Shown here piece by piece: positions 1 to 64,000 of a DNA stretch of 64,000 bases. How positions within the stretch are numbered: position 1 is the stretch's first letter; each line of letters starts with the position of its first letter. The notes under the pieces are model-generated. The model did not search any database and was not told the DNA's origin. It saw nothing but the letters and a program-made list of their open reading frames with translations. The stretch comes from Emticicia sp. C21. Its GTDB lineage: Bacteria > Bacteroidota > Bacteroidia > Cytophagales > Spirosomataceae. Where the stretch lies: the NCBI RefSeq assembly GCF_003418935.1, contig NZ_QVMT01000017.1, positions 1 to 64,000 of the forward strand, written 5' to 3'. A program made the translations under genes and the position numbers.

Positions 1-110
1 AAGCATTACTAATTAGATATGAGGCTAAAGCTTTAAACTGGCTTTGTCTAAATATTATAGGGATAGCTGTCTGTTTTGTAAGAAAAATAAATCGTCAACT
101 AAAATGTTAG
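1..110 (+). CDS. C-terminal end of an IS transposase (partial, runs off the left edge)
   Basis: An open frame enters from the left edge (codons in phase with base 3) and stops at TAG 108-110. The visible 35 residues include RYEAKALNWLCLN and then a hydrophobic run ending in VRKINRQLK. This resembles the extreme C-terminus of DDE transposases common in Bacteroidota, which end with an 'RYE.KA.NW' helix and a basic tail. The catalytic domain would lie outside the window, so intactness and IS family cannot be judged. I could not identify a terminal inverted repeat downstream of the stop. The family assignment is from memory of such C-termini, not from a search. Confidence 0.45.
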   Translation, partial: ALLIRYEAKALNWLCLNIIGIAVCFVRKINRQLKC

Positions 111-335
111 ACAAGTTCTATATAAGAGTATACGCAAGGGTATATAAAAACGGCAACAGAACGTTTGATAAAGTAAAATATACAAAGAGTTTCAGCATTA
201 AATCAGGAGCCTCCGATTGGTGTAAAAGAAGACATTGGTGATACATGGCACTAGTAGTAAGAAAATACCGAAGAATAGATACTTGTGATTTTGAAGAACA
301 ATATGTAATTGCGTATTAAACTTAGCAGTCTATAA

Positions 336-380
336 ACAAAAAACAATAGCAATCCATGCAAAAACATGAATGCTATTGTT
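336..380 (-). terminator. Intrinsic terminator of tatA
   Basis: A perfect 10-bp inverted repeat (AACAATAGCA at 342-351, TGCTATTGTT at 371-380) is followed on the minus strand by a T-rich run. It lies just downstream of the tatA stop codon. Confidence 0.7.
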
Positions 381-408
381 CTATAGATTAGGGCTGAATA
401 AGAAAATA

Positions 409-588
409 TTATTTACTATCTTCTGTTGCTGCCTTTTCGATATTTTCTTTTACTTCACGAGAAGCATCTTTGAATTCACGGATACCTTTACCTAATCCAC
501 GAGCTAATTCTGGAAGTTTTTTAGCTCCGAAGAAGAAAAGGACAACTACTAAAATCAAAACCATCTCTGTTGTTCCAAGACCAAACAT
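409..588 (-). CDS. tatA: Sec-independent protein translocase subunit TatA
   Basis: This 59-residue protein is the pore-forming subunit of the twin-arginine translocase, which exports folded proteins across the inner membrane. It has the classic TatA layout: a very short periplasmic N-terminus (MFGLGTTE), one membrane helix at about residues 9-20, the FFFGAKKLPELARGLGKG hinge and start of the amphipathic helix, and a charged C-terminal tail. Length and the FGAKKLPEL motif fit TatA/E. tatC is not in the window, so the gene is apart from the rest of the translocase. A candidate -7 element (TATATTTG, minus strand, 628-635) would give a leader of about 30 nt, but no well-spaced -33 element is seen. 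A terminator follows directly. Confidence 0.93.
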   Translation of the reverse strand: MFGLGTTEMVLILVVVLFFFGAKKLPELARGLGKGIREFKDASREVKENIEKAATEDSK

Positions 589-679
589 GACGTAATAAGT
601 TTAAATGTTTTCTACAATAATTTAACACAAATATAAACGAAATTCGAACAACTAAAAAATTAAATTCCTCTTAAATCCT

Positions 680-1111
680 TTACTTTGGCTGAGGGACAGC
701 CTTTTTCCATTGTTCAAATTTTTCAATTTCATCACTGATACTTTTAATAATAAACATCAGCAAAGCGACATCGTCGGTCAGACCGACAAAGGGCAAAAAA
801 TCCGGTAACAAATCAATTGGGGAGATAAAATAAATAAACCCCGCAACGACTTTTAACAGATTCGGTAATGCAATATTTCTATATTCGCCTGTTGCATAGG
901 CTTTTAATAATCCACCTAATAAAACGATTCTGTCTCGCAGTACATCAAATGTTGCTCCCACTCCCATACCCTGTACTTTGACAAGCGCGCTCTTTAAAAG
1001 ATTAAGCAAACCTGGCGCGTTTTTCACCATTCTTGGGGCTTTTCTTAAAGCACTTTTATAAAAGGCTGATTCTAATACTCTAATAAGCAGGTTTTTGGTG
1101 TCTGATGCCAT
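680..1111 (-). CDS. DUF1232 (YkvA-type) membrane protein
   Basis: This 143-residue protein carries a DUF1232 domain in its C-terminal half. The diagnostic stretch is FISPIDLLPDFLPFVGLTDD at about residues 95-114, flanked by hydrophobic segments that suggest a membrane-associated helical hairpin. The N-terminal 60 residues are basic and helical without a recognised domain. The molecular function of the family is unknown. It lies upstream of tatA on the same strand, about 90 bp away, with a possible tatA promoter between them, so co-transcription is uncertain. Family assignment is firm; no role can be given. Confidence 0.85.
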   Translation of the reverse strand: MASDTKNLLIRVLESAFYKSALRKAPRMVKNAPGLLNLLKSALVKVQGMGVGATFDVLRDRIVLLGGLLKAYATGEYRNIALPNLLKVVAGFIYFISPIDLLPDFLPFVGLTDDVALLMFIIKSISDEIEKFEQWKKAVPQPK

Positions 1112-1456
1112 TTAAGTTTTATAAAGCTTTATGTACTTATATAAACGTTTAATTTACAAAAAAAGATAAGCCTTTAAGAAAAAATACAAAAAAAACGTAT
1201 AAAAACCTTGTATTATATTAGTTTTGTCCAATAAATTTGGGCAAAATTTCTTAGTTACCCACTTAAAGCGCTTAATCTTATATCATAAAAGAGAAAAAAG
1301 CCCCGATTAGTTCATAATCAGAAGTTGGTAGCTCAATTATTACATTTATTTATTTAAAATATTTATGAAACTTCATGTGAATAAATTACCCCAAAACATG
1401 AGATGTTTCCAACCAAACAAGCTCTTTTCAGAGCATTTATGGGGTATTATTATCAA
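1112..1456. other. Gene-less stretch upstream of mdh
   Basis: No supported ORF is seen here. A TAnnTTTG-type -7 element (TAGTTTTG, plus strand, 1219-1226) could start an mdh transcript with a long leader (about 220 nt), but there is no well-spaced TTG upstream of it. The rest is AT-rich without a clear hairpin. An in-frame upstream ATG at 1403 would extend mdh by 18 residues, but those residues do not resemble the family. Confidence 0.35.
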
Positions 1457-2401
1457 ATGAAAGTAACCGTAGTTGGTGCAGGTGCTGTAGGAGCAACCAC
1501 CGCCGATAACATCGCTCGCAAACAGATAGTTGATGAAGTAGTATTGCTAGACATCAAACAAGGTGTAGCAGAAGGAAAAGCAATGGATTTAATGCAAACC
1601 GCTTCATTAGAAGGTTTTGATACAAGAATCATTGGTTCGACTAATGACTATGCTAAAACAGCAAAATCTGATGTAGTAGTTATTACTTCTGGCTTGCCAC
1701 GTAAACCGGGTATGACTCGTGAAGAATTAATCGGTATCAATGCAGGTATTGTAAAAGGAGTAGTTACTCAGATCCTTACGCACTCGCCAAAAGCTATTTT
1801 GTTGATTGTGTCAAACCCAATGGATACGATGACTTACCTTGCCTTGCAGGTAGCTCAATCGATGGGTGTGAACAAAAAACGTGTAATCGGTATGGGTGGA
1901 GCGTTGGACTCTTCACGTTTCCGTTACTTCTTATCTCAGGCAATGGGTGTTTCTCAGGGAGACTTACATGCTAATGTAATCGGTGGACATGGTGATACAA
2001 CTATGATTCCATTGACTCGCCTGGCTACCTGGAATGGTATTCCGGCAAGCAGATTTATCTCTAAAGAAGCTTTGGCTAAAGTTGCTGCTGATACTATGGT
2101 TGGTGGTGCGACTTTAACAGGTCTTCTAGGAACTTCGGCATGGTATGCTCCAGGTATTGCTTCTTGCTCAATGGTAGAAGCGATTATCCGTGACGAAAAA
2201 CGTATTGTTCCTGCTTCAGTTTCTTTGAATGGTGAATATGGTCAAAAAGACATTTGTTTAGGTGTGCCGGTAGTTTTAGGGAGAAATGGTTGGGAGAAAA
2301 TCGTTAACTATCGCCTGAACAAAGAAGAGCAAGAAGCTTTCGCAAAATCGGCTGATGCAGTAAGAAACATGAATAATGTTTTAAGTACTTTAAGTATCTA
2401 A
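1457..2401 (+). CDS. mdh: Malate dehydrogenase
   Basis: This 314-residue cytoplasmic enzyme interconverts malate and oxaloacetate with NAD in the TCA cycle. It is of the LDH-like bacterial type. The N-terminus MKVTVVGAGAVG carries the Rossmann GxGxxG loop; Asp32 in the LLDIK strand should bind the NAD ribose. The substrate loop PRKPGMTREEL (about 81-91) holds Arg82 and Arg88, and the catalytic His is in IGGHGD (His178). Start 1457 was chosen because the Rossmann strand begins there; the open frame reaches upstream to 1403 with 18 unrelated residues. It is monocistronic, with a terminator just after the stop. Confidence 0.95.
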   Translation: MKVTVVGAGAVGATTADNIARKQIVDEVVLLDIKQGVAEGKAMDLMQTASLEGFDTRIIGSTNDYAKTAKSDVVVITSGLPRKPGMTREELIGINAGIVKGVVTQILTHSPKAILLIVSNPMDTMTYLALQVAQSMGVNKKRVIGMGGALDSSRFRYFLSQAMGVSQGDLHANVIGGHGDTTMIPLTRLATWNGIPASRFISKEALAKVAADTMVGGATLTGLLGTSAWYAPGIASCSMVEAIIRDEKRIVPASVSLNGEYGQKDICLGVPVVLGRNGWEKIVNYRLNKEEQEAFAKSADAVRNMNNVLSTLSI

Positions 2402-2446
2402 TAGGTAATAGAATAGAAGATTTATTTCTGTTTTTTTATACTAAAG

Positions 2447-2482
2447 AATCTCGTAGCTATTTCACTACGAGATTTTCTTTTC
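2447..2482 (+). terminator. Intrinsic terminator of mdh
   Basis: AATCTCGTAG (2447-2456) pairs perfectly with CTACGAGATT (2465-2474), followed by TTCTTTTC. It lies about 45 bp after the mdh stop. Confidence 0.8.
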
Positions 2483-2595
2483 TAGAAGCAATTATTCTAA
2501 CAAAACAATCATATTTAATGTTTTATTCATAAATTTGATTAAGAATCCTAATATAAAAGCTATATCCCTAATTGTTTCTATAACCGTGCTTACAA

Positions 2596-3258
2596 ATGCT
2601 TGACAAGAATAATTTTATCGACTTCCTGAATAATCCGCAGTCGTTAAGTCTTAACGACATTATGCTCATGGAAAATATGACCAAAAAGTATCCATATTTC
2701 CAGTTGGGCTATACGATGATTGCGAAAGGGATTTACACCAAAGCCCCCGAAATTGCCCACGATGCTATCCGCAAAGCAGCCATTTATGCCCTAAGCAGAA
2801 ATGCGCTTCGCAAAGTGATAGAAAACGATATTGACTGGAACGCCAATATTACCGCCCGATTAATTGACACACCCACAGAAGTTAAATTTTCGCCTGATTC
2901 CATTGAGGAGGAACTAAACCGTGAAAAGTTGGAAGAAGAACTGATAGAATCTATTGCTAAGCCTGCTCTACGTAATATTCAAGAAGAACAATTAGCGCTT
3001 ATTGAGCAATTTATTAAGAAAGAACCCCGTATTCAGCCTATACGTACTAATATTAATGCAGAAGAAGTTGAAGACCTTAGTGAGCGTAGCACTACCATGA
3101 AAGGCCCACTTTTAACCGAAAGTTATGCAAAAATTTTATCTCGTCAGGGAAGATTTGCACAAGCCATAGAAGTTTATCATAAACTTATTGCAAAAAATCC
3201 CGAAAAAAATACTTACTTTGCAGAAAAAATAGCGGAATTAGAAAAGAAGATTCTCTGA
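2596..3258 (+). CDS. Conserved TPR-like protein upstream of secG
   Basis: This 220-residue protein has no signal peptide and should be cytoplasmic. Residues 1-90 are helical (MLDKNNFIDFLNNP at the start). The middle (about 95-150) is acidic and probably disordered or coiled. The C-terminal 50 residues (LLTESYAKILSRQGRFAQAI onward) look like a single tetratricopeptide-like helical pair. It is 57 bp upstream of secG on the same strand, with no terminator between, so the two may be co-transcribed. I recall similar proteins in other Bacteroidota but know of no assigned function. The link to protein export rests on position alone. Confidence 0.75.
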   Translation: MLDKNNFIDFLNNPQSLSLNDIMLMENMTKKYPYFQLGYTMIAKGIYTKAPEIAHDAIRKAAIYALSRNALRKVIENDIDWNANITARLIDTPTEVKFSPDSIEEELNREKLEEELIESIAKPALRNIQEEQLALIEQFIKKEPRIQPIRTNINAEEVEDLSERSTTMKGPLLTESYAKILSRQGRFAQAIEVYHKLIAKNPEKNTYFAEKIAELEKKIL

Positions 3259-3315
3259 TAAGGAGGTTCTTGATTCGAGATAAATCATTGGTCAATTTAA
3301 TTTTTATTTGAAAAG

Positions 3316-3684
3316 ATGTACACTACAATCTTAGTTTTGATGGTTATTGTTGCCATTTTATTAGTTTTAATTGTATTAATTCAGAATCCAAAAGGTGGTG
3401 GCATATCAAGCGAGTTTAGTGGTGCTGGTTCACAAATGTTTGGTGTGCAACGTACAGGAGATTTATTAGAGCAACTTACCTGGGGTTTCTTTGCATTTAT
3501 TATTGTAGGAGCTTTGGTATCAGGTATTTTTATCGATAAAACCGGGTCTGGTGCACAAGACAATGGTCTGAATGTAGAAAAAACACAGACTCGTCCGGCA
3601 ACTACTCCAGCTCCAACACAAGCCCCTGCAACTGCTCCGGCTCAAACACCTGCTAATACAACTCCTGCTCAACCGCAGAAATAA
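3316..3684 (+). CDS. secG: Preprotein translocase subunit SecG
   Basis: This 122-residue inner-membrane protein is the small accessory subunit of the SecYEG channel. Two transmembrane helices (about residues 3-21 and 53-73) flank the conserved cytoplasmic loop with LIQNPKGGGISSEFSGAGSQ and the FGVQRTGD motif. The C-terminal tail (about 85-122) is low-complexity, rich in Ala, Pro and Thr, as often seen in Bacteroidota SecG. It follows the TPR-like gene and ends at a strong bidirectional terminator. Confidence 0.95.
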   Translation: MYTTILVLMVIVAILLVLIVLIQNPKGGGISSEFSGAGSQMFGVQRTGDLLEQLTWGFFAFIIVGALVSGIFIDKTGSGAQDNGLNVEKTQTRPATTPAPTQAPATAPAQTPANTTPAQPQK

Positions 3685-3702
3685 TATTAGTCTAAGATAT
3701 TT

Positions 3703-3735
3703 AAAAGCCCTGATAAGTTCTTTATCAGGGCTTTT
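3703..3735. terminator. Bidirectional terminator between secG and the DUF2304 gene
   Basis: A 14-bp perfect stem (AAAAGCCCTGATAA 3703-3716; TTATCAGGGCTTTT 3722-3735) has a 5-nt loop and T/A flanks suitable for both directions. It sits between two convergent genes. Confidence 0.85.
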
Positions 3736-3763
3736 AGTTTTATAGACTTGTGCAAATAGATTA

Positions 3764-4138
3764 TTAATTGTTAGTCTTCTTAACTGACTCTGTTTCTTTC
3801 ATTTTCTGCTCGTTTTCTTGTTTTAAGAGTGCAATCTCCTGCGCTAATTTCGTCATATTCTTTTGCAGTTTCGAATTAACTATTGAGAGGTGAAGTAGAT
3901 AAATTAAGATAATAAAGATAAATCCTGTAAAAACCAGATTAGGTGCTTCGTAAACGCCAAACAATCTGGACATAACTTCAAGACCATTCCTCCAGATAGA
4001 GAAGACTCCTAAAACAATAGTACAAATCAGCCATACAATCGCGTATTCTTCCCGTAATTTTCCTTTTATAATTAGATAAGCAATCGAAAGGATGAAAAAG
4101 AAATTAATAACAATGGTAATAATCTGAATGCGTGCCAT
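3764..4138 (-). CDS. DUF2304 membrane protein
   Basis: This 124-residue protein has three predicted membrane segments (about 4-23, 33-50 and 66-86) and a C-terminal coiled coil (about 90-118, rich in Lys, Glu and Gln). The arrangement, with REEYAIVWL between helices 1 and 2, matches DUF2304, a family often found near glycosyltransferases and thought to assist cell-surface glycan synthesis. Here the neighbours are secG (convergent) and a MacB-like permease, so the context gives no support for a glycan role. Family call is good; function unknown. Confidence 0.8.
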   Translation of the reverse strand: MARIQIITIVINFFFILSIAYLIIKGKLREEYAIVWLICTIVLGVFSIWRNGLEVMSRLFGVYEAPNLVFTGFIFIILIYLLHLSIVNSKLQKNMTKLAQEIALLKQENEQKMKETESVKKTNN

Positions 4139-4238
4139 AGTAGTAACAGATAATGTAGATTTAAGGATAAGCTGTCTTATTTCTGCGAATAACAGAAGTA
4201 AAATTAAGAAAATTACTCACAAAAACATCATAAACAAT

Positions 4239-4270
4239 AAAGGGTATAGAAACTGATTTCTATACCCTTT
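4239..4270 (-). terminator. Terminator of the MacB-like permease gene
   Basis: A perfect 12-bp inverted repeat (AAAGGGTATAGA 4239-4250; TCTATACCCTTT 4259-4270) with an 8-nt loop lies 21 bp after the stop of the minus-strand permease gene. The T-tract on that strand is interrupted. Confidence 0.65.
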
Positions 4271-4291
4271 AGTTTTGCGATTATACTTTGC

Positions 4292-5533
4292 TTATTCGTA
4301 ACGAAGTGATTCGATTGGATCTAATTTTGATGCTTTATAGGCCGGGTAAATTCCTGAGATGATACCTACCACTACGCAGACGATTATACCCATAATCATC
4401 CAGCCCCAGGGAACAATAAAGCTACTTTTCTCACTAATTACTTTAGCAATCACATTCCCGACGGATATGCCTAATATAATCCCTCCTATCCCTCCTAAAA
4501 TACATATAACAATGGCTTCCATCAGGAATTGTAATCGTATTTTAAATGGGGTAGCACCAATCGCTTTTCTGATACCAATTTCGCGGGTACGTTCTGTTAC
4601 CGAAACCATCATAATATTCATCAAGGCTATAGCCGCACCTAACAAAGTAATAGTACCGATACCAAAACCACCTATTCTTAAGTAACCCGTTACATCTTCA
4701 AAATCTTTTGCTAAAGCATCAGACCTTTCCATCTCAAATGATTTAGGTTTGCTAACAGGGTCTTTTCTTACACGTCGCATAACAGCCTCTGCCTCTCCCA
4801 TAATATAATCCATATCTGACACATTGGGAACAGAGGTGGTTATATCAAAAGTAAGCGTTCGGTTACCTGCTATTTGTCTGCCGGTCTCTAAAGGGACTAA
4901 TGCCACACGGTCGTCCCCTCCCCCATTAATACTTCCTTTTTTCTCTAAAACACCAATTACCTTAAATCTCAAACCAAGCAAAGTGATGTCTTTATCAATT
5001 GGGTTTTCTTTTGGAAATAATAAGGTAGAAAGTTCATTACCCAGAATCACCACATTATTGGTAAAGTCAATGTCATTTTTATTAATATCTCTACCTGCCT
5101 GCAGCTTATAGCCCTTAATCGTCAGGAAATCCTCATCAATCCCACGTATCAGAGTATTAGGATTAGTTTTAATTGATTTATACTTTAATTGTGCTGCCCC
5201 TGCCACATTGGTATAGATACTGATGGTAGCAGGTGTTTTGCCTTGAAACAAAGTTTTATACAATTTTGCCTGACGGTAATCTATTGGCGGAAAATCTTTA
5301 TCGTTTACGCCCCCACTTCTGCGTCTCCAGGGCCTTGGGCCTTTAATATCAAATGAATTAGCCCCCAGGCCTGCAAAACTATTATCTACCGAGCTTTGCA
5401 TACCATCAATGGCCGTTAGGATACCTACCAGAGAGGTAATACCGATAGCAATAATCAATGCCGTCAGCACCGTACGGAGCATATTTCCTTTGATAGACCG
5501 AAGTCCTTCCCGGACGTTTTCTTGTAAATTCAT
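4292..5533 (-). CDS. MacB/FtsX-family ABC transporter permease
   Basis: This 413-residue inner-membrane protein has the FtsX/MacB permease plan: a first membrane helix (about 18-40), a large periplasmic MacB_PCD domain (about 45-260), then three helices near residues 283-306, 335-360 and 375-395. The cytoplasmic motif [16 protein letters not shown] before the penultimate helices is the hallmark that contacts the ATPase subunit. No ATPase gene is adjacent, so the partner must be elsewhere. Such permeases work in mechanotransmission complexes exporting lipoproteins, peptides or drugs; substrate cannot be told. The gene is monocistronic with its own terminator. Confidence 0.9.
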
Positions 5534-5787
5534 TTGATACTCGCTTAAAATGGAGAGAACAGGGAGACGCCAGAGGCATCATTTATATTTACAAAGTTCC
5601 ATAAGAGTTTTGAAACCTACAAACCAATGAGATAATTGATTCAGCCGTTTATCATTATTTTCAGACGAATCGTCTCTTTTTTCTCAAAAACAGGGCCTCA
5701 TTTGATACTTTTAGATAAAATTAACCAAAATAAACAGAGAAATACCTAATTTGGGTATTTAAATAACCTCATCTAACAAATTCTTTC

Positions 5788-7350
5788 ATGAAAAAAACTA
5801 CCCGTTCTCTTATTGTTGGTCTGATGCTATCTGGTAGCTTTAGTTTTGCACAAACCAAAGAGACTTCGAAAGACCCTGTTATTGCCAACATTATTAAAGA
5901 AGAAACTGAAAACTCTCAACTGGAAAAGATTGCCTCTGAGTTAATGGACGGCATCGGCCCACGTCTGGTAGGCTCTCCACAAATGCAACAGGCGCACGAT
6001 TGGGCTATTGCCAAATACAAAGAGATGGGAATCCCAGCCAGAAATGAGAAATGGGGCGAGTGGCGCGGTTGGGAAAGAGGTGTATCCCATATTGATATGG
6101 TTTCGCCACGTGTCAAATCATTAGAGGGGATGCAATTAGCCTGGAGCCCAAGTACAAAAGGACAGGCAGTTATAGCCGAAACAATTATTATACCTGATTT
6201 GGCAGATTCATTGGCATTCAAGAAATGGTTACCTAACGTAAAAGGTAAATTTGTGATGATTTCTATGAATCAACCAACGGGTCGCCCAGATTATAACTGG
6301 GAAGAATTTGGTACCAAAGAATCGGTTGAAAAAATGAAAGTTGACCGCAATACTCAGACTGAGGCATGGACAAAACGTATTAATAAAACAGGTTACACTG
6401 CACGTACGCTTCCTGTGGCTTTAGAAAAAGCAGGTGCAGTGGGTATCGTGATGTGTTATTGGTCGAAAGGTTTTGGTGCCAACAAGATTTTTGGTGCGAA
6501 TACAAAGATTGTCCCAACCATTGATATTTCAGTTGAAGATTACGGACTTTTATACAGATTAACTGAATCGGGTATTAAGCCTAAAATCAGTGTTCGCGCC
6601 GATTCTAAAGAATTGGGTGTTGTCCCTACATTCAATACTATCGCTGAAATAAAAGGCACTGAAAAGCCAAATGAATATGTGATGCTTTCGGCTCACTTTG
6701 ATTCTTGGGATGGCGGTACAGGAGCAACCGATAACGGAACTGGTACGATAGTAATGATGGAAGCCATGCGTTTGTTGAAGAAATTCTACCCAAATCCTAA
6801 AAGAACTATTCTGGTAGGCCACTGGGGTAGCGAAGAACAAGGTCTGAATGGTTCAAGAGCTTTTGTAGAAGATCATCCTGAAATTGTGTCAAATCTGCAA
6901 GCTTTGTTTAATCAGGATAATGGTACTGGCCGTGTGGTGAATATTACAGGCCAAGGTTATTTGCATGCGTACGATTATTTAGGCCGTTGGTTATCAAAAG
7001 TACCTGCTGAATATAAGAAAGGACTAGAAACCCGTTTCCCTGGTGCTCCGGGTGGTGGTGGATCTGACTTTGCATCTTTTGTTGCAGCAGGAGCTCCCGG
7101 ATTCTCTTTGAGTTCATTAAACTGGTCGTATGGCACGTATACATGGCATACAAACCGTGATACTTACGACAAAATCGTATTTGATGATGTGCGTAATAAT
7201 GCTATTCTGGCTGCTATATTAGCGTATCAGGCAAGTGAAGATCCTGCCAGAACTTCAACAGAGAAAAGTGTTTTACCACTCAATGAAAAAGGAGAAGCAG
7301 GTGCCTGGCCTGCAAAGAGATCTCCAACGCGTAAAGGTGGTTTAGATTAA
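5788..7350 (+). CDS. Secreted M28-family metallopeptidase
   Basis: This 520-residue zinc aminopeptidase or carboxypeptidase-like enzyme has a Sec signal peptide (about 1-21, ending SFAQ). A PA-like insert domain lies in the middle (about 110-270), and the M28 catalytic domain occupies about 285-490. Likely zinc ligands and catalytic residues are His303 (SAHFDSWDGG), Asp315 (ATDNGTG), Glu349/Glu350 (WGSEEQGLNGS), Asp377 (NQDNGTG) and His454 (YTWHTNRD). All expected positions are filled, so it should be active. It acts in the periplasm or outside the cell on peptides. It is monocistronic and converges on the ECF sigma gene with a shared hairpin. Confidence 0.92.
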   Translation: MKKTTRSLIVGLMLSGSFSFAQTKETSKDPVIANIIKEETENSQLEKIASELMDGIGPRLVGSPQMQQAHDWAIAKYKEMGIPARNEKWGEWRGWERGVSHIDMVSPRVKSLEGMQLAWSPSTKGQAVIAETIIIPDLADSLAFKKWLPNVKGKFVMISMNQPTGRPDYNWEEFGTKESVEKMKVDRNTQTEAWTKRINKTGYTARTLPVALEKAGAVGIVMCYWSKGFGANKIFGANTKIVPTIDISVEDYGLLYRLTESGIKPKISVRADSKELGVVPTFNTIAEIKGTEKPNEYVMLSAHFDSWDGGTGATDNGTGTIVMMEAMRLLKKFYPNPKRTILVGHWGSEEQGLNGSRAFVEDHPEIVSNLQALFNQDNGTGRVVNITGQGYLHAYDYLGRWLSKVPAEYKKGLETRFPGAPGGGGSDFASFVAAGAPGFSLSSLNWSYGTYTWHTNRDTYDKIVFDDVRNNAILAAILAYQASEDPARTSTEKSVLPLNEKGEAGAWPAKRSPTRKGGLD

Positions 7351-7357
7351 TATTTAC

Positions 7358-7388
7358 AAAGGCCTATGAAGAAAATCATAGGCCTTTT
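7358..7388. terminator. Shared terminator overlapping the 3' end of the ECF sigma gene
   Basis: AAAGGCCTATGA (7358-7369) pairs perfectly with TCATAGGCCTTT (7376-7387), followed on the plus strand by TTATTTG. The right arm lies inside the last codons and stop of the minus-strand sigma factor gene, so one hairpin serves both convergent genes. Confidence 0.75.
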
Positions 7389-8638
7389 ATTTGATTCAAT
7401 TTCTTTTCTATTAATCGTTTTTCTGGTTCTGACCTGACTAAGGTCAAAGCTTTTTCATAACATTGCCGGGCTAAAGTATAATCTGTTAACTCGCTATGCA
7501 AATCGCCCTTGGCAGTATGATAGATATAACTTTGATTCAGACTATATAAATTTTCGAGGTCTTCTAAAGCTACTTTTGCACCATAGACATAGCCCTTAGC
7601 AATAGCTCTACTTAAATATACGAAAGGCGTTGGTTTCAAATCTGCCAGCAGATTGTATAATCTTAAAATTACCTCCCAATTAGTTTTCTCAAAACTTTCA
7701 GAAGAGGCATGATATGAGGCAATGGCGGCTTCAATATGATACTCACTGATTTCAATACCTGCTGAAGACAGTCTGAAAAACTGGTATGCACGAGAGGTCA
7801 TGAAATTATCCCATAAACTGCGGTCCTGGTCTTGCAATAAAACGATAGCGCCTTTATCATCTATTCTCGCTGGAAAACGCGCCACCTGAAAGCACATCAA
7901 AGCCAGAAGCGCATTGGTATTGGGCTGGTTAGTTACCGGGTTTCTGGTTAAGAGCAAGCAAATACGAATTGCATCTTCACACAAATCTTGTCTGATTAAC
8001 TGATCCGGGTAAGAGGAGCTATACCCCTCATTAAAAATCAGGTAAATGATTTTTAGAACTGCTTCTAATCGGGCGGTTAATTCTTTTGATTGAGGTACTT
8101 CTAGTTCAATACTTTCACTCCTTATTTTTTCCTTTGCTCGATATAAACGTTTATTAACGGTATCTTCAGTTGTCAGAAAGGCCCGTGCAATTTCGGCAGC
8201 ATTCAAACCGGCTAATGTTTTAAGGCTTAGCGTAATTTGAGATTCTAAGGCTATAGCAGGGTGACAACAGGCAAATAACATTCTTAGCTGGCTGTCTTCT
8301 ATTTCGTCTGATAAGAATAGTTTGCCAAGAGTATTTTCTTCATGGTCTGAAAAATACGTTAACTCCTGACTTATTTCATTGAATAGTTTTTCGCGACGTA
8401 ATAAATCAAGCGCCTGATTTTTAGCGACTCGATAAAGCCAAGCTGAGGGATTATCAGGTATCTTACTCCTCCACTCATTAAGGGCCTTTAGAAGCGTATC
8501 CTGTACTATGTCTTCAGCAATTTCAATGCGGTCAAAACCAAACATACGCGCTAAAACAGCAGTCATCTTTCCTGCCTCATGACGGAAAAGATGACTAACT
8601 AGCTGATTGATATGCTCGTATTTGTTGTTTTCAGTCAA
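7376..8638 (-). CDS. ECF42-like RNA polymerase sigma factor with TPR extension
   Basis: This 420-residue protein is an extracytoplasmic-function sigma factor with a long C-terminal extension. Region 2 is near residues 20-90 (EIAEDIVQDTLLKALNEWR, then the AWLYRVAKNQALDLLRR region), and region 4 near 130-175 (LAGLNAAEIARAFLTTEDTV). Residues 190-420 form helical repeats typical of the SigJ/ECF42 group. Its start lies 2 bp after the stop of a YciI/DGPF-domain gene on the same strand; this gene pair defines ECF42. No anti-sigma factor is adjacent, in line with ECF42, where the C-terminal extension is thought to control activity. Target genes are unknown. Confidence 0.9.
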   Translation of the reverse strand: MTENNKYEHINQLVSHLFRHEAGKMTAVLARMFGFDRIEIAEDIVQDTLLKALNEWRSKIPDNPSAWLYRVAKNQALDLLRREKLFNEISQELTYFSDHEENTLGKLFLSDEIEDSQLRMLFACCHPAIALESQITLSLKTLAGLNAAEIARAFLTTEDTVNKRLYRAKEKIRSESIELEVPQSKELTARLEAVLKIIYLIFNEGYSSSYPDQLIRQDLCEDAIRICLLLTRNPVTNQPNTNALLALMCFQVARFPARIDDKGAIVLLQDQDRSLWDNFMTSRAYQFFRLSSAGIEISEYHIEAAIASYHASSESFEKTNWEVILRLYNLLADLKPTPFVYLSRAIAKGYVYGAKVALEDLENLYSLNQSYIYHTAKGDLHSELTDYTLARQCYEKALTLVRSEPEKRLIEKKLNQIKGL

Positions 8639-8640
8639 TT

Positions 8641-8994
8641 TTACTCAAAATTCTGAATTGGTCTTACTTCCACTATGCTATCGTATTCATACATGGGGCA
8701 ACCTTTTGATAATTGAATAGCTTCTTCAATTGAATCGGCTTTCAGAAGCATATAGCCGCTTACAATTTCTTTGGCTTCGGTATAAGGGCCATCAGTTACT
8801 ATATGATTTAACCCCTTAACGCTCTTGCCTGTAGGGTAAAGTGCATCAGTAGCTATCAGTTTGCCTTGTGCGGCTATGCCACCAATCCAGGTATTCCACT
8901 TTTGTAGTTCGGCCTGCATGTCTTCAGGTGAAAAATTTTCGTACATTGATTCAACTTGCATTTCGTTGCGGAAGATAAGCATAAATTTTTCCAT
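8641..8994 (-). CDS. YciI/DGPF-domain protein, partner of the ECF42-like sigma factor
   Basis: This 117-residue cytoplasmic protein has the YCII-related fold. The N-terminus (EKFMLIFRNE) and the motif DGPYTEAKEIVSGYMLLKA at about residues 69-87 (the DGPF box, with Tyr for Phe) identify the PhnB/DGPF group. The C-terminus ends in the typical VEVRPI strand. It is the first gene of a two-gene operon with the sigma factor, 2 bp apart. In actinobacteria and proteobacteria such proteins are encoded with and controlled by ECF42; their biochemical role is not settled. Confidence 0.88.
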   Translation of the reverse strand: MEKFMLIFRNEMQVESMYENFSPEDMQAELQKWNTWIGGIAAQGKLIATDALYPTGKSVKGLNHIVTDGPYTEAKEIVSGYMLLKADSIEEAIQLSKGCPMYEYDSIVEVRPIQNFE

Positions 8995-9200
8995 GATTCT
9001 GTAGTTTTAAATAGTGATAAAATTAAATTTCGCTCTGAAGACGAATCAAACTTTCAGTTTTGGACAATCATTCAATATTTTTTTTTAAATTGCTTAATAG
9101 CTGAATTTTAAAGAACAGGTCAAATCCAATAAGGCTACTTTTTTTTCGTTTATTGGTATAATGATTGCTGTAATATCATAAATTAATCCGGTTTTTACCC

Positions 9201-10463
9201 ATGAAGAAATTATTAATTTTAATATTGTTTTCGATTTCGTTTGTCACTCAGGTATTCGCAAATAAAATACTGATTCCGATGGACGAAAGGCAAAAAAATC
9301 ACCTGAAAGCTTATGGCATTGCATTCTGGCTTTTGAAAGAACATGGGACAGAGATTGAATGGTTGTTGAATTACAGAGGTGGAAGTTTTTTATTTGATGC
9401 TTCTCAAAGTTACATTAATGAGTGTGTAATCAGAGGTGTTAGTTACGAAACTATTTCGGATGCTGAATCACAATCTATTTTAGCGCAGATTGCCTCACCT
9501 GATGCCAATATGGATGCCGTAAAGCTAAATAAAGCGCCAAAAATAGCAGTATATTCTCCTAAAACAACCCAGCCTTGGGATGATGCCGTGACACTGGTTT
9601 TAACCTATGCCGAGATCCCTTACGACAAGATATTTGACGAGGAGGTATTAGAAAATAAATTGCCTGAATACGATTGGCTACACTTACACCATGAAGATTT
9701 TACGGGGCAATTCGGTAAGTTCTTGCGTATGCGTGGGCAAGCCTGGTATCAGGAACAAAAGCAGGAAGCAGAAACCATTGCCAGAAAATATAATTTCTCA
9801 AAAATTTCAGATCTGAAATTATCAGTTTCTAAAAAAATCCGTGATTTTGTATTTGGTGGGGGCTATATGTTTGCCATGTGTAATGCAACCGATACTTTTG
9901 ATATTGCGCTGGCAGCGGATGGAATCGACATTGTTGAATCTCCTTATGATGGTGATGGTGCAGACCCGAATGCAGACAAAAAGTTGAAATTTGAAAACGG
10001 TTTTGCTTTTCAGAATTACAGATTGTTCATGAATCCTTACGAAATGGAGTTTTCAACGATTGATAATCAGCAGGAAGAGCGGGGTGTAAATGAAACTAAT
10101 GATTATTTCTCGTTATTCCAGTTTTCTGCTAAGTGGGATCCGATTCCGACCATGCTTACGCAAAACCATGCAAACCTTATTAAGGGGTTCATGGGACAAA
10201 CTACTGCTTTTAAGAAACAATATATCAAACCTGATGTCATTACGATGGCAGAGAATCGTTCATTAGGCGAGGCACGTTATATTCATGGAACAGCGGGCAA
10301 AGGCTTCTGGACTTTCTACGGTGGCCATGACCCCGAAGATTATCAACACTATGTAGGTGAAGAGCCGACCGATTTAAATCTTCATCCTAATTCGGCAGGT
10401 TATCGTCTTATTTTGAATAATGTATTATTCCCTGCGGCAAAGAAGAAAAAACTGAAGACTTAA
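9201..10463 (+). CDS. Conserved secreted protein of unknown function (label 'asparagine synthetase B' doubtful)
   Basis: This 420-residue protein has a signal peptide (about 1-20, ending VFANK). The mature part begins with KILIPMDERQKNHLKAYGIA. A central region (PKIAVYSPKTTQPWDDAVT, about 112-130) resembles the start of a glutamine-amidotransferase-like or DUF4159-like Rossmann domain. A later GGGYMFAMCNATDTFDIALA segment puts a Cys (about 228) where a class I GATase nucleophile elbow could be. Near the end is a GFWTFYGGHDPED box with a His. From memory, similar Bacteroidota proteins are labelled asparagine synthetase B, but I see neither an N-terminal Cys2 nor an ATP-pyrophosphatase SGGxDS loop. 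A secreted, catalytically undefined GATase-like protein is the safest reading. Confidence 0.6.
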   Translation: MKKLLILILFSISFVTQVFANKILIPMDERQKNHLKAYGIAFWLLKEHGTEIEWLLNYRGGSFLFDASQSYINECVIRGVSYETISDAESQSILAQIASPDANMDAVKLNKAPKIAVYSPKTTQPWDDAVTLVLTYAEIPYDKIFDEEVLENKLPEYDWLHLHHEDFTGQFGKFLRMRGQAWYQEQKQEAETIARKYNFSKISDLKLSVSKKIRDFVFGGGYMFAMCNATDTFDIALAADGIDIVESPYDGDGADPNADKKLKFENGFAFQNYRLFMNPYEMEFSTIDNQQEERGVNETNDYFSLFQFSAKWDPIPTMLTQNHANLIKGFMGQTTAFKKQYIKPDVITMAENRSLGEARYIHGTAGKGFWTFYGGHDPEDYQHYVGEEPTDLNLHPNSAGYRLILNNVLFPAAKKKKLKT

Positions 10464-10488
10464 TTTTTTTTACAATACTTAATGCACT

Positions 10489-10524
10489 AAAAGAGCCACT
10501 AAGACTAACGCTAGTGGCTCTTTT
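10489..10524. terminator. Bidirectional terminator
   Basis: A 13-bp perfect stem (AAAAGAGCCACTA 10489-10501; TAGTGGCTCTTTT 10512-10524) lies between convergent genes, with A/T tracts on both sides. Confidence 0.85.
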
Positions 10525-10541
10525 ATATTCTTATCAATTCG

Positions 10542-10736
10542 TTAAGATTCACCTTTCTTAACTTTCTTACCCCTGTTTTTTGCCCATTCTTCTGCTTTAG
10601 AAGTGGCAATTGCAATGGCTGAACCTTCTTCTCTCCCGTCTTCTAATAAAGCGTTGGCAATTTCAACCGCTTTATTTCTGACTGGTGCAGAGAGATTTTT
10701 CATGGATTGCGGATAATCTGATTTTGTCCATGGCAT
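10542..10736 (-). CDS. Small DUF2188-like (YdaT-type) protein
   Basis: This 64-residue protein has the pattern MPWTKSDYPQSMKNL, then VRNKAVEIANALLEDG and AIAIATSKAEEWAK. It resembles YdaT-like small proteins widely seen in stress-induced gene sets of Bacilli and Bacteroidota. Most of it should be two helices with a basic tail. No catalytic residues are visible. It shares strand with the DUF4142 gene upstream (41 bp apart), so the two may be co-transcribed as general stress genes; that role is inferred from relatives only. Confidence 0.8.
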   Translation of the reverse strand: MPWTKSDYPQSMKNLSAPVRNKAVEIANALLEDGREEGSAIAIATSKAEEWAKNRGKKVKKGES

Positions 10737-10777
10737 AACTGTATTATTTAAGAGAATAGATTACCTATTCTCGTTTT

Positions 10778-11374
10778 CTACATTTTATCTGTTATTTTCT
10801 CAATTCTTTCGGCTTCCTCCTTATGATGTTTTAGTGTTGGAAGCGTTTTAGCTGCAAATGCCTTCAAGTCAGCATCATTACCTTTATCAGCTAATTTCTC
10901 GAATTTATCGATGTCTTTTTTATGGTCTTCTACCATTTCGTCCATATATTTTCTATCGAAATCTTTACCGCTTTTTTCTGATACATCATTAATAGTTTTC
11001 TGATGTGCATCAGGTAAAGTTGTTGGTAAAACTATGTTTTTGTTACTAGCCAGAGTTTTCAGTTCATCATTGGCTTTGGTATGATCATCAATCATCATTT
11101 GTGCAAATTTCTTTACTTCTGAAGAGGTAGCTTTTGTAACTGCAATTTTTGCTAACTCAACTTCCATCATTCCGCCACCTGCTAAATCTACTACCATTTC
11201 TGCATCATCTTTCTGTGCTGAGGCTACAGAATCTGTTGGTGCTGTAGCTTCAATTGCTTCATTGTTTACTTGCTCGGTGGAGTCTTTAGAATCTTCGCTA
11301 CTGTTTGAATTACATGACGCCATTCCTAATGCAAAGACGATGGCTGAGCCTAATAATATGCTTTTTGTTTTCAT
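10778..11374 (-). CDS. DUF4142 lipoprotein
   Basis: This 198-residue protein has a lipoprotein signal with a lipobox ending at Cys21 (FALGMASCNSNS), so it should be anchored in the periplasm or outer membrane. An acidic, Ser/Thr-rich linker (about 22-58) leads into a DUF4142 domain (about 60-195), a ferritin-like four-helix bundle. Typical features are the IAVTKATSSEVKKFAQMMID helix with DDHTKAN, and the EDHKKDIDKFEKLA helix with regularly spaced His and Glu. Whether metal is bound is unknown. The downstream DUF2188-like gene may be co-transcribed. Confidence 0.9.
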   Translation of the reverse strand: MKTKSILLGSAIVFALGMASCNSNSSEDSKDSTEQVNNEAIEATAPTDSVASAQKDDAEMVVDLAGGGMMEVELAKIAVTKATSSEVKKFAQMMIDDHTKANDELKTLASNKNIVLPTTLPDAHQKTINDVSEKSGKDFDRKYMDEMVEDHKKDIDKFEKLADKGNDADLKAFAAKTLPTLKHHKEEAERIEKITDKM

Positions 11375-11788
11375 GATAAAATAAAGGATTTAGTTTACAT
11401 AGAAGAACTTTAAAAAAGCTGTGCCAATCCTTAAAAAAGCAATTTTCTGGGGTTTATTTTCTACTTATATTTTTTAATAATAAAATATAGAGTTTGTATG
11501 CCAATGAAGAGTTCTGGATATTTTCTTTACTAGAATGGGCAATATATTCTACATATTGGGAGTTTATTTGCCGAGCAGTGGGGATTAAGGAAATGTTTAA
11601 AATTTGCTTAAGATATACTGAAATTGAGACATTAAGTGGATTAAATTACCCATTTGTGATATAATAAGACTTATCTACTATCTTCAATAAATACACAACT
11701 AATTTATAATGAATGAATTATAAAAAAAAGCGATCGGATGAATAGCAATTTCATCGGACCGCTTACGATATATTTTAAGATGCTAAAG
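11375..11788. other. Gene-less stretch between the DUF4142 and LytTR genes
   Basis: There is no supported ORF. The right end holds the terminator of the LytTR gene. The remaining 350 bp is AT-rich and should contain the DUF4142 promoter (reading leftwards), but I find no TAnnTTTG element on that strand. Confidence 0.4.
11722..11764 (-). terminator. Terminator of the stand-alone LytTR gene
   Basis: AAGCGATCGGATGAA (11728-11742) pairs with TTCATCGGACCGCTT (11750-11764) with two mismatches in 15. On the minus strand it is followed by an eight-base T run. Confidence 0.75.
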
Positions 11789-12148
11789 CTAAATTTGCTT
11801 GTATCTTGCTTCAAAATCTTTAATCCGACGTCTTGAAATAGATAGTTCTTCGCCTGATTGAAGGTAAACCGAACCAGTCAATTTCTCCAGTTTTATTTTT
11901 TCAATATGAAGCATATTAATAATTACTCCTCTGTGAATTCTGAAAAAATAAGGTAATCCCATGAGTTTTTGCTCATAAACCTGTAAATTTCGTGCGCTCA
12001 ATAAGGTTCTTCCTTTTGTCAGATAAAGAATCGTATAATTAATTTTACTTTCAAGGAATATGATTTCGTCGGGGCGAATGAACTTAGATTTGCCTCCACT
12101 CAAAAAACGTAAGGTAAATGATGGATTCATTGGAAAGGAAGTTTTCAT
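11789..12148 (-). CDS. Stand-alone LytTR DNA-binding protein
   Basis: This 119-residue protein consists almost wholly of a LytTR DNA-binding domain (about residues 20-117), without a receiver domain. Recognisable parts are FIRPDEIIFLESKINYTIL, then GRTLLSARNLQVYEQKL, the FFRIHRGVIINMLHIEKI segment and the final SISRRRIKDF strand-helix. Without a phospho-acceptor domain it probably works constitutively or is controlled by its own level. It is monocistronic, with long non-coding stretches on both sides. Targets cannot be told from this window. Confidence 0.9.
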   Translation of the reverse strand: MKTSFPMNPSFTLRFLSGGKSKFIRPDEIIFLESKINYTILYLTKGRTLLSARNLQVYEQKLMGLPYFFRIHRGVIINMLHIEKIKLEKLTGSVYLQSGEELSISRRRIKDFEARYKQI

Positions 12149-12557
12149 GGCGTTTATAACAAATTCTACTTATTTCTAAGCAAAACCGCTACCAAAGTAA
12201 TAAAATATAATACAATTCTTTTAAATGATGTAAAATATGTATGCCACTGCTAGCAGATGTGCGGTAATATAATCTTCCCATTTGCTATTGAAACCAACAA
12301 TCCCCGCAATATTACTCTTAGTTTATGACTTATTCTCAGCTGCCTTTAAAATTTCAAAGTGATTCCTATTTAATTAAATCATCTTTGATGGTTGCATCTT
12401 GGTAGATTTATAAGAATTAAAATTGTAAAAATGATTCAATAGAAAATCTATTCTTTATTAACTTATTTCATACTGAATAGCTAAAAAACATTTTATTTTC
12501 AGGAAAATCTGTAATTTTATAACGTTTCAATTTTCAATTACTACATATGAATATATT
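12149..12557. other. Gene-less AT-rich stretch between divergent genes
   Basis: This stretch separates the divergent LytTR and GNAT genes and must contain both promoters. I see no convincing TTG/TAnnTTTG promoter on either strand, no terminator, and no ORF with coding character. Confidence 0.35.
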
Positions 12558-12857
12558 ATGACAGATACCCTTAAAGTTACGCATCAGCCAGAAGATAATC
12601 TTTTTCTTATCAATATTGGTGAAAATATGGCTTATCAGGAATACATTCAAACAAAAACTGATCTGGTTATTATACATACTGAAGTGCCCAGAGAACTGGA
12701 AGGGAAAGGTATAGGAAGTTTACTTGCAAAAAATGCCTTAGTTTATGCAGAAGAAAATGGACTGAAACTCATGCCGTTATGTCCTTTTATGGCTGCTTAT
12801 GTACGAAAACATTATGAAGAATATAAGCACTTACTAGCTCCTGGTTTTAATGTCTGA
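12558..12857 (+). CDS. Small GNAT-type N-acetyltransferase (YjdJ-like)
   Basis: This 99-residue protein is a minimal GCN5-related acetyltransferase. The acetyl-CoA loop is EGKGIGSLLAKNALVYAEE (about residues 51-69; R/QxxGxG/A-like), preceded by a beta strand with VIIHTEVP and followed by LKLMPLCPFMAAYVRKH. This matches the short 'Gcn5-related N-acetyltransferase, YjdJ' group. The substrate is unknown. The gene ends 3 bp before a DinB-family gene on the same strand, so they form a two-gene operon. Confidence 0.9.
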   Translation: MTDTLKVTHQPEDNLFLINIGENMAYQEYIQTKTDLVIIHTEVPRELEGKGIGSLLAKNALVYAEENGLKLMPLCPFMAAYVRKHYEEYKHLLAPGFNV

Positions 12858-12860
12858 CGA

Positions 12861-13421
12861 ATGAAAATATCACGAAAAAATGCCTTAAAATCATTGTTCG
12901 GAACATTGATAGGCCTGCCTGCTCTGGCAAAGAGTGATGATAAAAAAGACCTGTTAGGATTTAAGGAAGAATTTAGCGCAGCCTGGAAAAGCTCGCAAGA
13001 CTATACGCTCAAAATCTTTAACCAGATGCCCGAAGAAAAACTCGAATATAAGTATACGCCTGAGTCTTTTTCTTTCAGAACTCAGTTCGTGCATTGTATT
13101 ACTTTTACAACAGCACAAATTTGTGGGAGATTGAATCTGCCAAACCCCTATGACGAAAAAGAAAAGCAGAATGGCTATTGGGCGAAACTATCTAAAGTAG
13201 AATTAGAAGCCGAATTGAAAGGATTTTATGCATGGGTTGAAAAAACTGTATTACAAACCAAGCCTGATAAATTGGCACAATTGGAAGGCTATGCTGGTGA
13301 CAAGATTCCGGTCTGGAGATTATTATATGCTTTAGAAAACCATATCATTCATCATCGTGGGCAAGCAATCTGCTATTTACGTCTGAACGGTATAATACCT
13401 ATTGGATATATTGGCTGGTAA
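12861..13421 (+). CDS. DinB-family protein with N-terminal export signal
   Basis: This 186-residue protein has a basic N-terminus and hydrophobic stretch (MKISRKNALKSLFGTLIGLP, then ALAK), probably a Sec- or Tat-like signal peptide. The rest is a DinB/YfiT four-helix bundle. The metal-binding triad is probably the His in RTQFVHCITFT (about 74) plus the two His in ENHIIHHRGQAICYL (about 158-164). DinB-like enzymes use the metal to activate small thiols or transfer groups; substrate unknown. It is co-transcribed with the upstream GNAT gene. A second DinB gene lies at 37137. Confidence 0.88.
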   Translation: MKISRKNALKSLFGTLIGLPALAKSDDKKDLLGFKEEFSAAWKSSQDYTLKIFNQMPEEKLEYKYTPESFSFRTQFVHCITFTTAQICGRLNLPNPYDEKEKQNGYWAKLSKVELEAELKGFYAWVEKTVLQTKPDKLAQLEGYAGDKIPVWRLLYALENHIIHHRGQAICYLRLNGIIPIGYIGW

Positions 13422-13444
13422 AATTCATTTATTAATATGCCAAC

Positions 13445-13482
13445 AAAAAACCTCTGCAAGTATTACTTACAGAGGTTTTTTT
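13445..13482. terminator. Bidirectional terminator between the DinB gene and the two-repeat protein gene
   Basis: AAAAAACCTCTG (13445-13456) pairs perfectly with CAGAGGTTTTTT (13470-13481); both genes converge on it. Confidence 0.85.
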
Positions 13483-13501
13483 ATTTCAGGTAAACAATTT
13501 C

Positions 13502-14974
13502 TTATTTTTCTACACAAGAGCCTTCTTTACCATCTTTGCAACAACGGTTGTAAGATTTGCTTAGTTTTTTGTATTGGCCTTCATCGATGCTTACATATAA
13601 TTTATTGTAGTCACCAACCATTACATCTTGTTTTGTAAAGTTATAATTCAATGTTACCGGAATATTTACATTTTGATCAGGAAGTGGGTTACCGTTAGCG
13701 TCACACACTCTGAAGATTTTAGAAACGTTGCTTAAACCTGAAGTAACAACTTCGTAGCTAGATTTAACAGGCACCGAGAAAGAACCTAAGCAAAGGTATT
13801 TTTCTGGCATTTCGCCTTTAGCTAATTTACCTGCTTTTTTGTATACACCAATTACAGTTACGCTTGGGCTTGCACTCTTAATGCTACCATCCTGAATTTC
13901 AGTTCTACCTAAGAAATTGATTTTCTGGTCAGCACATTTAGCAGCACCTGCTGTTCCAATAGTAACATCAGACGGGCTTTCAGATAAAACTTTTTTCTCG
14001 AAAGTCTGAGTACTTGCAGTTGTAGCACTTGGAGAAACCGGACAATCTTTGTACGCTTTACCTAGAGCTTTGAATTGTTTTTCGTCAACGTTTAAATAGA
14101 TTTTATCTCCTTCGCCAACCATTACTTCTGATTTTGTAATTTTATAATCCAGGTTCAAAGGTAATACAAGATTCATTGCTGCAGGAGCCGCTGCACCTTG
14201 ATCAACACAAACTGGAATTGTTTTTGAATAAGCCATTTCGCCTTTTACGTTGAAATCGTAGGTAGCACGAGAAGCAACCGGATATGAACCTAAGCAAAGA
14301 CCTTTAGTTCCATTTACAGCGATAATTTCCATTGTTTTGCTGGCGTTCAATACATCACCACTTGAGATTTCACCTTTAGCACTGATACTGATTTGTTGCT
14401 CAACACAAACAGTTGGTGGTACCGGCGGCACTGGAGGAACAAATGGGAAATAAGAAGGAATATGGAAAGCATTACCGCATTTTTTCATTACATATATGTA
14501 ACAATCGCCTGTTTTTGCTTTTATTTTGAAAGTTTCAAAATCGCGTCCTAAGATTGACCACACATATTTGTGACCTCTTGCATAAGCACCCATCCAGCCA
14601 GTAGCTCCTTTTTGGAGAATTTCAGGTGTGATGGTACTTACAGTAAATGCAGGATCGTTGAATCCTGTATAGCCCAAGGCTATCAATAAATCATCCATCT
14701 CTTTCTTGATGCCTCTTTGATTTCTCTGATAAACCCTCTTCAGGTGGTTATAGGCAGATTGTGCCGTATGACTAGGAATTTCTCCAAATTGTGGGCTGGT
14801 ACCAAGTCTGTTCAAAACAACAGGTTTTCTATCGGCATTGCCTTGGAACACTTTATAAGGTAATGTGTTACAAGGGTTCAGTTGTTGTTGACTCGGCGTT
14901 GGATTCTGTTGGGCATAACCCAGCAACGGTAATAATACCACAAGTGTGAGAATTCTAAATGAAGAAGTTTTCAT
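13502..14974 (-). CDS. Secreted two-repeat protein, function unknown
   Basis: This 490-residue protein has a signal peptide (about 1-21, ending LGYAQ). The N-terminal region (about 30-165) is unique, with GYTGFNDPAF and MGAYARGHKYVWSILGRDF. A proline linker FVPPVPPVPPTVC (about 177-189) follows. Then come two homologous units of about 125-150 residues. Each has a SISAKGEI or NFLGRTEI strand, a CLGSYPV or CLGSFSV strand, a Cys-Asp or Cys-Val pair after 'KTIPVC' or 'KIFRVC', then VMVGEGDKIYLNVDE or VMVGDYNKLYVSIDE and a final Cys. The Cys pattern is the same in both and suggests disulfides in the periplasm or outside. I recognise no family. A -7 element (TATTTTTG, minus strand, 15024-15031) would give a leader of about 40 nt. 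Confidence 0.8.
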   Translation of the reverse strand: MKTSSFRILTLVVLLPLLGYAQQNPTPSQQQLNPCNTLPYKVFQGNADRKPVVLNRLGTSPQFGEIPSHTAQSAYNHLKRVYQRNQRGIKKEMDDLLIALGYTGFNDPAFTVSTITPEILQKGATGWMGAYARGHKYVWSILGRDFETFKIKAKTGDCYIYVMKKCGNAFHIPSYFPFVPPVPPVPPTVCVEQQISISAKGEISSGDVLNASKTMEIIAVNGTKGLCLGSYPVASRATYDFNVKGEMAYSKTIPVCVDQGAAAPAAMNLVLPLNLDYKITKSEVMVGEGDKIYLNVDEKQFKALGKAYKDCPVSPSATTASTQTFEKKVLSESPSDVTIGTAGAAKCADQKINFLGRTEIQDGSIKSASPSVTVIGVYKKAGKLAKGEMPEKYLCLGSFSVPVKSSYEVVTSGLSNVSKIFRVCDANGNPLPDQNVNIPVTLNYNFTKQDVMVGDYNKLYVSIDEGQYKKLSKSYNRCCKDGKEGSCVEK

Positions 14975-15280
14975 TTTTTTAGATTTTTAAAGTGTCTGAA
15001 TAAATTTCTAATCCAATCGGATACAAAAATAATTTATTTAAATTAAAGTGACAGAAACGGATCCTTTATGAAAAGATTATTTCTATCTATTAGGTTTTGT
15101 GAGTTTTTAGGTCTCTTAAGGTGTTTTAGAGAATGATTACGAGACTCTTTCCCGCAAAAATGGTAATTATTTAATTTAAAAACAAAAACTAACACAGAAT
15201 GTTATTAGCTCCTGGCGGTTTTCTTTATTTTTTTGCATCGAACGGTTTAAACAGGCTTTTATTAAAAAACAGGACAATTC
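14975..15280. other. Gene-less stretch between two minus-strand genes
   Basis: It contains a candidate -7 element for the two-repeat protein gene (CAAAAATA on the plus strand at 15024-15031, i.e. TATTTTTG on the minus strand), without a clear -33 element. No strong terminator for the aldose epimerase gene is visible. Confidence 0.4.
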
Positions 15281-16456
15281 TTATTTGCTCGAAAATTTAT
15301 ATATCGTGGTAGTCTTATACGTTTCACCCGGACGTAGAACTACAGTCGGAAATTTAGTCTGATTTGGTGAGTCAGGGAAGTGTTCTGTTTCGAAACAGAA
15401 ACCATAACGCTTCTTATATACTACACCGTTTTTTCCGGTAATTGATCCGTCTAAAAAGTTTCCGGTATAAAACTGTACTCCAGGTTCAGTAGTCTTTACT
15501 TCCATAAAACGACCAGTAGTTGGCTCATATGCCGTTGCTGCCAGAATCAACGAATCCTTTTTAGGTTGATTCAGCACCCAGCAATGGTCATATCCACCTC
15601 CTGCTTTTATTTGTGCATCAGTCGAATCATTAATTCCTTTGCCAATTGTTTTTGGTGTTGTAAAATCAAATACTGTACCTTTTACTGCTTTTAACTCGCC
15701 AGTAGGTATTAATGTTTCGTTCACTGGCAAAAAACGATCTGCATTAATCATTACTTCATGTCCTAAATGGTCTGTTTTACCGCCTGTCAAATTGAAGTAT
15801 GAGTGTTGAGTCAGGTTCAAAACCGTTGGTTTATCAGTAGTTGCCGTATAGTTTATTTCAAGCGCATTATCCTCGGTTAAAACATAAGTAATTTCCACAT
15901 TCAGATTGCCCGGATACCCTTCATCACCATCTTTACTTACATGATTTAACTTCAATCCGTTTCTACCATCTTTTAACTCTTCACTTTTCCAGATTACTTT
16001 ATCGAAGCCGATTTTTCCGCCATGCAGGTGATTAGGGCCATTATTTTTTAATAAATTATAGGTTTTGCCATCTAAGGTAAATTTCGCATTGGCAATTCTA
16101 TTACCGTATCTACCTACTAAAGCACCAAAGAATGGGCTCGATTTCAAGTAGCCAGATAGTGAATCATACCCTAATACTACATCTTCATATTTACCATCTT
16201 TGTCAGGTGCCGTCCAGTGAGTAATCAATCCGCCATAATCACTAATTTTTACCTCCATACCTTTTGAATTTTTCAAGGTATAAAGGCTTACCTCCTGGCC
16301 ATCAGGTAGTTTCCCCCACGATTGTTTTGAAATAGATGCTTCTGCTTTTGTTGTTTCCATTGTATTTTCGCTCTTTTTAGACTGACAGGCAATACTGGTG
16401 TACATGAGTAGGATTCCTGCCAAAAACAATTTGGACTGCGTTTTAAAATTATTCAT
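15281..16456 (-). CDS. galM: Aldose 1-epimerase (lipoprotein form)
   Basis: This 391-residue enzyme interconverts alpha and beta anomers of aldoses such as galactose and glucose. It has a lipoprotein signal with Cys24 (MYTSIACQSKK), so it should act in the periplasm on incoming sugars; this is common in Bacteroidota. The galactose mutarotase fold spans about 45-388. Catalytic features are the NHLHGGKIGFDKVIW box, the catalytic His in NLTQHSYFNLTG and the catalytic Glu in FETEHFPDSPN. No sugar-utilisation genes flank it, and the gap upstream of the divergent M1 peptidase gene is 173 bp. Confidence 0.95.
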   Translation of the reverse strand: MNNFKTQSKLFLAGILLMYTSIACQSKKSENTMETTKAEASISKQSWGKLPDGQEVSLYTLKNSKGMEVKISDYGGLITHWTAPDKDGKYEDVVLGYDSLSGYLKSSPFFGALVGRYGNRIANAKFTLDGKTYNLLKNNGPNHLHGGKIGFDKVIWKSEELKDGRNGLKLNHVSKDGDEGYPGNLNVEITYVLTEDNALEINYTATTDKPTVLNLTQHSYFNLTGGKTDHLGHEVMINADRFLPVNETLIPTGELKAVKGTVFDFTTPKTIGKGINDSTDAQIKAGGGYDHCWVLNQPKKDSLILAATAYEPTTGRFMEVKTTEPGVQFYTGNFLDGSITGKNGVVYKKRYGFCFETEHFPDSPNQTKFPTVVLRPGETYKTTTIYKFSSK

Positions 16457-16629
16457 AATTATTGAAGGGGGTTGTTTTGATTGCCAATATTACATAAAAA
16501 CTGTTAAAATAAGACTTTGTTCGATAAAGATTTATGAATTTTAACCTCTCTCGTTAAACGAAAAGCCTATCTTTACCGTTAATTGAGCATTATTTAACAA
16601 TTTCAAACCAATATTATCTTCATCCAGAT

Positions 16630-18621
16630 ATGCAAATACGCAAGATATTTATTGTCGGCCTATTAGTTGCGACACATATAACTCAGGCACAAACCCCCGC
16701 TGTATCCAAATACGATCACAGGGATGCGTTTAACCCTTTGTTTAATTTCATGCCCGGTACTGCTTACCGTAGTGGTACAGGTGCACCAGGGCCTATGTAT
16801 TGGCAAAACAGGGCAGATTATAAAATCAATGCTACGCTTGATGAAAACGCCAATACCCTTACAGGAGAAGTAGAAATTACCTATAAAAACAATAGCCCTG
16901 ACAAACTTCCTTTTGTCTGGTTACAGTTAGATCAAAATCAGTTTAATGACAATTCTCGTGGGGGTAAAACTACTGCCATTGTGGGTGGTCGTTTTGGAAA
17001 TACAGGTTTTGAGGGAGGGTATACTGTACAATTTGTCAGTGCCGAGAAAAAAGTTGCTACAGGTAAAAAATCGTCGCAACGGTCGGTATATGCAGAGCAT
17101 TTAATTGATGACACGCGCATGCAGATACGTTTATCTGAACCATTAGCAACTGGCGAAGAATTAAAGATAAAAGTAAGCTACTCATTCAAAGTTCCGCGTT
17201 ATGGTTCTGATAGAATGGGTAAACAGGATACACAAAACGGAACAATTTATGAAATGGCGCAATGGTATCCTCGAATGGCTGTGTATGATGATGTAGAGGG
17301 CTGGAATACGCTTCCTTATCTTGGTGCCGGAGAGTTTTATCTGGAATACGGTGACTTTGAATATAATGTTACTGTACCCTGGGATCATATCGTAGCAGGC
17401 TCAGGAGAGTTGACAAACCCTAGTGAGGTGATGACTGCCGAGCAAATCAAAAGATTTAATGAAGCAAAAAACAGTGATAAGACAGTTATTATCAGAAGCG
17501 CAGTGGAAGTGACAGATGCTAAGTCAAGACCAAGAAGCAGTGGCACATTGACATGGAAGTTTAAATGTAAACAAGCACGCGATGTAGCCTGGGCATCATC
17601 TAAAGGATTTGTATGGGATGCCGCTAAAATTAACCTACCTAGTGGTAAAACCTCTATCGCTCAATCGGTATATCCGGTTGAAAGTGCAACCAATGATAGC
17701 TGGAACCGCTCTACGGAATACGTAAAAGGTTGTATTGAGTTTTACTCGAAATATATCTATGAATACTCGTATCCTTCAGCAACAAATGTGGCAGGTGTAG
17801 TAGCAGGTATGGAGTATCCGGGTATTGTTTTCTGTAGCTACAGAGACAAAACCGAGAGTCTGTGGGGAGTAACTGACCATGAGTTCGGGCATAACTGGTT
17901 TCCGATGATTGTGGGAACCAATGAAAGAAAATATGGCTGGATGGACGAGGGATTCAATACTTTTATTAATACACTTTCAACCAAAAACTTTAATAATGGG
18001 GAATACTATCAGCCTGAAAATGCTCGTCAGTATGCGCCGTATTTTTATGATCGTGACCCAATCATGAATATTCCTGATGTTGTTCAGGCAAATAATCTGG
18101 GCTTGGCGGCTTATGTAAAACCCGGTTATGGTTTGACAATGTTGAGAGAATTAGTTCTGGGTGAAAAACGTTTTGATTATGCTTTTAAAGAATATGTAAA
18201 CCGTTGGGCATTTAAACATCCTACTCCTTTAGATTTCTTCAGAACCATGGAAGATGCAGCTGGTGAAGATCTGGGTTGGTTCTGGAAAGGCTGGTATGTG
18301 AATGATTGGAAAATTGACCAGAGTGTAAAAGATGTAAGCTATATTCAGCAGGATGCGACAAAAGGCTCGGTAATCACGATTGAAAATCTTGAAAAAATGC
18401 CAATGCCGGTAATTGTTGAAATAAAAGAGGCTAACGGTACTACCAAACGAGTTGACTTACCTGTGGAGGTATGGCAACGCGGAAGTTCATGGAGCTTTAA
18501 ATATCCATCAACTTCAGCTATTGAATCAGTTGTCGTTGACCCAGATAATAAACTACCAGACGTAAATGCCAAGAATAATATCTGGAAACCTACCAGATAT
18601 AGTTCGCCACAGGCAAATTAA
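16630..18621 (+). CDS. Secreted M1-family metallopeptidase
   Basis: This 663-residue zinc peptidase has a signal peptide (about 1-21). An N-terminal M1 beta-domain lies at about 55-270 ([20 protein letters not shown]). The gluzincin site is HEFGHNWFP with His417 and His421, and the third ligand Glu440 in WMDEGFNTF, giving the standard HExxH-x18-E. The exopeptidase G-x-M-E-N motif is replaced by VAGMEYPG (about 391-398), with Tyr where Asn is usual. A C-terminal domain follows, without the ERAP-type helical repeats. It probably cleaves peptides in the periplasm or outside. The family call is firm; the altered GAMEN motif makes the exact specificity uncertain. Confidence 0.93.
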
Positions 18622-18637
18622 TAGAGAATAAAAGCTT

Positions 18638-18668
18638 TTCAGCCTTCTTCTACCGGAGGAAGGCTGAA
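18638..18668. terminator. Hairpin at the M1 peptidase/folB convergence
   Basis: TTCAGCCTTC (18638-18647) pairs with GAAGGCTGAA (18659-18668), extended inward by three weaker pairs. The right part lies inside the end of folB. There is no T-tract on the plus strand and a short T run on the minus strand, so terminator function is uncertain. Confidence 0.4.
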
Positions 18669-19019
18669 GGGTGTAGTGATTGAAATTTTTGAACGTTCGC
18701 AGACCCCTCCAATAGGTGGATTGAATTTTGAAACATCCACCGTTATCTGTTGAATTTCGGGGAATTGTTCCTTAACCGCTTCAATAATTTTATAAGCAAT
18801 ATGTTCTAATAGCCGATGTTTTATTTTCATAACATCGGCTATTATTGTATAAACCACTTCATAATTGACTGTCAAACTTAATCTGTCTTCCTGTGCTGCA
18901 CGATTCAAGTCGGCTGTGATGGCAATATCAATAGAATATTTATTACCCATCTTTTGCTCTTCGTCGTAATAACCATGATAAGCAAAAAACTCTAAGCCTT
19001 CAAGCGAGATTATTCCCAT
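18639..19019 (-). CDS. folB: Dihydroneopterin aldolase
   Basis: This 126-residue enzyme converts 7,8-dihydroneopterin to 6-hydroxymethyl-dihydropterin and glycolaldehyde in folate synthesis. The start GIISLEGLEFFAYHGYYDEE has the active-site Tyr/His pair and the Glu of the FolB family. The ALEHIAYKI-like LLEHIAYKIIEAV helix and the closing KFNPPIGG (the Lys before N/PP) are conserved. Length is typical. It lies downstream of the DivIVA-like gene (54 bp) on the same strand and converges with the M1 peptidase gene. Confidence 0.93.
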   Translation of the reverse strand: MGIISLEGLEFFAYHGYYDEEQKMGNKYSIDIAITADLNRAAQEDRLSLTVNYEVVYTIIADVMKIKHRLLEHIAYKIIEAVKEQFPEIQQITVDVSKFNPPIGGVCERSKISITTPFSLPPVEEG

Positions 19020-19073
19020 AAATTTTACTAATCAATTAAATTTTGTGTGAGTATCTATTTGTTTTTGAGTGTA

Positions 19074-20675
19074 TCAGATATTATCAAAGAATGAGCCACC
19101 CCCACTAGTATCATTATTTTTACCAATCACATCATTGACAGTTGGTAATGGGGAGGTATCTTTTGCTGGGCTATCTGCTTTCTCTACCATAGCCTTTCTA
19201 ATAGCTGCTTTTACCTTGTTTACTTTTTCAAGCATTTCTTCGGTAATAGACTCAATATTATTATCAGCTACCGGTTTAGGTTCTTCGGCTTTCGTAGTTT
19301 CGACTTTATTAAAAGGCACTTCATTAACAGGAACCTCCTGTGGCTTAACTGGGGTCTCTTTTTCTTCTTCCTGAGTTTCACCAATAGTATCAAAAAATGC
19401 TACGTTACTATCAATGCCTCTTTCTTCTACATCTTCTACTATCCTGCCACCTACCAGACGGTCTTTCATTTCTTCCAGCTCTGCAAAACGGCCTTCCGCG
19501 GCTAGCAAGGATTGCTCTACCCAAGTACTTGGGTCGTGCATGGCGTAATGAGGGCCTGCGTTTTCAAGAATCTCACGAATTTTGAAAACTGGTGTAGTAG
19601 CTAAGTCTTTGAAAGTAAATATGCCGGAATCATACAATAGCATGGCTATTTTTGGTCCAATTCCTTCTATTATTTCTAATTCATCAGGTTTCTTTTGGTC
19701 TGCAACTGACACTTTTTGTGCTACAGGCGTTTGTTCAATAGGGGCTTGTGGCTCAGGCTCAGATTCTTCTACCTTGGTTTTAGCCTCTTCCTCTTCTGTT
19801 TCTTCTACAGGACCTTCTTCAATAATATCATTGGCTGATGAATGAACGGTGCTTTCTTCCGTTTCTTTTTCCTCATAATCCGCATGATTTACAGGCGTGG
19901 CTTCTACTTCATTTTCTAATTCTTTAACCCCATTTGCTTCCGTCTCTTCTTCAGTTTCCTCAGAAGTTTGCTCTATTGCTTGCTCCTCAACTGGTTCAGC
20001 AGCTACTTCGGCAGAAGTTTCTTCGCTTTCTCTTATTTCTTCAACTATCGCTTCTGTTTCCGGCACTTCCGGTTCGTCTTCTTCAAGCTCTGGTGTTTGT
20101 TCTGCACCTGATAAGATACTGCCTGCTTCCTGAATCTTCTTATTGATACCCTCTTTATCAAATTTATCTTCAAAGCGTTGTACATGCTCTAAAGTAGCAT
20201 TAGAAAGACTACGCATTTGAACCAATAAGTTAGTCTTGTAATGATCCATGGCTTTGAAATCACGTTCCAAAGCTTTTACTTCTCCTAATACTTCATCTTT
20301 GATATATTTGGCTCTGGTTTGGGCTTCCCGTAATATTTCTGCTGCTTTAGTATTTGCTTCTTCCAGTATTTGCTCACTTCTTTGTTTCGATTCCTGAATA
20401 TGCTTCTCAGCTTGCTGATTAGCCTGTTCAGTAATCATAGTACTTGTATCTTCTGCTGTTTTAAGAGTCTTAAATAAGGTCATTTCAATCTCCCGAAGCT
20501 TGCTTGCTTCTTTTTCAGCCATTTCAAGTTGCATTCTAAGCATCTTGCTTTCGTTAAGTATGCGTTCCCATTCCTGCGAGAGATTCGCTAAAAAATTATC
20601 AACTTCTTCGATATTGTAGCCTCTGAAAGTTTTTTCAAATTCATGTTGGCGTATTTCGAGCGGTGTAATTTTCAT
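19074..20675 (-). CDS. DivIVA-like coiled-coil protein with helix-hairpin-helix module
   Basis: In this 533-residue cytoplasmic protein, residues 1-35 (MKITPLEIRQHEFEKTFRGY, then NIEEVDNFL) match the DivIVA N-terminal membrane-curvature motif. A long coiled coil covers about 30-190. A very acidic Glu/Val/Thr-rich linker covers about 195-325. Then comes a helix-hairpin-helix segment (ELEIIEGIGPKIAMLLYDSG, about 333-352) with a conserved AGPHYAMHDPSTWVEQ continuation. The C-terminal 100 residues are again low-complexity. DivIVA proteins mark poles and septa in Gram-positives; here a structural or division role is inference. The HhH domain could bind nucleic acid or protein. A -7 element (TAATTTTG, minus strand, 20705-20712) gives a leader of about 20 nt. 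Confidence 0.82.
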   Translation of the reverse strand: MKITPLEIRQHEFEKTFRGYNIEEVDNFLANLSQEWERILNESKMLRMQLEMAEKEASKLREIEMTLFKTLKTAEDTSTMITEQANQQAEKHIQESKQRSEQILEEANTKAAEILREAQTRAKYIKDEVLGEVKALERDFKAMDHYKTNLLVQMRSLSNATLEHVQRFEDKFDKEGINKKIQEAGSILSGAEQTPELEEDEPEVPETEAIVEEIRESEETSAEVAAEPVEEQAIEQTSEETEEETEANGVKELENEVEATPVNHADYEEKETEESTVHSSANDIIEEGPVEETEEEEAKTKVEESEPEPQAPIEQTPVAQKVSVADQKKPDELEIIEGIGPKIAMLLYDSGIFTFKDLATTPVFKIREILENAGPHYAMHDPSTWVEQSLLAAEGRFAELEEMKDRLVGGRIVEDVEERGIDSNVAFFDTIGETQEEEKETPVKPQEVPVNEVPFNKVETTKAEEPKPVADNNIESITEEMLEKVNKVKAAIRKAMVEKADSPAKDTSPLPTVNDVIGKNNDTSGGGSFFDNI

Positions 20676-20869
20676 TGTGTCAATGTTTTATGGAAATATT
20701 AAGGCAAAATTAATAAAAAAACTATCGGTACTCCTTATTTAAGCTATTTTCTTCAATTTTGCAAGAAAGCAGGTAAATAAAAATTCGGTTTCAATTAGTT
20801 AAAATAGTATAACTAATTTAAATAACTGTTTTGTTGGGGTTTTGATTATATTTTTTTTATCGAAAGGCG

Positions 20870-21775
20870 CTATTCGAGCAATTTCCATACTGAAATTGTA
20901 CGGTCATCACTACATGAAACAATTTGTTGGTCATAATCTGACCACAAAACCTTGTTTACTGAAGTACCATGTCCAGCATGTCTTGCACGGTCTATTACCT
21001 TTAGTAGTTTCATTTTTTCGGCATCCCAAACCTTAATAGACTTGTCCATACTACAGGTAACAAATCGCTGACCGTCAGGACTAAACGATAGATGATTAAT
21101 GGCAAAAGTATGCGCTACAATCTCTTCTTCTAAGGTATATTCACGCTCTACATTCCAGATTTTCAGGCGAGCATCTCTACTTCCTGACAATAGTAAATTA
21201 AAATCGGGAGAGTACTTAATGGTAAAGACAGAATTGTTGTGAGCGGCTATGATTTTCTTTAAATCAAAGGTCTTTAAATCGAATATTTTAATAGTATTAT
21301 CACTATAACCTGCTGCTAATTCTCTTTCTACCGGATTAATTGCCAGGCATCTTACACTCACATTTGCAGCTTTAATATGTTTACGAAAACTCAAAGTTTC
21401 GGTATCAATAACTGAAATGATACCATCACCACCTGCAATAAACGCCTGATTATCGTATATCTGAATATCAAAATACAAGGCAGGAGCTAATTTTAGTGAG
21501 CGGATTTCCTGTTTGGTTTGAATATCTATTACATGAATGCCCTCCTGATTCTCGGCTATCCATAGATGATTAGGTTGTGGCAGATAGGCTAAAGTATAAA
21601 CCGAGTTTTTTACTTTGGCGATGAGTTCCCCGACATCAGGCTTTTGGAGATTCCATCTAACGATAAAACCATCTCCTGCCGCTGAAAAAAAACGGTGATT
21701 TTCTCCTGACTTTTCTAAGGCATATACGCAATCGCGATGGCCAGTAAATGTATCTATTTTATCAACTTGTATCAT
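20870..21775 (-). CDS. WD40-repeat protein
   Basis: This 301-residue protein has no signal peptide and is made of about seven WD40 blades. Clear units are GDGFIVRWNLQK, YSDNTIKIFDL, SRDARLKIWNVE, SMDKSIKVWDAE and SDDRTISVWKLLE, each ending a GH-WD-type repeat. It should fold as one closed seven-bladed propeller and act as a binding scaffold. The partner is unknown. It is divergent to the cupin gene, with 104 bp between the starts. Confidence 0.9.
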   Translation of the reverse strand: MIQVDKIDTFTGHRDCVYALEKSGENHRFFSAAGDGFIVRWNLQKPDVGELIAKVKNSVYTLAYLPQPNHLWIAENQEGIHVIDIQTKQEIRSLKLAPALYFDIQIYDNQAFIAGGDGIISVIDTETLSFRKHIKAANVSVRCLAINPVERELAAGYSDNTIKIFDLKTFDLKKIIAAHNNSVFTIKYSPDFNLLLSGSRDARLKIWNVEREYTLEEEIVAHTFAINHLSFSPDGQRFVTCSMDKSIKVWDAEKMKLLKVIDRARHAGHGTSVNKVLWSDYDQQIVSCSDDRTISVWKLLE

Positions 21776-21879
21776 GGCTTTACATGATTTTTTCAGTCAT
21801 GTAGCTAATTGTTTTCTGACAATACTTACTTTTGCTTGCAAAACTAATTCTTAAATATATCCATTAATCTTTTTATCTC

Positions 21880-22389
21880 ATGAATTTTTCGGCAAACATA
21901 GAAAAAAACGTTGTTTTTAAAGAGGTAGAAAAAGTAATTACCGATTTAGGATTCACTATTGCCAATCAGGATCAGAGCCGTCCATGGGGTGGTTTCTTTG
22001 TCCTGGATGAATCTCAGGCATCAAAATTTATCGAAACATATTTTCCTCATTTATCTATTAATGATTTTGGAGTCGGACAAAAGCTAAGCCCGAAAATCCT
22101 GGTCGTTGCGCCTAATAAGCGTCTATCCTGGCAATATCATTTCCGTAGAGCCGAAATCTGGAAAGTGGTTGGCGGCATTGCAGGAGTAGTTACCAGCGAG
22201 ACAGATGAAGAAAATGAATTGCAAACTTTAGCTTTGGGAACCATAATTAACCTGAAACAAGGTGAAAGACATCGTTTGATTGGCCTGGACCAATGGGGAA
22301 TTATTGCCGAAATATGGCAACATACAGATCCTGAAAACCCATCGAACGAAGATGATATAGTACGTGTACAAGACGATTTCGGTCGTTAA
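21880..22389 (+). CDS. Cupin protein similar to type II mannose-6-phosphate isomerase
   Basis: This 169-residue protein carries a single cupin barrel. It starts QDQSRPWGGFFVLDE (the RPWG motif of type II phosphomannose isomerase/GMP domains), continues with LSWQYHFRRAEIWKVVGG (the RxEhW cupin box with His and Glu metal ligands) and ends with QGERHRLIG and IAEIWQ. Stand-alone versions occur in Bacteroidota; isomerase activity on a phosphosugar is plausible but unproven. A -7 element (TACTTTTG, 21827-21834) with a TTG 15 bp upstream may drive it. A strong terminator follows. Confidence 0.8.
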   Translation: MNFSANIEKNVVFKEVEKVITDLGFTIANQDQSRPWGGFFVLDESQASKFIETYFPHLSINDFGVGQKLSPKILVVAPNKRLSWQYHFRRAEIWKVVGGIAGVVTSETDEENELQTLALGTIINLKQGERHRLIGLDQWGIIAEIWQHTDPENPSNEDDIVRVQDDFGR

Positions 22390-22417
22390 TATGTGTACAA
22401 CGATTTTTAAATCGTTG

Positions 22418-22463
22418 AAGAAAACGTTTGCTTTGAAGAATGTTTATAAGCAAGCGTTTTCTT
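22418..22463. terminator. Bidirectional terminator between the cupin gene and rlmI
   Basis: AAGAAAACGTTTGCTT (22418-22433) pairs with AAGCAAGCGTTTTCTT (22448-22463) with a single wobble; the loop is 14 nt. Both genes converge on it. Confidence 0.8.
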
Positions 22464-22468
22464 AAAAT

Positions 22469-23659
22469 CTATTCTACATACAATACCAGTCCTTTCAGAT
22501 AGTGCCCTTCCGGATGGAAAAGGTTTACCGGGTGGTCAGCTCCCTGGTTCAGATGATGTAACACTCTTACCTGTCTGCCTACTTCCAATGCCGCCGAAAC
22601 AATAGTGTTATAGAAAAGTTCTCTGTCTACTACCTGTGAGCAGGAGAATGTAACCAGAATCCCACCTTTGGCCAAGCGTTTAATGCCCTCCATATTCAAT
22701 CTTTTATAACCCTGCACAGCCTGATGACGTTTGGCGATACTTTTGGCATAAGCTGGCGGGTCAAGCACGATTAAATCATAAATCTGGTCGTTTTGTTTCA
22801 GGAAGCCCATAACATCTTCAGCATAGGCTTTATGATTATCAACTTCACCAAAATTGGCCGCTACATTCTGATTTACCAGTTCAATAGCTTTTTTGGAGAC
22901 ATCAACTGAGTGTACCAAAGCGGCACCTGCCTTTAAAGCATAAATTGAAAAGCCACCTGAATAACAAAAAGCATTTAATACTTTTTTATCTTTGGCATAT
23001 TTAGCCAATAAGGCTCTATTATCTCGCTGGTCAAGGAAGAAACCTGTTTTCTGCCCCGTTTCCCAATCAATCAGGAATTTATTCGCGTTTTCCAGAACTG
23101 GGTGTGGTAAAATATGACTAATGTCTCCTTTAGAAAAAAGATAAGTATTGGTTACTGACTTAGAGAATTCATCTGGCAAAGTTTCAGCACTTTTATCATA
23201 AATAGCCACCAAAGCATTTTCATAAACTCTTTTGAGCGCATTGACAATTTTTTCTTTTTCACGCCACATGCCTATCGTATGTGCCTGAAAAACGATGACA
23301 TTCTGATAATAATCTAAAATTAATCCCGAAAATCCATCTCCTTCGCCATGTGTCAAACGGTAACAAGTGGTGTTATCACCTAGTTGAATAAGCTGTCTGA
23401 CTTCAAAGGCTGTTTTTAGCTTTTTATACCAGAAATCTTCATCGACCGTAACCTGCTCGTACGAGAAAATTTTTATGGTTATGCTTCCCTTATAAAAATG
23501 ACCTGTGGCCAGATAATTTCCTTTTTTATCACAGACCTCTACTATATCTCCATCGTTTGGTTGACCCTCTGTTCTGGCAATGGCTCCCGAAAACACCCAC
23601 GGATGTAGCCGCTTAACTACCTGTTCTTTGCCTGCCTGTAAAAATACTTTTGCGTACAT
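22469..23659 (-). CDS. rlmI: 23S rRNA (cytosine-5) methyltransferase, RlmI family
   Basis: This 396-residue cytoplasmic SAM-dependent enzyme belongs to the RlmI/YccW family, which makes m5C in 23S rRNA. A PUA domain is at the N-terminus (about 1-75, HPWVFSGAIARTEGQPNDGD). A linker with HGEGDGFSGLILDYY follows, then the Rossmann methyltransferase domain (about 185-396). Key motifs are GFFLDQRDNR (before motif I), VLNAFCYSGGFSIYALKAGA (SAM loop), DLIVLDPPAYAKS (motif IV) and SCSQVV with the catalytic Cys. The gene appears monocistronic. Confidence 0.9.
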   Translation of the reverse strand: MYAKVFLQAGKEQVVKRLHPWVFSGAIARTEGQPNDGDIVEVCDKKGNYLATGHFYKGSITIKIFSYEQVTVDEDFWYKKLKTAFEVRQLIQLGDNTTCYRLTHGEGDGFSGLILDYYQNVIVFQAHTIGMWREKEKIVNALKRVYENALVAIYDKSAETLPDEFSKSVTNTYLFSKGDISHILPHPVLENANKFLIDWETGQKTGFFLDQRDNRALLAKYAKDKKVLNAFCYSGGFSIYALKAGAALVHSVDVSKKAIELVNQNVAANFGEVDNHKAYAEDVMGFLKQNDQIYDLIVLDPPAYAKSIAKRHQAVQGYKRLNMEGIKRLAKGGILVTFSCSQVVDRELFYNTIVSAALEVGRQVRVLHHLNQGADHPVNLFHPEGHYLKGLVLYVE

Positions 23660-23804
23660 ATCTACTGTTTAATTCTCTTTCGTTATACAAAATAAGAAAA
23701 TATCGTGCGCAAAGAAAACGTTTTTACGATTTTATATTTACATTTACTTTCCTATAAATTACAGTAGACTTTGTTTCTAACCCCTTAACATCATTAAAAG
23801 CACT

Positions 23805-24788
23805 ATGAAGCTAAACCGTCGAAATTTTCTACGTAACACGGGCCTGTTGGCAGCTACTCCTTTGTTAGCTAATCAATTGTGGTCATGCACTCCCTCATCA
23901 AAAACAGAAGAAAAAAGCGCCGATTCAACCGCTACCTCCTCAATGGTGGCCGACCCCTCAGTAAAAGATTTTGGTATTCAACTCTGGACAGTGAAAGAAG
24001 ACCTTGCTAAAGACCCTAAAGGGGTTCTGAAAGCATTGGCAAGCTATGGATACAAACAAATTGAGAGTTTCCAGGGTGATAAAGGTGTTTTCTGGGGAAT
24101 GACCGCCAAAGAATTTAAGATATTAATGGATGATATTGGTAGTAATCTGATAAGCACACACTGTAGTCAGGATTATACCATGAAAAAGGAGAAAGAGGAT
24201 GAGTTTAAAAAATTAGTGGATGATGCGGCCAGTATTGGCATGAAGTATCTAATTAACCCATACTTAGGTGATTTAACAAAAGAAGACGAATGGAAAAAAG
24301 CTGCTGAAGGCCTGAACCGTCAAGGAGAAATTGCTGCTAAGGCTGGCTTACGTATGGCTTATCACAATCATAATTTTGAGTTCAAGAAATTTGCAAATGG
24401 TACAATGCCAGAAACTATCCTATTAGATGGAACCGACCCTAAGCTGGTAGATTTTGAAGCTGATTTATATTGGGTAGTTGCCGCAGGAGAGAATCCGGAA
24501 GAATGGTTGACTAAATACAAAAATCGTTTCCGTCTGGTACACGTAAAAGATATGCTGAATGATGCAAAAGTTGCTGAAATCACGGAGAAGGAAAAAGTGA
24601 AAGACCCGCTTTTCTCGTTCTCAACTACTATAGGCCAGGGCAAGATTGATTTCCCTAGATTATTGAATGTAGCTAAACAAAACGGTGTGGATTATTTCAT
24701 TGTTGAACAGGAACGTTTTGATGGAACAACCCCACTAAAAGCAGCAGAAGCGAATGCGGGTTATATGAAGAATTTAGTTTTTGCTTAA
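23805..24788 (+). CDS. Tat-exported sugar phosphate isomerase/epimerase-like TIM-barrel protein
   Basis: This 327-residue protein has a twin-arginine signal (NRRNFLRNTG), and Cys28 (NQLWSCTPSS) could serve as a lipobox. The AP endonuclease 2-like TIM barrel spans about 50-325: FGIQLWTVKEDL, then the metal/substrate motifs ISTHCSQDY, MAYHNHNFEF and VDFEADLYWV, RLVHVKDM, and a terminal FIVEQERFDG. The His, Glu and Asp residues expected for a divalent metal are present. Substrate unknown; relatives act on hydroxy-sugars and inosose-like compounds, but this gene is 15 kb from the inositol operon. Confidence 0.88.
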   Translation: MKLNRRNFLRNTGLLAATPLLANQLWSCTPSSKTEEKSADSTATSSMVADPSVKDFGIQLWTVKEDLAKDPKGVLKALASYGYKQIESFQGDKGVFWGMTAKEFKILMDDIGSNLISTHCSQDYTMKKEKEDEFKKLVDDAASIGMKYLINPYLGDLTKEDEWKKAAEGLNRQGEIAAKAGLRMAYHNHNFEFKKFANGTMPETILLDGTDPKLVDFEADLYWVVAAGENPEEWLTKYKNRFRLVHVKDMLNDAKVAEITEKEKVKDPLFSFSTTIGQGKIDFPRLLNVAKQNGVDYFIVEQERFDGTTPLKAAEANAGYMKNLVFA

Positions 24789-24795
24789 AATAGAG

Positions 24796-24853
24796 TTTAC
24801 TATCCAATGAAACAGGGCAGACTTCCTTCTGCCCTGTTTCATTGGATAGTAAG
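24796..24853. terminator. Long perfect palindrome / terminator between convergent genes
   Basis: The 25-bp arms at 24797-24821 and 24828-24852 are exact reverse complements (core ATGAAACAGGGCAG / CTGCCCTGTTTCAT), with a 6-nt loop CTTCCT. It reaches to within 4 bp of the stop of the purine nucleoside phosphorylase gene. The stem is far longer than the other terminators in the window. Confidence 0.75.
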
Positions 24854-24855
24854 TA

Positions 24856-25671
24856 TTAAAGGTTACCAATCAGTTCTTTCATGATAAAAGTCATGGTAGG
24901 CTCTGCCTTATGAGCGGCCTCAAGAATTCTGCTTAACTCTGCCTTTTTTAGTAATTCAGGAATACCCATGTCTGTAATTACCGAAATACCAAATACAGGA
25001 ATTTCCATCTGTCTGGCTACGATTACCTCCGGAACTGTGCTCATTCCTACGGCATCTGCGCCAAGCATTCTCAGTAACCTGTATTCTGCTTTGGTTTCAA
25101 GACTTGGGCCTGCAACACTTACATATACACCTTTATGAATACCTTCTAAACCATTTTGAGTGGCAATTAGTAAGGCTTTTTCTACCGTTTCTATCTCATA
25201 TGGTTCGCTCATATCCGGGAAACGGTCTCCCATGATATTCTCCCCTATCAATGGATTCTCGGGTAAGAATAAAGAGATATGGTCTTCGATAATCATCAAA
25301 TCGCTCTCTTTATAAGTAGGGTTTAAACCACCTGCTGCATTGGAAACAAAGAGTCTTTCAATGCCCAGCATTTTCATTACCCGCACAGGGAAAGTAACCT
25401 GTTGCATAGAATATCCTTCGTAATAGTGGAATCTTCCCTGCATACAAACTATTTTTTTGCCATTAAGCGTACCAAATAATAATTTTCCTTTATGAAATTC
25501 AACTGTGGCAATAGGAAAATGTGGTATATCGCTATAATTGAGAGTAAAAGCAACTTCTATTTCATCGGTTAGTTTTCCTAAACCTGTCCCTAAAATGATT
25601 CCGAATTGCGGTCTGAAATCACCTATCTGAGATTGTATATAAGCGGTAGATTCTTCAAATAATTTAAGCAT
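24856..25671 (-). CDS. Purine nucleoside phosphorylase (class I, PNP/MTAP family)
   Basis: This 271-residue cytoplasmic enzyme splits purine nucleosides with phosphate, for salvage. Family features: the phosphate loop [11 protein letters not shown] (about 24-34), the [20 protein letters not shown] box (about 78-97), [15 protein letters not shown] and the [13 protein letters not shown] segment. Length fits trimeric PNP. In the base-binding motif, VITDM puts Asp234 where trimeric PNPs usually have Asn (ITN) and MTAP enzymes have Asp, so base preference could differ. It lies downstream of rpmB on the same strand with a terminator between. Confidence 0.92.
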
Positions 25672-25717
25672 AAATACAGAAAAAAATTGTTTAGGTAAAC
25701 AAGGTACGAAATAAACT

Positions 25718-25750
25718 AAAAAAGCACGACTCTCCGAGCCATGCTTTTTT
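25718..25750 (-). terminator. Terminator of rpmB
   Basis: AAAAAAGCA (25718-25726) pairs with TGCTTTTTT (25742-25750), with an inner CTC/GAG pairing. The T run faces the minus-strand direction, just after the rpmB stop. Confidence 0.75.
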
Positions 25751-25771
25751 ATCTACGAACGAGAATATATC

Positions 25772-26011
25772 TTACAACGCCAATGTACCTTTGCGAGCCG
25801 CATCAACTAAAGTAGCTTCTAAGCCTTTTTTGTTGATAGTACGAAGGGCTGAAGTCGAAACTTTCAATGAAACCCATACACCTTCTGATTCTAAGAAGAA
25901 CTTCTTAGTTTTAAGATTCGGGAAAAACTTACGCTTTGTTTTATTGTTAGCGTGCGATACATTGTTACCGACTTGCGTTCTTTTACCAGTGATTTGACAA
26001 ACCTTTGCCAT
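25772..26011 (-). CDS. rpmB: 50S ribosomal protein L28
   Basis: This 79-residue ribosomal protein begins [20 protein letters not shown] and continues with [12 protein letters not shown] and the [13 protein letters not shown] segment, all typical of bacterial L28. The open frame extends 39 codons upstream, but those residues do not match the family, so the start is set at 26011. The usual partner rpmG is not adjacent. Confidence 0.96.
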
Positions 26012-26331
26012 TGCCTTATAAATATTTTCTATGTAAAAAAGATAATTCCTTAAACGGGAGTGCAAAAGTCGTAATTTTTTCGGAAATAAAAAAGTATGTT
26101 TCACTTTTTTTTGAATCCATACGGACAATGCCGGCAGCTATTTTTACAGCAATACCCCCTTTTTTTGTGATATATTTCTGTGAAAACCATTAATCCTCTC
26201 TCAAAATAATAGTCTTCTTCTGTTAAAGGTGGTAACAATGGCTCAGTCTTTTTATTTTTTCCGTTTGCCAATTTTGATATAATCTTTTGTTCTATTAACT
26301 TTTGTTTTCAATTAAACGTTTCCTGAAACCA

Positions 26332-26775
26332 ATGAATCTGACTATCCGCTTAGCAACTATTGACGATGTTCCTATCATTTTAAGCATTTATGCAGCAGCC
26401 TTAGACAATAATAAGGTGCTTTCAACCGAAGAGGCCCAAAAGATTTTTATCCAACAAAGTAAATATCCTGATTATCATGTTTTTTTAGCCGAGATGGATA
26501 ATGAAGCAGTAGGCACCTTTGCGCTTTTAGTAATGGAAAATATGGCTCATATGGGTACCCCATCAGCGGTGGTGGAAGATGTAGGGGTGCTACCTAATCT
26601 TCAGGGAAAAGGCATCGGAAAAAAAATGATGGAATATGCCCTGCAATATGCCAAAGAAAAAGGTTGCTATAAGATGAGTCTTTCCAGCAACCTTCGTCGT
26701 GAGCAAGCTCACCAATTTTATGAATCTTTAGGCTTCAAAAAACATGGTTTCAGTTTTCTGATGGAATTAGCCTAG
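26332..26775 (+). CDS. GNAT-family N-acetyltransferase
   Basis: This 147-residue acetyltransferase has the full GNAT fold. The N-terminus MNLTIRLATIDDVPII is followed by the VVEDVGVLPNLQGKGIGKKM segment (acetyl-CoA binding Q/RxxGxG, about 88-96) and LSSNLRREQAHQFYESLGF near the end. Start 26332 was chosen because the first strand begins there; a 10-residue upstream extension has no family match. The acceptor substrate is unknown. The last 9 bp overlap the 3' end of the convergent anti-sigma-like gene. Confidence 0.9.
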   Translation: MNLTIRLATIDDVPIILSIYAAALDNNKVLSTEEAQKIFIQQSKYPDYHVFLAEMDNEAVGTFALLVMENMAHMGTPSAVVEDVGVLPNLQGKGIGKKMMEYALQYAKEKGCYKMSLSSNLRREQAHQFYESLGFKKHGFSFLMELA

Positions 26776-27270
26776 TCTCATGCTACGCTGTTTGAAATAT
26801 GGGCGAAGTACTTTTCTATCAAATAGTGCCAGTAGTACCATTAGATTTAACAGAATGGCAATCTGGGTGAAATAACTTCTTATAAAGTCATTGAAAACTT
26901 CAACAACCTGATTTGGTTGCTCTATCGTTGTTTCAGAAGATGGCAGATAGAATATAGCAACCAAAATCGTCGTAATCAATACCCCTATCATCGTTCCAAA
27001 GAAACCATACATAAATTTTGCACTCCATTTCTTCTTCTTTGCAATTACAAAAACTGGTTTTTCAGATGGAAGTGCTGCTAATATATTGGCAGTAAAATCA
27101 GCTGATGTTTTCTCTAATGGCATATCTGCCAAATCAAAATGTATCGCTGCCAGTTCATTAAAATATTGCTGGTAGACTACCGAACCAGCCAATAGATGTG
27201 TATGCTTCTGCAGAATTTCTGCATCGGCACAGCCATCAAGAATGTCGAATATCTGTTCGTCTGTTAGCAT
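26767..27270 (-). CDS. Putative anti-sigma factor (single-pass or two-pass membrane protein)
   Basis: This 167-residue protein lies 33 bp downstream of an ECF sigma factor gene on the same strand. The N-terminal 65 residues (MLTDEQIFDILDGCADAEIL) are helical and resemble the cytoplasmic sigma-binding part of Bacteroidota anti-sigma proteins, without a clear zinc HxxxCxxC motif. Two hydrophobic segments follow (about 88-110 and 134-152). The position and layout argue for an anti-sigma role; sequence similarity alone would not prove it. Its end overlaps the GNAT gene by 9 bp. Confidence 0.65.
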   Translation of the reverse strand: MLTDEQIFDILDGCADAEILQKHTHLLAGSVVYQQYFNELAAIHFDLADMPLEKTSADFTANILAALPSEKPVFVIAKKKKWSAKFMYGFFGTMIGVLITTILVAIFYLPSSETTIEQPNQVVEVFNDFIRSYFTQIAILLNLMVLLALFDRKVLRPYFKQRSMRLG

Positions 27271-27303
27271 AATTCTTTCATTATTTATCCTTTCTACACC
27301 TAT

Positions 27304-27879
27304 CTATATTAAGCTTCTTACTTCTTCTTTCCAATGTTTTTTCATTTCTTCTGCCAGGCGTTTTCTTGCCCTATGAATTTTTACTTTAGCAGTATCGGCA
27401 CTGATTTGTGTAATAGCTGCTATTTCTTCTAAAGATTGCTCTTGCAAATAGAATAAGGTTATTAATAAAACATCATCAGCCTGTAATTGTTGCATGGCCC
27501 GCCTGATAGCCTGCTGACGTTCGTTTTTTCTTATATCTTCGCTCGAATCACTCAGGTTGCTTACCAATGACGCTTGAGGGGATTCTGATATATCTTCTGT
27601 AAATATACGGTTTTTCCGTTTCTGCATCAAAGCCGCATTAAAAACTATCCGGTAAAACCAGGTAGTAAATTTTGCTTCAAAATTAAAAGAGTGAACGTTC
27701 TTAAATACCTGTAAAAACGCATCCTGTGCTATTTCCTCGGCATCTTCCCTACTATTTAAGATACGATAGGCTACTGTAAACGCATATTCTTTATGGCGAT
27801 TGATTAACTCTTTATAAGCTAACCGATCACCTGCCTGAATGCGTTTCAATAGGGTAATATCTTTTTGTTCGTCGTTCAC
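27304..27879 (-). CDS. ECF-family RNA polymerase sigma factor
   Basis: This 191-residue sigma-70-type factor has region 2 at about 20-90 (LINRHKEYAFTVAYRILNSR, EEIAQDAFLQVFKNV, FTTWFYRIVFNAALMQKRK) and region 4 at about 125-180 (LQADDVLLITLFYLQEQSLE followed by EIAAITQISADTAKVKIHRA). Length is standard for an ECF. The next gene is a probable membrane anti-sigma factor, so it should respond to an envelope or membrane signal. A DUF6249 membrane protein gene is divergent. Confidence 0.93.
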   Translation of the reverse strand: MNDEQKDITLLKRIQAGDRLAYKELINRHKEYAFTVAYRILNSREDAEEIAQDAFLQVFKNVHSFNFEAKFTTWFYRIVFNAALMQKRKNRIFTEDISESPQASLVSNLSDSSEDIRKNERQQAIRRAMQQLQADDVLLITLFYLQEQSLEEIAAITQISADTAKVKIHRARKRLAEEMKKHWKEEVRSLI

Positions 27880-28016
27880 TGTATCATTGGATGCAGTTTT
27901 TTGAAAAACGTTACACCTTAGAAGAAAAAATATTTTTTTTAATCAGCCTGTAACCTCCCGCTAAAGGCCTGCATCCTATCGCTAAAATATTGTTTCACTA
28001 TTAAAATAAATAAATT

Positions 28017-28361
28017 ATGCCTCCAGCAGTAGCTATAGTTGTTCCGGTAACTGCAATCGTATGTATTGTAGGTCTATTGGCTCTTTTAAGAAAATTTGAT
28101 AATGACGAACGAATGGCCATGATTGAAAAAGGCCTGACACCCCCGCAAAAAGATAGCATGAGAGTAAACCCAGCATCCGCTTTGCGTTGGGGTTGTTTAT
28201 TTATGGGTGTGGGTTTGGGTATATTTATAGCAAATATATTTCAAAGTGCATCAGACAAGGATTCGGAGGCATTGTATCCGGCATCGATTTTATTCTTTGG
28301 TGGTTTAGGCCTTCTTTTTTCTTATTATATACAATTAAAATTAGATGAAAGACATAAATAG
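28017..28361 (+). CDS. DUF6249 membrane protein
   Basis: This 114-residue inner-membrane protein has a first helix at about 4-23 and two more at about 60-76 and 90-106. Between them is the conserved cytoplasmic NDERMAMIEKGLTPPQ motif (about 29-44), the hallmark of DUF6249. This family often neighbours ECF sigma/anti-sigma genes in Bacteroidota, as here (divergent to the ECF gene, 137 bp). It may be a target or partner of that sigma factor; this is inference from position. Confidence 0.85.
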   Translation: MPPAVAIVVPVTAIVCIVGLLALLRKFDNDERMAMIEKGLTPPQKDSMRVNPASALRWGCLFMGVGLGIFIANIFQSASDKDSEALYPASILFFGGLGLLFSYYIQLKLDERHK

Positions 28362-28380
28362 TTCGTCCATCCAGAACTGT

Positions 28381-29409
28381 CTATTTTTTCCATTTTGCTA
28401 AATTACCCTTAGCCCCAATAGTCCAACAGTCATTTTTATAACATGAGATTGCATGGAAAGCTTCGGTATCGACAGCTTTCCATTTTTTACCCATATCTGC
28501 AGAAAGACCTGTACCTGAAGTCCCTACTACCAATAAACTTTTGTCAGATAATACCCAGCTTGATTCTTTCAAACCATCAGGTTTGGCCTGGGCCGCCAAA
28601 GCCCATGTTTTTCCTCCATCGTGAGTAATAGCAACATTATCAGATACTATTTTATCATCTTTATAATCGCCTCCGGTAGCAATTCCGTCTTTATCTGTAT
28701 AAAAGTGTAAGCCAAAAATACCTGAGGTTTCCCCTTGTTTAAAAGGAGTTTCGGCTACCTGCCAGGTTTCGCCTTTATCGGTTGTATAGAAAACCCTGCT
28801 TTGGGTGTTAATCCATGCCAGTTTTTTGCTCCGTGTATTTACGCAAGTACCGCTGGAAGCAAAAGAAGCTTCTTTAGGTTTAATAGCCGGGAGTTTTTCT
28901 TTTGGTATCCTCTGCCAGTTTTCTCCGTCTAAAGTTCTTAAAATATAAGGCTTCTCATCAATAGGATCTCCTATCAGAATACCCTCCTTATCGTTCCAGA
29001 AATCGAAAGAGTCGAAGAATGCTCCTTTTTCTGTGGTTTGATAAATTATTTTCCATGATTTACCTCCATCCGTGGTTTTATAGATTCTGGCGGCTCCTTT
29101 ATCTGCATCACCCGCGCTCATAGCATAAACTACTTCAGCACTTGCACCATGTATATCTCTGAAATCTAAAGCTTCTGCTCCCTCTACTTTTAAAACCTGC
29201 CATTGTTGTCCACCGTCAGTTGTTTTTAACACTGTTCCTTTGGTACCTCCAGCCCAGACAATCTTACTATTCACTGCACTGATAGAGCGAAAAGAAGCAT
29301 CAGTACCGGAATTTTGCTTAATCCATTGGGCTTTTGCGGTGGTAATAGATAAAATTAAAAGAAGAGATAAGCGTTTTTTCTTAAAAATAAAGGTAATCAT
29401 ATCAATCAT
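28381..29409 (-). CDS. Secreted YCF48-like beta-propeller protein
   Basis: This 342-residue protein has a signal peptide (about 1-27, ending TTAKAQ). BNR/YCF48-type repeats run throughout: TTDGGQQW, TTDGGKSW, TLDGENW, TTDKGETW, THDGGKTW and a final SADMGKKW. They should fold into a six- or seven-bladed propeller. YCF48 helps photosystem II assembly in phototrophs, but this secreted family in heterotrophic Bacteroidota has no known role. The start lies only 25 bp from the start of the divergent BatD-like gene. Confidence 0.85.
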   Translation of the reverse strand: MIDMITFIFKKKRLSLLLILSITTAKAQWIKQNSGTDASFRSISAVNSKIVWAGGTKGTVLKTTDGGQQWQVLKVEGAEALDFRDIHGASAEVVYAMSAGDADKGAARIYKTTDGGKSWKIIYQTTEKGAFFDSFDFWNDKEGILIGDPIDEKPYILRTLDGENWQRIPKEKLPAIKPKEASFASSGTCVNTRSKKLAWINTQSRVFYTTDKGETWQVAETPFKQGETSGIFGLHFYTDKDGIATGGDYKDDKIVSDNVAITHDGGKTWALAAQAKPDGLKESSWVLSDKSLLVVGTSGTGLSADMGKKWKAVDTEAFHAISCYKNDCWTIGAKGNLAKWKK

Positions 29410-29434
29410 TAAGAATAGTGTCTATTTTTGTACG

Positions 29435-30799
29435 ATGAACCAACGAATGTACATATTTCTTTCTACTCTTTTCTTTTTTGCTATCAGCTTTTTTGCTTCT
29501 GCGCAAGAAGATGTAAGAATAGAGTTCGGGAAAAAGAACCTGTTGATTGATGAAAATTTAGTGATAACTGTGGTGATTACGGGTAGTGATAAATCTACTG
29601 TTAGTACTTTCCCTGAAATACAAGGATTCACCAAAGCGGATAGAAAAATTACCCATGCTAAAGGTCAAACTCATAACATAACTCAATATTATACTCCTAC
29701 TAAAGAAGGTACTTTTAGAATTGTTTCTTTTGAATTGACTGTAAACGGAAAGGCCTATGAATCTGAATTGACTACCATTGTAGTTACATCTCCCAAAGAA
29801 GACGATGAAGAAGACGGTACTGAAGCAATCAGCTTAGAAAACATTAAGGAGAATGCCTTTTTGGCAATGAATGTTGATAAAGGCAGTGTTTATGTTGGCG
29901 AGGGATTCAGAGTAACACTAGCATTTTACATTGCTGAAACAAATACCATGCAAATGGGTTTTGCAGATGATTTGAATGCACAGGTAGATGCTATTGCTAA
30001 GAAAATCAAATCTCCGGATTGCCTGGAAGAGCGAATAAATATTACGAATATAGTTGAAGAACACCGGACTATTAATGGTAAACGATTCTTAGCTTATAAA
30101 TTTTTTGAAGCACTCTATTTTCCATTGAATGGTCAGCCTGTAAAAATCCCTTCGGTGGAGTTAAGAATGGATCAGAGTAAGAAAAACGGGGGTGAAAAAG
30201 AATCAATTAGCTTTACTAATAAACCTTATACTGTTAAAGTATTGACTCTGCCAGATCACCCGTTGAAAGACAAGGTAGTAGCAGGCAATTTTAGTTTAGT
30301 AGAGCAGATTGAAACCAGAAAGATTAATACTGGTAAGAGTTTTAACTATAGTTTCAAGATAGTTGGGCAAGGGAACTTCTCAACTATCAACGTTTCGTCT
30401 CCTGTTAATGATAGTTTTTTTGATTTTTATCCACCGGAAGTAAGAGAGGTACATAATAATGACTTAACCGTTCGGGAGAAAGAGTTTCGTTACCGTGTTG
30501 TGCCTAAAGATTCTGGACAACAAGCTTTGGATAAGTATTTTTATTGGGTGTATTTCAATACCAAAAGTAAGACCTATGATACGCTTAAATCGAAACTGAA
30601 GATAAAGATTCTGGGCAAGGCAATTGCAGATAAAGAGTCTGATACTTCAGAAGATATATTTGCAGGTATTGATAAATTAGATACTTCGGTGATTCAGACG
30701 AATTATCAGGAGGTTGTTAAAAATATTTCAAATCTCCTGATAATCTGTATGATTATGGGTTGCATTTACTTATTCACCTGGAAACGAAGAGCGAAATAG
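29435..30799 (+). CDS. BatD-like membrane-anchored protein
   Basis: This 454-residue protein has a signal peptide (about 1-24, ending FASAQE), tandem Ig-like beta domains, and a C-terminal membrane helix (about 428-447) with a short basic tail (KRRAK). The layout and the start EDVRIEFGKKNLLIDENLVI match BatD (aerotolerance operon), but it is shorter than usual BatD (about 580 residues), and no batA, batB or MoxR gene is adjacent. The start was moved from an upstream frame beginning at 29240 (which overlaps the divergent gene) to the Met before the signal peptide. A -7-like TATTTTTG ends 4 bp before this ATG, which would make the mRNA nearly leaderless. Confidence 0.82.
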   Translation: MNQRMYIFLSTLFFFAISFFASAQEDVRIEFGKKNLLIDENLVITVVITGSDKSTVSTFPEIQGFTKADRKITHAKGQTHNITQYYTPTKEGTFRIVSFELTVNGKAYESELTTIVVTSPKEDDEEDGTEAISLENIKENAFLAMNVDKGSVYVGEGFRVTLAFYIAETNTMQMGFADDLNAQVDAIAKKIKSPDCLEERINITNIVEEHRTINGKRFLAYKFFEALYFPLNGQPVKIPSVELRMDQSKKNGGEKESISFTNKPYTVKVLTLPDHPLKDKVVAGNFSLVEQIETRKINTGKSFNYSFKIVGQGNFSTINVSSPVNDSFFDFYPPEVREVHNNDLTVREKEFRYRVVPKDSGQQALDKYFYWVYFNTKSKTYDTLKSKLKIKILGKAIADKESDTSEDIFAGIDKLDTSVIQTNYQEVVKNISNLLIICMIMGCIYLFTWKRRAK

Positions 30800-30801
30800 G
30801 C

Positions 30802-32454
30802 TTATAATACAGGGTGTTTTTTATGGAAATCGGTTGCGTCCTGATAAGCCTTAGCAACTTGTAATAACTTAGCTTCTCCAAACAATTTTCCCATAAAAGT
30901 GATACTTGTTGGGCGCCCCTCCATTCTGAATCCATTGGGTAATACCACACAAGGGTGACCAGTTAGATTGGTTAATGTCAGGTTCCTACCAAAAGATGGA
31001 GATAGATATACATCAATACCTTTTAAACGGCGTTCCATTTCCTGAATCAATAAAGTGCGATGGCGATTCGCCTGAATATACTCTACCGCAGGAATAAATC
31101 GGGCAGAGCGAAAGGCATTCGGCCAGGCATTTTTATTCTGACGAACCATCAAATCATCTTTACCCGAACGTGTCAGTTCATCAAAAGCAGCTGCGGCTTC
31201 TACCCCAAGTAAGAAACTAATGTCATTTGAGGGTAAATTTGGCAACTCCATCGGAATCAATTCTGCGCCTAGTTTCTGCAAAACTATTAAACTCAATGAA
31301 TCTTGTGCTTTTGTTGGATATTTACGTTCAAAGTCACTTTTCAGGTAGGCAATTTTGATACCTTTTAAATTTTTATTTGTGCCGTCATAATTGAATGGTG
31401 CTTGCATACAAGTAAAGTCTTGCCCGTCTACTCCCTGAATGCTATTAAATACAATGGCACAATCTTCTACAGTCCGGCAAATTGGCCCCAATTTATCCAT
31501 ACTCCAGCTTAAGGTCATGGCTCCAGTCCGGGGAATTCTACCAAAGGTTGGTCGTAAGCCTGTAGTACCACACTCTGTTGAAGGTGAAACAATTGAACCT
31601 AATGTTTCACTACCAATGGCAAAGGGCAACATTCCGGCCGCAACAGATGAAGCTGACCCTGCTGATGAGCCGCTTGAACCACGGTTTAAATCCCAGGGAT
31701 TAAGGGTTTTTCCACCAAACCAAACATCGCCCATGGCTAATTCTCCTAATGTCAATTTAGCACAAAGCACAGCTCCGGCTTTTTCCAATCTTTGAACTAC
31801 TATGGCATCCTGGTCAATTATCTGGTCTTTATAAGGCCCTGAACCCCAGGTTGTTTTATAACCTTTTACGGCCAATAAATCTTTTGCTCCATAAGGAATG
31901 CCATGTAGAAGTCCTCTGTATTTTCCTATTTTTATTTCATTATCGGCTTGTGTAGCTTGTTTCAAAGCTAAATCTTCTGTAATGGTGATAGCATAGTGCA
32001 ATTTCCCATCATACTTTTTTAGCCTTTCAATAAAAAACCGAGTGAGTTCAACACAGGAAATCTTCTTAGTACGAATCAACTCAGCTAATTCTCTTACAGA
32101 ATAATAAGCCAAATCATCCCGATTTGCGGGTAGGTTTACCACTCCGATTTGAGAGGCTTTAAAAGGTAAATAAGTTTTTTCAAATTCAAAACCCACCGGC
32201 AACGGATTAAAGTATAGGGCCGGAGTAACACTATTATTTAAGGGTATTTTTCTGATACTTTCAAAATCTTTACGATTGTCATTCAAATCATTAATCATCG
32301 AATCGGCTTCGGCATCAGTGAAATCTAAACCAAGAATCTTTTCAGCCTGGTTTATTACTTCAACTGTTATAGGAGGGCTATCGACTATTTTTGTGATAAA
32401 TGCTCCCAGACCTAATGATATAATGCAGGCAACGGGTAGTAAGAGTTTTTTCAT
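30802..32454 (-). CDS. Exported amidase
   Basis: This 550-residue protein belongs to the amidase-signature family of Ser-Ser-Lys hydrolases. A hydrophobic signal segment (about 4-20) suggests export or anchoring. The catalytic Lys is in GIPYGAKDLLAVKGY; the cis-Ser and nucleophile Ser lie in the RGSSGSSAGSASSVAAGM and GSETLGSIVSPS segments. All three catalytic positions are filled. A roughly 100-residue N-terminal region precedes the domain. Substrate not inferable. The start at 32454 places the signal at the N-terminus; the frame extends 14 codons further upstream. It converges with the batD-like gene, 2 bp apart. Confidence 0.9.
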   Translation of the reverse strand: MKKLLLPVACIISLGLGAFITKIVDSPPITVEVINQAEKILGLDFTDAEADSMINDLNDNRKDFESIRKIPLNNSVTPALYFNPLPVGFEFEKTYLPFKASQIGVVNLPANRDDLAYYSVRELAELIRTKKISCVELTRFFIERLKKYDGKLHYAITITEDLALKQATQADNEIKIGKYRGLLHGIPYGAKDLLAVKGYKTTWGSGPYKDQIIDQDAIVVQRLEKAGAVLCAKLTLGELAMGDVWFGGKTLNPWDLNRGSSGSSAGSASSVAAGMLPFAIGSETLGSIVSPSTECGTTGLRPTFGRIPRTGAMTLSWSMDKLGPICRTVEDCAIVFNSIQGVDGQDFTCMQAPFNYDGTNKNLKGIKIAYLKSDFERKYPTKAQDSLSLIVLQKLGAELIPMELPNLPSNDISFLLGVEAAAAFDELTRSGKDDLMVRQNKNAWPNAFRSARFIPAVEYIQANRHRTLLIQEMERRLKGIDVYLSPSFGRNLTLTNLTGHPCVVLPNGFRMEGRPTSITFMGKLFGEAKLLQVAKAYQDATDFHKKHPVL

Positions 32455-32544
32455 GATTAGAGTAATAGTATTGTTGAGTAAGTTTTGAGGTAACAATATA
32501 GATAATATTTGAGATAATCTTTATCTGGATTTAAATTAAATACC

Positions 32545-32579
32545 CTTAAAAAGATTGAGACAGGGCATCGCCCTGTCTC
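32545..32579 (-). terminator. Terminator of the beta-lactamase/deacetylase fusion gene
   Basis: GAGACAGGGC (32557-32566) pairs perfectly with GCCCTGTCTC (32570-32579) with a 3-nt loop. A T-rich run follows on the minus strand. Confidence 0.85.
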
Positions 32580-32608
32580 TACCTGTAATACATTAAAAAA
32601 AATAAGAA

Positions 32609-34933
32609 TTACTGTTTCATCGCCTTAATAACATCTTTATAACTTACCAATTGAATACCTTTTTGCTCAATGGCTTCTTTTACTTTCTCGCTGGTAAAGA
32701 TATTTGTTACATCCTGACGACCTTTGGCTACATCTTCGTAACCAATATGGTAGATAGCTCTAAGTTCATCATTATCAAGACCAGGATGCTCTACATAAAC
32801 ATACGTTTTGCCTTCTTCAAGTTTATCTAACATAGTAATAAAACCTTGAATACGTTCGTCAGTAGTTTTATTTCTGAAATCGAATCCGGTATAACTAATA
32901 CCTGAATCTGTATCAATCATAGCCAGTTTATATTCCTTAGCTACCCTTTTGGTCATTTCTTTTACTTCAGGTGTAAAGGCTGTACTGCCCATGTGGCCTG
33001 AGATATGGCTTAATCTTGGAATATATTTTAAAGCCATCTCTATCTGCGCTCTTAATTCTTTTTCTAAGTCCGCCAATTTCCAGGCGTTATCAATCACCGC
33101 CTGTTGCGGATAATTGTTGTTATGAAAAAGCATCGGATAAAAGTAGCCATCTTTGTTTCTTAAACTTGGGGCATCAGTCAATGGTTGCCATTTGATATTA
33201 TCCCATTCGGCAGTTATGGCAAAATGAAGACCTACATCTACCTTTTTGTTTTGTTCTAATAATTTTACTGCCTCCGGAAACCATGGCGATGGTACAATTA
33301 CCTCAATGGAAGTTTCGATACCTTCTTTATAACATTTTATCAGGGCATCATTACCTGAATGAGAAAAGCCCATGTCGTCACCTCTGACAATTAATTTAGG
33401 TGGATTAGCTAAACTTTTTCTTAGTACCCCGTTTTTACTTGACTTACTGAAAATATTGGCAAATTCAATGTTAACCTTATCTCCATCAAAGGCCAATTTA
33501 ATGGTTTCTGTATGAGGGCTTTCAATGTATCTGAGTGTCAATTCTAAATTGTTATCGTCTTTCCAGGTATAGCTTCCTGCTACTTTAAATGTAGGTAAAT
33601 TACTTCTATTAGCTTTTGCCCTGGTTACCAGATACGGGCCAAACTTAGTCGTTTCGCTGTATTCCCATTTGCCCGAACCGAATGGAATACGATGGGCAAT
33701 AGAATCAGTTTTTAAGCTTAAATAACAGATATTGTTTTTGAATTCAAGACCTATATTTTCGAGTGTTCTATCTTTAGCTATTACGCCAAAAGTTCTACCT
33801 GAAATCTTAGTTTCCATAGAGGAAGTAGCACTTTTTTGAGGAATCGCCAAGGCTAACTGGCTTACTCTCTCTTTCAGACTCGCTAACGCTTTTGGGTTTG
33901 CAGGTAGTTTTTTAGGTTTGAAAGCCGGAAGAATATATTTCCAAACCAGATTTATTTCTGATTGCATATCTGGTGCTTCAGCAGTTAAAAGTACAACGGC
34001 ATCCTGGTCTGGCATAACAATAATAAACTGCCCATTGGCACCATCACCTCTGTAGGCATTGTTGCGGCAACGCCACATCTGGTAGCAATAACCCTGCAGC
34101 CAATCGCTTGAATCTTTTTTGGCTTGTGAGGCATTTGGGTCTTGCATGATTTTCATGGTTGAAGCTTCTTCTACCCATGAAGCAGGTAAAATCTGTTTGC
34201 CTTTCCACAGGCCTTTTTGCAGGAACAACTGGCCAAATTTTGCCATATCTTCGGTTTTTACTCTCAATCCCCAGCCGCCTGTATTAATTCCTTGAGGGCT
34301 AACTTCCCAATCTATACCTTCAATGCCTAGTGGGTCAAATAATCTTGGTTTTAGGTAATCTACTATCTTTTCTCCAGTTACTTTCTGCACAATGGCTGAA
34401 AGCATATAGGTTGCTACTGAGTTGTATAAGAATTTTGTTCCTGGTGCATTTACAATTGGCGTACCTAAAAAAGTTTTTACCCAGTTATCGCTTACTGCCA
34501 CCGGCCCTGTCGGGTCGGGTACTTGTCCGGCACTCATGCTTAATAAATCTTTTACTTTGAGTTCAGCTAGATTAGGACTAACCTTGGCTGGTAAATCATC
34601 AGGAAAGAAAGAAATAACTTTATCATTAACAGTAAGTTTTTTCTCAGCTACTGCAAAACCCACTGCTGTGGCAGTAAAACTTTTACTACACGAATACATC
34701 GTATGTTTTAAATCAGCCCGGTAAGGATTCCACCAACCCTCTGAAACTACCTTACCATGACGAACAATCATAAAACTATGAAACTCATGCTTACTTTTGG
34801 ATGCAGCTTCTAAAAACTGATTGATGCCCTCACTTGAAACTCCTTCGGCTTCTGGAGTGCTTCGCGGAAGAGAGGTATTTTTCTGGGCAAATGCATAAAC
34901 ACTAAGAAAAAGGAAAAAGAGAATTTTCTTCAT
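32609..34933 (-). CDS. Secreted fusion: class C beta-lactamase-like serine hydrolase + ChbG/YdjC deacetylase
   Basis: This 774-residue protein has a signal peptide (about 1-17). Residues 20-350 form a beta-lactamase class C-like domain with SxxK at Ser81/Lys84 (MYSCSKSFTA), a Tyr motif YNSVATYMLS and a later HxG-like region near GDGANGQF. A linker or beta domain (about 370-500) follows. Residues 505-774 match ChbG/YdjC/HpnK carbohydrate deacetylases: VRGDDMGFSHSGNDA with the metal Asp pair, VDVGLHFAIT with His, and SHISGHMGS with His. Each part is near full length. The combination suggests sequential attack on an acylated or amidated glycan or peptidoglycan fragment in the periplasm; this is inference. 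No frameshift is seen. Confidence 0.88.
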   Translation of the reverse strand: MKKILFFLFLSVYAFAQKNTSLPRSTPEAEGVSSEGINQFLEAASKSKHEFHSFMIVRHGKVVSEGWWNPYRADLKHTMYSCSKSFTATAVGFAVAEKKLTVNDKVISFFPDDLPAKVSPNLAELKVKDLLSMSAGQVPDPTGPVAVSDNWVKTFLGTPIVNAPGTKFLYNSVATYMLSAIVQKVTGEKIVDYLKPRLFDPLGIEGIDWEVSPQGINTGGWGLRVKTEDMAKFGQLFLQKGLWKGKQILPASWVEEASTMKIMQDPNASQAKKDSSDWLQGYCYQMWRCRNNAYRGDGANGQFIIVMPDQDAVVLLTAEAPDMQSEINLVWKYILPAFKPKKLPANPKALASLKERVSQLALAIPQKSATSSMETKISGRTFGVIAKDRTLENIGLEFKNNICYLSLKTDSIAHRIPFGSGKWEYSETTKFGPYLVTRAKANRSNLPTFKVAGSYTWKDDNNLELTLRYIESPHTETIKLAFDGDKVNIEFANIFSKSSKNGVLRKSLANPPKLIVRGDDMGFSHSGNDALIKCYKEGIETSIEVIVPSPWFPEAVKLLEQNKKVDVGLHFAITAEWDNIKWQPLTDAPSLRNKDGYFYPMLFHNNNYPQQAVIDNAWKLADLEKELRAQIEMALKYIPRLSHISGHMGSTAFTPEVKEMTKRVAKEYKLAMIDTDSGISYTGFDFRNKTTDERIQGFITMLDKLEEGKTYVYVEHPGLDNDELRAIYHIGYEDVAKGRQDVTNIFTSEKVKEAIEQKGIQLVSYKDVIKAMKQ

Positions 34934-34997
34934 GAGTATCGGTTGAATAGGTTAATGAGAATAGAAAAACTCATGAAAGATACTGATAATAGAGTTT

Positions 34998-35639
34998 TTA
35001 TGCAAGAGTCACCCGAAGTATCTCATTTAGCTCTTTTGCCTTATTTACTGTCATAAAGTGCCCTCCACCTTTTATAACAATATCAGACTTGATACATTGT
35101 AAAGGTAGAATATGATCATTATCTCCATGTATATGTATGATATTTGAGTAAGTAGTTTGGTTCTTCCAACAAACAATTTTATCAATCGCCCATTTCAAAA
35201 AATCTCTATCTAAATCATTGAGGATTTCAGAAAGCATTATTTTGTGCTCTTTCTCTTTTATTCCAAAAAACCAATCACTTAAAAAATTATGCTGTTTGAG
35301 AAGTTTAGAAGACAGTATCTTCTGTAATTGTAAACAGCCTGCCCAACGATAATAGAGTGGAACTTCTTTGTAAGTTTTGGCAGAAGCAAGTAGAATAATC
35401 TTTTCAATTTCTAAATATTTTGCTACCTCCAGAGCCATCATTCCACCAAAGGAGAGACCAATTAATATGGGAATTGGAGTAATTATCTGAGCAGTTAATC
35501 TTTTCGCATAATCCTCTATACGCTCATTTTCATCAGGCTTTATCCATTTAATAAAAGTTACATCAAATCCTGTAAAATCCAGGTATTTGAATACTCTTTC
35601 GTCTACGCCTAAGCCACTGAAAATGTAGATATGCTTCAT
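34998..35639 (-). CDS. Alpha/beta hydrolase
   Basis: This 213-residue cytoplasmic protein is a small alpha/beta hydrolase. It starts HIYIFSGLGVDERVFKYLD, with an oxyanion region. The nucleophile elbow is GLSFGGMMALEVA (Ser about 84), then IHGDNDHILP with the acid Asp and a final GGGHFMTVNKA with the catalytic His. All three triad positions are filled. The substrate is unknown; it lies between the fusion hydrolase gene and the NADH dehydrogenase gene on the same strand, with terminators separating it from the latter. Confidence 0.88.
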   Translation of the reverse strand: MKHIYIFSGLGVDERVFKYLDFTGFDVTFIKWIKPDENERIEDYAKRLTAQIITPIPILIGLSFGGMMALEVAKYLEIEKIILLASAKTYKEVPLYYRWAGCLQLQKILSSKLLKQHNFLSDWFFGIKEKEHKIMLSEILNDLDRDFLKWAIDKIVCWKNQTTYSNIIHIHGDNDHILPLQCIKSDIVIKGGGHFMTVNKAKELNEILRVTLA

Positions 35640-35649
35640 ACTTGCACTA

Positions 35650-35682
35650 AAAATAAAATGGAGAGGAACTCAATCCTCTCCA
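35650..35682 (-). terminator. Terminator of the type II NADH dehydrogenase gene
   Basis: TGGAGAGGA (35659-35667) pairs perfectly with TCCTCTCCA (35674-35682). On the minus strand it is followed by TTTTATTTTTA. Confidence 0.8.
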
Positions 35683-35697
35683 CTTTAAAATACTCAT

Positions 35698-36987
35698 TTA
35701 TGAATTACTTACTTTCGTCTTGGGTCTGATAATCAACCTTAGCGATTGGTCGTAGGTGACATAACTCCAAAGCCAGTTGATAAATACCATCACTTTGTTT
35801 TTGATACCTAAGATTGACATCAGGTGAACAAACATCCAGACATACCAGGCAAAAGCTCCCTGGAATTTCCAGAAAGGTAAATCAACCACCGCTAGATTTC
35901 TACCCACGGTTGCCATTGAGCCTAAATCTTTGTATTCAAAAGGGGTTGGCTCCTCCCCTCTCATGAATTTAAGGATATTTTTTGCCAATAAATTCCCTTG
36001 TTGAATGGCAGGCTGGGCTACTTGCGGGTGTCCGTTCGGAAACTTCTCATCACCACTCATTAAGGCTATATCTCCGACAGCAAATACGTTAGAGAAGCCT
36101 TCAACCTGATTGAACTGGTTTACTTTCATACGTGCTCCCCTACCATAAATTTCTGGTGCAAATCCATCTAAGGTATTACCCTTGACACCTGCAGCCCAAA
36201 CAACGTTGTTAGTTCGTATTTTTTCGCCAGTACTTGTATGTGCATGTTTTCCGTCAAAATCAGTAATTCTTACACCTGTCTTGACAATCACTCCTAGGCG
36301 TTCCAAATACTCTCTACCTTTTGCGGAAGCCTCATCGGACATTACCTCCAAAACCTCATTTGAAGATTCAAACAAATAAATCTTCATCGTATTAAAATCA
36401 ACATCAGGGTAATCTTTTGGTAAAATGATATGCTTCATTTCTGCCAATGTTCCCGAAACTTCCACACCTGTAGGTCCACCCCCTACTACAACCATATTCA
36501 GCATGCCTTCTCTGGTATCGGCATCTTCCGCTGTGAGGGCATCTTCAAAATTCTGTAGTACTCTATTGCGTAGATAAATGGCTTCTGAGACTGATTTCAT
36601 CGGTATGGCATTGTCAATCATGTTTTGCATGCCGAAGAAATTCGTTCCTGCGCCTGTGGCCAGTACCAGGTAATCATACTTAATCTCCCCTAGTTCTGTT
36701 TCAATCTTGCTTTGTTCTGGCATTACTTTCAGAACTTTAGTAATGCGGATATGCACATTTTTCTTTCTTTGAAATATTTTGCGAAGAGGGAAAGAAATCG
36801 AACTGGGTTCGAGACCCGCCATCGCCACCTGATAAAAAAGCGGCTGAAACTGGTGGTAGTTATTTTTATCAATCAATACAATCTGGACATCTCGTTTGGC
36901 AAGTTTTTGTGCTAGTGCCAACCCTCCAAAACCCGCACCAACAATCACGATGCGCTTTTGGGAAGTATCAGGAATATTAGGTTCCAT
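35698..36987 (-). CDS. Type II NADH dehydrogenase (NDH-2)
   Basis: This 429-residue peripheral membrane flavoprotein oxidises NADH and reduces quinone without pumping protons. The FAD loop IVIVGAGFGGLALAQKLAKR starts at about residue 13; a QFQPLFYQVA motif (quinone site region) follows. The NAD loop is VVVGGGPTGVEVSGTLAEM (about 166-184), and VFAVGDIAL contacts FAD. A C-terminal amphipathic and hydrophobic part (FAWYVWMFVHLMSILG) anchors it to the membrane. The chosen start (MEPNIPDTSQKR) replaces an upstream start at 37044 that adds 19 residues without family match. Confidence 0.92.
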   Translation of the reverse strand: MEPNIPDTSQKRIVIVGAGFGGLALAQKLAKRDVQIVLIDKNNYHQFQPLFYQVAMAGLEPSSISFPLRKIFQRKKNVHIRITKVLKVMPEQSKIETELGEIKYDYLVLATGAGTNFFGMQNMIDNAIPMKSVSEAIYLRNRVLQNFEDALTAEDADTREGMLNMVVVGGGPTGVEVSGTLAEMKHIILPKDYPDVDFNTMKIYLFESSNEVLEVMSDEASAKGREYLERLGVIVKTGVRITDFDGKHAHTSTGEKIRTNNVVWAAGVKGNTLDGFAPEIYGRGARMKVNQFNQVEGFSNVFAVGDIALMSGDEKFPNGHPQVAQPAIQQGNLLAKNILKFMRGEEPTPFEYKDLGSMATVGRNLAVVDLPFWKFQGAFAWYVWMFVHLMSILGIKNKVMVFINWLWSYVTYDQSLRLIIRPKTKVSNS

Positions 36988-37091
36988 AATATTTGTAGCC
37001 GAAGCCGTTTTTTGGATTATTCTAATAATAGAACGCCAAAGCAAATACTTTTGTTCGACTTTTTCAAGATTTATTCAAGATATTTCCACAA

Positions 37092-37127
37092 ATAAAAAAC
37101 CCGTTTAAAGAATACTTCAAACGGGTT
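37092..37127 (-). terminator. Terminator of the DinB gene at 37137
   Basis: AACCCGTTT (37098-37106) pairs with AAACGGGTT (37119-37127), followed on the minus strand by a T run (six T, then ATTT). Confidence 0.8.
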
Positions 37128-37136
37128 ATATTTTGC

Positions 37137-37664
37137 TTAGAATAACATTTCATTCGGTGGTTTTATACCCTTCATACGGATATAAATCGTGGTTTGTCCA
37201 CGGTGGTGGGTCTGGTGTTCAAAGGCTTTGGCAAAAACCATTTCTTTGTTCATTTCATTATTACCCATTTTCACCATTTCTTTCATTTGTGCGTCAGTCA
37301 TACCTTTCAAAGCATTAATCACGAAATCGTAGCTGTCTAGTACCGTTTTAGTTGTGGTTGCTTTCGACTTATCTGCAGATTTCTCAAGCGACCCTCTTTC
37401 AACAGGGCTTTTAACACCGCTCGCCAAAGAAGCAAAGTTATAATTGGCATTAGATAAGTGCATCATTTGGTCGGCAAATGAACGAATATCAGGTGATGGT
37501 TTGAAATCAAAGCCATCGTCAGGCATTGTTTCCAGGTACAATTTAGTGTAGGTTTTGGCTCTCTCCCACTCTTTTATCATTTGCTCTTTATCAAGTGCGC
37601 TGGCATTTGTAAAGCTAAAAACAAATAGTGTCAATAGGCTTAGTAGTAAAGATGTTTTTTTCAT
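37137..37664 (-). CDS. Exported DinB-family protein
   Basis: This 175-residue protein has a signal peptide (about 1-23, ending NASALDK). The rest is a DinB four-helix bundle. Likely metal ligands are His in DQMMHLSNANYN (about 71) and the two His in EHQTHHRGQTTIYIRMKG (about 152-156). It resembles the other DinB protein at 12861 in its HHRGQ motif and its ending (KGIKPP). Periplasmic location is inferred from the signal. Monocistronic, with its own terminator. Confidence 0.9.
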   Translation of the reverse strand: MKKTSLLLSLLTLFVFSFTNASALDKEQMIKEWERAKTYTKLYLETMPDDGFDFKPSPDIRSFADQMMHLSNANYNFASLASGVKSPVERGSLEKSADKSKATTTKTVLDSYDFVINALKGMTDAQMKEMVKMGNNEMNKEMVFAKAFEHQTHHRGQTTIYIRMKGIKPPNEMLF

Positions 37665-37740
37665 AGTAATAGAATTTTAAAAGTTAAAAGAAACTGTTGG
37701 AGTTAAAATTTTATGAATCAAACAGTTTTCAAAGTAAATG

Positions 37741-37781
37741 TAACAAAAAAGAGACTTACTGCTCATAGTAAGTCTCTTTTT
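37741..37781 (-). terminator. Terminator of the YceI gene
   Basis: A 15-bp perfect stem (AAAAAGAGACTTACT 37746-37760; AGTAAGTCTCTTTTT 37767-37781) with a 6-nt loop, and T-rich flanks on the minus strand. Confidence 0.85.
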
Positions 37782-37797
37782 AACAATTTATTAAAAA

Positions 37798-38361
37798 TTA
37801 GTTTGCTACGAATTCGCCACTGGCTCTTAGTTCTACTTCTTCGCTAACAACTGCTGCAGGCATTGCACCTACACCAAAAGCTGTACGGTTGATTGTACCA
37901 GAAGCTTTGAAACCAGCTAGTTTTTTACCTTGACGGTTTTGGCCAGTACCAACCAAAGTCAAGTCTACAGTTACAGGTTTGGTTACGCCTTTAATTGTCA
38001 AATCACCAGTTAACTGGAATTTCTTAGGGCCCACTGGTTTGATAGATGTGCTTTTGTAAGTGATTGTTGGATATTTTTCTGTATCAAACATATCAGCTCT
38101 GTTCAAGTGAGCATCTCTATTTTCCTGGTTGGTATTTACACTTTTTGCATCGATAGTGAATTCAAAAACTGCATCTGAAAAATCTTCTTTAGATGAAGTA
38201 AGTTTAGCATCGAAATTTCTGAATGTACCATCTACTTCTGATAGCATTAAGTGCGTTACAGTAAAGTTTACTTTTGCGTGAGCTTTGTCAACTGACCACG
38301 TCTGAGCAAATGCGCTAACTGACGCCAATAGGCTAAGTACCAAAACAACTGTTTTTTTCAT
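37798..38361 (-). CDS. YceI-family periplasmic lipocalin-like protein
   Basis: This 187-residue protein has a signal peptide (about 1-19, ending ASVSAFAQ). The YceI beta-barrel that binds polyisoprenoids spans about 20-186: WSVDKAHAKVNFTVTHLMLS at the start, then DAHLNRADMFDTEKYPTITY, the GDLTIKGVTKPVTVD strand and NRTAFGVG near the end. All YceI signature positions are kept. It is exported to the periplasm; a role in lipid or quinone handling or stress is known only for the family. It has a well-formed promoter upstream and a terminator downstream. Confidence 0.95.
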   Translation of the reverse strand: MKKTVVLVLSLLASVSAFAQTWSVDKAHAKVNFTVTHLMLSEVDGTFRNFDAKLTSSKEDFSDAVFEFTIDAKSVNTNQENRDAHLNRADMFDTEKYPTITYKSTSIKPVGPKKFQLTGDLTIKGVTKPVTVDLTLVGTGQNRQGKKLAGFKASGTINRTAFGVGAMPAAVVSEEVELRASGEFVAN

Positions 38362-38405
38362 TAGTCTGAGTAATTTTAATTAATAATAGTGAATTGATTA
38401 AGAGA

Positions 38406-38435
38406 CAAATGTAGATACATAGAATTTATCTACAA
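38406..38435 (-). promoter_or_regulatory. Promoter of the YceI gene
   Basis: On the minus strand, a TTG (38435-38433) is followed after 19 bp by TACATTTG (38413-38406), matching the Bacteroidota -33/-7 promoter. Transcription would start near 38399, about 38 nt before the ATG. Confidence 0.6.
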
Positions 38436-38653
38436 GTATTTTTTCTTGTTTTAACAAAATATTAACTTATTTAAGTTCAACAAAGATTAGAAAACAGGTC
38501 GCAATACCTCTGCGCAAGTCGACATATTCCGTAAATCACTCGGCATTCTTTTGTATTAAGCAGATTTTATAATTCACTCAAAACAACTAAAAAATCCAAC
38601 TAAATGTTTACTCTCATCGGTACACTTTACATTTCTGGTTTTTACCGAAACAA

Positions 38654-38688
38654 TTTAAAACGTTTGCACGACGATTTGAAACGTTTGC
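38654..38688 (+). promoter_or_regulatory. Tandem LacI-type operators upstream of the inositol operon
   Basis: Two near-identical 14-mers, TTTAAAACGTTTGC (38654-38667) and TTTGAAACGTTTGC (38675-38688), share the palindromic core AAACGTTT with a central CG, as in LacI/GalR operators. They are 21 bp apart, i.e. two helix turns, so two dimers would bind the same face. They lie about 90-120 bp before the operon promoter. The natural candidate ligand is the LacI-family protein encoded at the end of the operon. Confidence 0.55.
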
Positions 38689-38773
38689 GAAAATAAATAT
38701 TTTTATATTTAGTCTTTATATAATACTATTGCATCTGTTATTTGTCTTCCCGACAATTATTCTCTGTCTAAAG

Positions 38774-38805
38774 TTTGTCTGCACAAAACAGATAAACTAA
38801 TTTTG
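38774..38805 (+). promoter_or_regulatory. Promoter of the inositol operon
   Basis: TTTG (38774-38777) is followed after 20 bp by TAATTTTG (38798-38805), a good match to the Bacteroidota promoter. Transcription should start near 38812. This leaves a leader of about 60 nt before the iolB ATG at 38875, and rules out an in-frame TTG at 38803 as the start codon because that TTG is part of the -7 box. Confidence 0.65.
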
Positions 38806-38810
38806 CCCCA

Positions 38811-38826
38811 ACTTGTCTATACAAGT
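38811..38826 (+). promoter_or_regulatory. Perfect inverted repeat at the expected transcription start of the inositol operon
   Basis: ACTTGT-CTAT-ACAAGT is a perfect 6-bp inverted repeat that covers the predicted start site. TTGTCT also recurs at 38742 (within TTGTC-TTCCC-GACAA) and at 38775 (within GTTTGTCTG ... CAGATAAAC, one mismatch). These could be operator sites for a second regulator. Confidence 0.4.
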
Positions 38827-38874
38827 TACAACAAAAAATTAACCTATAGCCTGCTATTTAGCTGTATCCTTTGT

Positions 38875-39741
38875 ATGAACAACCTGAATCTTTTAGTTAA
38901 AGCACAACAAAAACATGTTTATCAAAACTTTACTGCCGATGAAGTTGGTTGGACATATCTGAATTTTGGTGCGCGGCTGATGCAAAATGGTGAAACCTGG
39001 GAACATGATACTACCGAGCATGAAATGGCCATTGTGATTTTAGGTGGGAATTTTAAAGTAAATTCAGATAAAGGCAACTGGGAAGTAACCAACGGACGCA
39101 AAGATGTTTTCAGTGGCATTGCTCATACCCTTTATTTACCCCGTCATACTAAATTCACACTTACAGCTACTAGTGATACGCTAGACATCGCTTACTCATG
39201 GGTAGAAACTGATCAGGATTTTCAGCCGTATCTGAAACAACCGCAAGAATGTGCGATAGAATTAAGAGGAGGTGATAATGCCAATCGTCAGATAAATAGC
39301 CTGATTCAGCCGGGTTTTCCTTGTCATAAAATTGTTTGCGTGGAAGTGTATACGCCATCTGGTAACTGGAGTTCTTTCCCTGCACATAAGCATGATGAAA
39401 GAAAAGTAGATACAGATGGGAAACTGATTGAAGCTGAACTTGAAGAAATCTACTTTTATAAATTCCAGTCTCCGCAGGCGTATGCCATTCAGCAGGTGTA
39501 TACCTACGATAGAAGCTTAGATGAAATCATTCGTGCCCGAAACAACGAGGCAGTATTGGTTCCTAAGGGTTATCACCCTGTTGCGGCTTGCCACGGATAC
39601 CACGCTTATTATCTCAACTTTTTAGCCGGAAGTGATCAGGTTCTCACTGCTACTAATGATCCAGACCATGAATGGATTTATGGTACCTGGAAAACACAAG
39701 ACGCCAGATTACCATTGGTAACGGCAGATATGAACGTATAA
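38875..39741 (+). CDS. iolB: 5-deoxy-glucuronate isomerase
   Basis: This 288-residue cytoplasmic isomerase turns 5-deoxy-D-glucuronate into 5-dehydro-2-deoxy-D-gluconate (2-deoxy-5-keto-gluconate), the step before IolC. It is a bicupin: N-terminal barrel (FTADEVGWTYLNFGARL, then WEHDTTEHEMAIVILGG), C-terminal barrel with the metal box SSFPAHKHDERKV (two His) and ELEEIYFYKF, and a distal VPKGYHPVAACHGYHAYYLN with the last His. Length is slightly above the usual 260-275. It is the first gene of the operon, directly after the promoter; iolC follows after 10 bp. Confidence 0.93.
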   Translation: MNNLNLLVKAQQKHVYQNFTADEVGWTYLNFGARLMQNGETWEHDTTEHEMAIVILGGNFKVNSDKGNWEVTNGRKDVFSGIAHTLYLPRHTKFTLTATSDTLDIAYSWVETDQDFQPYLKQPQECAIELRGGDNANRQINSLIQPGFPCHKIVCVEVYTPSGNWSSFPAHKHDERKVDTDGKLIEAELEEIYFYKFQSPQAYAIQQVYTYDRSLDEIIRARNNEAVLVPKGYHPVAACHGYHAYYLNFLAGSDQVLTATNDPDHEWIYGTWKTQDARLPLVTADMNV

Positions 39742-39751
39742 CTAATTTTGC

Positions 39752-40771
39752 ATGCAAGAAAATACTAAGAAATATGATATTCTGACAATGGGGCGCTCCT
39801 CTATTGACTTATATTCTAATGATATAGGCTCGCCTTTTGTTGATATTACCTCATTCGGCGCATTTGTAGGGGGTTCACCTTTGAATATTGCGGTTGGTTG
39901 TAAACGCCTGGGTTTGAATACCGCGTTTTTAACAGCTGTAGGCAATGATCAGGTTGGGAAGTTTATTCTCAACTTCTTAGATAAAGAAGGTATTAACACG
40001 GCTGCAATTCCGACTATTAATACTGCTCGTAGTTCGGCAGTTATTTTAGGGATTGAGCCGCCGGATAGATTCCCCTTAGTGTATTACCGCGATAATTGTG
40101 CAGATATTCAAATAAATCTTGACCATATCCGACAAGCTGATATTTCACAGTATCGCTCGGTTATGTTTTCAGGTACTGCTTTTAGTAAAGATCCTAGCCG
40201 TACTGCCATGTTTTATGCCATTGAAGAAGCAAAAAAACATGGAGCTGTAACGGCACTTGACATCGACTTCCGTGCTGACCAATGGTTCGACCCACTGGCT
40301 TTTGGTGTAACCATCAGAGCCGCGCTTCCTTACATGGATTTTGTCTTAGGCACAGAAGAAGAAATTCTGGCTACCTTTATGACAGACCCCAAACAATTAG
40401 AAATTAAGCATCAACAAATCTCTGCTCCTGAAATCAGAGGTAATATCGACAATGCCATTCAGGAGATTTTGCGGAAAGGCGTCAAGACGCTGATTGTTAA
40501 ACGAGGAGCAGAGGGTGCTTCCATTTTCCGCCAGGGGGAAGAAGAAGTAAAAGTACCAGGCTTTCCGATTGAGGTAGTTAACGTATTAGGCGCAGGAGAT
40601 TCATTTGCTGCAGGCTTTATGTATGGCTATCTGCAAGGCTGGGAGCTATTCAAAGCGGTGCGAATGGCTAATGCCACAGGTGCTATTATGGTAACTAAGC
40701 ATGGCTGTGCAAATTTTATGGCAACGCTTGAAGAAGCAATGGCTTTTGCCAATAGTAAAGGGGGGTTATAA
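39752..40771 (+). CDS. iolC: 5-dehydro-2-deoxygluconokinase
   Basis: This 339-residue PfkB-family sugar kinase phosphorylates 5-dehydro-2-deoxygluconate at C6. PfkB signature 1 is GAFVGGSPLNIAVGCKRLG (about 32-50); signature 2 is VVNVLGAGDSFAAGFMYG with the catalytic Asp (about 279). LTMGRSSIDLYSNDIGSPF at the N-terminus is the typical IolC start. It lacks the C-terminal DUF2090 aldolase-like extension seen fused in some IolC, consistent with the separate aldolase gene in the operon. A TAATTTTG just before the ATG has no -33 partner at proper spacing. Confidence 0.93.
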   Translation: MQENTKKYDILTMGRSSIDLYSNDIGSPFVDITSFGAFVGGSPLNIAVGCKRLGLNTAFLTAVGNDQVGKFILNFLDKEGINTAAIPTINTARSSAVILGIEPPDRFPLVYYRDNCADIQINLDHIRQADISQYRSVMFSGTAFSKDPSRTAMFYAIEEAKKHGAVTALDIDFRADQWFDPLAFGVTIRAALPYMDFVLGTEEEILATFMTDPKQLEIKHQQISAPEIRGNIDNAIQEILRKGVKTLIVKRGAEGASIFRQGEEEVKVPGFPIEVVNVLGAGDSFAAGFMYGYLQGWELFKAVRMANATGAIMVTKHGCANFMATLEEAMAFANSKGGL

Positions 40772-40798
40772 TCAATCAGAAAAATTCTATTAAAATAC

Positions 40799-42265
40799 AT
40801 GGTAAAGTTAAATAACTATATAGACGGACATTGGGTAAGTAGCTACTCTGAGGCGACATTAGATGTGAAAAATCCTGCTAATCAGGAAGTGATAGCGAAA
40901 GTGCCACAAGGTTCGGTACAAGATGTACAAAAAGCAGCTGAAGCTGCTGCCAAAGCATTCCCGGAATGGAGAAATATTCCGGCTCACCGCAGGGTACAAT
41001 ACCTATTTAAACTGAAAACACTATTAGAAGATAATATTGATGATATTTCAAGAACCATCGTACTTGAAAGTGGCAAGACCTTTGGCGAAGCAAAAGCAGA
41101 AATGCAACGTGCCATTGAAAACGTAGAAAATGCTTGTGGCATACCAACAATGATGCAGGGGGATTTCTCGGAAGATATTGCCAGAGGAGTGGATGAATTT
41201 ATGATTCGCCAGCCAGTAGGCGTGTGTGCCTGTATCTCTCCTTTCAACTTTCCTGGCATGATTCCGTTCTGGTTCCTGCCTTATGCTATTGCCTGCGGTA
41301 ATACCTATATTATAAAGCCATCTGAGAAAGTACCTTTAACTATGACAAAGGTTGTAGAATTGATGGAAAAACTTGATTTACCAACAGGGGTAATAAATCT
41401 GGTACATGGCACCAAAGAGGTGGTTGACGGTATTTTGCAACACCCGGTTATCCGCGCTATCAGTTTTGTAGGCTCAAGTAATGTTGCTCGCTATGTGTAT
41501 TCACAGGGCGCTTTGTATGGTAAAAGAGTACAGGCACAGGGTGGAGCTAAAAACCCGGTATTGGTATTACCTGATGCGGATATTGAAATGACAACTCAGA
41601 TTATTACTGATAGCGTATATGGCTGTGCCGGACAACGTTGTTTAGCGGCTTCAACGATTATTACTATTGGAGACCATAAGCAAATTACAGAAAGTCTCGT
41701 TGAAGCGGCAAAAGGTCGTACAACTGGTTTCGGATTAGACGAAAAGAGTCTGATGGGGCCTGTCATAACTCCTGAAAGCAAGAACAGAGTTGAGCAATTG
41801 ATTCAACAGGGAGTGCGTGAAGGTGGAAGGCTATTGGTTGATGGAAGCAATGCCAAAGTATCAGGATTTGAAAACGGTAACTTCATCTTACCAACTATTA
41901 TAGAAGACATTCCATTAAGCAGCCATGTGGCAGAAACCGAAATTTTTGGCCCGGTAATGTCACTTATGCACCTGAACAATGTGGATGAAGCCATTGAGTA
42001 TATTAATAGTGGTAAATATGGTAATGCGGCCTGTATTTTTACAAGTAGTGGTGCCAGTGCGAGAAAATTCAGACATGATGCAGATGCCGGAAATATTGGT
42101 ATCAATATTGGAGTGGCCGCCCCGATGGCTCAATTCCCATTCTCAGGCTGGAAAGATAGTTTCTTTGGCGATTTACATGGTCAGGGTATGCACTCGGTTG
42201 AGTTCTTTACCCAAACCAAAGTGGTGATTGAACGCTGGTTGAAAGAATGGACACGTAAATTCTAA
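40799..42265 (+). CDS. iolA: Malonate-/methylmalonate-semialdehyde dehydrogenase (CoA-acylating)
   Basis: This 488-residue aldehyde dehydrogenase converts malonate semialdehyde to acetyl-CoA and CO2 with NAD and CoA, the last step of inositol breakdown. It is also called MmsA. The start [20 protein letters not shown] is typical, as are [20 protein letters not shown] (the MmsA-type substrate loop), the [13 protein letters not shown] segment and the catalytic Cys281 in [10 protein letters not shown]. The family lacks the general-base Glu used by hydrolytic ALDHs, consistent with CoA-dependent chemistry. Third gene of the operon, 27 bp after iolC. Confidence 0.95.
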
Positions 42266-42316
42266 TGAATCCACCCAACAATTCTATTCGAACTATAATT
42301 TACCTATATAATATTA

Positions 42317-43348
42317 ATGAAAAATACTTTAAAAATCGGTATCGTTGGATTAGGTCGTATCGGACAAATCCACCTTTCCAATATAGCCACTCGAATAAAA
42401 AATGCTGAAGTAGTTGCTGCGGCAGACATCTCTGAGAATCTTCTGGATTTTGCTAGAAGACACGGCGTAGAAAACGTTTCTACAAGCCCTGAATCGGTGC
42501 TAACTAACCCGGAGGTTGATGCAGTGGTTATCTGTACCCCTACCCCAACGCACGTACCATATACTATTCTAGCAGCGCAACATGGTAAACATATTTTCTG
42601 CGAAAAACCACTTGATTTAAGTATAGACCAGATTCTGGCAGCTAAAGAAGCGGCTGAATTAGCTAATGTGCAATTAATGCTGGGCTTTAACCGTCGCTTT
42701 GATGCCAACTTTTTGAAAGTGAAAGAAATGGTGCATGAAGGATTGGTTGGTGATCCACATATATTGAAAATTACCAGTCGCGACCCTAATCCGCCGCAGA
42801 TAGAATATGTAAAATCGTCAGGTGGACTATTTATGGATATGGCTATTCATGATTTTGATATGGCACGTTACGTAATGAATAGCGAAGTGGTAGAAGTATA
42901 TGCTAAAGGTAAAGTATTGGTAGATTCACGCATTGGTGATGAAGGTGATATTGATACGGCCATCACTACCCTGACATTTGCGAATGGAGCTGTAGGTGTA
43001 ATTGATAATAGCCGTAAGGCAGTCTATGGCTACGACCAACGCATTGAGGTTTTTGGCTCGGGAGGTATGACACAAACCAAAAATAATACGCCTGATACCC
43101 ACGAGTATTATAATGAAAAAGGAGGGCATTTATCGTTGCCTTTGAACTTTTTCTTAGAAAGATATGCCGAGTCTTATGTGAATGAAATAAATGTATTTGT
43201 TTCGAGCGTGTTGAAAGGTGAGAAAGTACCTGTAGATGCACATGATGGATTAATGGCTACAGCCATTGCTATTGCCGCTAAACAGTCTTGTCAGGAAGAA
43301 AAACCCGTTAAAATAGAAGAAGTGTTAAATGCCTTAATGGCACAATAG
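42317..43348 (+). CDS. iolG: Inositol 2-dehydrogenase
   Basis: This 343-residue enzyme oxidises myo-inositol to 2-keto-myo-inositol (scyllo-inosose) with NAD, the first step. The GFO/IDH/MocA plan is clear: Rossmann loop IGIVGLGRIGQIHLSN (about 6-21), VICTPTPTHV, the catalytic Lys in FCEKPLDLS (about 96-104), then GGLFMDMAIHDFDMARY with Asp and His of the active site (about 168-184). Length matches IolG. It is 51 bp after iolA. An AAACGTTT core inside a 7-3-7 inverted repeat lies in its coding sequence at 42467-42483. Confidence 0.95.
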   Translation: MKNTLKIGIVGLGRIGQIHLSNIATRIKNAEVVAAADISENLLDFARRHGVENVSTSPESVLTNPEVDAVVICTPTPTHVPYTILAAQHGKHIFCEKPLDLSIDQILAAKEAAELANVQLMLGFNRRFDANFLKVKEMVHEGLVGDPHILKITSRDPNPPQIEYVKSSGGLFMDMAIHDFDMARYVMNSEVVEVYAKGKVLVDSRIGDEGDIDTAITTLTFANGAVGVIDNSRKAVYGYDQRIEVFGSGGMTQTKNNTPDTHEYYNEKGGHLSLPLNFFLERYAESYVNEINVFVSSVLKGEKVPVDAHDGLMATAIAIAAKQSCQEEKPVKIEEVLNALMAQ

Positions 43349-43401
43349 TCTGAGAGTGCCTAAAAGTAACCTATTCACCCTTATAACCTGCAATTAATTG
43401 A

Positions 43402-45012
43402 ATGGAATCATCCGGTTTACACACGCTCGACTATGTAGTATTCTTTCTATACTTTGTTCTCATACTCGGGTATGGCTACTGGGTATTTCGTAAAAAAAGT
43501 GCTGATAACAACACAGCCAACGGTTATTTCTTGGCAGAAGGTTCGCTTACTTTCTGGGCAATTGGTGCTTCATTGATTGCTTCTAATATTTCGGCAGAAC
43601 ACTTTATCGGTATGTCAGGCTCAGGCTTTGCTATTGGTTTGGCCATATCTTCTTACGAGTGGATGTCGGCTGCTACGCTTTTAGTAGTTGCTGTATTCTT
43701 TCTGCCTGTTTATCTGAGAAACAAGATTTATACCATGCCGCAGTTTTTGCGTCAGCGTTATAATCCCGTAGTAGCTACGACGATGGCTGTTTTCTGGCTA
43801 TTGCTCTATGTGTTTGTAAACCTTACTTCTATTCTTTATCTGGGAGCTTTGGCGTTGGAGGTAACCGCAGGAGTCGATTTCAATATGTCGATTATCGCTC
43901 TAGCAGTTTTTGCTATTATTATCACTATTGGTGGTATGAAAGTGATAGGTTATACTGACGTAATTCAAGTGGTTGTTTTGGTATTAGGTGGATTGATTAC
44001 AACTTATCTGGCAATGGATTTGGTGGCTAAACATTTCGATAAGCCCAATATTCTCAGTGCTTTTGGTACTTTGAAAGAACAAGCGGATTCGCATTTTCAT
44101 ATGATTTTGCCAAAATCCAGCCCTTACTATAAAGACTTACCGGGTTTAACGGTAATCATAGGTGCTATGTGGGTAAATAACCTGAATTACTGGGGTTGCA
44201 ATCAATATATTGTACAACGTACTCTGGGAGCTGACCTAAAAACTGCCCGCCAAGGGATCGTCTTTGCCGCTTTCCTAAAATTATTGATTCCCTTAATTGT
44301 AGTTATTCCGGGTATTGCTGCTTTTGTATTATATCAGAATGGGGTATTTCAAAAAGAAATGTTAGATGCAGCAGGAGTTGTAAAACCTGATCATGCCTAT
44401 CCGGTTCTTTTGAATTTATTACCATCAGGACTGAAAGGGATTGCTTTTGCTGCTTTAACCGCTGCCATTGTAGCCTCATTAGCCGGAAAAGCCAATAGTA
44501 TCTCAACGATTTTTTCTTTAGATATTTATAAAATTTATATCAGACCTGATGCTTCTGACAAACATCTGGTAAAAGTAGGTCGTATTGCAGTATGGGTAGC
44601 TATGGGTATTGCGGCATTGATTGCGCCACAACTACGTGTACTTGACCAAGCTTATCAGTTTGTGCAGGAGTATTCAAGCTTTATTACCCCGGGAGTTTTT
44701 GCTATTTTCTTCTTAGGTTTATTCTGGAAACGTACTACAGGCACTGCTGCCTTGGTTGCTGCATTATTGACTATTCCATTATCTTTAGGTGGTAAACTCT
44801 GGTTTGAAGAAATTCCTTTCCTTGACCGCATGGGTATTATCTTTCTGATTTTAGTAGCACTTATGGTAGCTATCAGTTTGACATCGAAAAATGCAGATAA
44901 TGCTAAAGGCATGGACATTGGAGTGCCTAAGCCCAATTTCACGACTGGATTTATCATTTATAGTATTATTATCTGCGGGGTTCTAGTAGCTTTATATACA
45001 GCCTTCTGGTGA
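43402..45012 (+). CDS. Sodium/solute symporter, probable inositol transporter
   Basis: This 536-residue SSS-family protein should have about 14 membrane helices. It starts LHTLDYVVFFLYFVLILGYG; helix 2 contains FWAIGASLIASNISAEHFIG, the family's sodium/substrate region, followed by a GLAISSYEWMSA segment. A SGLT-like RTLGADLKTARQGIVFAAF motif and further helices follow. Its place inside the operon between iolG and the aldolase gene argues for inositol (or inosose) as substrate, in line with SGLT/SMIT-like inositol carriers. Substrate is inferred from context. Confidence 0.92.
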   Translation: MESSGLHTLDYVVFFLYFVLILGYGYWVFRKKSADNNTANGYFLAEGSLTFWAIGASLIASNISAEHFIGMSGSGFAIGLAISSYEWMSAATLLVVAVFFLPVYLRNKIYTMPQFLRQRYNPVVATTMAVFWLLLYVFVNLTSILYLGALALEVTAGVDFNMSIIALAVFAIIITIGGMKVIGYTDVIQVVVLVLGGLITTYLAMDLVAKHFDKPNILSAFGTLKEQADSHFHMILPKSSPYYKDLPGLTVIIGAMWVNNLNYWGCNQYIVQRTLGADLKTARQGIVFAAFLKLLIPLIVVIPGIAAFVLYQNGVFQKEMLDAAGVVKPDHAYPVLLNLLPSGLKGIAFAALTAAIVASLAGKANSISTIFSLDIYKIYIRPDASDKHLVKVGRIAVWVAMGIAALIAPQLRVLDQAYQFVQEYSSFITPGVFAIFFLGLFWKRTTGTAALVAALLTIPLSLGGKLWFEEIPFLDRMGIIFLILVALMVAISLTSKNADNAKGMDIGVPKPNFTTGFIIYSIIICGVLVALYTAFW

Positions 45013-45053
45013 GACTAGTTTGGACTAATTTAAGATTATCAATATTTATTTAC

Positions 45054-45090
45054 TGCGAACGGGACGCGAACGTCGCCCGGCTCGCGCCAC
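45054..45090 (+). repeat. GC-rich imperfect hairpin in the gap before the aldolase gene
   Basis: A roughly 37-bp patch of very high GC content sits in the 90-bp gap between the symporter and aldolase genes, while the rest of the gap is AT-rich. It can fold as GCG.CGGG.CG opposite CG.CCCG..CGC with small bulges. It could be an mRNA-stabilising or attenuating hairpin or a REP-like repeat unit; only one copy is recognised in this window. Confidence 0.4.
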
Positions 45091-45102
45091 AATTTTTTAA
45101 CA

Positions 45103-46047
45103 ATGCTTTTAACAACCAAAGAAATATTCAGGAAGAGTTATGGCAAATATGGTATTCCTGCCGTAAATGTCTTTTTTATGGAAGAGGTGCACGGCCTTTT
45201 TGCAGCCGCAGAAAAAGCCAATGCTCCTTTTATTATACAGACTACTCCCTTTGCCCGTGATTATGCTCATCCTAAGATGTTGCTTGCCATGATTGAGGCA
45301 GCGGCCAAGATTTATTCGAAAGTAGTTTACGCAGTGCATGTAGATCATGGAGTGGAAGAACATATTTATGATGCCATTGATAGTGGAGGGTATAGCTCAG
45401 TGATGATTGATGCCTCTCATGATGATTTTGATACCAACGTAGCACGTACCAAAGCTGTTGTTGACAGAGCACATGCCAAAGGCATTAGTGTTGAAGCAGA
45501 ATTGGGTGTACTGGCAGGTATTGAAGATGATATTGTCATCGAAGCAGGAAAATCGTCTTATACCAATCCAAAAGATGTAGAAAGATTTGTAAAAGCAACC
45601 GATTGCGATTGTCTGGCAATTGCTGTTGGGACTAGTCATGGGGCCTATAAATTCAAAGGCAAACAAGGAATTCAGTTTCATATATTAGAAGAAATTCAGC
45701 AGCGTTTACCTGAGTTTCCATTGGTATTGCATGGTGGTTCATCAGTCAATCCTGAGGAAATTCGTCGTATTAATAATGCAGGTGGCGCTTTGAAAGAAGA
45801 TGCCCAGGGCGTATCGATGGCCGAAATCCAGAAAGCTATCAGCCTGGGCGTTTGTAAAATAAATATTGCTACGGATACCAGATTATTATGGACAAGAGTA
45901 ACACGTGAGTTTTTCAGAGATACCCCGGAACAATTTGCCCCAACATCACCTGGTAAAGTTCTGATGGAAGAATACGTAAAATTCATGCTCAATAAATTTG
46001 ACGATTTCGGCACCACAGGTAAAGGAGTCGACTTTGGAATTAGTTAA
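45103..46047 (+). CDS. Class II aldolase, probable 5-dehydro-2-deoxyphosphogluconate aldolase (IolJ role)
   Basis: This 314-residue zinc aldolase resembles class II fructose-bisphosphate aldolases. The start KEIFRKSYGKYGIPAVNVFF and the box VYAVHVDHGVEEHIYDAIDS (catalytic Asp, zinc His) are clear. Other zinc-site residues lie in ISVEAELGVLAG (Glu), AIAVGTSHGAYKF (His) and LVLHGGSSVNPEEIRR (His), then NIATDTRLLWTR. In the inositol pathway an aldolase splits DKGP into DHAP and malonate semialdehyde; IolJ of Bacillus is of this class. The operon context strongly supports that role, though FBP aldolase activity cannot be excluded. Confidence 0.9.
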   Translation: MLLTTKEIFRKSYGKYGIPAVNVFFMEEVHGLFAAAEKANAPFIIQTTPFARDYAHPKMLLAMIEAAAKIYSKVVYAVHVDHGVEEHIYDAIDSGGYSSVMIDASHDDFDTNVARTKAVVDRAHAKGISVEAELGVLAGIEDDIVIEAGKSSYTNPKDVERFVKATDCDCLAIAVGTSHGAYKFKGKQGIQFHILEEIQQRLPEFPLVLHGGSSVNPEEIRRINNAGGALKEDAQGVSMAEIQKAISLGVCKINIATDTRLLWTRVTREFFRDTPEQFAPTSPGKVLMEEYVKFMLNKFDDFGTTGKGVDFGIS

Positions 46048-46096
46048 GAGTGAAATAATAATCACTCAATCGCTCATTCACTCAATCACCAATGAA

Positions 46097-47962
46097 ATGA
46101 CTATCAAGCTAACCGTTGCACAGGCAACTATAAAATTCTTAAAAAACCAGTTCATCGAAAGAGATGGTATTGAACAACCTTATTTTGGAGGTTGCTTCGG
46201 TATTTTCGGTCATGGTAATGTAGCTGGTCTAGGGCAGGCATTGCAACAAAACCCTGATTTTCGGTATTATCAATGCCGTAATGAGCAATCGATGGTGCAT
46301 ACAGCCGTTGCTTATGCTAAGGTAAAAAACCGTTTAGGTGCTATGGTTTGTACGTCTTCGATAGGCCCCGGTGCTACCAATATGATAACCGGAGCTGCCC
46401 TGGCTACCATCAATCGCTTACCTGTGTTACTTTTACCAGGTGATATTTTTGCTACTCGTGAGCCAAACCCTGTTTTACAACAATTAGAAAGTAGTGTTAC
46501 ACAAGATATATCGGTTAATGATTGTTTTAAGCCAGTGTCTAAATACTGGGATAGAATCAGCAGGCCGGAACAATTGATATACTCTTTGCCTGAAGTGATG
46601 CGGGTGCTTACTTCGCAGGCGGAAATGGGAACAGTTACGCTTTCGATGCCGCAAGATGTACAGACCTTTGCCTATGAATACCCTGAAGAATTATTCAGGA
46701 AAAGAGTATGGAATGTAGCCCGTCCTAGGCCCGATGTGACTGCTTTGAAAAAAGCGGCTGAATTGATTCGTAACGCAAAATCTCCTGTAATTGTGGCAGG
46801 TGGTGGTGCTACTTATAGTGATGCTAACACTATATTACACCAGTTTGCTACTAAAACGGGTATTCCTGTTGGCGAAACCTTTGCTGGTAAAGGAGCAGTT
46901 CGTTATGATGCACCTTATGCTATCGGTGGTTTAGGTGCTACTGGTACTAAGTATGCTATTGAAATTGCGAATGAAGCGGATGTAGTAATTGGTATCGGCA
47001 CACGCTATAGCGATTTTACTACAGCATCAAAATCAATTTTCCAGAATACTGATGTGAAGTTTGTTAATATAAATATTTCTGATTTTGATGCGTTTAAGCA
47101 TGCTGCCTTGCCATTGGTGGGTGATGCAAAAGCAACTTTAGAAGAATTGGCTGAGCTATTGGGTGATTTTGAAGTTTCTGCTGATTACAGAGCACGAGTT
47201 GAACAAATGAATAAAGCCTGGGATGATGAAGTAACCCAGATTTATGCTGAGGGCAATGGTACAGTACCTCCTATTGATCAAGCCATCGTAATTGGTACTT
47301 TAAATAGTTTCATGGAAGATCGGGATATTATGATTAATGCTTCGGGCTCCGCCCCAGGAGATTTACATAAACTATGGCGCGCTACTGACCCTAAGAATTT
47401 CCATCTGGAATATGGATTCTCTACGATGGGTTATGAAATTGCTGCAGGTTTAGGAGCTAAAATGGCTGATACTTCAAGAGAAGTATATGTAATTTGTGGC
47501 GATGGTGGTTACCTGATGAATAATCATGAGATTGTTACGGCTATTCAGGAGGGGTATCGTTTTACAATTTTATTGCTTAACAACAATGGGTTTGCCAGCA
47601 TCGGTGGTTTATCTCAAAGTATTGGTAGTGAACGTTTCGGAACAAGATATGTGTATCGTGATGAAAACACCGGACAATTATCAGGAGATTTCCTACCTGT
47701 TGATTTAGCTAAAAATGCTGAGAGTCTGGGAGCAGTAGTTATTAAAGCTACTGATAAAGAATCTTTAGAAAACGCATTAGCCGAATCGAAGAAACAAGAT
47801 AGAACAACAGTTATTTACATAGAAACGAGCTTATATCGTACTGTTAAAGGCTATAATGCCTGGTGGGAGGTTCCTATTGCAGAAGTTTCAGAATCAGAAG
47901 GTGTGCAAAAAGCTTATGAGACTTATAAGGAGAATAAAAAGACACAGAAGATTTATTTATAA
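46097..47962 (+). CDS. iolD: 3D-(3,5/4)-trihydroxycyclohexane-1,2-dione acylhydrolase
   Basis: This 621-residue thiamine-diphosphate enzyme opens the six-membered ring of trihydroxycyclohexanedione to 5-deoxy-glucuronate. The N-terminal PYR domain includes FGIFGHGNVAGLGQAL and the RNEQSMVHTAVAYAK segment with the catalytic Glu. A central domain starts AAELIRNAKSPVIVAGGGA. In the PP domain, the ThDP motif begins VICGDGGYLMNN and ends LLLNNNGF, the GDG-(N)26-NN pattern. Start 46097 (MTIKLTVAQATIKFL) was chosen over an upstream in-frame start at 45998 that overlaps the aldolase gene. Confidence 0.95.
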   Translation: MTIKLTVAQATIKFLKNQFIERDGIEQPYFGGCFGIFGHGNVAGLGQALQQNPDFRYYQCRNEQSMVHTAVAYAKVKNRLGAMVCTSSIGPGATNMITGAALATINRLPVLLLPGDIFATREPNPVLQQLESSVTQDISVNDCFKPVSKYWDRISRPEQLIYSLPEVMRVLTSQAEMGTVTLSMPQDVQTFAYEYPEELFRKRVWNVARPRPDVTALKKAAELIRNAKSPVIVAGGGATYSDANTILHQFATKTGIPVGETFAGKGAVRYDAPYAIGGLGATGTKYAIEIANEADVVIGIGTRYSDFTTASKSIFQNTDVKFVNINISDFDAFKHAALPLVGDAKATLEELAELLGDFEVSADYRARVEQMNKAWDDEVTQIYAEGNGTVPPIDQAIVIGTLNSFMEDRDIMINASGSAPGDLHKLWRATDPKNFHLEYGFSTMGYEIAAGLGAKMADTSREVYVICGDGGYLMNNHEIVTAIQEGYRFTILLLNNNGFASIGGLSQSIGSERFGTRYVYRDENTGQLSGDFLPVDLAKNAESLGAVVIKATDKESLENALAESKKQDRTTVIYIETSLYRTVKGYNAWWEVPIAEVSESEGVQKAYETYKENKKTQKIYL

Positions 47963-48008
47963 TTTAATTATCTATTCAAGACATACAACGTACTAACGTA
48001 TTATTCAT

Positions 48009-48908
48009 ATGAGTGCTCAAAATATCAAATTAGGTGTAGCTCCTATCAATTGGACAAACGATGATCTACCGGAATTAGGTGCAGAAAATACTTTCGAACA
48101 ATGTATTAGCGAAATGGCTCTTGCAGGCTTTGCAGGTTGTGAGGTAGGAAACAAATATCCACGTGATACGGAGGTTTTGAAGAAGGCCTTGAATTTACGA
48201 GATCTGCAAATTGCCAATCAATGGTTCAGCTATGAATTGACTACTAAATCTTTGCAGGAGAATATCACAGAGTTCAACAAATTGCTTGACTTCCTTGGGG
48301 CGATGGGTTGCACGATTGTAGGTGGTGGAGAAACTGGCAATAGTTGCCAGGGTAAACCCGTTCCTGTTTTTGAGGGTAAAGGCATGTTACATTCGGCTGC
48401 TGACTGGAAAAAATATGGTGAGAATATGAATGAATTAGGTAAGATAGCTTCAGACAGAGGTTTTAAATTGTCTTTCCATCATCATATGGGTACCATTGTT
48501 CAGACTATGGAGGAAACGGACAAGTTTCTGGAAAATACCAATCCTGATTATGTATATCTGAACTACGATTGCGGTCACTTCTATTTTGCAGGAGAAGACC
48601 CGGTTGCAGCATTGAAAAAATATGTGAGCCGTGTAGGACATGTGCATTTAAAAGATGTTCGTCCGAAAGTATTACAAAAAGTACATGATGAAAAATGGAG
48701 TTTTTTGACTGCCGTTAAGAACGGTGCATTTACCGTTCCGGGAGATGTAGAAGGTTGTATGAATTTTCCGGCAATATTCTCTATCTTGCAAGAAAATAGC
48801 TATAAAGGCTGGGCAATTGTAGAGGCAGAACAAGACCCTGCCAAAGCTAATCCTTTAGAATATGCTTTAATAGCACGAAATTATATAAAAAAGAACCTCG
48901 GTATATGA
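48009..48908 (+). CDS. iolE: Inosose dehydratase
   Basis: This 299-residue TIM-barrel enzyme dehydrates 2-keto-myo-inositol to the trihydroxycyclohexanedione that IolD uses. It starts IKLGVAPINWTNDDLPELG, the typical IolE start. Metal-site residues are in the GFAGCEVGNKYPRD, LSFHHHMGTIVQT and YDCGHFYFAGEDP segments, and a final WAIVEAEQDP with Glu. It precedes the LacI-type regulator gene with a 4-nt ATGA overlap, so translation is probably coupled. It is the eighth gene of the operon. Confidence 0.95.
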   Translation: MSAQNIKLGVAPINWTNDDLPELGAENTFEQCISEMALAGFAGCEVGNKYPRDTEVLKKALNLRDLQIANQWFSYELTTKSLQENITEFNKLLDFLGAMGCTIVGGGETGNSCQGKPVPVFEGKGMLHSAADWKKYGENMNELGKIASDRGFKLSFHHHMGTIVQTMEETDKFLENTNPDYVYLNYDCGHFYFAGEDPVAALKKYVSRVGHVHLKDVRPKVLQKVHDEKWSFLTAVKNGAFTVPGDVEGCMNFPAIFSILQENSYKGWAIVEAEQDPAKANPLEYALIARNYIKKNLGI

Positions 48909-49948
48909 GTGGACAGTCTCAAATTACCATTAAAGATATTGCCAGAAAATTCAAATGTTCGCCCTCGACCGTGTCGAGGGCATTGAATGACCACGACGCT
49001 ATCAATATTGATACACGTAAAACCATTCAGGAATATGCTAAAAAAATGAATTATCAACGAAATCAGGTTTCGTTGAGCTTATTGAATAAAAAGACCTACT
49101 CCCTGGGTGTCGTTGTCCCCTCTCTTAAATACAGTAACCTTGAAGCCTCAGTTATTGAAGGCTTACAATCGGTTTTGCAACCCTTAGGTTATACTATCAG
49201 CATCTTTATTTCGCAGGAAAGTCACGAGATTGAAGCACAAAATGTTGAGCAATTATTGGCCAGCCGTGTAGATGCCATTTTCCTTTCTGTGAGTCAGGAG
49301 ACTTATAATTTAGGTTTTTATGGGCATTTTGATAGAATCATCAATGCCAATAAGAGCCTTATCTTTATTGACCGTGATTATGAGGGCTTTAAATCGAGCC
49401 GGGTCGTAGTAGATGATTATCAGGGAGCATACATTGCCGTAGAACACCTAATTAAAATGGGTTGCAAAAGAATTGCCCATTTGAAGGGTCAGAGTGGTAC
49501 TTCGGTATCCGAAAAGCGCTTAGAGGGTTATATAGATGCTTTAAAAAATCATGGGATGTCAATTGATGAAGATCTGATTCAGACCTCAGGCTTTCTATCA
49601 GACAGAGCAATTTTCCCAACTAAAACGCTATTAGATAATCCAAATAGACCAGATGGGATTTTTGCTGTAAATGATCGCGCGGCTATTGGTGCTTTATCTG
49701 TAATTCGTTCAGAAGGATTAAGTGTACCTGCCGATATTGCCGTAGTTGGTTTTGATAATGACCCTTCTTCAGCCTATATCACTCCTTCATTGACAACTAT
49801 TTCGCAGCCAAGTTTTGAAATTGGCAGGGAGGCTGCTCAGCTTTTTCTGAACTCGCAGAATGTAGAAAAAGAGGGAGAAGCAAAATTTGAAAAAATTATA
49901 CTTCCCCCTGAATTATTGATTCGTGAATCTTCCTTGAAAATTCTCTAA
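48905..49948 (+). CDS. LacI-family transcriptional regulator of the inositol operon
   Basis: This 347-residue repressor/activator has a LacI helix-turn-helix (TIKDIARKFKCSPSTVSRAL, about 9-28) with the hinge helix in the segment ending NQVSLSLLNKK. The periplasmic-binding-protein-like effector domain covers about 60-340 (YSLGVVVPSLKYSNLEASVI, VVVDDYQGAYIAVEHLI, RPDGIFAVNDRAAIGALSVI). The gene overlaps iolE by 4 nt and is the last of the operon, so it is most likely autoregulated through the tandem AAACGTTT-core sites at 38654-38688. The effector is probably an inositol-pathway intermediate; this is inference. Confidence 0.92.
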   Translation: MSGQSQITIKDIARKFKCSPSTVSRALNDHDAINIDTRKTIQEYAKKMNYQRNQVSLSLLNKKTYSLGVVVPSLKYSNLEASVIEGLQSVLQPLGYTISIFISQESHEIEAQNVEQLLASRVDAIFLSVSQETYNLGFYGHFDRIINANKSLIFIDRDYEGFKSSRVVVDDYQGAYIAVEHLIKMGCKRIAHLKGQSGTSVSEKRLEGYIDALKNHGMSIDEDLIQTSGFLSDRAIFPTKTLLDNPNRPDGIFAVNDRAAIGALSVIRSEGLSVPADIAVVGFDNDPSSAYITPSLTTISQPSFEIGREAAQLFLNSQNVEKEGEAKFEKIILPPELLIRESSLKIL

Positions 49949-49957
49949 CATTCTTTA

Positions 49958-50818
49958 TTAAGATAGCGTATCTTTAAACAGTCTTAAAGTGCGTTCCCAT
50001 GCCAGTTTTGCTGCCTCCGGGCTATAGCGTGTCGGTGCAGTATCGTTATTGAAAGCATGGTTGGCGCCTTCATATACGTATAACTCATATCTAGTTCCTG
50101 CAGCTTTTAATGCAGTCTCATAAGCCGGGATACCTGCATTTACTCTTTCATCCAGGCCACCATAGTGTAATTGTAGGGCTGCTTTTATTTTGGGCACATC
50201 CACTGCATCTGCCTGACGGCCGTAGTATGCCACTGCTGCATTGAGTTCAGGTGAATTTACTGCCAATTGGTTGGCTAGCCCCCCACCCCAACAAAAACCC
50301 ACAACACCTGTTTTGCCATTACTTTCAGGTCTTGCCCGAACGTAGTCTAATCCTTTCAGAAAATTATTGATATTCTTTTGCGCATCTAATTTAGCGAATA
50401 ACGCTCTTGCATCATCTTCATTGGCAGGTGTACCTCCAAAGGGTGATAGCGCATCTACTGCTACTGCTAAATAACCCGCTTTAGCTACACGCCTTGCCAC
50501 ATCTTTTATATGTGGATTTAAGCCTCTGTTCTCATGAATTACAATTACTGACCCCAATTTTCCTTTAGCATCTTTTGGTTTGGTCAGATAACCCCGCATA
50601 GTTGTGTCATCTCCTGCAAAGGTGATACTTTCTATAATTAAGTCATCATCTTCTTCATTCACAGTTGCCGCATGTGCATAGTTAACTTCTAATAGAGGTA
50701 GTACAGCCAAAGCTGCAGCGGTGCTTCCGGTAAGCTTGGCTAAGCGTTTCATAAATTCCTCACGACTTAAGGGCTTGTGAGTATACTCGTCAAACAAATT
50801 AATAATTTCTTGATTCAT
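49958..50818 (-). CDS. Dienelactone hydrolase-family protein
   Basis: This 286-residue alpha/beta hydrolase has the DLH nucleophile Cys in GVVGFCWGGGLANQLAV (about 175) and the catalytic His in YEGANHAFNND (about 257); the acid Asp is probably in LHYGGLDERVN (about 221). About residues 20-51 form an internal Tat-like or hydrophobic stretch (SREEFMKRLAKLTGSTAAA, then LAVLPLLEVNYAHA), so the first 20 residues precede an export signal. It converges with the LacI gene, 9 bp apart, with no terminator visible. Substrate unknown; relatives cleave dienelactones or other lactone/ester substrates. Confidence 0.9.
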   Translation of the reverse strand: MNQEIINLFDEYTHKPLSREEFMKRLAKLTGSTAAALAVLPLLEVNYAHAATVNEEDDDLIIESITFAGDDTTMRGYLTKPKDAKGKLGSVIVIHENRGLNPHIKDVARRVAKAGYLAVAVDALSPFGGTPANEDDARALFAKLDAQKNINNFLKGLDYVRARPESNGKTGVVGFCWGGGLANQLAVNSPELNAAVAYYGRQADAVDVPKIKAALQLHYGGLDERVNAGIPAYETALKAAGTRYELYVYEGANHAFNNDTAPTRYSPEAAKLAWERTLRLFKDTLS

Positions 50819-51407
50819 AAACGCGTGCTTTAAATTTTTGAAATATTATACTTGTATTTGGAGGTTATGTTTGAGGCTAACGTTTTTCTCAGCAGTCTTC
50901 ACAGAAAAGTTCTATTTTTTAATCACAGCTTTTGTATTGACAAATATATAAAAAAGAAGCTTGTCGCAAAGCAACAAGCCTTTTTATTAACCTAATTTTA
51001 TATTTAAAATCTTTATCGCTTCTTTAAACATCAAAAGAAAGATGATCTGTTAAGTCGAAAATCTATAAAACTCTGATTACTCTTTTTCGAGTATTTTTTA
51101 TAGATGAAAATCATTTGATTCAGGTTTCACTAATTACTTCACTTTAATGTTTATTTAATTCACATTAATAACTTTTCAACCTAAATTTTGTTCAAAACAA
51201 CTAACAAAAATTATATGTTCAAACATCTATTATACCATCTGGCATATTTTCTCGACAAGTACCCACAATTATTATAAAACAGTCGAGTTTTTTCGACAAC
51301 AAGTCGGTAAAACCCAGTAAACTGTATAAAAGCTTGGTCTTAGATTAATTATATAATTTGTTTATTACCTAATATGTGCGTATTTCGTTATCATTTTTTA
51401 TTCAGGC
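50819..51407. other. Gene-less stretch upstream of the LytS-type kinase gene
   Basis: It holds no supported ORF. It contains a terminator-like hairpin (50957-50986), a 10-bp perfect inverted repeat ATCTATAAAA/TTTTATAGAT (51061-51070 and 51096-51105), and a cluster of GTCGA/TCGAC elements at 51251-51306, where CTCGAC and GTCGAG pair and a T6 run follows. No TAnnTTTG promoter for the kinase gene could be identified. Confidence 0.45.
50957..50986. terminator. Orphan terminator-like hairpin
   Basis: GCTTGT (50959-50964) pairs with ACAAGC (50974-50979), with an inner GC-AAA-GC. T-rich runs follow on both strands. No gene ends nearby, since the nearest gene starts at 50818 and reads away, so it may end an unannotated short transcript. 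Confidence 0.55.
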
Positions 51408-52457
51408 ATGGCTATTCAATTTTTTGTTCAACGTCACCGAATCCTGGTAGTTCATCTGGCATTCTGGTGTTCTTACTTTTCTTTTTTCTTTTATCAGATT
51501 AGCTTTCAGAATGGCGACGAAAGTAGCTATACCCGCCTTTTAATCGACGCACTTGCTCATGTCTCAGTTATAGCCGCTGCCAGTTATATGAATTATTTCT
51601 TTTTTTTGCCCCGGTTTCTTAAACATAAAAATATCTGGCGATACCTATTAGAGTTCATTATTCCCTTTTTCTTACTCCATGTTTTTCTGATTTATGTAAA
51701 AAGGCAGATCTATATTGATAGTGGAGATATTCGACGGATTGAGGTGGTCTATAGTTCAAAATTCTTTATTAAAAGTTTTATCAGCGCCATTTTCATTGTC
51801 GTTTTTGTGGGGATGTTGAAATTTGTGGAAGACTGGTTTGAACTGGAAGCCAGGAAAAAAGAAGTAGAAAACGAAAAACTGATTGCTGAGCTAAGATTTT
51901 TAAAGGCCCAAATTAACCCGCACTTTTTATTCAATACACTCAATAATCTGTATTCGTTGGCATTTACCAATTCGCCTAATACAACGGAGGTGATTGCAAA
52001 GCTATCAAAAATGATGCGCTATATGCTCTATGATTCCAATCATGCCAAAGTGCCTTTAGACAAAGAGATTGAATATATAGAAAATTATATAGGCCTTGAA
52101 AAATTACGGTTGAATCATCAAATACCTATAGATTTTGAAGTAAAAGGCAATACAAATCAGGTAATGATAGTACCTTTGGTATTGATTACGTTCCTGGAAA
52201 ACGCCTTTAAGCATGGTGTAAATGGTAATGATCCTAATTCGTGGGTAAAAGTACTCCTGCATGTAGACGGCAAAAGTTGTACTTATACTGTTGAAAATAG
52301 TACATTGGTCTCAATGAATGGCACTACCCGTGAAAGCTCCGGAATAGGATTGCAAAACCTGAAAAGACGTCTGGAATTAAGCTATCCTAACACTCACGAA
52401 TTAAAAGTAGAAAATAAAGATAGTAAGCATAGTATTCAGTTAAAGTTAGATTTGTGA
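51408..52457 (+). CDS. LytS/YehU-type sensor histidine kinase
   Basis: This 349-residue inner-membrane kinase has four membrane helices in the first 145 residues. A coiled coil (ARKKEVENEKLIAELRFLKA) follows, then the His_kinase box FLKAQINPHFLFNTLNNLYS with the phospho-acceptor His about 177. The ATPase N-box is TFLENAFKHG (about 262-271) and GIGLQNLKRRLELSYP provides the G-box. No extracellular sensor domain is present, so the signal is probably membrane-borne. The stop codon overlaps the start of the LytTR response regulator gene. Confidence 0.93.
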   Translation: MAIQFFVQRHRILVVHLAFWCSYFSFFFYQISFQNGDESSYTRLLIDALAHVSVIAAASYMNYFFFLPRFLKHKNIWRYLLEFIIPFFLLHVFLIYVKRQIYIDSGDIRRIEVVYSSKFFIKSFISAIFIVVFVGMLKFVEDWFELEARKKEVENEKLIAELRFLKAQINPHFLFNTLNNLYSLAFTNSPNTTEVIAKLSKMMRYMLYDSNHAKVPLDKEIEYIENYIGLEKLRLNHQIPIDFEVKGNTNQVMIVPLVLITFLENAFKHGVNGNDPNSWVKVLLHVDGKSCTYTVENSTLVSMNGTTRESSGIGLQNLKRRLELSYPNTHELKVENKDSKHSIQLKLDL

Positions 52458-53200
52458 TGAACATGAGGTGTATTATTGTTGAGGACGAACCCTTAGCCCG
52501 AAACTTATTAGAGCAGTATATACAAAAGTTACCTTATCTGGAACTAGTAAAATCCTTTTCTAATCCCTTAGAAGCATTAGATTTTCTACACACGAATGCT
52601 ATTGATATACTCATTTCTGATATCCAAATGCCTGAACTGACGGGTATCAGTTTACTGAAAGTCTTACCTGTAAAACCCTTAATTATTCTTACCACTGCCT
52701 ATCCTGAATATGCCTTAGAGGGGTATGAACTGGATGTGATGGATTATCTCCTGAAACCCATTACTTTCGAAAGATTCCTGCAGGCTATGGAAAAAGCCAA
52801 GAGCCGACTACAAGTTATCATAAAAGCAGCAGTTCAGGAAACCAGCCCTGTTAAGCCTTTTATCTTTGTAAAAGACCGAACTAAACAGGTAAAGGTTAAA
52901 TTAGAGGATATTATTTATGTAGAAGGGTTGAAAGACTATATTATTATCTATACCAAAGATCGAAGAATTGTTCCGCTGCAAACCCTTAAATCTTTTGAGA
53001 ATCAACTACCTGCTAACCAGTTTATCCGTATCCATAATTCCTATATCGTTTCTTTTGATGCTATTGAGGCTATTGATAAGGAAAAAGTACAGATTGTGCC
53101 CGTTACTTATCAGACAGGTACTCCTGCAAAAACTTTTTTGCCTATTAGTGATACTTATCGCAAAGCTTTTAAAGAGTTTATTGAGAAGCAGAGCCATTAA
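52457..53200 (+). CDS. LytTR-type response regulator
   Basis: This 247-residue regulator has a receiver domain (about 3-118): the acidic pair in IVEDEP, the phospho-acceptor Asp in ILISDIQMPELTG (about 56), the TTAYPEYALEGYELDVMDYL segment and the Lys in LLKPITFERF. A LytTR DNA-binding domain covers about 135-240 (FIFVKDRTKQVKVKLEDIIY, QFIRIHNSYIVSF). Its ATG overlaps the kinase stop by 1 nt (TGATG), so translation is coupled. The GTG at 52454 was passed over in favour of this ATG. The pair forms a typical Bacteroidota two-component system. Confidence 0.93.
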   Translation: MNMRCIIVEDEPLARNLLEQYIQKLPYLELVKSFSNPLEALDFLHTNAIDILISDIQMPELTGISLLKVLPVKPLIILTTAYPEYALEGYELDVMDYLLKPITFERFLQAMEKAKSRLQVIIKAAVQETSPVKPFIFVKDRTKQVKVKLEDIIYVEGLKDYIIIYTKDRRIVPLQTLKSFENQLPANQFIRIHNSYIVSFDAIEAIDKEKVQIVPVTYQTGTPAKTFLPISDTYRKAFKEFIEKQSH

Positions 53201-53339
53201 TTTTAGCGAAATATTTTACCCTTATCTTAACAGATTTTCTAGCCTGAAAGATAAGCTAAAGGGTACAATACAGACAACAATAAATTTTTCCGAACAAAGT
53301 TATACAATGGCGAGTCTGCACAAAATAGAGTCTTTGAAA

Positions 53340-53368
53340 TTGTGATTCGTCAAAAAAGTTTAATTTTG
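53340..53368 (+). promoter_or_regulatory. Promoter of the Spy-like gene
   Basis: TTG (53340-53342) and TAATTTTG (53361-53368) are 18 bp apart, a good Bacteroidota -33/-7 pair. The transcript would start near 53375, about 16 nt before the ATG at 53391. Confidence 0.6.
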
Positions 53369-53390
53369 TATCAATAAAAACATTATACCT

Positions 53391-53882
53391 ATGCTTAACG
53401 CTCAAAAAATATTGAAGTTTACTCTAAGTCTTATATGCGTTTTCTTCTTGTCCGTTTTATATACGCATGCGCAATATTATCCGGGCTATGGTCGTGGATA
53501 TGGTGGTGGATATGGCGGAGGCCTTAACAGATATGGAAGCGAATTTGATAATGTAAAACCAAAAGGTCCTTTAGACCCTGATGAACTGGCTAAAGAAGAG
53601 ACCAAATGGATGGTAAAAAAGCTAAAGCTAACTGATGAGCAGGAAATTCTGATATCATCTTTAAATGAAGACTACGCTTACCAACGTAAGGATTTATACG
53701 ACAGAATAAAAAAAGAGTTTGGTACTGAGCGCCCGACTCCGCAGCAAATCTCTGATGCAAAAGACAAGATGGCTGCCCTGGAAGAAAAGCAGAATAAAGA
53801 GTTAGAAAAAATACTCACCCCTGAACAATTCAAAATATATTCAGACAAGAAAGCGGATGCCAAGAAAAAAAATAAACAATAA
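53391..53882 (+). CDS. Spy/CpxP-like periplasmic protein with Gly/Tyr-rich segment
   Basis: This 163-residue protein has a signal peptide (about 1-27, ending YTHAQ). A low-complexity Gly/Tyr segment (about 28-50, YPGYGRGYGGGYGGG) follows. The rest is helical: LKLTDEQEILISSLNEDYA, KDLYDRIKKEFG, KDKMAALEEKQNKELEKIL and LTPEQFKIY. The LT.EQ..I motifs and the all-helical layout resemble the Spy/CpxP family (LTxxQ repeats) of periplasmic chaperone-like proteins, but similarity is only in pattern. It has its own promoter. The two-component genes upstream may regulate it. Confidence 0.7.
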   Translation: MLNAQKILKFTLSLICVFFLSVLYTHAQYYPGYGRGYGGGYGGGLNRYGSEFDNVKPKGPLDPDELAKEETKWMVKKLKLTDEQEILISSLNEDYAYQRKDLYDRIKKEFGTERPTPQQISDAKDKMAALEEKQNKELEKILTPEQFKIYSDKKADAKKKNKQ

Positions 53883-53938
53883 GATAACTATCTGGTTATA
53901 AAATAGATACTAATGATCTTATTATTTATGATTGATCA

Positions 53939-54697
53939 ATGCGCATTAAGTCTCTTTTAAAAAGAATACATACTGTCTGTTGTTGCTTAGGAGCTTCAAT
54001 TTTTTTTAACTTTTTTCTATATTCAGTCTCGCTGGCACAAAGTACTCATTTGTTGTCAGATTCGATGTTATTAAAGCCACCTGATGCCCCTAAAAGAGGT
54101 TTGGGTTTTGTCCTTAACTGGGACGCCCGCAGGTCTTTTGTTAAGAATCAACGGGTGAATATCTGGGGAGTTAATACAGGTATTGTTTTTGGAAAGAAAA
54201 GAAACCAGATTACAGTGGGTTATTATTGGTTGAACTTTAATTCTTATCAGAAACTAATTGATTTCAGAAGAACAAACTCCAAACTGGTTAATCTGGATTC
54301 TTATACCAAAACAGACTTATATTTTTTTAGTCTGATGTACTGGAAGAATTTTATTGAAACCAGACGCTGGCGTGTAAGTATGCCCGTTGAGGTGGGCATA
54401 GGTGCCACAAAAAACCAAGGTACAGAATTATTAACCGAAATTCAGATCTGGAAAAGAAAAGATTTTTTTCTTCCGGTACAATCAGGGTTATATGCCAAAT
54501 GGAAAGCCACCAGATGGGTAGGTTTGTCGATACAGGGGGGGTACAGATATGCACTCATCTCTCAGAATATTCAGCAAAACTACGACGGTTTTTATTATAG
54601 CTTCGGTGCTGAACTTCAACCTGAATTATTCAGGGATGTTTATCGCTGGCTATTTAAAGGAAAGAAAACTGAGGCGACTATATCAACTCAACCTTAA
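53939..54697 (+). CDS. Predicted envelope protein of unknown function
   Basis: This 252-residue protein has a long signal-like start (about 1-33, ending SLAQ). The remainder is rich in aromatic and alternating hydrophobic residues (RGLGFVLNWDARRSFV, RNQITVGYYWLNFNSYQ, TDLYFFSLMYWKNFIETR, WVGLSIQGGYRYAL, FYYSFGAELQPE). This suggests a small outer-membrane beta-barrel. I recognise no family. It lies 56 bp after the Spy-like gene and may share its transcript. Function unknown. Confidence 0.7.
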   Translation: MRIKSLLKRIHTVCCCLGASIFFNFFLYSVSLAQSTHLLSDSMLLKPPDAPKRGLGFVLNWDARRSFVKNQRVNIWGVNTGIVFGKKRNQITVGYYWLNFNSYQKLIDFRRTNSKLVNLDSYTKTDLYFFSLMYWKNFIETRRWRVSMPVEVGIGATKNQGTELLTEIQIWKRKDFFLPVQSGLYAKWKATRWVGLSIQGGYRYALISQNIQQNYDGFYYSFGAELQPELFRDVYRWLFKGKKTEATISTQP

Positions 54698-54933
54698 TGA
54701 ACTGAGCAGTTTTTTGTGCACATAATAAAAGTTAAAAACTAGAGCTTATTATATTCAAGACCGTGAGATAGCAATAAAAATTTAAAGATTAAATGATTTT
54801 ATTTCATTATATTTATATTTCTTTGCAGTAAAAACCCAAATAAATGAGTTAGGGAAAATAAATGGCCTATAAATAGAAAAAAGTTTTGTAGCTATATTTT
54901 TACCATTCGTCTATAAATTCTTTGAAATATAAA

Positions 54934-54965
54934 TTTTGCAGTATATAAAATTTGTATTAAATTTG
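54934..54965 (+). promoter_or_regulatory. Promoter of small-RNA candidate C
   Basis: TTTTG (54934-54938) and TAAATTTG (54958-54965) are 19 bp apart, matching the Bacteroidota consensus. Start near 54972. Confidence 0.5.
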
Positions 54966-54971
54966 GCTTAA

Positions 54972-55037
54972 GAAACGAGGAGATAAGGACCGATAACGAA
55001 TAAATTTCAAGAAAATTATAAAATTTCTTGTTTTTTT
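54972..55037 (+). ncRNA. Small-RNA candidate C (about 65 nt)
   Basis: Between a good promoter (54934-54965) and a hairpin CAAGAAA (55008-55014) / TTTCTTG (55024-55030) with a T7 tail lies a 65-nt segment with purine-rich 5' sequence. It has no ATG ORF of note. It shares no obvious sequence with candidates A and B. Evidence is promoter-plus-terminator architecture only. Confidence 0.35.
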
Positions 55038-55090
55038 ACCAGAGTTTTTTTTAAATTTGTCCTATCAAAAATAAATAATTGAAAAAATAC

Positions 55091-55122
55091 TTGTTTAGTT
55101 ATTAATTTCGTTTTTATATTTG
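55091..55122 (+). promoter_or_regulatory. Promoter of small-RNA candidate A
   Basis: TTG (55091-55093) and TATATTTG (55115-55122), 21 bp apart; start near 55129. A further TAAATTTG at 55052-55059, with a TTG 21 bp upstream, could be an alternative promoter. Confidence 0.5.
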
Positions 55123-55128
55123 AATGTG

Positions 55129-55286
55129 AAATCCTTAGTAAAGGAAATGGAGAGAATGGTAAGATTTCGGAGAAATGCTTTAAAGGATTAGACAATATTT
55201 TCATTAGATAAAAATATTAAAGATAAAAGTTGTGTGGATTTAGTAGCGGGAAAGGCTGGAGTCATTTACTCCAGTCCTTTTTTTTT
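55129..55286 (+). ncRNA. Small-RNA candidate A (first of a tandem related pair)
   Basis: The predicted transcript is about 155 nt. It ends in a terminator with CTGGAGT (55256-55262) pairing ACTCCAG (55268-55274), extended by GG/CC with a one-base bulge, and a run of nine T. Just before the hairpin, bases 55223-55240 (ATAAAAGTTGTGTGGATT) are identical to 55446-55463 of candidate B, and the AAAGGCTGG leading into the stem is also shared. No convincing ORF lies inside. Conservation of the element preceding a hairpin that differs in sequence but not in form is what one expects of paralogous small RNAs. Confidence 0.5.
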
Positions 55287-55365
55287 ATTTGCATTCTTGT
55301 ATTTTAATCCCTTTTTAACCTGCTATTAATAACAATTTTAATAGCTTCTTCTAATTTTGTGGCAG

Positions 55366-55505
55366 ACAAGACGAAAAGATTGTTAATCTCTCGCTTTCAA
55401 AAACTTTCAGATTCGATATTATTAAGTACGTAATATAGTTTTTTCATAAAAGTTGTGTGGATTCAATAGGACAAAGGCTGGGCAGTTTGACCCAGCTTTT
55501 TTTTT
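55366..55505 (+). ncRNA. Small-RNA candidate B (second of the tandem pair)
   Basis: A TAATTTTG -7 box (55352-55359) without a clear -33 element would start a transcript near 55366. It ends at a terminator with GCTGGG (55477-55482) / CCCAGC (55491-55496) and a run of nine T. It shares with candidate A the 18-nt block ATAAAAGTTGTGTGGATT (55446-55463) and AAAGGCTGG, 223 bp further on. Upstream parts differ. No ORF of note is inside. Confidence 0.5.
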
Positions 55506-55740
55506 GACAATATTCTGATTTCAGGATTGGCTTAGAACATATAAGGAAACTTCTTTCAATGTTTTTTAACTCATAGAAAAGCATAGAGGCTTTTAACCTG
55601 TTTTTAATTTCATATTAAAGCTATCTTCATGTAGCGCTCTCAACTTTGCTGTCGTCATAAATGGTATTATCAAATTTTAAATAAACTTTTTGAGATTTTA
55701 TTTTATCAAATTTATTAATTAACTTAAAATCAATATAACT

Positions 55741-56430
55741 ATGCCAAACGATATGAGAGTATTAGTAGTAGAAGATGAACCTAAGCTTGCCGAATTTGTT
55801 AAAAAAGGATTAGAAGAAAATGCCTGTAACGTGGATGTTGCGTTTGATGGACAAATTGGTAAAAATATGGCATTGAGTAATCCCTACGATGTTTTAGTAC
55901 TAGATGTAAACTTGCCCAAAATAAATGGTTTCGATTTAGCCCAGCAACTCCGGCAAGAACAATTAAGCACGCCTATACTGATGCTTACTGCCATGGGAAG
56001 TATCAACGATAAATTAATAGGTTTTGGTGCCGGTGCTGATGACTACCTGGTAAAGCCTTTCGAATTTAGAGAATTATTGGTGCGTTTAAGAGCATTACAA
56101 CGTCGTTCAAACGATATGATGCCTCAACAAAACGTATTAAAAGTAGCTGATCTTGAGCTTGACCTGAACGAAAAGGTAGCCAGACGCGGCCAGCATACTA
56201 TTGACTTGACTGCCCGTGAATTTGCGTTATTAGAGTATCTTATGCGCAACAGAGGTCGTGTAGTATCACGTGTTGATATTGCAGAAAAAGTATGGGATAT
56301 ACATTTTGACACAGGTACAAACACCATTGATGTATATATTAACTTCTTACGAAAGAAAATCGACAAAGATTTCACAGTTAAATTGATTCATACTGTAGTA
56401 GGAATGGGTTATATTCTGAAAGAAGACTAA
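55741..56430 (+). CDS. OmpR-family response regulator
   Basis: This 229-residue regulator has a receiver domain (about 5-118): the acidic pair in LVVEDEP, the phospho-acceptor Asp in DVLVLDVNLPKINGFD, the TAMGSINDKLIGFGAGADDY segment and the Lys in LVKPFEFREL. The winged-helix DNA-binding domain covers about 128-227 (IDLTAREFALLEYLMRNRG, RVVSRVDIAEKVW, TIDVYINFLRKKID). The kinase gene follows after 9 bp, giving a classical two-component pair. An internal ATG at 55753 is an alternative start. Confidence 0.93.
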   Translation: MPNDMRVLVVEDEPKLAEFVKKGLEENACNVDVAFDGQIGKNMALSNPYDVLVLDVNLPKINGFDLAQQLRQEQLSTPILMLTAMGSINDKLIGFGAGADDYLVKPFEFRELLVRLRALQRRSNDMMPQQNVLKVADLELDLNEKVARRGQHTIDLTAREFALLEYLMRNRGRVVSRVDIAEKVWDIHFDTGTNTIDVYINFLRKKIDKDFTVKLIHTVVGMGYILKED

Positions 56431-56439
56431 GGAATTCGA

Positions 56440-57807
56440 ATGAAAATTGTAGATAGACAGCCACTGCGTGCCTCCCTGATCGTTTCTATATTATTTGGGG
56501 CGTTCTCTATTGTCATCTATAATTTTTATGCTGATTTCCGTCAGAAAGAGTTTCTTAAAATTCTGAAACAGAATGCGATTTCACGTGAACGTTTATTAGC
56601 CGACAGTAGTTCTCTTACCCCTCAGATTCTGGCGCGTATCGAAACCAATTCCGAATTCAGAATGACCGGTGAAGCCACAGGTATTTATGATACGCATGGC
56701 AAGGCTATTTATGTAGCTTCGGCCGAAAAAGAACTTGCTCCCTCTTTACTCAAACATGTACTCAAGAAAAAAGAGGTATCTATAGATAGCCTCGAGGTAG
56801 ACCGTATCTTATTTCTTTACGAAATCCCGGAAACACATCAAAAAGTAATTTTATCAGCCTCTGCAGTTGATGATTTTGGCTATGCTAAACAGGAGAGGCT
56901 AAGAGACTTATTGATTGTTGGAACATTTATCGCTATCATTGTTATTATTTTGATGATGCGCTTCTTTGTAAAGCGCGACGTAAAACCCATTGGTCAGATA
57001 GCAGACCGTATGGAGCAAATTACGGCACACGATTCGAATAAACGATTACCTGAAGCCAATTTGCAGGATGAAGTAGGGCAAATGGCGCGAACATTTAATG
57101 ATTTACTTGACCGACTGGAATTTGCCTACACCCAGCAAAGAAATTTCGTTTCGTATGTAACGCATGAGTTACGCACACCCCTAACCATCATGCAAGGGCA
57201 GGCAGAGGTAGCTCTGATGAAGGAGCGTAGTAATGAAGAATACAGACAAGCCCTGGAGTCTGTAAAAGCTGAGGTGCAGGATATGATTAAGTTGGTAAAC
57301 GAATTATTAGAGTTAGTAAGAGCCAATGCAGATGCCCATCTGGTAGATTTAAGACAAGTAAGAATTGATGATTTATTGTGGCAAGCTCGTGGACAATTAA
57401 TACAGAAAAAACCACATTATGAAATAAATGTAGGCTTTGAAGAAGTTCCGGAGTCGGAAGATATAACGGTTATGGGTAATGGAGCTTTGTTAAAAATGGC
57501 TTTTATGAATATTATGGAAAATGCCTGTAAGTATAGTACTGAACCCGTTTGTCAAGTATTAATTCATACACGTAGGAAAGAGGTTGAAGTACGTTTTGTT
57601 GACCAAGGAGCAGGTATTTCGGAAGAAGATTTACAACATATATTTAAGCCCTTTTATCGTTCTGTAAACACACATGAGGTATCCGGGCATGGCATAGGAC
57701 TGCCACTTACTAAAAGAATCATCGAAATCCATCGGGGAAGAATATCAATTGAATCAGAAGTAGAGCATGGCTCGACAATTATTATTATATTGCCAACCAT
57801 TGAATAG
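56440..57807 (+). CDS. HAMP-domain sensor histidine kinase
   Basis: This 455-residue inner-membrane kinase has helix 1 at about 10-28, a periplasmic sensor segment (about 30-158), helix 2 at about 160-182 and a HAMP domain (about 183-236; PIGQIADRMEQITA). The phospho-acceptor His is in FVSYVTHELRTPLTIMQGQ (about 244). The ATPase has the N-box FMNIMENACKYS, FVDQGAGIS (G1), HIFKPFYRS (F) and GHGIGLPLTKRI (G2). It pairs with the OmpR-family regulator just upstream. The ligand sensed is unknown. A nucleotidyltransferase gene follows after 14 bp. Confidence 0.94.
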   Translation: MKIVDRQPLRASLIVSILFGAFSIVIYNFYADFRQKEFLKILKQNAISRERLLADSSSLTPQILARIETNSEFRMTGEATGIYDTHGKAIYVASAEKELAPSLLKHVLKKKEVSIDSLEVDRILFLYEIPETHQKVILSASAVDDFGYAKQERLRDLLIVGTFIAIIVIILMMRFFVKRDVKPIGQIADRMEQITAHDSNKRLPEANLQDEVGQMARTFNDLLDRLEFAYTQQRNFVSYVTHELRTPLTIMQGQAEVALMKERSNEEYRQALESVKAEVQDMIKLVNELLELVRANADAHLVDLRQVRIDDLLWQARGQLIQKKPHYEINVGFEEVPESEDITVMGNGALLKMAFMNIMENACKYSTEPVCQVLIHTRRKEVEVRFVDQGAGISEEDLQHIFKPFYRSVNTHEVSGHGIGLPLTKRIIEIHRGRISIESEVEHGSTIIIILPTIE

Positions 57808-57821
57808 CAATCTCATTCTTC

Positions 57822-58676
57822 ATGAAACTTCTAATTTTGGCCGGGGGTATGTCCTCCCGTATGAAAAAGGCTATGGATTCAGACACTTCTCTTGACCCAA
57901 GGCTTATAGAACAGGCAAATACATTACCTAAATGTATGTTAGGCATAGGTAAAAATGGCCGCCCTTTCATGGACTATGTGTTATATAATGCATCAAAAGC
58001 AGGTATAAAAGAAGTAGTACTGATATTGAATCCTAAGGATACGGTTACCCAACCTCACTACGAAAACCTAACAGCAAGTGGCAATAACTGGGGGCTTAAT
58101 ATACAATTTGCCAGACAATATATTCCTGACAATAGAGAAAAGCCTTTGGGCACAACCGATGCTATTGAACAAGCATTAGCGCAATTCCCTTCCTGGCAGG
58201 ATAGTCGTTTTATTGCCTGCAATGGAGATAACCTTTATCCAACCAAAGCCTTCAAATTATTAGTAGACGACACTCACCCCAATGCCATGCTTGATTGGGA
58301 TACAGAAGGCTATACGATAGAACGTGTGCGTAACTGTGCTATTATCAAAAAAGATGAAGAAGGCTATCTGGTTGATTTATTAGAAAAGCCCAATGATACT
58401 GAATGGGAAGAAATTGTACAGACTATGCCACGCATAGGCATTAGCTGGAATATCTTCGCTTTTACCGCTAATAAACTCTTGCCTTTCTTAGAGAAAACAC
58501 CTCTACATCCTATCAGAAATGAGAAGGAAATACCGGTTACAGTAAGATTATGGGCGAATGAAGTCCTTAAAAGCATTTACACTATTCCCATTTCTGACGT
58601 TTTACCGGATTTAACCAGTAAAAATGACATTGCAGAGATTCAGGCCATTTTAGAAAAAGAATATGGCGATTTTTAA
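57822..58676 (+). CDS. NDP-sugar-type nucleotidyltransferase
   Basis: This 284-residue cytoplasmic protein starts KLLILAGGMSSRMKKAMDSD, the G-x-G-T/S-R-M nucleotide loop of sugar-1-phosphate nucleotidyltransferases. It goes on with FMDYVLYNASKAGIKEVVLI, the PLGTTDAIEQAL box and FIACNGDNLYPTKAF, where the Asp binds metal. It lacks the left-handed beta-helix seen in acyltransferase fusions. The donor and sugar are unknown. It is third in an apparent operon with the two-component genes; its end overlaps the convergent MFS gene by 4 bp. Confidence 0.88.
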   Translation: MKLLILAGGMSSRMKKAMDSDTSLDPRLIEQANTLPKCMLGIGKNGRPFMDYVLYNASKAGIKEVVLILNPKDTVTQPHYENLTASGNNWGLNIQFARQYIPDNREKPLGTTDAIEQALAQFPSWQDSRFIACNGDNLYPTKAFKLLVDDTHPNAMLDWDTEGYTIERVRNCAIIKKDEEGYLVDLLEKPNDTEWEEIVQTMPRIGISWNIFAFTANKLLPFLEKTPLHPIRNEKEIPVTVRLWANEVLKSIYTIPISDVLPDLTSKNDIAEIQAILEKEYGDF

Positions 58677-59923
58677 GCTTCTTTTTCTACCACTAAATTT
58701 TTGGTTGGATCAATGACAAACCATAACATCGAAGCAACTATTAAACATCCTGCTATCAGAAACAAAGGATAGTTAAAGTTGCCTGTTTGGTTCACGATGA
58801 TACCAAAGATAATAGTAATGAAAAAGCCACCTAATTGTCCGGCAAAGTTCATGGCTCCTGCTACTGTTCCTGAGTATTGTTTACCAATATCTACACAAAC
58901 GGCAAAAGCTACTGGTAAGGTAAAGTCTTTCAATAAAACGCAAAGTGATAATAAATAACCCGCTAATTGATTATCAGTTGTTAAGCCCGAAGCTAAAAAA
59001 CAGACACTGGAACTACCCAAGCCTAATACCCCTACAATTCGTCGGCCTAATTTCAGTCCATATCTTTTAGTGAGAAAGTCACTGGCAAATCCGCCTACTA
59101 TACATCCGATAGCTCCTAAAAAATAAGATAAGGAAACAAAATTCTTTGCTTGTTCTTCGGTCATGTGTCGGCCCTCCTGAAAATAGGTTGACGACCAGTT
59201 CGTAAAGAAATAAGAAGCATAAAAGAATAAATGGCACATCAGCATCAACACCCAGACATTCGGGTTTTTAATAACAATTCTCCAGTCAACATGATGGTCT
59301 GAAACTACTTTTTTTCTATTAGTCTCTATTTCTTCTACTTCTTTCTCAGTGATTCCAGCCATTTCTGCAGGCGTGTCGCGAAACCAGAAATACCAGGCAA
59401 TTGCCCATAAAGCTCCTACCAGACCTAAAATAAAAAAAGCCATACGCCAGCCTGCTATATGCACTAAAGGTATTACCAATAGAGGTGTCAACGCTCCCCC
59501 TAATCGCCCGGCGGCCCAGATAACAGATTGTGCTCTGCCTACTTCAACAGACGGAAACCATCGGGAGATAACAATAGAGGCATTCGGAAAAGCTCCGGCT
59601 TCGCCCGCCCCGAATAGAAATCTGACAACCAATAAATATATATAACTGAAAGCCGTTCCTGTTAAAGCCGTAAAGCCCGACCACCATAGTACCACTCTTG
59701 TCAAAACCTTGCGAGGGCCAATTTTATCACCTAAAATACCAGTTGGTAATTCAAAAAGGGCGTATGAAAGAGAAAAAGCCCCAAGAACGTAGCCAAATGA
59801 TTCGTTATTTAAGCCTAAATCTGCTTTGACGTACTTACTTACTACATTCATACAGACTCTGTCAAGATAGGTAATGATAGAAAGCAGGAATAAACCAAAA
59901 AGGACCTGGTAGCGGATTTTCAT
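58673..59923 (-). CDS. ACS-family MFS transporter
   Basis: This 416-residue inner-membrane protein has twelve predicted helices. It starts YQVLFGLFLLSIITYLDRVC with the D-R motif of helix 1, then GILGDKIGPRKV (the MFS G-x-x-x-D-R/K-x-G-R-R loop) and the WFPSVEVGRAQSVIWAAGRL segment. It resembles the anion:cation symporter subfamily (ExuT/GudP), which imports hexuronates and related organic anions. Substrate not proven. It is divergent to the cupredoxin protein gene, 102 bp between starts. Confidence 0.9.
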   Translation of the reverse strand: MKIRYQVLFGLFLLSIITYLDRVCMNVVSKYVKADLGLNNESFGYVLGAFSLSYALFELPTGILGDKIGPRKVLTRVVLWWSGFTALTGTAFSYIYLLVVRFLFGAGEAGAFPNASIVISRWFPSVEVGRAQSVIWAAGRLGGALTPLLVIPLVHIAGWRMAFFILGLVGALWAIAWYFWFRDTPAEMAGITEKEVEEIETNRKKVVSDHHVDWRIVIKNPNVWVLMLMCHLFFYASYFFTNWSSTYFQEGRHMTEEQAKNFVSLSYFLGAIGCIVGGFASDFLTKRYGLKLGRRIVGVLGLGSSSVCFLASGLTTDNQLAGYLLSLCVLLKDFTLPVAFAVCVDIGKQYSGTVAGAMNFAGQLGGFFITIIFGIIVNQTGNFNYPLFLIAGCLIVASMLWFVIDPTKNLVVEKEA

Positions 59924-60025
59924 AGAAATCTGGTAAGAATAGTATAATTTTAAGACAGGTAAATATAAGAAAAATTACTGATTAGTCCTTATTTTTGGAT
60001 ACTCATTCATCCCTAAAGATTTAAC

Positions 60026-61129
60026 ATGTTAAAACCTGTTCTTTCAATTAAGCTACGCTTTTTATGCTTAATTCTATTCTTATGTTCGGCCTATTACCCC
60101 CTATCCGCTCAGCAAGATACTACTATCGTCATCAAGGTTTTAGGAGGTCTGCAATTTGATTTGCCCCGTTTTGCAGTCAAGCCTAATACACGGGTAACGA
60201 TTACTTTAGATAACCATGATGATATGGCACATAATCTGGTAGTTACGCAACCCAACTCACGCGTGAAAGTAGTTGATGACGCTTTGAAATTGGCAGAGAA
60301 AGGCGCTAAAATGGATTATGTACCAAATTCACCATTAGTAATTGCGCATACCAAAATTCTTGACCCTGGCCGGATGGAAAGCATTACTTTTCTGGTAGAC
60401 AAAGAGGGCACCTACCCTTATGTATGTACGTACCCGGGTCATGGCTATGTAATGTATGGCGCTATGTATGTTACGACAAAGCCATTACCACCAATTGAAA
60501 AAGATTTAAATGTACCGGAAGCTCATAGACAAAAAACAGGTGCGATGACCGGCCATGCAGGACATCAGATGGCTGCTCCATCACCTCACCCTTATCCGCT
60601 TAAGTATCCATTGCATTATCGTACTTTTATGCCTGATTGTGGACCCGCAGCCATTGCAGTGGCTTTAACAGAAACAGAATCTTATTGTTTTGATGCAGGT
60701 AAATGTTATTTAAGATATGCATGGTCAGGCGGGTTTGTAGATAACAGTGAACAATGGAAAGGTAATGGCAGCAAGCTCACTAAAATAGTGGGGGATGTTT
60801 ATTGGCGAGATAATACCGGATTTCCATTTAAAGTAGGTACGATAGACAATACTCCCGAGGTTCATTTCAAAGGCTATCATTTTACTAATCGTTTGCCTAC
60901 TTTCAGATATTTGTTGAATACGATTGAAGTAAAAGAAACGCTTACTTTGTTGCCCAATGGCGCAGGCTTAAGCAGAACTTTTACTTTTAAAAATAATAAG
61001 CAATCGCTTTTCTTTGTTACCAAAGCAGATGATGGCATTACCTATAAGAGTTCAGTAGGTAAATTTGATAATGGCATATTGAAGATTCCTGCAGGAACAC
61101 AAAAAGTAACTCTAACCATGAAGAAATAA
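60026..61129 (+). CDS. Secreted protein with N-terminal cupredoxin domain
   Basis: This 367-residue protein has a signal peptide (about 1-29, ending LSAQQ). An azurin/plastocyanin-like type 1 copper domain spans about 33-150. Copper ligands look complete: His in DNHDDMAHNLVVTQP (about 72), then Cys, His and Met in YVCTYPGHGYVMYGAM (about 133-143). A His-rich link (HAGHQMAAPSPH) follows. The C-terminal part (about 190-365) is beta-rich, with no domain I recognise with certainty. A -7 element (TATTTTTG, 59990-59997) precedes it. The next gene, a beta-propeller dehydrogenase-like protein, starts after 1 bp, which suggests an electron-transfer pair. Confidence 0.85.
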   Translation: MLKPVLSIKLRFLCLILFLCSAYYPLSAQQDTTIVIKVLGGLQFDLPRFAVKPNTRVTITLDNHDDMAHNLVVTQPNSRVKVVDDALKLAEKGAKMDYVPNSPLVIAHTKILDPGRMESITFLVDKEGTYPYVCTYPGHGYVMYGAMYVTTKPLPPIEKDLNVPEAHRQKTGAMTGHAGHQMAAPSPHPYPLKYPLHYRTFMPDCGPAAIAVALTETESYCFDAGKCYLRYAWSGGFVDNSEQWKGNGSKLTKIVGDVYWRDNTGFPFKVGTIDNTPEVHFKGYHFTNRLPTFRYLLNTIEVKETLTLLPNGAGLSRTFTFKNNKQSLFFVTKADDGITYKSSVGKFDNGILKIPAGTQKVTLTMKK

Positions 61130-61130
61130 G

Positions 61131-62621
61131 ATGAAAACGATAAGATATATAATAGTTTTTGCCATAGCCTTGCTATTCGCTCAGAATAGCTTTGCTAAAT
61201 ATTATGCACCTAAGGATTCAGCGGCTGATTATTATAGCGTTGAAAATATTCCTTTGCCGGATGGTTTGATTGCTGAAACAGGAGCTATTGGTTTTATGCC
61301 GGATGGTCGCTTCATTGCCTGTTTCCACAGAGGTGAAATCATGACCTATAACCGGAAAACGAAGAAATGGAAACTCTTTGCCGAAGGTTTGCATGACCCA
61401 TTAGGTATTTTAGTGGTGAATGACAGAGAAATTCTGATTATGCAACGCCCTGAACTAACCCGTATCAGAGATACAGATGGCGATGGTGTAGCAGATGATT
61501 ATGAAACAGTAACAGATGATTTTGGATTATCAGGTAATTACCATGAGTTTGCTTTTGGGCCAGTGGCAGATAAGCAGGGCAATTTATATATAGCCCTGAA
61601 TCTCGCTTCTAATGGTGCGGGGATTAGAAAAGAAATCAGAGGAAAATATGATTCGCTTTCTCGTCCGGGCCGGATGTACTCTTGTGTGCCTTATAGAGGT
61701 TGGATTATGAAGCTGACTAAAGATGGAAAATTGCACCCATATGCGGTTGGTTTCCGTTCGCCTAACAGTCTGGGCTTTGATGCGCAAGGCCGTTTATTTG
61801 TTTCTGATAATCAGGGCGACTGGCTGGGTACGAGCAAATTATTTCATGTAGAAGAAGGTAAATTCTATGGGCATCCCGCAGGGTTAATCTGGAAAGAGGA
61901 TTTTCCGAGAGTAGTACCTATTACCTTACCCGTAGCAAAACTGGATAGTATGCGTACCAAAGAGTCTTTTCAGTTTCCGCATGGTTATTTTGCCAATTCT
62001 CCTACCCAACCTATCTGGGATAATACCAAAGGGAAATTCGGTCCTTTTGCCGGACAAATGATTGTTGGAGACATGGACCATAAATATGTGATGCGAATAC
62101 TACCTGAAGAAGTGGGCGGCGCATTGCAAGGGGCTTGTATACCGATGAATTTTGGTTCTAAAATGCGTATTGGCAATAATCGTTTGGTTTTTGCACCCGA
62201 TGGAAGTCTCTGGGTAGGACAAAATGATCATGGTTGGGCAGGCTCAAGAGGGATTCAGCACATTTCATGGAAAGGTAAAACGCATTTGGATATCATGGCA
62301 ATGAATCTGACTAAGACGGGCTTTGATTTGACTTTTACTCTCCCATTAAACGAAGAAGCAGCGAAAGATTTAGCCAATTATAAATTCAAACGTTTTTATT
62401 ACGAATATCATCAGGCTTATGGCTCTAAACAATTTGATGTGCAGGATGTGCCTGTAAAATCTATCAAATTATCAGCCGACCGTAAGAAAGTTTCGCTTGA
62501 GTTGGCCGAAATGAAAGCAGGGTATGTCTATGAGCTAAGAACCGGAGATATAAAAACCAACGACGAAAAATACTTATTCAATAACCTAATTTGCTACTCA
62601 TTAAACAAACTGCGGGATTGA
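61131..62621 (+). CDS. Secreted beta-propeller protein, sorbosone/PQQ sugar dehydrogenase-like
   Basis: This 496-residue protein has a signal peptide (about 1-22). The main part is a six-bladed propeller resembling the soluble glucose/sorbosone dehydrogenase and DUF7133 group: PDGLIAETGAIGFMPDGRFI, a calcium-like DTDGDGVADD loop, LGFDAQGRLFVSDNQGDWLG and VFAPDGSLWVGQNDHGWAGS. Whether the PQQ-binding residues are all present cannot be settled by eye. C-terminal beta region about 390-490. It is cotranscribed with the cupredoxin gene 1 bp upstream; a role as a periplasmic sugar oxidase passing electrons to copper protein is plausible inference. Confidence 0.8.
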   Translation: MKTIRYIIVFAIALLFAQNSFAKYYAPKDSAADYYSVENIPLPDGLIAETGAIGFMPDGRFIACFHRGEIMTYNRKTKKWKLFAEGLHDPLGILVVNDREILIMQRPELTRIRDTDGDGVADDYETVTDDFGLSGNYHEFAFGPVADKQGNLYIALNLASNGAGIRKEIRGKYDSLSRPGRMYSCVPYRGWIMKLTKDGKLHPYAVGFRSPNSLGFDAQGRLFVSDNQGDWLGTSKLFHVEEGKFYGHPAGLIWKEDFPRVVPITLPVAKLDSMRTKESFQFPHGYFANSPTQPIWDNTKGKFGPFAGQMIVGDMDHKYVMRILPEEVGGALQGACIPMNFGSKMRIGNNRLVFAPDGSLWVGQNDHGWAGSRGIQHISWKGKTHLDIMAMNLTKTGFDLTFTLPLNEEAAKDLANYKFKRFYYEYHQAYGSKQFDVQDVPVKSIKLSADRKKVSLELAEMKAGYVYELRTGDIKTNDEKYLFNNLICYSLNKLRD

Positions 62622-62734
62622 TTTTTTTGTTCTCTTAAAAGAATAAGATAGAAAGCAGTTTAGCGACTGACTAATATCATATTTGCTCATGACTTTATGT
62701 ATGAGTTTTGTACTACGAATCAATCTTATTGAAA

Positions 62735-64000
62735 ATGGCAATTGTTTCAGCAGAAGAAGCCCTGAAAGTAATTAAATCGGGCGATAAAATATATGTTCAT
62801 AGTGTAGCAGCTGCTCCGCAGCATTTATTGGATAATTTAGTAAAGCGCTCTGGTGAGCTACGAAATGTAGAATTATATCATTTGCATACTGAGGGCGAGG
62901 CTCCTTATACTCGCTCGGAATATGAAGGTATTTTTCATACCAATGCTTTTTTTATTGGCAAAAATGTAAGAAAAGCCATTGAAGAAGGCCGTGGAAGTTA
63001 TATTCCGGTGTTTTTATCAGAAATCCCCCGTTTATTCAAGCAAAAGATTATTCAGCTCAATGTTGCCTTAATCTCCGTTTCTCCGCCAGATAAAAATGGA
63101 TTCTGTTCCTTAGGTACATCAGTTGATGCTACATTAGCTGCACTGGATTCGGCAGATATTGTGATTGCACAGGTAAATAAATTTGTACCCCGTACTTTAG
63201 GTGATAGTCAGATACACAGTAGCAAGATTAATTATCTTGTACCTTTTGATGCTCCTTTACATGAGGTTTCGTGGGGAAATCCTACAGACATTGAACAGAA
63301 GATTGGTAATCATGTAGCTTCGCTGGTAGAAGATGGCGCTACCCTTCAGATGGGCATAGGTAATATCCCGAATGCTGTTTTATCTGTTCTGGGTAATCAT
63401 AAAGACTTAGGGATTCATACAGAAATGTTTTCTGATGGGGTTATTCCATTAGTTGAAAAAGGAGTAATCACCGGACGTTATAAGAAAAAACATCGGGGTA
63501 AAATTGTTTCTACCTTTCAATATGGCAGCAAAAGATTGTATGACTTTGTAGATGATAATCCATTGATTACCATGCTTCCTGTTGATTATGTCAACGATAC
63601 TTCAATCATCAGGCAAAATCCAAAGGTGACTGCGATTAATAGTGCCATTGAGATTGATATTACCGGGCAGGTTTGTGCGGATAGTATTGGTTATAAAATG
63701 TATTCAGGTGTTGGTGGGCAAATGGACTTTATCAGAGGAGCAGCACTTTCAGAAGGAGGTAAAGCCATTATTGCTTTGCCTGCAGCTACGAAATATGGGG
63801 AATCTAAGATTGCTACTCATCTGAAAGAAGGTGCCGGAGTAGTTACTACCCGTGCCCATGTGCATTATGTAGTAACTGAATATGGAATCGCCTATCTCTA
63901 TGGTAAAAATCTGGTTGAACGCGCCAAAGAACTGATTAAAGTAGCCCACCCCGACCATCAGGAACGGTTAGAGAAAGAAGCTTTTGAGCGATTTAAGCAT
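62735..64000 (+). CDS. Acetyl-CoA hydrolase/CoA-transferase family protein (cut by window end)
   Basis: The open frame of 422 codons runs to the window edge; the family usually has about 430 residues, so only a few are missing. It belongs to the acetyl-CoA hydrolase/4-hydroxybutyrate CoA-transferase family (Cat1/AbfT). It starts MAIVSAEEALKVIKSGDKIY and carries an N-terminal HSVAAAPQHLLDNLV motif. The CoA-binding loop is LQMGIGNIPNAVLS and the catalytic Glu230 lies in HTEMFSDGVIP. It transfers CoA between acetyl-CoA and a short acid. It lies 113 bp after the beta-propeller gene; no terminator is seen between them. Confidence 0.92.
   Translation, partial: MAIVSAEEALKVIKSGDKIYVHSVAAAPQHLLDNLVKRSGELRNVELYHLHTEGEAPYTRSEYEGIFHTNAFFIGKNVRKAIEEGRGSYIPVFLSEIPRLFKQKIIQLNVALISVSPPDKNGFCSLGTSVDATLAALDSADIVIAQVNKFVPRTLGDSQIHSSKINYLVPFDAPLHEVSWGNPTDIEQKIGNHVASLVEDGATLQMGIGNIPNAVLSVLGNHKDLGIHTEMFSDGVIPLVEKGVITGRYKKKHRGKIVSTFQYGSKRLYDFVDDNPLITMLPVDYVNDTSIIRQNPKVTAINSAIEIDITGQVCADSIGYKMYSGVGGQMDFIRGAALSEGGKAIIALPAATKYGESKIATHLKEGAGVVTTRAHVHYVVTEYGIAYLYGKNLVERAKELIKVAHPDHQERLEKEAFERFKH

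Follow-up and report, generated by a model that had tools for sequence, protein, structure and literature searches.

Results

A gap of about 1.04 kb between flanking genes (54698-55740) in the window, the 64,000-nt stretch of Emticicia sp. C21 DNA analyzed here, holds two similar segments that each end in a T-tailed hairpin. Are these a pair of sibling small RNA (sRNA) genes, and, if so, what does their common block do? The sequence-only reading had proposed tandem, related sRNA genes in which a conserved seed precedes a terminator, and the block, the shared segment, the T9 hairpins, their stems, the 223-bp spacing, the promoter boxes, and the gap of roughly 1 kb were all found as it described them. 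An 18-nt block, ATAAAAGTTGTGTGGATT, starts at 55223 (copy A) and again 223 bp further on at 55446 (copy B); AAAGGCTGG is common to both copies, and each block is followed by a T9-tailed hairpin (T9 runs at 55278-55286 in A and 55497-55505 in B), the stem of which is CTGGAGT/ACTCCAG in A and CTGGG/CCCAG in B. The 18-mer has two exact matches in the whole 6.64-Mb genome, both in this pair, and its reversed control has none. In both copies the block plus hairpin folds better than its dinucleotide shuffles, with z scores of -2.9 (A) and -2.4 (B). The features of the locus, all on the plus strand, are as follows.

55091-55122, +: predicted sigma-A-type Bacteroidota promoter of sRNA A, TTG (55091)-N21-TATATTTG (55115-55122), called from sequence; TAnnTTTG is perfect in nearly all type A copies
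55127-55286, +: sRNA A, predicted primary transcript of ~160 nt, set by the promoter at 55115 and the T9 end at 55286; orthologues with an invariant core in eight genera
55223-55240, +: invariant block of sRNA A, putative seed, with AAAGUUGUGUGGAUU at 55226-55240; from genome and relative searches and alignment
55248-55286, +: intrinsic terminator of sRNA A, from the fold and from pairing and covariation over 20 orthologues
55352-55359, +: TAATTTTG, possible distal promoter box of sRNA B, called from sequence
55434-55445, +: TATAGTTTTTTC, directly 5' of the second block, either another candidate for the -7 box (TAGTTTTT at -13) or part of a transcribed leader; conserved in almost every type B copy, also in another genus
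55446-55505, +: sRNA B, predicted, ~60 nt from the block to the end of the T-run, longer if transcribed from 55352; covariance-model match at 55448-55505, 57.9 bits
55446-55463, +: invariant block of sRNA B, from genome and relative searches
55473-55505, +: intrinsic terminator of sRNA B, from the fold and from pairing over 8 orthologues

The conserved part of sRNA A spans approximately 55213-55286, and the covariance model matches it at 55225-55284 with 73.1 bits. Both upstream boxes lie where they had been placed; however, TAATTTTG at 55352 need not be what drives copy B, because the conserved TATAGTTTTTTCAT (with TAGTTTTT at -13) directly before the second block is an alternative.

Distribution of the RNA Family

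To place the pair among its relatives, we searched 59 related genomes for exact and one-mismatch matches. In most genomes of the same genus the pair was refound, its copies separated by 134-223 bp; G036, from one other genus, also has it (206 bp), and single copies turned up elsewhere. A scan of named genomes returned 56 stretches with AAAGTTGTGTGGATTYADTW in Emticicia, Lacihabitans, Jiulongibacter, Leadbetterella, and related MAGs; the hairpin was absent at about half a dozen other AAAGTTGTGTGGATTYADTW matches (L078, L093, L100, L101, L108, and L111), approximately the number estimated for chance. The test set beforehand for tandem sRNA genes of this design was a covariance-model search of related genomes for syntenic and dispersed copies with covarying stems, and such copies were obtained: with model R1, 71 copies reached 44 bits or more (strong copies hereafter, tallied by hand) in 30 of the 223 genomes of the taxonomic family, covering all 12 Emticicia genomes and seven related genera, for a total of eight. 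The window genome has two strong copies, and some others have about five. No copy of at least 44 bits was found outside the taxonomic family, either in 391 genomes of the order or in a 396-genome sample of the phylum, and the viral contigs, phages, and plasmids searched held none. No Rfam family matched the window at its gathering score, and relaxing the threshold gave no credible match, regional matches lying far below gathering scores. As judged from these genomes, only genera of one clade, in a single Cytophagales family, carry the RNA family, and the window pair represents two members of a larger, dispersed set whose terminators are exchangeable. We are highly confident that the Emticicia RNA family is real and new.

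These data also bear on whether the pair could have arisen by duplication of a single terminator left over from a decayed gene, a reading that we find scarcely credible. Two similar terminators do lie in a gene-poor 1-kb gap, and copy B is decaying in three genomes (G006 lacks the stem, and G004 and G010 have changes in both block and stem); on the other hand, conservation is higher in the unpaired block than in the stems, and unrelated loci in eight genera retain copies, comparative data that refute the remnant reading.

Stem Covariation and Member Types

Compensatory change had first been read from the different stems of A and B. That difference alone is no evidence for it; covariation is instead found within the orthologues of each copy. 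Among 20 distinct type A sequences, 99.7% of stem cells are paired, 13 cells are double-changed, and compensatory exchanges occur at three pairs; the covariation (0.177) exceeds that of all 500 shuffles and of all slid registers. The type B stem is 96.3% paired over its eight orthologues, with G-C, U-A, and C-G all seen at one pair and a covariation (0.239) that likewise none of 500 shuffles reached. Conservation, synteny, promoter position, and clade restriction are, like this covariation, established at the level of sequence.

Type A, the first copy in the window, occurs in nearly all family-bearing genomes and looks like one orthologous gene, in the order TTTAAAGATA, block, UAGUAGCGGGAAAGGCUGG, variable loop, and CCAG-U-CC-T-tract. 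In 29 of 30 distinct type A copies, the block is preceded at 46-116 nt by a perfect TAnnTTTG, and the intervening sequence is not conserved, so that the predicted primary RNA has a variable 5' leader. Type B, the second window copy, occurs in Emticicia and G036 and keeps the TATAGTTTTTTCAT described above. The terminator stems of the remaining members are unrelated, and the same 15 nt (AAAGUUGUGUGGAUU) recur in each, usually followed by TAGTAG. In 21 of the 29 distinct copies outside types A and B, TAnnTTTG (with at most one mismatch) starts at -12/-11 of AAAG, compared with a mean of 0.36 at other offsets; given this box, the block is the predicted 5' end of the RNA in dispersed copies. The window pair also has a TAnnTTTG-type box, at a distance different from that in the dispersed copies. 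The 15 nt served as the search key for part of the data, and their invariance thus arises partly by selection; a covariance-model search free of the exact-block requirement still found the block unchanged in most copies, with one or two differences in a handful. A leader peptide, GTG-TGG-ATT-TAG-TAG, was considered and ruled out, as type B does not keep it.

Placement of the block at about +1 to +16 in dispersed copies would suit a DNA operator near the transcription start, with the short transcripts as by-products. However, the type A block lies 46-116 nt 3' of the promoter box and directly before the terminator, and an operator has no need for a conserved, covarying terminator; we consider this reading very unlikely indeed.

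Genomic Context

The neighbors of the copies differ, and downstream genes are often on the opposite strand, which argues against a cis-acting leader and for action in trans. In the window, its closest relatives, and G036, A and B have an outer-membrane-like gene on one side and an OmpR/histidine-kinase pair on the other, whereas in other Emticicia they adjoin different genes; type C copies lie 5' of the DNA-alkylation-repair gene alkD, and type E copies between sdhB and rseP in Lacihabitans (the latter two genes identified by eye). Some copies are indeed followed, ~90-240 nt downstream, by a gene in the same orientation (alkD, rseP, or the OmpR-type regulator of the window), as expected if block and hairpin acted in cis on that gene as its leader or attenuator, but the type A sequence is kept across genera while its neighbors change, and a cis-acting role appears to us very unlikely.

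At 53391-53882 the window also encodes a small secreted protein that is rich in glycine and tyrosine and weakly similar to DUF4890/LTXXQ (below Pfam cut-offs); at most of the Emticicia loci examined, look-alike genes lie 5' of the sRNA pair.

Proposed Mechanism, Target Searches, and RNA-Binding Proteins

The best mechanism, which we hold to be probable, is that A and B are trans-acting, base-pairing sibling sRNAs with an invariant seed. Each predicted RNA would present AAAGUUGUGUGGAUU (usually followed by UAGUAG) in a mostly unpaired state, ahead of a Rho-independent terminator whose sequence would be free to change as long as pairing holds. The invariant stretch would pair with mRNAs in trans, probably near translation starts, and the siblings would supply the same seed from different promoters, with A, and possibly B, carrying 5' leaders and other members starting at the block. 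By pairing with messages, the sRNAs would probably switch other genes on or off. We infer transcription, action in trans, base pairing, targets, and help from RRM proteins; base pairing is argued from architecture and analogy, because the target searches found none.

In these searches, antisense words of the block showed no excess in 2 Mb of G002, a complete Emticicia genome, and neither did a global duplex scan of translation starts: at -11 to -14 kcal/mol, 71-83% of shuffles equaled or exceeded the ratio seen with the real sequence. Pairing with the SusC starts of the window genome (n = 30) was no better than that of shuffled RNAs, and the complement of the block in rRNA (a 7-nt Watson-Crick and a 14-nt GU run) is within the shuffled range. 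Three candidate targets in G002 resemble a DUF3820 gene (called by eye), a membrane-protein gene, and, near the sRNA locus, a lipoprotein gene; they were rejected, as their sites are not kept in relatives, a check that rests on plus-strand loci. The antisense word ACTAAAT(C) is enriched 5' of genes in 2 Mb of G002 relative to permutations; we do not claim this enrichment, because many words were tested and part of it stems from TAAATTTG promoter boxes.

Hfq (PF17209) was not found in 39 genomes, including that of the window, and control genomes were positive. RRM_1 has at least two matches in each of the 12 Emticicia genomes; the two RRM_1 proteins of the window genome (G000:C19:6587-6793 and G000:C23:266192-266401) are candidates for RbpB-like sRNA partners.

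A protein-binding role of the block is a serious rival to base pairing, as the invariant 15 nt, longer than most seeds, would also fit a protein-binding site. The block would then be a single-stranded decoy that titrates a global RNA-binding protein, for example an RRM_1 protein, as CsrB and RsmZ do with CsrA. Invariance of the 15 nt across paralogues and genera, complementary mRNA sites that are not in excess, and the presence of two RRM_1 proteins in the Emticicia genomes searched are consistent with such a decoy; however, each RNA has a single block, unlike known decoys, in which the site is repeated, some relatives that do not have the RNA (G012, G014, G016, and G017) still encode RRM_1 proteins, and RRM domains usually read only a few nucleotides. 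We regard the decoy as possible, if unlikely.

Comparison with Known Small RNA Systems

Within Bacteroidota, most knowledge of trans-acting sRNAs comes from Bacteroides, and some from Flavobacterium. For base-pairing siblings of the kind that we favor, the closest described architecture, by analogy, is that of FopS in Bacteroides. The FopS sRNAs of Bacteroides thetaiotaomicron (14 paralogues of ~65-70 nt) have an unpaired 5' seed, a terminator, and a canonical promoter, are bound by the RRM protein RbpB, and pair at susC translation starts (PMC11697453). Like FopS and GibS (PMC11697453, PMC7366714), the Emticicia RNAs are multicopy and intergenic, belong to Bacteroidota, and are of similar length, here ~55-65 nt from the block to the end; with FopS they further share an unpaired, conserved 5' stretch followed by a Rho-independent terminator, several paralogues per genome, canonical TAnnTTTG-type promoters, and an RRM-type RNA-binding protein encoded in the same genomes. 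Unlike FopS, they give no sign of pairing at susC starts, come from another clade, and have terminator stems largely unrelated to each other. Even at a relaxed threshold Rfam gave no FopS match to the Emticicia copies, a result that is informative only if the Rfam copy contains a FopS model.

OmrA and OmrB of Escherichia coli, likewise a tandem pair with a common regulatory segment, have a common 5' region that carries all characterized regulation, also share their last 35 nt, and are Hfq-dependent (PMC4211561). The window pair resembles them in lying near an OmpR-type two-component system. It differs in that A and B diverge in much of the stem, where OmrA and OmrB share their 3' ends, and in that no Hfq was found here; no sequence relation is claimed. 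LhrC of Listeria, AbcR of rhizobia, and the csRNAs of streptococci also comprise several paralogues per genome with a common regulatory motif (PMC4132741, PMC4211561), but belong to other phyla and use other motifs.

The kind of system is already known; the family is new and previously undescribed. It would be a second, apparently independent multicopy sibling-sRNA system in Bacteroidota, in a group in which Hfq was not found, and would show whether the FopS/RbpB-style architecture is general; it also raises the question of why 15 nt cannot change. The proposal is directly testable in E. agri 17J42-9, Emticicia sp. 21SJ11W-3, and Lacihabitans soyangensis.

Possible Copying of the Block as a Module

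The boundaries of the copies approximately match those of the transcripts (~60-85 bp, with a fresh promoter and flank), and some copies lie beside an integrase-like gene or a defense reverse transcriptase. We can envisage, as a long shot, a clade-wide RNA regulon in which the invariant 15-nt segment is copied round the genome as a module: the sRNA could spread by retro-copying or serve as an integration site, and the segment would be a fixed address for a conserved RNA or protein partner.

Several loci have unusual arrangements. In Jiulongibacter (L060/L106) and an Emticicia MAG (L050), copies lie beside integrase-like and HTH_17 genes and beside a relaxase-like gene (all called by eye except HTH_17), which suggests that family copies are carried on mobile elements. 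In Lacihabitans soyangensis (L117:1415-5178), two near-identical direct copies, 3.7 kb apart, flank an 1100-aa UG5-nitrilase-type defense reverse transcriptase; the repeated unit of ~85 bp begins with TACATC, just 5' of the predicted start of the RNA, a pattern reminiscent of an sRNA that served as an integration site or was copied through RNA. At L107:5218-6365, a cold-shock-domain gene sits between two copies separated by 1.09 kb; their similarity runs from AAAG to the T-run, and TAnnTTTG is missing from the second. In another genus of the taxonomic family (G162), locus L297 has an inverted repeat, AAAGTTGTGTAGATTTAGTAAACCTACACAACTTT, at ~2015 on the plus strand that resembles the block joined to its own complement.
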